From an uncultured Marvinbryantia sp. (GTDB lineage: Bacteria > Bacillota > Clostridia > Lachnospirales > Lachnospiraceae), in NCBI GenBank assembly GCA_934394985.1, contig CAKRRF010000053.1, forward strand, positions 1 through 13,890: DNA of 13,890 nt, read 5' to 3'. Numbering within the stretch: position 1 is the first letter of the stretch; every line of letters begins with the position of its first letter. The notes beneath the pieces were generated by a model. It searched no databases, was not told where the DNA came from, and saw only the letters and a program-made list of their open reading frames with translations. Of the stretch, positions 1-13,890 are shown piece after piece. Position numbers and translations under genes: made by a program.

Positions 1-1227
1 CGAAGAGAGTTATTTGTAGCAGCTGGCGGACCGGATGGCGGTGACGGAGGCAAAGGTGGTGACGTCATTTTTGAAGTGGATAAGGGAATGACAACGCTGG
101 GTGATTACCGTCACAAGCATAAATTCAGTGCTAAGCCTGGAGAAAATGGCGGAAAATCAAGATGTCATGGTGCAAATGGCTCCGATATAGTATTGAAGGT
201 TCCGGAAGGAACTGTTATTAAAGATGCAGAAAGCGGCAAAGTCATTGCCGATATGTCTGGCGACAATATGAGACAGATCATCTTAAAAGGTGGAAGAGGC
301 GGACTGGGAAACCAGCATTTTGCAACCTCTACCATGCAGGTGCCAAAGTATGCACAGCCAGGTAAGCCGGCACAGGAGCTGGTGGTTACCCTGGAGCTGA
401 AGGTGATCGCAGATGTGGGGCTTGTTGGATTCCCGAATGTAGGGAAATCCACACTTCTGGCTCATGTGACCAATGCTAAGCCAAAGATCGCCAACTATCA
501 TTTCACTACCTTGAGTCCGAATCTGGGTGTGGTAGATCTGGATGGCAGCGGATTTGTCATTGCGGATATTCCTGGTCTGATTGAAGGTGCATCAGAAGGC
601 GTGGGTCTCGGCCATGAGTTTTTACGTCATATTGAACGTACCAAGGTCATGATTCATCTGGTGGATGCAGCTTCCACAGAAGGAAGAGATCCGATTGAAG
701 ATATTTATAAAATAAATGAAGAATTGCGTGCTTATAACGAGGAGATTTCCCGGAGACCGCAGGTGATTGCAGCGAATAAGATCGATGCCATTTATACAGA
801 AGACGGCGAAGACCCGATTCAGAAGCTGAAGGATGAATTTGAACCAAAAGGTATCCGAGTATTCCCGATCTCTGCAGTGACCGGTCAGGGACTGAAGGAA
901 CTGTTATATTATGTACGCGATATGTTGAATGAACTTCCACAGGAACCGGTTGTATTCGAACAGGAATTCTTCCCGGATGAAATGCGTATCGATGATAATC
1001 TTCCATATACGGTTGCAAAATCTGAGGAAGATGACCATACCTATATTGTGGAAGGACCGAAGATTGAAAAGATGCTGGGTTACACCAACCTGGAGTCTGA
1101 AAAGGGCTTTTTATTCTTCCAGAATTTCTTGAAAGATACCGGTATTTTACAGGAACTTGAAGACGCAGGCATACAGGAAGGGGATACTGTCCGCATGTAT
1201 GGTCTTGCATTTGATTATTATAAATAG
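1..1227 (+). CDS. obgE: Obg/CgtA family GTPase, 5'-truncated by window edge
   Basis: Essential ribosome-associated GTPase acting in 50S assembly and stress signalling. The reading frame is open from base 1 and gives 408 residues. The first in-frame ATG (base 76) is not the start, because residues before it already match the glycine-rich Obg fold (GGPDGGDGG followed by GGDVIFEVDKG); about 25 N-terminal residues lie outside the window. Domains in order: Obg fold to about residue 140; G domain with P-loop GFPNVGKST (nt 427-453), DIPG (G3), NKID (G4) and SAVTG (G5); then a C-terminal OCT domain (YIVEGP...NLES...FQNFL...GDTVRMYG). It is the first gene of a tight rightward cluster, with yhbY starting 11 nt after its stop. 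Identity is clear; only the N-terminus is missing. Confidence 0.97.
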   Translation, partial: RRELFVAAGGPDGGDGGKGGDVIFEVDKGMTTLGDYRHKHKFSAKPGENGGKSRCHGANGSDIVLKVPEGTVIKDAESGKVIADMSGDNMRQIILKGGRGGLGNQHFATSTMQVPKYAQPGKPAQELVVTLELKVIADVGLVGFPNVGKSTLLAHVTNAKPKIANYHFTTLSPNLGVVDLDGSGFVIADIPGLIEGASEGVGLGHEFLRHIERTKVMIHLVDAASTEGRDPIEDIYKINEELRAYNEEISRRPQVIAANKIDAIYTEDGEDPIQKLKDEFEPKGIRVFPISAVTGQGLKELLYYVRDMLNELPQEPVVFEQEFFPDEMRIDDNLPYTVAKSEEDDHTYIVEGPKIEKMLGYTNLESEKGFLFFQNFLKDTGILQELEDAGIQEGDTVRMYGLAFDYYK

Positions 1228-1238
1228 AGGAAAACAGC

Positions 1239-1532
1239 ATGACGAGTAAACAGAGAGCATATTTAAAAAGTCTTGCGATGACCATGGATCCGATTTTCCA
1301 GATTGGAAAATCCAGCCTGACACCGGAGAATACAAAAGCGATCGCAGAGGCTCTGGAGGCGCGGGAACTGATTAAAATCAGTGTACTTCAGAACTGTATG
1401 GACGATCCGAAGGAACTGGCACAGATGGTATCAGAACGTACCAAATCCCAGGTGGTTCAGGTAATCGGCAAGAAGATTGTGTTATACAAAGAAGGTAAAG
1501 AAAACAAAAAGAAAATTATGCTTCCAAAATAA
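1239..1532 (+). CDS. yhbY: YhbY/CRS1-CRM domain RNA-binding protein
   Basis: A 97-residue protein, the normal length for a stand-alone CRM-domain protein of the YhbY type. The family binds pre-50S ribosomal RNA. Recognisable family features are the N-terminal MTSKQRAYLKSLA helix, the glycine loop (FQIGKSSLTP), the helix around EALEARELIKISVLQN, and the VVQVIGKKIVLYK strand followed by a lysine-rich tail. The ATG at 1239 has a GAGG ribosome site about 9 nt upstream and lies 11 nt after obg, so the two are probably co-transcribed. The obg-yhbY-nadD order is common in Firmicutes and supports the call. Confidence 0.93.
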   Translation: MTSKQRAYLKSLAMTMDPIFQIGKSSLTPENTKAIAEALEARELIKISVLQNCMDDPKELAQMVSERTKSQVVQVIGKKIVLYKEGKENKKKIMLPK

Positions 1533-1544
1533 AGGGGTAAAATA

Positions 1545-2171
1545 ATGAAAAGAAAAATAGGTATTTTAGGTGGAACATTTGATCCTATTCATGTGGGTCA
1601 TTTAATTCTTGCTGAGAGGGCCTATTATCAGTTCGGCCTGGATCAGGTAATGATGATGCCATGTGGCAATCCGCCGCATAAAAAAAATCTGGGTGACCGG
1701 GCATCCCTGGAAGAACGGATTGAGATGGTGCGCCTTGCTATAGAGGATAACCCGCATCTGGTGCTGTCACTGGATGATGCACATGAAATGGGATATTCTT
1801 ATACAAGAGAGACACTGGAACGTCTGACCGCACAGAATCCGGAGGTGGAGTATTATTTTATAATGGGAGCGGATTCCCTTTTTACCTTTGAAGAATGGAA
1901 GGATCCTGAACGGATTGCGAAGCTGGCAGTGCTGGTGGCAGCTGTCAGAGATCATGTCAGTGATCAGTCTCTGGATCTGCAGATTCAGCATCTGGAGCAG
2001 AAGTTTCAGGTCGATATCCGTGTGCTGGATGCACCGAATATGGATATTTCTTCCAGAATGCTGCGTGAATGGATCAGAGAAGGAAAAAGTGTACGGTATT
2101 ATCTGCCGGACCCGGTGATCTCTTATATTAAGAATACCGGATTGTATAAGGAAGTGTTGGACAACAGATGA
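1545..2171 (+). CDS. nadD: Nicotinate-nucleotide adenylyltransferase
   Basis: Transfers AMP from ATP to nicotinate mononucleotide, giving deamido-NAD in NAD biosynthesis in the cytoplasm. It has 208 residues, normal for bacterial NadD. The nucleotidyltransferase signature GGTFDPIHVGH is at residues 9-19, with the HxGH catalytic motif at 16-19. The C-terminal phosphate-binding motif appears as ISSRMLR (168-174), a variant of the usual SSTxIR. MGADSL and the W-containing helix after it also fit. The start is set by an AAAGGGG site just upstream. It overlaps yqeK by the 4-nt ATGA at 2168-2171, so the two are likely translationally coupled. Confidence 0.96.
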   Translation: MKRKIGILGGTFDPIHVGHLILAERAYYQFGLDQVMMMPCGNPPHKKNLGDRASLEERIEMVRLAIEDNPHLVLSLDDAHEMGYSYTRETLERLTAQNPEVEYYFIMGADSLFTFEEWKDPERIAKLAVLVAAVRDHVSDQSLDLQIQHLEQKFQVDIRVLDAPNMDISSRMLREWIREGKSVRYYLPDPVISYIKNTGLYKEVLDNR

Positions 2172-2752
2172 GTTACAATTTACAGAAAATGAAAAAAACA
2201 CTGCGGAAGTATCTGGATCGTGATCGTTTTGAACATTCAGAGGGCGTTATGTATACGGCCGCGGCGCTGGCTATGCGGTACGGAGAAGATCTGGAGAAGG
2301 CTCAGACAGCCGGTATTCTTCATGATTGTGCCAAATGTATGCCGGATAACAAGAAGCTGAAGATCTGTGAGAAGCATCATATTGAGATTACAGAAGCAGA
2401 GAAGGCAAGTCCGTTTTTGCTTCACGCGAAGGTAGGAGCCTATATTGCAAAGGAAAAGTATGAGATTGAAGATCAGGAGATTCTGGATGCGATAGCATGC
2501 CACACTACTGGAAAACCGGCGATGACTCTTCTGGAGAAGATTATTTATATCTCGGATTATATTGAACCGATGCGGGATAAGGCAGCAAACCTGGAAGAAG
2601 TACGGAAGATGGCATTTGTAGATCTGGATGACACATTGTATAAGATCTTGTCTGATACATTGGTGTATCTGCAGAAGTCGTCTAAGAAGATGGATCCAAT
2701 GACCATGCAGACTTATGAATATTATGAGGAACAAAGAAATGCTGCAAAGTAA
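2168..2752 (+). CDS. yqeK: YqeK family HD-domain hydrolase (Ap4A to 2 ADP)
   Basis: The YqeK family consists of metal-dependent HD-domain enzymes that cleave diadenosine tetraphosphate symmetrically into two ADP. The 194-residue protein shows the metal ligands in order: H23 (RFEHSEGV), the H52-D53 doublet (LHDCAK), H86 (LLHAKVGA), H112 (ACHTTG) and D130 (ISDYIEPMR). No transmembrane segment is visible. Its ATG lies inside the nadD stop (ATGA), indicating translational coupling. The nadD-yqeK-rsfS order is the usual Firmicute arrangement, which makes the subfamily call firm; activity is inferred from family knowledge. Confidence 0.94.
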   Translation: MSYNLQKMKKTLRKYLDRDRFEHSEGVMYTAAALAMRYGEDLEKAQTAGILHDCAKCMPDNKKLKICEKHHIEITEAEKASPFLLHAKVGAYIAKEKYEIEDQEILDAIACHTTGKPAMTLLEKIIYISDYIEPMRDKAANLEEVRKMAFVDLDDTLYKILSDTLVYLQKSSKKMDPMTMQTYEYYEEQRNAAK

Positions 2753-2763
2753 AGGAGAACGGG

Positions 2764-3123
2764 ATGGAAAATTCAAAATCAAAAGAAATGGTGAAACTTG
2801 CGGTACAGGCTCTGGAAGATAAAAAGGGTGAAGATATTAAAGTGATTGATATCACAGAAGTATCGGTACTGGCTGATTATTTTATCATCGCCAGCGGCAG
2901 CAACAAGAATCAGGTGCAGGCTCTGGTAGATAACGTAGATGAGACGTTGGGAAGAGCCGGCTATGAAGCAAAGCAGATGGAAGGCTATGCGACAGCAAAC
3001 TGGGTATTATTGGATTATAATGATATCATCGTCCATGTATTTGATTCTGAGAATCGTCTGTTCTATGATCTGGAAAGAATCTGGAGAGACGGAAAGAGCA
3101 TTTCGCTGGATGAACTGAAATAA
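2764..3123 (+). CDS. rsfS: Ribosomal silencing factor RsfS
   Basis: RsfS binds ribosomal protein L14 (uL14) on the 50S subunit and blocks joining with 30S when nutrients are low. The 119-residue protein has the family's characteristic run: DITEVSVLADYFIIASG, then NQVQALVDNV, then EGYATANWVLLDYNDIIVHVF and the Y-D-L-E-RIW end. The start has an AAAGGAG site that overlaps the yqeK stop region, 11 nt downstream of yqeK. It is the last gene of the cluster; a strong hairpin with a T-tract follows its stop. Confidence 0.96.
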   Translation: MENSKSKEMVKLAVQALEDKKGEDIKVIDITEVSVLADYFIIASGSNKNQVQALVDNVDETLGRAGYEAKQMEGYATANWVLLDYNDIIVHVFDSENRLFYDLERIWRDGKSISLDELK

Positions 3124-3125
3124 AT

Positions 3126-3216
3126 AACTATGAGAAACAAGACCGTATGGAAGAACTCACATGAGGAACTTCTGTACGGTCTTTTGTATCTTATAGTTTT
3201 CGTTTATCTCATAGTT
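3126..3216. terminator. Nested hairpin between convergent rsfS and lexA
   Basis: The inner stem AAGACCGTA (3139-3147) pairs with TACGGTCTT (3175-3183). On the + strand TTTT follows (3182-3185), giving a rho-independent terminator for the obg-rsfS cluster. An outer 10-bp perfect repeat, AACTATGAGA (3126-3135) with TCTCATAGTT (3207-3216), encloses it and ends at the lexA stop codon. In the lexA direction the T-tract after the inner stem is weaker (TTGTTTCTC), so bidirectional use is plausible but less certain. Confidence 0.8.
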
Positions 3217-3836
3217 TAATGAAAGAATCGGAATACACCGATCACCTTGCCCAGAATCTGCAGCTCACCTTTTACAATGATCGGATCCATGGTATCATTC
3301 TCCGGCTGAAGGCGGTAATAGCCGTCCTCTTTATAAAAGGTCTTAACGGTAGCACCGTCGTCAATCATTGCTACTACAATATCACCATTCTCCGCTGTGG
3401 GCTGCTGCTGAACCAGAATCTGGTCACCATCGAGAATACCGGCATTGATCATGCTTTCTCCGCGAACATTCAGCATAAAGGTCTGGCTGTTCGGCATAAA
3501 TTCTGCAGGAATCGGGAAGTAGTTCTCTATATTCTCTACGGCCAGAATCGGTTCGCCGGCTGCGACACGTCCCACTACCGGAACATTTACCAGTTCTCTT
3601 CTGGTAAGATTAAAATTATCATCTACGATCTCGATAGCTCTCGGCTTGGTAGGGTCACGGCGGATATAGCCATTGCGCTCCAGTGTCTCCAGATGAGAAT
3701 GCACCGAAGAAGTAGACTTCAGATTCACTGCTTCACAGATCTCACGGACAGCCGGAGGAAAGCCTCTGTTGATGATTTCACTTTTGATATATTCTAAGAT
3801 CTCAGCCTGTTTCGGACTGATTTTTCCATATGACAT
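3216..3836 (-). CDS. lexA: LexA repressor (SOS response)
   Basis: Dimeric SOS repressor that undergoes RecA-stimulated self-cleavage. It has 206 residues from the chosen start. An N-terminal winged helix-turn-helix covers residues 1-70 (SPKQAEILEYI; PPAVREICEAV; SSVHSHLETLERNGYI). The cleavage site is A93-G94 in GRVAAGEP. The catalytic dyad is S128 (RGESM) and K165 (ATVKTF). The frame stays open 21 codons further upstream, but the ATG at 3836 is preferred: GGGAGG lies about 9 nt ahead of it and the protein then begins in the family-typical way (MSYGKISPKQ). Upstream are its own promoter and a LexA box overlapping the likely transcription start, consistent with autoregulation. Confidence 0.96.
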   Translation of the reverse strand: MSYGKISPKQAEILEYIKSEIINRGFPPAVREICEAVNLKSTSSVHSHLETLERNGYIRRDPTKPRAIEIVDDNFNLTRRELVNVPVVGRVAAGEPILAVENIENYFPIPAEFMPNSQTFMLNVRGESMINAGILDGDQILVQQQPTAENGDIVVAMIDDGATVKTFYKEDGYYRLQPENDTMDPIIVKGELQILGKVIGVFRFFH

Positions 3837-3850
3837 GTAATGTGTCCTCC

Positions 3851-3864
3851 CGAACATGTATTCT
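3851..3864 (-). promoter_or_regulatory. LexA (DinR-type) box in lexA leader
   Basis: On the minus strand this reads AGAATACATGTTCG, matching 11 of 14 positions of the Firmicute consensus CGAACATATGTTCG. It sits just downstream of the predicted -10 and ahead of the ribosome site, a natural place for autorepression. It is weaker than the boxes at 8537-8576. Confidence 0.65.
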
Positions 3865-3870
3865 GTTATC

Positions 3871-3899
3871 AGTATATAATATTTTGCATTTAAATGCAA
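3871..3899 (-). promoter_or_regulatory. lexA promoter with palindromic -35 region
   Basis: On the minus strand TTGCAT (3899-3894), a 17-bp spacer and TATACT (3876-3871) form a good sigma-A-type promoter. The -35 hexamer is the end of a perfect 16-bp palindrome, TTGCATTTAAATGCAA (3884-3899). Confidence 0.72.
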
Positions 3900-3953
3900 T
3901 CAGAAATGAACGGACAGAAAAGAAATAAAGATACAAATATCAGTAAAAAGGAC

Positions 3954-3982
3954 TTGAGTATTTGGAAAGAATAGTGTAAGAT
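3954..3982 (+). promoter_or_regulatory. Promoter of the ZTP-riboswitch purine operon
   Basis: TTGAGT (3954-3959), a 17-bp spacer and TAAGAT (3977-3982). The predicted transcription start near 3989 falls right at the 5' edge of the riboswitch aptamer (3991), which independently supports the assignment. Confidence 0.72.
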
Positions 3983-3990
3983 GAAAATAG

Positions 3991-4060
3991 TTGTACGACT
4001 GGCGGATGAGCAGGGAAAACCTGCAGGGAGTACAACATGAATGAGCCGACCGCCTGGGTG
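3991..4060 (+). promoter_or_regulatory. ZTP riboswitch (pfl motif) aptamer
   Basis: The RNA senses ZTP/ZMP (AICAR nucleotides), which build up when 10-formyl-THF is short. Visible elements are P1, TTGTAC (3991-3996) with GTACAA (4030-4035); P2, GCAGG (4010-4014) with CCTGC (4020-4024) and a GAAAA loop; the conserved GACTGGCGG segment (3997-4005); and the 3' domain GCCGACCGCCTGGG (4045-4058). GGCGG (4001-4005) can form the family pseudoknot with CCGCC (4050-4054). The next gene encodes an AICAR-pathway enzyme, exactly the expected target. Confidence 0.92.
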
Positions 4061-4094
4061 ACGTCTTTTAATCAGTGCGTCCCCAGGTTTTTTT
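4053..4094 (+). terminator. Intrinsic terminator, expression platform of the ZTP riboswitch
   Basis: CCTGGG (4053-4058) pairs with CCCAGG (4082-4087), and GACG (4060-4063) with CGTC (4078-4081), with one bulged T. Seven T's follow (4088-4094). The 5' arm shares bases 4053-4054 with the aptamer pseudoknot and more with its 3' domain. Ligand binding should therefore block the terminator and turn the purine genes on. Confidence 0.88.
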
Positions 4095-4176
4095 GTTGCA
4101 AAAAATCGGGCAGAACAGTACAGCAAGGTGCACTTGATAAGGACACTCTATTTTACAGTTTGAAAGGAGAAAACTT

Positions 4177-4893
4177 ATGAAAATGTTATCACTGGAACAG
4201 GAGCTGAAGGGAAATGCTTATCCGGGAAGAGGAATCGTGATTGGTAAATCTGCAGATGGAAAATATGCAGTGACCGCTTATTTCATCATGGGACGCAGCG
4301 AGAACAGCCGCAACCGTGTATTTGTTACAGAAGGAGAAGGCATACGCACACAAGCTTATGATCCTTCTAAGCTGACAGATCCGAGCCTGATTATTTATGC
4401 GCCGGTACGTGTACTTGGAAAAGATACAATTGTAACAAACGGAGATCAGACAGATACGGTATATGAGGGCGTAGCAAAAGGACTGACTTTTGAACAGTCT
4501 TTGAGAAGCCGTGAGTTTGAGCCGGATGCGCCAAACTATACACCTCGTATTTCTGGTATGATGACAATCGAAAATGGCAGATTTGATTATCAGATGTCCA
4601 TTTTAAAGAGCAATAACGGCAATCCTGCAGCCTGCAACCGTTATACCTTCTCATATGAGAAGCCGGTAGCCGGCGAGGGACACTTTATTCATACTTACCT
4701 TGGCGATGGCAATCCATTGCCAAGCTTTGAAGGTGAACCGAAGCTGGTAGCTATTCAGGATAATATTGAGATCTTTACAGAGCTGTTATGGAACAGCCTG
4801 AATGCAGATAATAAAGTATCCCTGTTTGTAAGATATATCAATATCGAGACAGGAGAATACGAGACAAAGATCATAAACAAACATGAACAATAA
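4177..4893 (+). CDS. purO: IMP cyclohydrolase, PurO-type
   Basis: Closes the second ring of the purine skeleton, converting FAICAR to IMP, the last step of de novo purine synthesis. The 238-residue protein resembles the archaeal-type IMP cyclohydrolase (PurO) family, not the N-terminal domain of bifunctional PurH. Family-like segments are NAYPGRGI (13-20), AYFIMGRSENSRNR (34-47), a central ITIYAP-like strand (LIIYAPVRVLG) and YTPRISGM. It is cytoplasmic, with no signal or TM segment. An AAAGGAGA site (4163-4170) fixes the start. It is first in the ZTP-riboswitch operon with the AICAR formyltransferase gene 399 nt downstream; together they replace PurH. The family call rests on motif and context; catalytic residues were not checked. 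Confidence 0.88.
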   Translation: MKMLSLEQELKGNAYPGRGIVIGKSADGKYAVTAYFIMGRSENSRNRVFVTEGEGIRTQAYDPSKLTDPSLIIYAPVRVLGKDTIVTNGDQTDTVYEGVAKGLTFEQSLRSREFEPDAPNYTPRISGMMTIENGRFDYQMSILKSNNGNPAACNRYTFSYEKPVAGEGHFIHTYLGDGNPLPSFEGEPKLVAIQDNIEIFTELLWNSLNADNKVSLFVRYINIETGEYETKIINKHEQ

Positions 4894-4897
4894 TGAA

Positions 4898-5256
4898 TAC
4901 CCCGGAAAGCAAGAAGCTTGTGAATTCCGTGGTAAGATAGAGGAAAACCGGAATGAAAATACCCCGGAATCTAAAGAAAATCTTGTTTTCGTAGTACTGT
5001 AGTGGCGAAAGAGGCATGCGAATACCCCGGAATTTAAGAAGCTTGTGAATTCCGTGGTAAGATAGAGGAAAACCGGAATGAAAATACCCCGGAATCTAAA
5101 GAAAATCTTGTTTTCGTGGCAGTATAGCGGCAAAAGAGGCGTTACTTACCCCGAGATTTTAAGAATTGCTTCTTTTCGTGGTACTGTAGTGGCGAAAGAG
5201 GCATGCGAATACCCCGGAAAGCAAGAAGCTTGTGAATTCCGTGGTAAGATACAGGA
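4898..5256 (+). repeat. Six-unit tandem array of 62-63-bp hairpin repeats
   Basis: Fills the 399-nt gap between the two purine genes. Units start at 4898, 4960, 5023, 5085, 5147 and 5210. Each opens with a 37-nt hairpin: TACC, a conserved C.T mismatch, CGGAA-like arm, short apical AAG/CTT-type stem, TTCCG-like arm, GGTA. The hairpin is followed by a linker of type A (AGATAGAGGAAAACCGG...) or type B (CTGTAGTGGCGAAAGAGGC...), in order A-B-A-B-B-A. The 37-nt hairpins of units 1 and 6 are identical. Arm changes keep pairing (CGGAA/TTCCG, CGGAA/TTTCG, CGAGA/TTTCG). The array begins 5 nt after the upstream stop. The period is not a multiple of three and reading frames on both strands are broken, so it is not coding. 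Confidence 0.93.
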
Positions 5257-5292
5257 AACGAATTATAATGATAATTAGGAGAGAATGAACTC

Positions 5293-6468
5293 ATGAAAGA
5301 ATTACAGTTGAAATATGGATGTAACCCAAATCAGAAACCTTCCAGAATTTATATGAAAGATGGCGAACTGCCAATTACCGTATTATCCGGAAGACCTGGA
5401 TATATTAATTTCCTGGATGCTTTTAATGGCTGGCAGCTTGTAAAAGAATTAAAAGAAGCCACTGGACTTCCGGCTGCTACTTCTTTTAAGCATGTTTCAC
5501 CGGCAGGAGCAGCAATCGGACTTCCACTGACTGATACACTGGCAAAGATCTACTGGGTAGATGACTGTGGTGAACTTTCCCCGTTGGCATGTGCTTATGC
5601 AAGAGCCAGAGGTGCAGACAGAATGTCTTCCTTTGGAGATTTCATTGCTCTTTCTGATACTTGTGATAAAGATACTGCTATGCTGATCAAGAGAGAAGTA
5701 TCTGACGGTGTGATTGCACCAGCTTACACAGAAGAAGCACTGGAAATCCTCAAATTAAAGAAAAACGGCAATTATAATGTCATCCAGATTGATCCGGAAT
5801 ATCGTCCGGCGCCAATCGAACATAAAGAAGTATTTGGCATTACTTTTGAGCAGGGACGTCAGGAACTGCCGATTAATGATGAACTGTTATCCAATATTGT
5901 AACAGAAAATAAAGAACTTTCACCGGAAGCTATCCGTGATATGAAAATTGCCCTGATTACTCTGAAATATACGCAGTCCAATTCTGTCTGCTTTGTAAAA
6001 GACGGACAGGCTATTGGTATCGGTGCAGGACAGCAGTCCCGTGTACATTGTACTCGTCTGGCAGGTCAGAAAGCGGATAACTGGCTGCTTCGTCAGTGCC
6101 CGAAGGTAATGAATCTGCCGTTTAAAGAAGGCATCCGTCGTGCAGACAGAGATAATGCGATTGATGTTTATATTGGTGAAGAGTATATGGATGTTCTGGC
6201 AGACGGAGCATGGCAGAAAGTATTCTCCGAGAAGCCAGAAGTCTTCACAAGAGAAGAGAAACGCGCATGGCTGGATCAGATGGATGGTGTTACACTCGGA
6301 TCTGATGCATTCTTCCCATTCAGTGACAATATTGAACGTGCCCACAAGAGCGGCGTGAAATATATTGCACAGCCAGGTGGATCTGTCAGAGATGATCTGG
6401 TGATCGAATGCTGCAACAAATACCAGATGGTTATGGCATTTACAGGAATTCGTCTGTTCCATCACTAA
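5293..6468 (+). CDS. purH: Stand-alone AICAR formyltransferase (PurH C-terminal-type)
   Basis: Transfers a formyl group from 10-formyl-THF to AICAR (ZMP), giving FAICAR, the substrate of the cyclohydrolase encoded upstream. The 391 residues cover only the AICARFT domain; the IMP cyclohydrolase domain of normal PurH is absent. Landmarks are KYGCNPNQKPS (7-17; compare RYGENPHQ in PurH), the catalytic Lys-His pair K66-H67 in SFKHVSPAG, ARARGADRMSSFGDF, SDGVIAPAY, and QSNSVCFVKDGQAIGIGAGQQSR near the middle. AGGAGAG about 10 nt upstream fixes the start. It lies in the same operon as the riboswitch and ends at a strong terminator (6514-6541). The sensed metabolite of the riboswitch is this enzyme's substrate. 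Confidence 0.95.
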   Translation: MKELQLKYGCNPNQKPSRIYMKDGELPITVLSGRPGYINFLDAFNGWQLVKELKEATGLPAATSFKHVSPAGAAIGLPLTDTLAKIYWVDDCGELSPLACAYARARGADRMSSFGDFIALSDTCDKDTAMLIKREVSDGVIAPAYTEEALEILKLKKNGNYNVIQIDPEYRPAPIEHKEVFGITFEQGRQELPINDELLSNIVTENKELSPEAIRDMKIALITLKYTQSNSVCFVKDGQAIGIGAGQQSRVHCTRLAGQKADNWLLRQCPKVMNLPFKEGIRRADRDNAIDVYIGEEYMDVLADGAWQKVFSEKPEVFTREEKRAWLDQMDGVTLGSDAFFPFSDNIERAHKSGVKYIAQPGGSVRDDLVIECCNKYQMVMAFTGIRLFHH

Positions 6469-6513
6469 AATCAGAATAGTTTCAGACAAGATGCTCTGAT
6501 AAGAAACAGTAAG

Positions 6514-6541
6514 ACCCCGGTGTTTTGACATCGGGGTTTTT
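6514..6541 (+). terminator. Rho-independent terminator of the purine operon
   Basis: ACCCCGGTGT (6514-6523) pairs with ACATCGGGGT (6528-6537) around a TTTG loop, with one G.T wobble in ten pairs, and runs into TTTTT (6537-6541). Confidence 0.94.
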
Positions 6542-6554
6542 CAGGTAATTTTGG

Positions 6555-6583
6555 ATGACAAATAATGGGAAAAATGCTATGAT
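6555..6583 (+). promoter_or_regulatory. Predicted promoter of the CapA-like gene
   Basis: ATGACA (6555-6560), a 17-bp spacer and TATGAT (6578-6583), with an extended -10 TGC directly before it. It lies between the purine terminator and the next gene, so the gene is probably a separate transcription unit. Confidence 0.6.
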
Positions 6584-6622
6584 ACCAGAGAGTAAGTCTG
6601 AAAGGACATGAGGGAGAAAAAG

Positions 6623-8431
6623 ATGGACGAAGAACATAGCAGAGAAAGTATTCAAAACGAAAAGGAAACTGCAACAGAACATACACCTGCAAAAGTGGAT
6701 GCAGAAAAGACAGAAAAACCGGAAGTAAAAGAAAACTGGAATACGGTATACAGCAGGGAGAAAAGGCTGGAAGAGCTACGCAGAAAGCGCATGGAAGCGA
6801 CATCACAGACCGCTGTTACGCCGACAGAAAAACAGAGTGAGCAAGAAAGCCCGAAGGAATCCAATACGGATCCGCAGGAAGAGAAACCTGTTGAAAAGAA
6901 CATAAAAAAACAGATCAAAAAGCCGATGAAAAAGTCAGGGAAAAGCTCATCAAAAAATGCGTTTGATCTGGAAAAAATAAAAAAACAGATTCGCAGAAGC
7001 TGGCATCTGTGGTTGTCTGAGAGAGAATTGCAAAAAAAGAGACACGCTGATATTCGTACGGAACTGACACCTAAGGAATATGGAAAATATCTGACACGGG
7101 AATGGTTTAGCGGAGAATGGAAGACCAGTCTGCTTACCCCTGTGATCGGTATTGGAGTACTTGTTTTTTGTGTGAACATAATTCATGGTGCAATGGGAAA
7201 GGCGGAAGTCGTTCCGGAGACAGAAACGGAAACTGAATCAGAGACGGCAGTTTTATATCCGGAAAAAGATATTACAATTGGAAGTACAGGCTGTATGCTG
7301 CTGCATTCACCATTTATCGATTCCTATCCGGATGCTGAGGGAAATTATGATTTTTCTGCGATTTATAAATACATCACTCCATATTACAGTGCACCGGATT
7401 TTATGACTTGCGAATTTGAGGGCTCTCTGGCGGGACCTGAGGCAGGCTATTCCGGATATCCGCTGTTTCTTTCACCGGATGTAATTATTGAAAATATCAG
7501 AGACAGTGGCGTAGATCTTCAATTTCTGGCTACCAATCATGTATATGATGGCGGTTCTGATGGATTTCATCGTACCATGCAGGCATATAATGAGAAAAAT
7601 ATTGCTTTTTCCGGTATCAGAGAAACGAATCAGGAAAAGCAGTATACGGTAGAAGAGATCAATGGCGTCAAGGTGGGATTTATTGATTACGTATACGAGA
7701 CTGATGGCGAAGGAACAAATCTGAACGGAATTCCACTTATGCAGGAAGACTGGGATCTGGTAAATACGTTTGATTATAATGATTTGGACAGCTTTTATGC
7801 GGAAATGAAAAGCAATATCGCATCTATGAAAGCAGATGGCGCACGTTTTCTTATTGCTCAGATGCACTGGGGAACAGAATATCAGCTGGAAGAGTCAGAC
7901 TATCAGGATCAGATAGCACAAAAGCTTTGTGACCTGGGAATCAATGCGATTATCGGTGGACATCCTCACTGTGAGCAGCCGATTGATGTGCTGGATACTT
8001 CAGACGGAAGCGGTCATATGTTCTGTATTTATTCAGAAGGTAATGCGCTGAGCAATCAGAGAACCTATCTGATGGATGAAATGCCGACCGGACATACTGA
8101 GGACGGTGCGATGATTACACTGACCCTGCATCAGAGCAGCGACGGAAGCGTAGAGATCCGTGATATAGATCTGCTGCCAACCTGGGTGTACCGTTATCAG
8201 GATAACGCAGGATCCAAGTATTACATACTTCCACTGGATGACGTGGATAATATAGAAAAAACTACCGGAATCAGTGACATCCGACAGGAAGCACAGGATT
8301 CCCGTGACCGTACCATGGAAGAACTGGGGCCGGGGCTGGAAAAGGCCAAACAGATCTATGGAGGTAAACCTATAGAAGACACAAAAACAGAAATCAGTGG
8401 TAATGCATTGATGAATCTGGGTGTAGAGTAA
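6623..8431 (+). CDS. Membrane-anchored CapA/PGA_cap-domain protein
   Basis: 602 residues from the chosen start. An ATG at 6608 in the same frame is less likely: AGGGAG (6611-6616) sits correctly before the ATG at 6623. Residues 1-165 are charged, Lys/Glu-rich, low complexity and probably cytoplasmic and largely disordered. One hydrophobic segment (about 169-190, LLTPVIGIGVLVFCVNII) is followed by an acidic Glu/Thr linker. Residues 215-500 are then an external CapA-type metallophosphatase-like domain (poly-gamma-glutamate capsule synthesis family), with GSTGCMLLH, CEFEGSLAGP, LATNHVYDGG, AQMHWGTEY, GGHPHCEQPIDV and YSEGNALSNQR. The last replaces the common SLGN by SEGN. No capB/capC-like genes are nearby, so a role in capsule is not supported; the substrate is unknown. 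Its own promoter and terminator flank it. Confidence 0.88.
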   Translation: MDEEHSRESIQNEKETATEHTPAKVDAEKTEKPEVKENWNTVYSREKRLEELRRKRMEATSQTAVTPTEKQSEQESPKESNTDPQEEKPVEKNIKKQIKKPMKKSGKSSSKNAFDLEKIKKQIRRSWHLWLSERELQKKRHADIRTELTPKEYGKYLTREWFSGEWKTSLLTPVIGIGVLVFCVNIIHGAMGKAEVVPETETETESETAVLYPEKDITIGSTGCMLLHSPFIDSYPDAEGNYDFSAIYKYITPYYSAPDFMTCEFEGSLAGPEAGYSGYPLFLSPDVIIENIRDSGVDLQFLATNHVYDGGSDGFHRTMQAYNEKNIAFSGIRETNQEKQYTVEEINGVKVGFIDYVYETDGEGTNLNGIPLMQEDWDLVNTFDYNDLDSFYAEMKSNIASMKADGARFLIAQMHWGTEYQLEESDYQDQIAQKLCDLGINAIIGGHPHCEQPIDVLDTSDGSGHMFCIYSEGNALSNQRTYLMDEMPTGHTEDGAMITLTLHQSSDGSVEIRDIDLLPTWVYRYQDNAGSKYYILPLDDVDNIEKTTGISDIRQEAQDSRDRTMEELGPGLEKAKQIYGGKPIEDTKTEISGNALMNLGVE

Positions 8432-8449
8432 AAAAGTTCGAACTATATG

Positions 8450-8496
8450 GGAGCAGAAGAGGGCCACTATAAAAGGACCGTTTTTCTGCTCCTTTT
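8450..8496 (+). terminator. Terminator after the CapA-like gene
   Basis: GGAGCAGAA (8450-8458) pairs with TTCTGCTCC (8484-8492), followed by TTTT. The loop is long (25 nt) but contains GG.C/GG.CC elements that can extend the stem. It separates the CapA-like gene from the SOS gene. Confidence 0.8.
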
Positions 8497-8536
8497 CATA
8501 TAAAGACATCCGTTTTTAAATAACCTTTTCAAATAA

Positions 8537-8550
8537 CAAACAAATGTTCG
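8537..8550 (+). promoter_or_regulatory. LexA box 1 upstream of yneA-like gene
   Basis: CAAACAAATGTTCG matches 12 of 14 positions of CGAACATATGTTCG. It lies upstream of the -35. Confidence 0.75.
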
Positions 8551-8558
8551 AAAACACA

Positions 8559-8587
8559 TTGACAAACATATGTTCTTATTCTATAAT
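8559..8587 (+). promoter_or_regulatory. Consensus sigma-A promoter of yneA-like gene
   Basis: Perfect TTGACA (8559-8564), exactly 17 bp, perfect TATAAT (8582-8587). Such a strong promoter needs a repressor; LexA box 2 overlaps its -35 and spacer. The predicted transcription start is near 8594. Confidence 0.9.
8563..8576 (+). promoter_or_regulatory. LexA box 2 overlapping the -35
   Basis: CAAACATATGTTCT matches 12 of 14 positions of the DinR/LexA consensus, with the perfect ACATATGT core. It covers the end of the -35 and the first half of the spacer, so bound LexA would block RNA polymerase. Confidence 0.82.
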
Positions 8588-8603
8588 ACAAACATATAGA
8601 AAC

Positions 8604-8617
8604 AGAACAAATGTTTG
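8604..8617 (+). promoter_or_regulatory. LexA box 3 downstream of the promoter
   Basis: AGAACAAATGTTTG matches 11 of 14 positions of the consensus. It lies about 10 nt past the predicted transcription start, where it could add a roadblock or support cooperative binding. Confidence 0.65.
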
Positions 8618-8640
8618 TATTTAAAAACGGGGGATGAAAA

Positions 8641-8973
8641 ATGAGCAGAAAAAAAAGATTAAGAAGAAAACAGATTCAGAGGAACAGGAGAATTTCTATC
8701 TGTATGTCGATCCTGTCCATATCATTTTTGCTATTTGTTTTTTTCTGTAATTTTGAAGCTGTTGCAGAAAAGCCAGCTTCATATAAATATTACACAGAGA
8801 TTCGCATAGACCGGGGAGATACCCTCTGGAGTATCGCAGACCGTTATATGTCGGAGGAATATACTTCCAGAAGAGCATATGTCAGAGAAATACAGAAGAT
8901 CAATGATCTTGGGTGTGATTTGCAGTATGGACAGCGGATTCTGGTTCCGTATTATTCAGAAGATGTAAAATAA
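8641..8973 (+). CDS. yneA: YneA-like SOS cell-division inhibitor (TM + LysM)
   Basis: 110 residues, the size and layout of Bacillus YneA, which delays septation during DNA damage. A strongly basic N-terminus ([17 protein letters not shown]) is followed by one membrane span (about 18-37), then an extracellular LysM domain (about 52-104) with [26 protein letters not shown] and [12 protein letters not shown]. The start has a GGGGGA site 6 nt ahead. Three LexA-like boxes and a consensus promoter precede it, so SOS control is strongly supported by sequence. lexA itself lies about 5 kb away, not adjacent as in Bacillus. The LysM fold is clear; the division-inhibitor role is inferred from architecture plus regulation. 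Confidence 0.85.
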
Positions 8974-9090
8974 GACCAGATTGTACTTTTTTTTGATAAA
9001 TATAAAATATTATCGCATTTTGTCCATGTTTTATGTTATTCTGTTTATGTACATTTTATTGCTTTTATGGTTAAATGAGGGCAAAGAGAT

Positions 9091-9098
9091 AAAGGAGG
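9091..9098 (+). promoter_or_regulatory. Ribosome site that fixes the galE start
   Basis: AAAGGAGG lies 8 nt before the ATG at 9107. It rules out the in-frame upstream ATG at 8981 as the galE start. Confidence 0.88.
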
Positions 9099-9106
9099 AA
9101 CTGACC

Positions 9107-10123
9107 ATGGCAATTTTGGTAACAGGTGGCGCAGGATATATAGGAAGCCATACCGTAGTAGAACTTCAGACAGCAGGTTATGATGTAGTTGTAGTAGATA
9201 ATTTAAGCAATGCAAGCGAGAAATCACTGGAAAGAGTCAGTGCGATTACAGGTAAACCGGTTACTTTTTATAAAGCAGATATTTTAGACAGAGAAGCTTT
9301 GAATGAGATCTTTGAAAAGGAACAGATTGATTCCTGTATTCATTTTGCAGGATTAAAGGCAGTAGGAGAATCTGTCGCAAAGCCTTGGGAGTATTATGAG
9401 AACAATATTGCAGGTACCCTGACACTGGTAGATGTGATGAGAAAGCACAATGTAAAGAATATCATTTTCTCCTCCTCTGCAACTGTTTATGGAGATCCGG
9501 CGATGATTCCGATTACAGAAGAGTGCCCGAAGGGACAGTGTACCAATCCATATGGCTGGACAAAGTCCATGCTGGAGCAGATCCTGACAGATATTCAGAA
9601 AGCAGATCCGGAATGGAATGTGGTACTGTTAAGATACTTTAACCCAATTGGTGCTCATAAGAGCGGTACAATGGGTGAGAACCCGAATGGTATTCCAAAC
9701 AATCTGATGCCATATATTACTCAGGTAGCAGTCGGAAAGTTAAAAGAACTGGGTGTATTTGGCAATGATTATGACACACCGGACGGAACTGGTGTCAGAG
9801 ATTATATCCATGTAGTTGACCTGGCAAAAGGTCATGTTAAGGCTCTGAAGAAGCTGGAAGGCCATCAGGGACTGAATATTTACAATCTGGGTACCGGTAA
9901 GGGCTACAGTGTTCTCGATATTGTAAAGAACTTTGAAGCAGCTACCGGCGTGAAGATCCCATATGTGATTAAGCCAAGAAGACCTGGCGATATTGCGACC
10001 TGCTATTCCGATGCATCCAAGGCAGAAAAAGAACTGGGCTGGAAAGCAGAAAATGGTATCCGCGAGATGTGTGCAGACAGCTGGAGATGGCAGTCACAGA
10101 ATCCAAACGGATACGAAGATTAA
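9107..10123 (+). CDS. galE: UDP-glucose 4-epimerase
   Basis: Interconverts UDP-glucose and UDP-galactose with bound NAD, for galactose use and for supplying UDP-galactose to surface glycans. It has 338 residues, the family length. The Rossmann motif GGAGYIG is at 7-13, the catalytic serine region SSSATVYG at 122-129, and the active-site YxxxK at Y149-K153 (NPYGWTKSM). RYFNPIGAH and the C-terminal KPRRPGDI motif confirm extended SDR galE. The frame is open 42 codons further upstream, but that stretch is AT-rich and the AAAGGAGG site supports 9107. No galK or galT is adjacent, so a role in cell-surface polysaccharide is as likely as the Leloir pathway. I see no convincing promoter in the 133 nt upstream. 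Confidence 0.96.
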
Positions 10124-10974
10124 AAAATTTCCCTTTTCCGGAACTGTGACGGAGAGCATCCGAACTGTTTACGAAACAGTCGGCTGAAGTACAGCGGATC
10201 GTCATATCCTACCAGATTTGCGATTTCAGAAATATTATTATCAGTTGTTTCCAACATCACCCTGGCATTCATCATCCGTACAGACTGGATGAACTGTGCC
10301 GGGGTGATTCCGGTATAAGCCTTAAAATTTTTGATAAAACCCCCGGTATTGATGTTATGCTCAGCTGCATAAGCTTCTATACTGACAGGTTCGCTGTAAT
10401 GCTGACGGAAATATTCTGCCGCCTCATCCATATCCCGGAAGATTTGCATACTTTTCTTATGTGGCTTTACGAAAGACATACGGTGAATGCGGATGAGAAG
10501 CTCCATAAAATAGTGAACCAGCATTTCTTCATAATCTTCTTTGGTAAGCTGAAGCTCCTGTATAATGGACTGAAAGAGATTCTTATATGCCATGGAAGTA
10601 CCGGTATAAAAAATATGCGTATTTGTACTGATACCGTATCGGTTCAGGATATTTTCTACATCATTTCCTGTAAAATGAATCCAACACACTTCTGGTTGGT
10701 CTATCGCATGATAATAATAGCTTTGAGGTTCTTTGGGGCGATAAATCACCATATTGCCGGCTTCTACTTCATGCTCTTTCTCTTCAATGGAAAAATAAGC
10801 TTTTCCTGCAGCCACATATAAGATTTGATAGTCCAGACGTCCCTTTGGACGGTCAATGGGACGCTTATCCAGAGTATACAGGCGACAGATGCCACAACTT
10901 TCAATAAAAAGTGGATGCGTCTGGTCATGAAAATCTGTTTTAGACTGATTCCAGTAGGCAGAGTTGGTATACAT
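10120..10974 (-). CDS. AraC-family transcriptional regulator
   Basis: 284 residues. The N-terminal cupin-type sensor domain spans about residues 20-100 ([42 protein letters not shown]). The C-terminal double helix-turn-helix AraC domain spans about 185-282 ([59 protein letters not shown]). Such proteins usually respond to sugars or surface cues; the ligand is unknown. AGGAG lies 11 nt before the ATG. It diverges from the 5'-nucleotidase gene, sharing a 267-nt intergenic region that is its most likely target. Its stop overlaps the galE stop in TTAA (10120-10123), so there is no room for a terminator between them. Confidence 0.94.
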
Positions 10975-11039
10975 GATGATATTGTCTCCTTGTCAGTGAT
11001 AGTAGGATGGTGGAAGTGCAATGCACAGAACAATCCGAA

Positions 11040-11069
11040 AGTATCGTAGTTGAGGACGTTTGCCTCAAC
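11040..11069 (-). promoter_or_regulatory. Predicted araC-type gene promoter with inverted-repeat operator
   Basis: On the minus strand TTGAGG (11068-11063), a 17-bp spacer and GATACT (11045-11040). A perfect 7-bp inverted repeat with a 7-nt spacer, GTTGAGG (11049-11055) and CCTCAAC (11063-11069), covers the -35 and spacer and is a candidate operator. Each hexamer matches consensus at only 4 of 6 positions. Confidence 0.45.
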
Positions 11070-11162
11070 ATCTTTCCATCATCATATCATTTCTGTAACA
11101 AAAATCAAAGCATGAAAACGGTGAAACATGCTGAAACTCTGGAAGCAGAATGATCTTTGGCA

Positions 11163-11191
11163 TGGACAAACGAAATGAAAACAGATATACT
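11163..11191 (+). promoter_or_regulatory. Predicted promoter of the 5'-nucleotidase gene
   Basis: TGGACA (11163-11168), a 17-bp spacer and TATACT (11186-11191), about 50 nt ahead of the start codon. A 6-bp inverted repeat AGCATG/CATGCT (11109-11114, 11127-11132) lies upstream and might be a regulator site. Confidence 0.6.
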
Positions 11192-11241
11192 CAAATCAAA
11201 CGAACAACAACTGTTCAGAGTCCAAAAATCAGGAGGCATTT

Positions 11242-13206
11242 ATGAAAACAGCAAGAAAGATTCTGACAATTATGCTTTTCAGTGCAATATTTTTTTTATT
11301 TGCACAAAATAGTTCTGTGGAGGCAGCTGCTCAGCCAAAAAAAGTAGATGTATTATTTACACATGATACGCATTCTCATTTGAACAGCTTTTCAACCATT
11401 ATCGAAGGAGAGCAAAAAGAAGTTGGTGGATTTGCAAAAATAAAGACACTGATTGATGAAAAAAAAGAAGAAAATCCGGATACACTGATACTGGATGGTG
11501 GCGATTTTTCGATGGGAACGCTGATTCAGACCGTATACGATACGGAAGCCGCCGAGCTTCGAATGCTTGGATATCTTGGGTATGACGTGACGACATTTGG
11601 CAATCATGAATATGATTACCGCTCCAAAGGACTGGCGAATATGCTGATTGCAGCCAAGAATTCCGGTGACCCGTTGCCAGCACTTGTAGTATGTAATGTG
11701 GATTGGGACAGCATGCAACAGGCTGAACTAAGTGATGGACAGAAACAGATTCTGGCAGCATTTGAAGACTATGGAGTGAAGGATTATGTAGTGATCCAAA
11801 AGGGAGCAGTGAAAATCGCTGTGGTTGGTGTGTTTGGAAAAGATGCACTGGAATGTGCACCGACATGCGAATTACTTTTTAAAGATCCGGTAGATGCCGT
11901 AAAGCAGACAGTAGAAGAGATCAAGAAGAATGAGAACGTAGATATGATAGCCTGTGTATCTCATGGCGGAACATGGGCGAATGAAGAACAGTCCGAGGAT
12001 GAAATCCTTGCAAAGGAAGTGCCGGATATTGATTTGATTATCAGTGGACATTCACATACGGAACTGGCCAATGCCATTCAGCACGGAAATACATACATTG
12101 TATCCTGTGGCGAATACGGGAGAAATCTTGGTTCTCTTTCGATGACTCAAAAGGAAGATGGACGCTGGGAAATGAGCGCTTACGAGCTGATTCCAGTGTC
12201 TAAAGAGATAAAGGCAGATCAGGCAACACAAGAGAAAATTGATGCCTTGCTAGATAAGGTGGATACAAATTATCTTGCTGAGTTTGGTTATACAAGAGAA
12301 GAAGTTCTGGCTGAAAATGAAGTTGTATTTAACAGTCTGGAAGAGATGGGTACGAAGCATGAGGAACTAAATCTGGGTGATATCCTGTCAGATGCATATG
12401 TTTATGCAGTGGAGCATTCGGAGTATTATGATGGCGATCCGGTGGATGTTGCAGTTGTTCCAAGTGGAACGGTACGTGATACCTATACAAAAGGTGAGAT
12501 TACGGTAGAAGATGTATTCAATTCATTTTCCCTTGGAATCGGAAAAGACGGCGTACCGGGATATCCATTAATCAGCGCATATCTGACAGGAAAGGAATTA
12601 AAGCTGGCAGCAGAAGTAGATGCTTCTATATCAGATTTTATGACGACTGCCAGACTATATTGCAGCGGATTAAATTTTACATACAATCCACATAGAATGA
12701 TCCTGAATAAGGTAACAGACTGTTATCTGAGCCGGACTGACGGAGAGCGGACAGAAATCCAGGATGATAAGCTGTACCATGTGGTGACGGATTTGTACAC
12801 CGGGCAAATGCTTGGATCTGTGATGAAAATGTCTTATGGTTTGTTGTCACTTGAACCAAAAGATGAAGAAGGTAATCCAATTGAAAATCTGGAAGATCAT
12901 GCAATCCTGGAAAATGGCAAAGAACTAAAAGCATGGGATGCAATTGCAAGATATATGCAGTCTTTTGATGATACCGATGGTGACGGGATTGCCAATGTAT
13001 CTGAATATTATGCAACAACACACGGACGTAAGGTCATAGACAACAGCAGAAATATCATTGATCTGGTGAAGCATCCGAATAAATATTCAGCTATCATTAT
13101 GATCAGTTGTCTGATTGTTATTTTATTCATTGTATTTTTGATATTCCTGATTCGAAAGATAATTCGCAAAATCAGAAAAGCAAGAAAGGTGAAAAAGAAA
13201 AAATGA
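11242..13206 (+). CDS. Surface-anchored 5'-nucleotidase/UshA-type metallophosphatase
   Basis: 654 residues. The signal peptide is about residues 1-30 (KTARKI, hydrophobic core, SVEAAA). The N-terminal metallophosphatase domain shows D42-x-H44 (FTHDTHSH), GGD (86-88), GNHE (120-123), SHGG (near 240) and SGHSH (268-272). A C-terminal 5'-nucleotidase substrate domain follows (LNLGDILSDAYVYA; AVVPSGTVRDTY; EVDASISDF). A DTDGDGI calcium-loop-like motif (about 577-583) and one C-terminal membrane span (about 616-637) with a 17-residue basic tail end the protein. No LPxTG motif is present, so it is probably tethered by the TM segment. It likely dephosphorylates extracellular nucleotides or sugar nucleotides; exact substrate unknown. 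AGGAGG precedes the ATG. It overlaps the flavodoxin gene by ATGA. Confidence 0.93.
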   Translation: MKTARKILTIMLFSAIFFLFAQNSSVEAAAQPKKVDVLFTHDTHSHLNSFSTIIEGEQKEVGGFAKIKTLIDEKKEENPDTLILDGGDFSMGTLIQTVYDTEAAELRMLGYLGYDVTTFGNHEYDYRSKGLANMLIAAKNSGDPLPALVVCNVDWDSMQQAELSDGQKQILAAFEDYGVKDYVVIQKGAVKIAVVGVFGKDALECAPTCELLFKDPVDAVKQTVEEIKKNENVDMIACVSHGGTWANEEQSEDEILAKEVPDIDLIISGHSHTELANAIQHGNTYIVSCGEYGRNLGSLSMTQKEDGRWEMSAYELIPVSKEIKADQATQEKIDALLDKVDTNYLAEFGYTREEVLAENEVVFNSLEEMGTKHEELNLGDILSDAYVYAVEHSEYYDGDPVDVAVVPSGTVRDTYTKGEITVEDVFNSFSLGIGKDGVPGYPLISAYLTGKELKLAAEVDASISDFMTTARLYCSGLNFTYNPHRMILNKVTDCYLSRTDGERTEIQDDKLYHVVTDLYTGQMLGSVMKMSYGLLSLEPKDEEGNPIENLEDHAILENGKELKAWDAIARYMQSFDDTDGDGIANVSEYYATTHGRKVIDNSRNIIDLVKHPNKYSAIIMISCLIVILFIVFLIFLIRKIIRKIRKARKVKKKK

Positions 13207-13721
13207 GCAGAAATTTAATTATTTATTATTCTCGTAAAGGAGAAAATTACGTAAATGGAGAGATTGTAAATCTGAAAAAAGGTAATACAGAGATTTGCGC
13301 AGAATTTATTCAGAAAGCAGTAGGCGGAGATCTTTTTGAAATTGAAACCGTAAATCCTTATGCCACCAATTACCGCAAATGTACAGAAGAAGCATATAGT
13401 GAGCAGAAGCAGGATGCACGTCCGGAGCTGAAGCATTATCTGAATGGTATGGAACAATATGATAATATCTTTATCTGTGGACCATGCTGGTGTGGAACCT
13501 ATCCGCAGGCTGTCTTTACACAGTTGGAAAAACTGGATTTTACAGGAAAGAAAGTCATGGGACTTATGACCCATGAAGGCAGCAAGCTGGGAAGATCCGA
13601 ACAGGATTTAAAAAAATTCTGTGAAGGTGCTGAATTTGGAAATGCACTTGCAATTCATGGAGCAGATGCGGATAAATCAGAAAAAGAAATATCAAACTGG
13701 GCAAAGCAAAATGTAAGATAG
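13203..13721 (+). CDS. Flavodoxin-like FMN protein
   Basis: 172 residues, a short-chain flavodoxin of the type common in Clostridia (Flavodoxin_4-like). The FMN phosphate loop region is YYSRKGENYVNGEIVNLKKGNTE (insert-containing form, residues 8-30). The second FMN loop is around CGPCWCGTYP, followed by LDFTGKKVMGLMTHEGS. There is no signal peptide or TM, so it is cytoplasmic. The frame is open further upstream, but the ATG at 13203 fits the family N-terminus (MSRNLIIYYSRKG) and overlaps the upstream stop (ATGA), suggesting translational coupling with the nucleotidase. Its redox partner is unknown. Confidence 0.9.
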   Translation: MSRNLIIYYSRKGENYVNGEIVNLKKGNTEICAEFIQKAVGGDLFEIETVNPYATNYRKCTEEAYSEQKQDARPELKHYLNGMEQYDNIFICGPCWCGTYPQAVFTQLEKLDFTGKKVMGLMTHEGSKLGRSEQDLKKFCEGAEFGNALAIHGADADKSEKEISNWAKQNVR

Positions 13722-13760
13722 AATATGAGATAGAAAGAAGGTATAAGGCAGGAAGATAGC

Positions 13761-13805
13761 ATTTTACCACGGGAAAAATAAGACAAGCCTGTTTCGGGGT
13801 AAAAT
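13761..13805 (-). repeat. Single dispersed copy of the 37-nt hairpin element, inverted
   Basis: Read on the minus strand, bases 13801-13765 start TACCCCGAAA and end CCCGTGGTA, 37 nt in all. This is the same length and the same conserved ends, including the C.T mismatch after TACC, as the six units at 4898-5246. The outer stem is longer here: ATTTTACC (13761-13768) pairs with GGTAAAAT (13798-13805). It lies 39 nt after the flavodoxin gene. No T-tract follows, so it is not a typical terminator. Confidence 0.75.
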
Positions 13806-13890
13806 ATCAGAGAAATGAAGTGGTAAACTAATTTTGGACACAGAGGGGTCAATTTCTAGACATAAATGAGTTATAATTCAAACAAGGAAT
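13806..13890. other. Unassigned window end, possible start of another element
   Basis: Non-coding as far as it can be read. It contains TTTTGGACACAGAGGGGTCA (13833-13852), which loosely resembles IS3-type terminal sequences, and a TATAAT (13872-13877) without a good -35. The window stops before anything can be confirmed. Confidence 0.25.

Follow-up and report, generated by a model that had tools for sequence, protein, structure and literature searches.

In this work, we have analysed an array of palindromes that lies between two purine genes of an uncultured Marvinbryantia sp., within a 13,890-nt stretch of DNA that we call the window and analysed at its full length. As the first-pass annotation of this DNA had supposed, the genes that flank the array code for consecutive enzymes, an IMP cyclohydrolase and an AICAR formyltransferase. 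The features of the window that matter here are the following:

3985..4066, plus strand: ZMP/ZTP riboswitch, upstream of the purO-purH operon (Rfam RF01750, 52.1 bits against a gathering score of 39)
4177..4893, plus strand: upstream gene, IMP cyclohydrolase of the PurO type (NCBIfam NF003167/TIGR01922, E 7e-13 and 3e-11, both under the curated cut-offs)
4898..4934, plus strand: palindrome 1, half-sites TACCCCGGAA / TACCACGGAA, middle of 15 nt
4935..4959, plus strand: linker of 25 nt
4960..4996, plus strand: palindrome 2, fold no better than shuffles
4997..5022, plus strand: linker of 26 nt
5023..5059, plus strand: palindrome 3
5060..5084, plus strand: linker of 25 nt
5085..5121, plus strand: palindrome 4, fold no better than shuffles
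5122..5146, plus strand: linker of 25 nt
5147..5183, plus strand: palindrome 5
5184..5209, plus strand: linker of 26 nt
5210..5246, plus strand: palindrome 6, same sequence as palindrome 1
5293..6468, plus strand: downstream gene, AICAR formyltransferase, purH (NCBIfam NF005492, 729 bits against a cut-off of 415)
13765..13801, minus strand: seventh palindrome, solitary and flipped with respect to the array, 43 nt past the stop of a flavodoxin gene

The array (4898-5246) consists of six imperfect palindromes of 37 nt separated by linkers of 25 or 26 nt, and the start-to-start distances of 62, 63, 62, 62 and 63 bp bear out the earlier description of six 62-63-bp units between the two genes. It begins directly past purO, as had been reported, 4 nt after the stop codon (TAA 4891-4893), and it ends 46 nt ahead of the purH start. 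A coding role, already discounted on the grounds of the period, is not supported by a spacing of 62/63. No promoter-like site was found in 4898-5258, and two terminator-like sites lie inside the array, on the minus strand, against 1.1 ± 1.3 expected (1.5 kb scanned). The ends of the units had been described as fixed (TACC...GGTA); this holds for the 5' end, which reads TACCCCG in all six units, but the 3' end CGTGGTA is present in only four, unit 2 having CGTAGTA and unit 4 CGTGGCA. The mismatch described as conserved, a C opposite a T at positions 5/33, is present in 6/6 units. The left half-site is TACCCCGGAA, with TACCCCGAGA in unit 5, and the right half-site, read on the opposite strand, is TACCACGGAA or a relative of it, the 15-nt middle lying between the two. 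The window units are not independent: the pairs 1-2 and 3-4 arose by duplication (period of 125 bp, reference copy of 121 nt, 93% identity), and one and the same palindrome is shared by units 1 and 6.

The count of seven copies in the window was correct, the seventh being the solitary one on the other strand beside the flavodoxin gene (Pfam Flavodoxin_4, E 2e-17). The strict pattern TACCNCG-N23-CGNGGTA occurs five times in the window and was absent from 300 first-order Markov simulations; on the plus strand of the window (13.9 kb) all seven occurrences of TACCNCG and all five of CGNGGTA fall in palindromes.

The length of the gap between purO and purH is unusual. It is 399 nt in the window, against a median of 25 nt in 76 related loci (those of the best 80 that have both genes), the best purO identity being 82% among the matches listed for these 80 loci. 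In the closest sequenced genus, whose purH is 92-94% identical to that of the window, the gap is 14-96 nt in 8/8 genomes, including the genome designated here G436. The order lexA-purO-purH is found in seven of these eight genomes, a contig end breaking the eighth locus, and in 7/8 the contig of the purO-purH locus also bears capA. A CapA homologue of 98% identity is listed with ENA as its source, and searches for CapA in 397 genomes of the family, 392 of the order and 8 + 3 of the genus gave no match above 65% identity; the window species was not found in them. A long gap of 437 nt was found in another lineage (locus L003, JAUNPU010000001.1), where it holds an array of unrelated palindromes of ~42 nt, TTTTGGACAATT..AATTGTCCAAAA (4840-5107), spaced about 81.5, 52 and 92.5 bp as measured by hand. 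Given this unrelated array in the same gap, the purO-purH gap may be a tolerant insertion site. We propose that the window array would be an insertion into the junction without a purine-specific role, and that the coupling between purO and purH would at most be loosened by it.

Are the palindromes found elsewhere? A covariance model built from the seven window copies, the search suggested in the first-pass annotation, was run on the eight genomes of the closest genus. Further copies were indeed found, with 26 match rows in G436 and zero to two weak rows in each of the other seven genomes, and a weight matrix applied to the loci from this search detected 42 copies in 11 of 15 loci and none in one shuffled control. 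Over 20 fetched stretches of G436, which were picked for having matches, there are 69 palindromes, at least one of them in 19/20 stretches. The G436 matches are a lower bound, with 150 of 1,894 first-look candidates scored; the weight matrix was trained on its own hits, and the low-score single copies at loci L192-L195 are less sure.

Ten complete elements of five palindromes were found in G436. Their start-to-start spacing is 51-63-63-51 in eight, 51-63-62-51 in one and 51-62-62-51 in one, and one of the ten carries an extra sixth palindrome at 73 bp; the other elements are one with four palindromes and three with two at 51 bp. The linkers follow the order 14-26-26-14 nt, the outer ones being of 14 nt in 20/20 cases and the inner ones of 26 nt in 17/20 and of 25 nt in 3/20. 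Mean pairwise identity within these elements is 0.41-0.48 in the linkers, 0.85 and 0.78 in the arms and 0.61 in the middle; the linkers are conserved in length and drift in sequence. The half-site consensus, of about 10-11 bp, is TACCNCGGAA in the window species and TACANCGGAA in G436, with half-site centres about 26 bp apart. The fourth palindrome from the 5' end of the G436 element (e.g. L179 2714-2750) has a degenerate right arm, (A/T)TTT(A/G)(G/T)TG, in nine of the ten elements, the one at L183 being regular, as if one half-site were maintained in a weak form. At L179, L186 and L191 a similar long terminator-like hairpin, GAGCTGYYGCAAAATAGATG..CATCTATGGAG.. followed by a T-run, was read by eye directly upstream of the element; this hairpin may belong to the element or form a dispersed family of its own.

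With genes called as simple ORFs, 34 arrays could be placed as follows: the flanking genes are tandem in 16, convergent in 8 and divergent in 1, and 9 arrays are unclassed. The divergent case hinges on an ORF that has no Pfam match. In the array genomes the arrays are nearly absent from divergent intergenic regions (1 of 25 classed arrays). Among 25 ORFs flanking arrays in G436, 21 have a Pfam match, and the functions are diverse cellular ones (pyruvate kinase, QueT, RtcB, HIT and OMP decarboxylase, among others). The ORFs overlapped by G436 arrays are of 101-144 aa only. In other genomes, longer ORFs of 461-652 aa on the minus strand, with no Pfam match, run antisense to or through arrays at L210 (3-1385), L211 (10-1449) and L225 (117-2072); they may be genes, or frames left open by chance where the genome is richer in GC.

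The search was extended to 225 Lachnospiraceae genomes with a model of the palindrome built from 49 copies, of 37 nt and ungapped, which partly imposes the length of the palindromes and leaves their spacing free. At E <= 1e-3, 15 genomes were matched, G436 and 14 of the 224 others, counts that are lower bounds since 30 candidates per genome were scored. Nine of the fourteen (G253, G247, G136, G137, G231, G089, G091, G138 and G172) have arrays, that is, at least two copies close together in loci that were read; the single matches in G082, G241, G061, G065 and G033 may be chance or terminators. The arms are genome-specific (ACATCG, ACAGCG, GCAACG, ACGGCG), and when each array genome is represented once, with the window and G436 counted in, the left arms have CG at positions 6-7 in 11/11 and CGG in 10/11. 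The palindrome family is dispersed, mostly intergenic, across several Lachnospiraceae genomes, and of the roles that had been listed for the array, that of a REP-like dispersed family is borne out by the 69 copies in G436 and by the matches in 14/224 other genomes. The annotation knew of no named family with these features, and none was found in Rfam or in the literature searched, which covered few subscription journals or preprints.

The exact window pattern TACCCCG-N23-CGTGGTA was found in 0/50 and 1/397 Lachnospiraceae genomes; the single match (G426) is at chance level, with a different inner sequence, and the backward control matched 4/397. Two weak matches of 28 and 52 nt in a blastn search of the array against 387 genomes were judged to be chance. 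The array had no match in phage or plasmid records, and the one match given by one of three scans of viral contigs, which falls in apparent coding sequence by eye, was also judged to be chance. AT-rich palindromes of ~42 nt, TTACATATA..ATATATGTAA, lie in tandem at 75 bp in Eubacteriaceae bacterium B88_13_EV_BP (L080 6440-6640).

Our results suggest that the palindromes tend to be helically phased. The centre-to-centre distances cluster at 50.5-53, 61.5-64, 72-73, 83-84 and 94.5-95 bp, about five to nine helical turns, with a few exceptions. Tandem duplication gives the spacings of any one array a common ancestry, and the spacing of 62 may be inherited between genomes; the 113 distances, worked out by hand, were reduced to 17 genome-by-class means, which give R = 0.886 at 10.5 bp, a value reached by none of 20,000 uniform draws. 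When the 62-63 class is left out, the eight values that remain give R = 0.79 (P = 0.0037), and when the model-free arrays of L003 and L080 are added R drops to 0.83 (0/20,000). The best-fit period is 10.86-10.9 bp and not 10.5. Spacings of 59.5 (G253), about 81.5 and 92.5 (L003) and 75 (L080) fit poorly, and two 8-turn spacings in G089 lean partly on weak matches (16-20 bits). Seven spacings in which a copy between was missed were left out of the test, 104.5 and 105 (L210), 123 (L212), 124 (L222 and L226), 187.5 (L230) and 114 (L185); they amount to roughly twice or three times a class value, or to 51+63. We take this spacing to be phased with the helix, and the palindromes accordingly to be sites on double-stranded DNA; phasing by whole turns suggests predicted protein-binding sites rather than RNA hairpins. 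The putative protein-binding array, which had been another of the roles listed, gains from this phasing and from the fixed linker lengths.

The first-pass annotation had held that the arm bases vary in ways that keep pairing, and that this points to selection on RNA or DNA structure. As far as RNA is concerned, the array would be transcribed between purO and purH, and its hairpins would act on the mRNA by stabilising or processing its two parts or by exposing them unequally. The position inside an operon, 4 nt past a stop codon, agrees with such a role, as does the folding of units 1, 3 and 6 (about -13 kcal/mol, z about -4) and of the 403-nt stretch as RNA (z -2.2; as DNA, z -3.6). Unit 5 is weak (z -2.0), and units 2 and 4 fold like shuffles (z -0.6 and -0.9), which counts against RNA hairpins. 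The dyad is real, since over 48 distinct copies 76% of cells pair in register and only 32-46% in slid registers, and the pairing is kept between genomes, a further point for the hairpins. What is largely missing is covariation within a genome. In the 48 distinct copies 76.3% of cells are paired against 76.1% after shuffling, and four of five measures are at shuffle level, the covariation score alone standing above them (matched by 15/500 shuffles); in the ten five-palindrome elements of G436, within each element position, there are 366 Watson-Crick pairs against 366.3 expected. The mismatches on the array strand, 48 G-T and 73 A-C, have no G-T excess; on the opposite strand, read as RNA, the 73 A-C would become G-U pairs against 48, a mild wobble excess that would favour hairpins transcribed from that strand. 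At L179, L186 and L191 the element follows a terminator-like hairpin, which would imply little transcription of it from that gene, and helical phasing has no obvious RNA meaning. In Rfam the ZTP riboswitch is the sole match at gathering level in the window, the matches to the array being sub-threshold, and nothing reached the threshold in five G436 loci. With no clear within-genome covariation, no G-T excess and two of six units folding like shuffles, the claims of compensation in the arms and of selection on RNA structure find no support, and the RNA reading seems improbable to us; the original observation stands except for the covariation claim. Of the two outcomes that the annotation had named as refuting it, a lack of covariation is largely what we see within a genome, and a lack of further copies is not.

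Between genomes the arms do co-vary, with 98/110 pairs against 82.8 expected (0/5,000 shuffles), in a test that is biased upward by the choice of best matches with a model that scores pairing. This is explained equally by a DNA half-site consensus. In fact, arm covariation that is lacking within a genome and present between genomes is expected for half-sites read by one putative protein per species, and a putative DNA-binding protein would be expected to leave just this trace, a single half-site consensus per genome to which each arm conforms on its own. As for the constant C.T mismatch of the window, we take it rather for a base that the half-site specifies weakly: among positions 1-10, this one most often lacks a partner (27/48 distinct copies). 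The likely mechanism is one of DNA and not of RNA.

How do the arrays compare with known systems? Like the REP, BIME and REPIN sequences of enterobacteria and pseudomonads, they are dispersed intergenic palindromes, often clustered and of species-specific sequence, and the extragenic dispersal in many copies that characterises REPs and BIMEs is found in the G436 stretches (69 copies). BIMEs sit at the ends of transcription units. Unlike REPs and BIMEs, the elements described here have a long middle of ~15 nt, mostly direct order and helical spacing. REPs carry a GTAG/GTGG foot and have a cognate RAYT; their basal stem, of 7-20 pairs, closes on a short loop, and in BIMEs they are paired in inverted orientation (PMC3686654, PMC6006769). 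In E. coli, REPs or BIMEs are reported to be bound by IHF, gyrase and DNA polymerase I (PMC3686654). Here, a search 0-2 nt beyond the palindrome, on either strand, turned up the foot in 8/69 G436 copies and in 0/7 window copies; the stem is not paired throughout its base and has no short loop, the arms being of about 10-11 bp around a ~15-nt middle, with position 5/33 unpaired in all six window units and in 27/48 distinct copies; and the Y1 (RAYT) transposase family PF01797 gave no match in the draft genome of G436, the relative tested, and is present in four of the eight genus genomes (G433, G435, G165 and G439, all palindrome-poor) and in 5/14 controls. The array fails REP/BIME membership, although its action may be BIME-like by analogy. 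In G433, a genome without palindrome arrays, five Y1-transposase matches of equal score lie on contig C1, which looks like a recent IS200-type expansion.

BOX, RUP, EFAR and bcr, mosaic repeats of Firmicutes, are by description similarly short, non-coding, multi-part and intergenic. With CRISPR arrays they share repeats of 37 nt and intervals of 25-26 nt, but the intervals repeat within the array and the copies are dispersed in the genome; the Rfam CRISPR-DR match to the array is sub-threshold (15.9 against 36 bits), and no cas gene was named among the 10 window proteins scanned. Iteron or centromere arrays are helix-phased protein-binding repeats at one locus of a replicon, and the arrays described here would likewise be helix-phased but occupy many loci per genome.

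Could the elements owe their existence to mobility? The five-palindrome unit might be a selfish or neutral miniature element, non-autonomous, whose spacing is set by the needs of the enzyme that spreads it and which has no function for the host. The copies are scattered among unrelated genes and patchy, being present in numbers in one of the eight genomes of the genus; G436 contigs end inside repeats (C57:9, C70:9, C115:60 and C4:68), and the G436 elements form subfamilies with linkers in common. Against this, no transposase or recombinase family was found among the 25 flanking G436 ORFs scanned (four without a Pfam match), nor a Y1 transposase in G436. Such mobility would be compatible with protein binding, because a transposase could be the binder, and we regard it as rather unlikely. 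The more specific proposal of REP/BIME elements mobilised by a RAYT would account for a dispersed, mostly intergenic, palindromic and genome-specific family, and BIMEs are likewise found at transcription-unit ends. The lack of PF01797 in G436 and its presence in palindrome-poor members of the genus, the scarcity of the foot, the long middle and the mostly direct order largely refute this proposal, and its probability is very low. Lower still is that of a palindrome that arose by chance and was duplicated locally in tandem, with neither family nor function, which we find hardly credible: the recent duplication of units 1-2/3-4 and the rarity of the exact pattern in other genomes would fit it, but a seventh copy lies elsewhere in the window, and the same 37-nt architecture with similar linker lengths recurs in other genomes and in G436, whose copies refute it.

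The reading that we prefer, to which we give about half of our confidence on the strength of the sequences compared here, is that of helically phased, BIME-like arrays on DNA that would be bound by a putative protein. The element would be a dispersed, mostly intergenic Lachnospiraceae DNA element made of tandem palindromes, each of two inverted half-sites of ~10-11 bp, with neighbouring palindromes close to whole helical turns apart, mostly six and also five, seven, eight or nine. A putative DNA-binding protein, as a dimer or as two molecules per palindrome, would fill the sites on a single helical face and would assemble cooperatively into a nucleoprotein patch. By analogy with the BIMEs of E. 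coli, this patch could affect DNA topology or mark a boundary where transcription units end. Against this arrangement, the two half-sites of one palindrome, 26 bp apart, face opposite sides of the helix.

We hypothesize, more tentatively and with clearly less confidence than in the reading above, that the chromosomes of Lachnospiraceae may be spanned by nucleoprotein arrays of a class not yet described, in which tandem palindromes on one helix face would be read by a fast-evolving putative protein, the half-site specificity would shift from genome to genome (ACCnCG, ACAnCG, ACATCG, GCAACG, ACGGCG) with the sites in step, and the arrays would form boundaries at transcription-unit ends. If true, a major family of gut Firmicutes would have a family comparable to REPs and BIMEs, with helical phasing built in and apparently without a RAYT, and this would give a handle on chromosome organisation and on the protein that reads the sites. 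The symmetric change of the half-sites between genomes would make this reader findable, as a protein whose specificity tracks the arms.

A second palindrome family, TTTACGGAAG..CTTCCGTAAA, was found model-free in G436 (L190 5640-5930, contig C16), where its three copies lie 95 and 94.5 bp from one to the next, close to nine turns of the helix.
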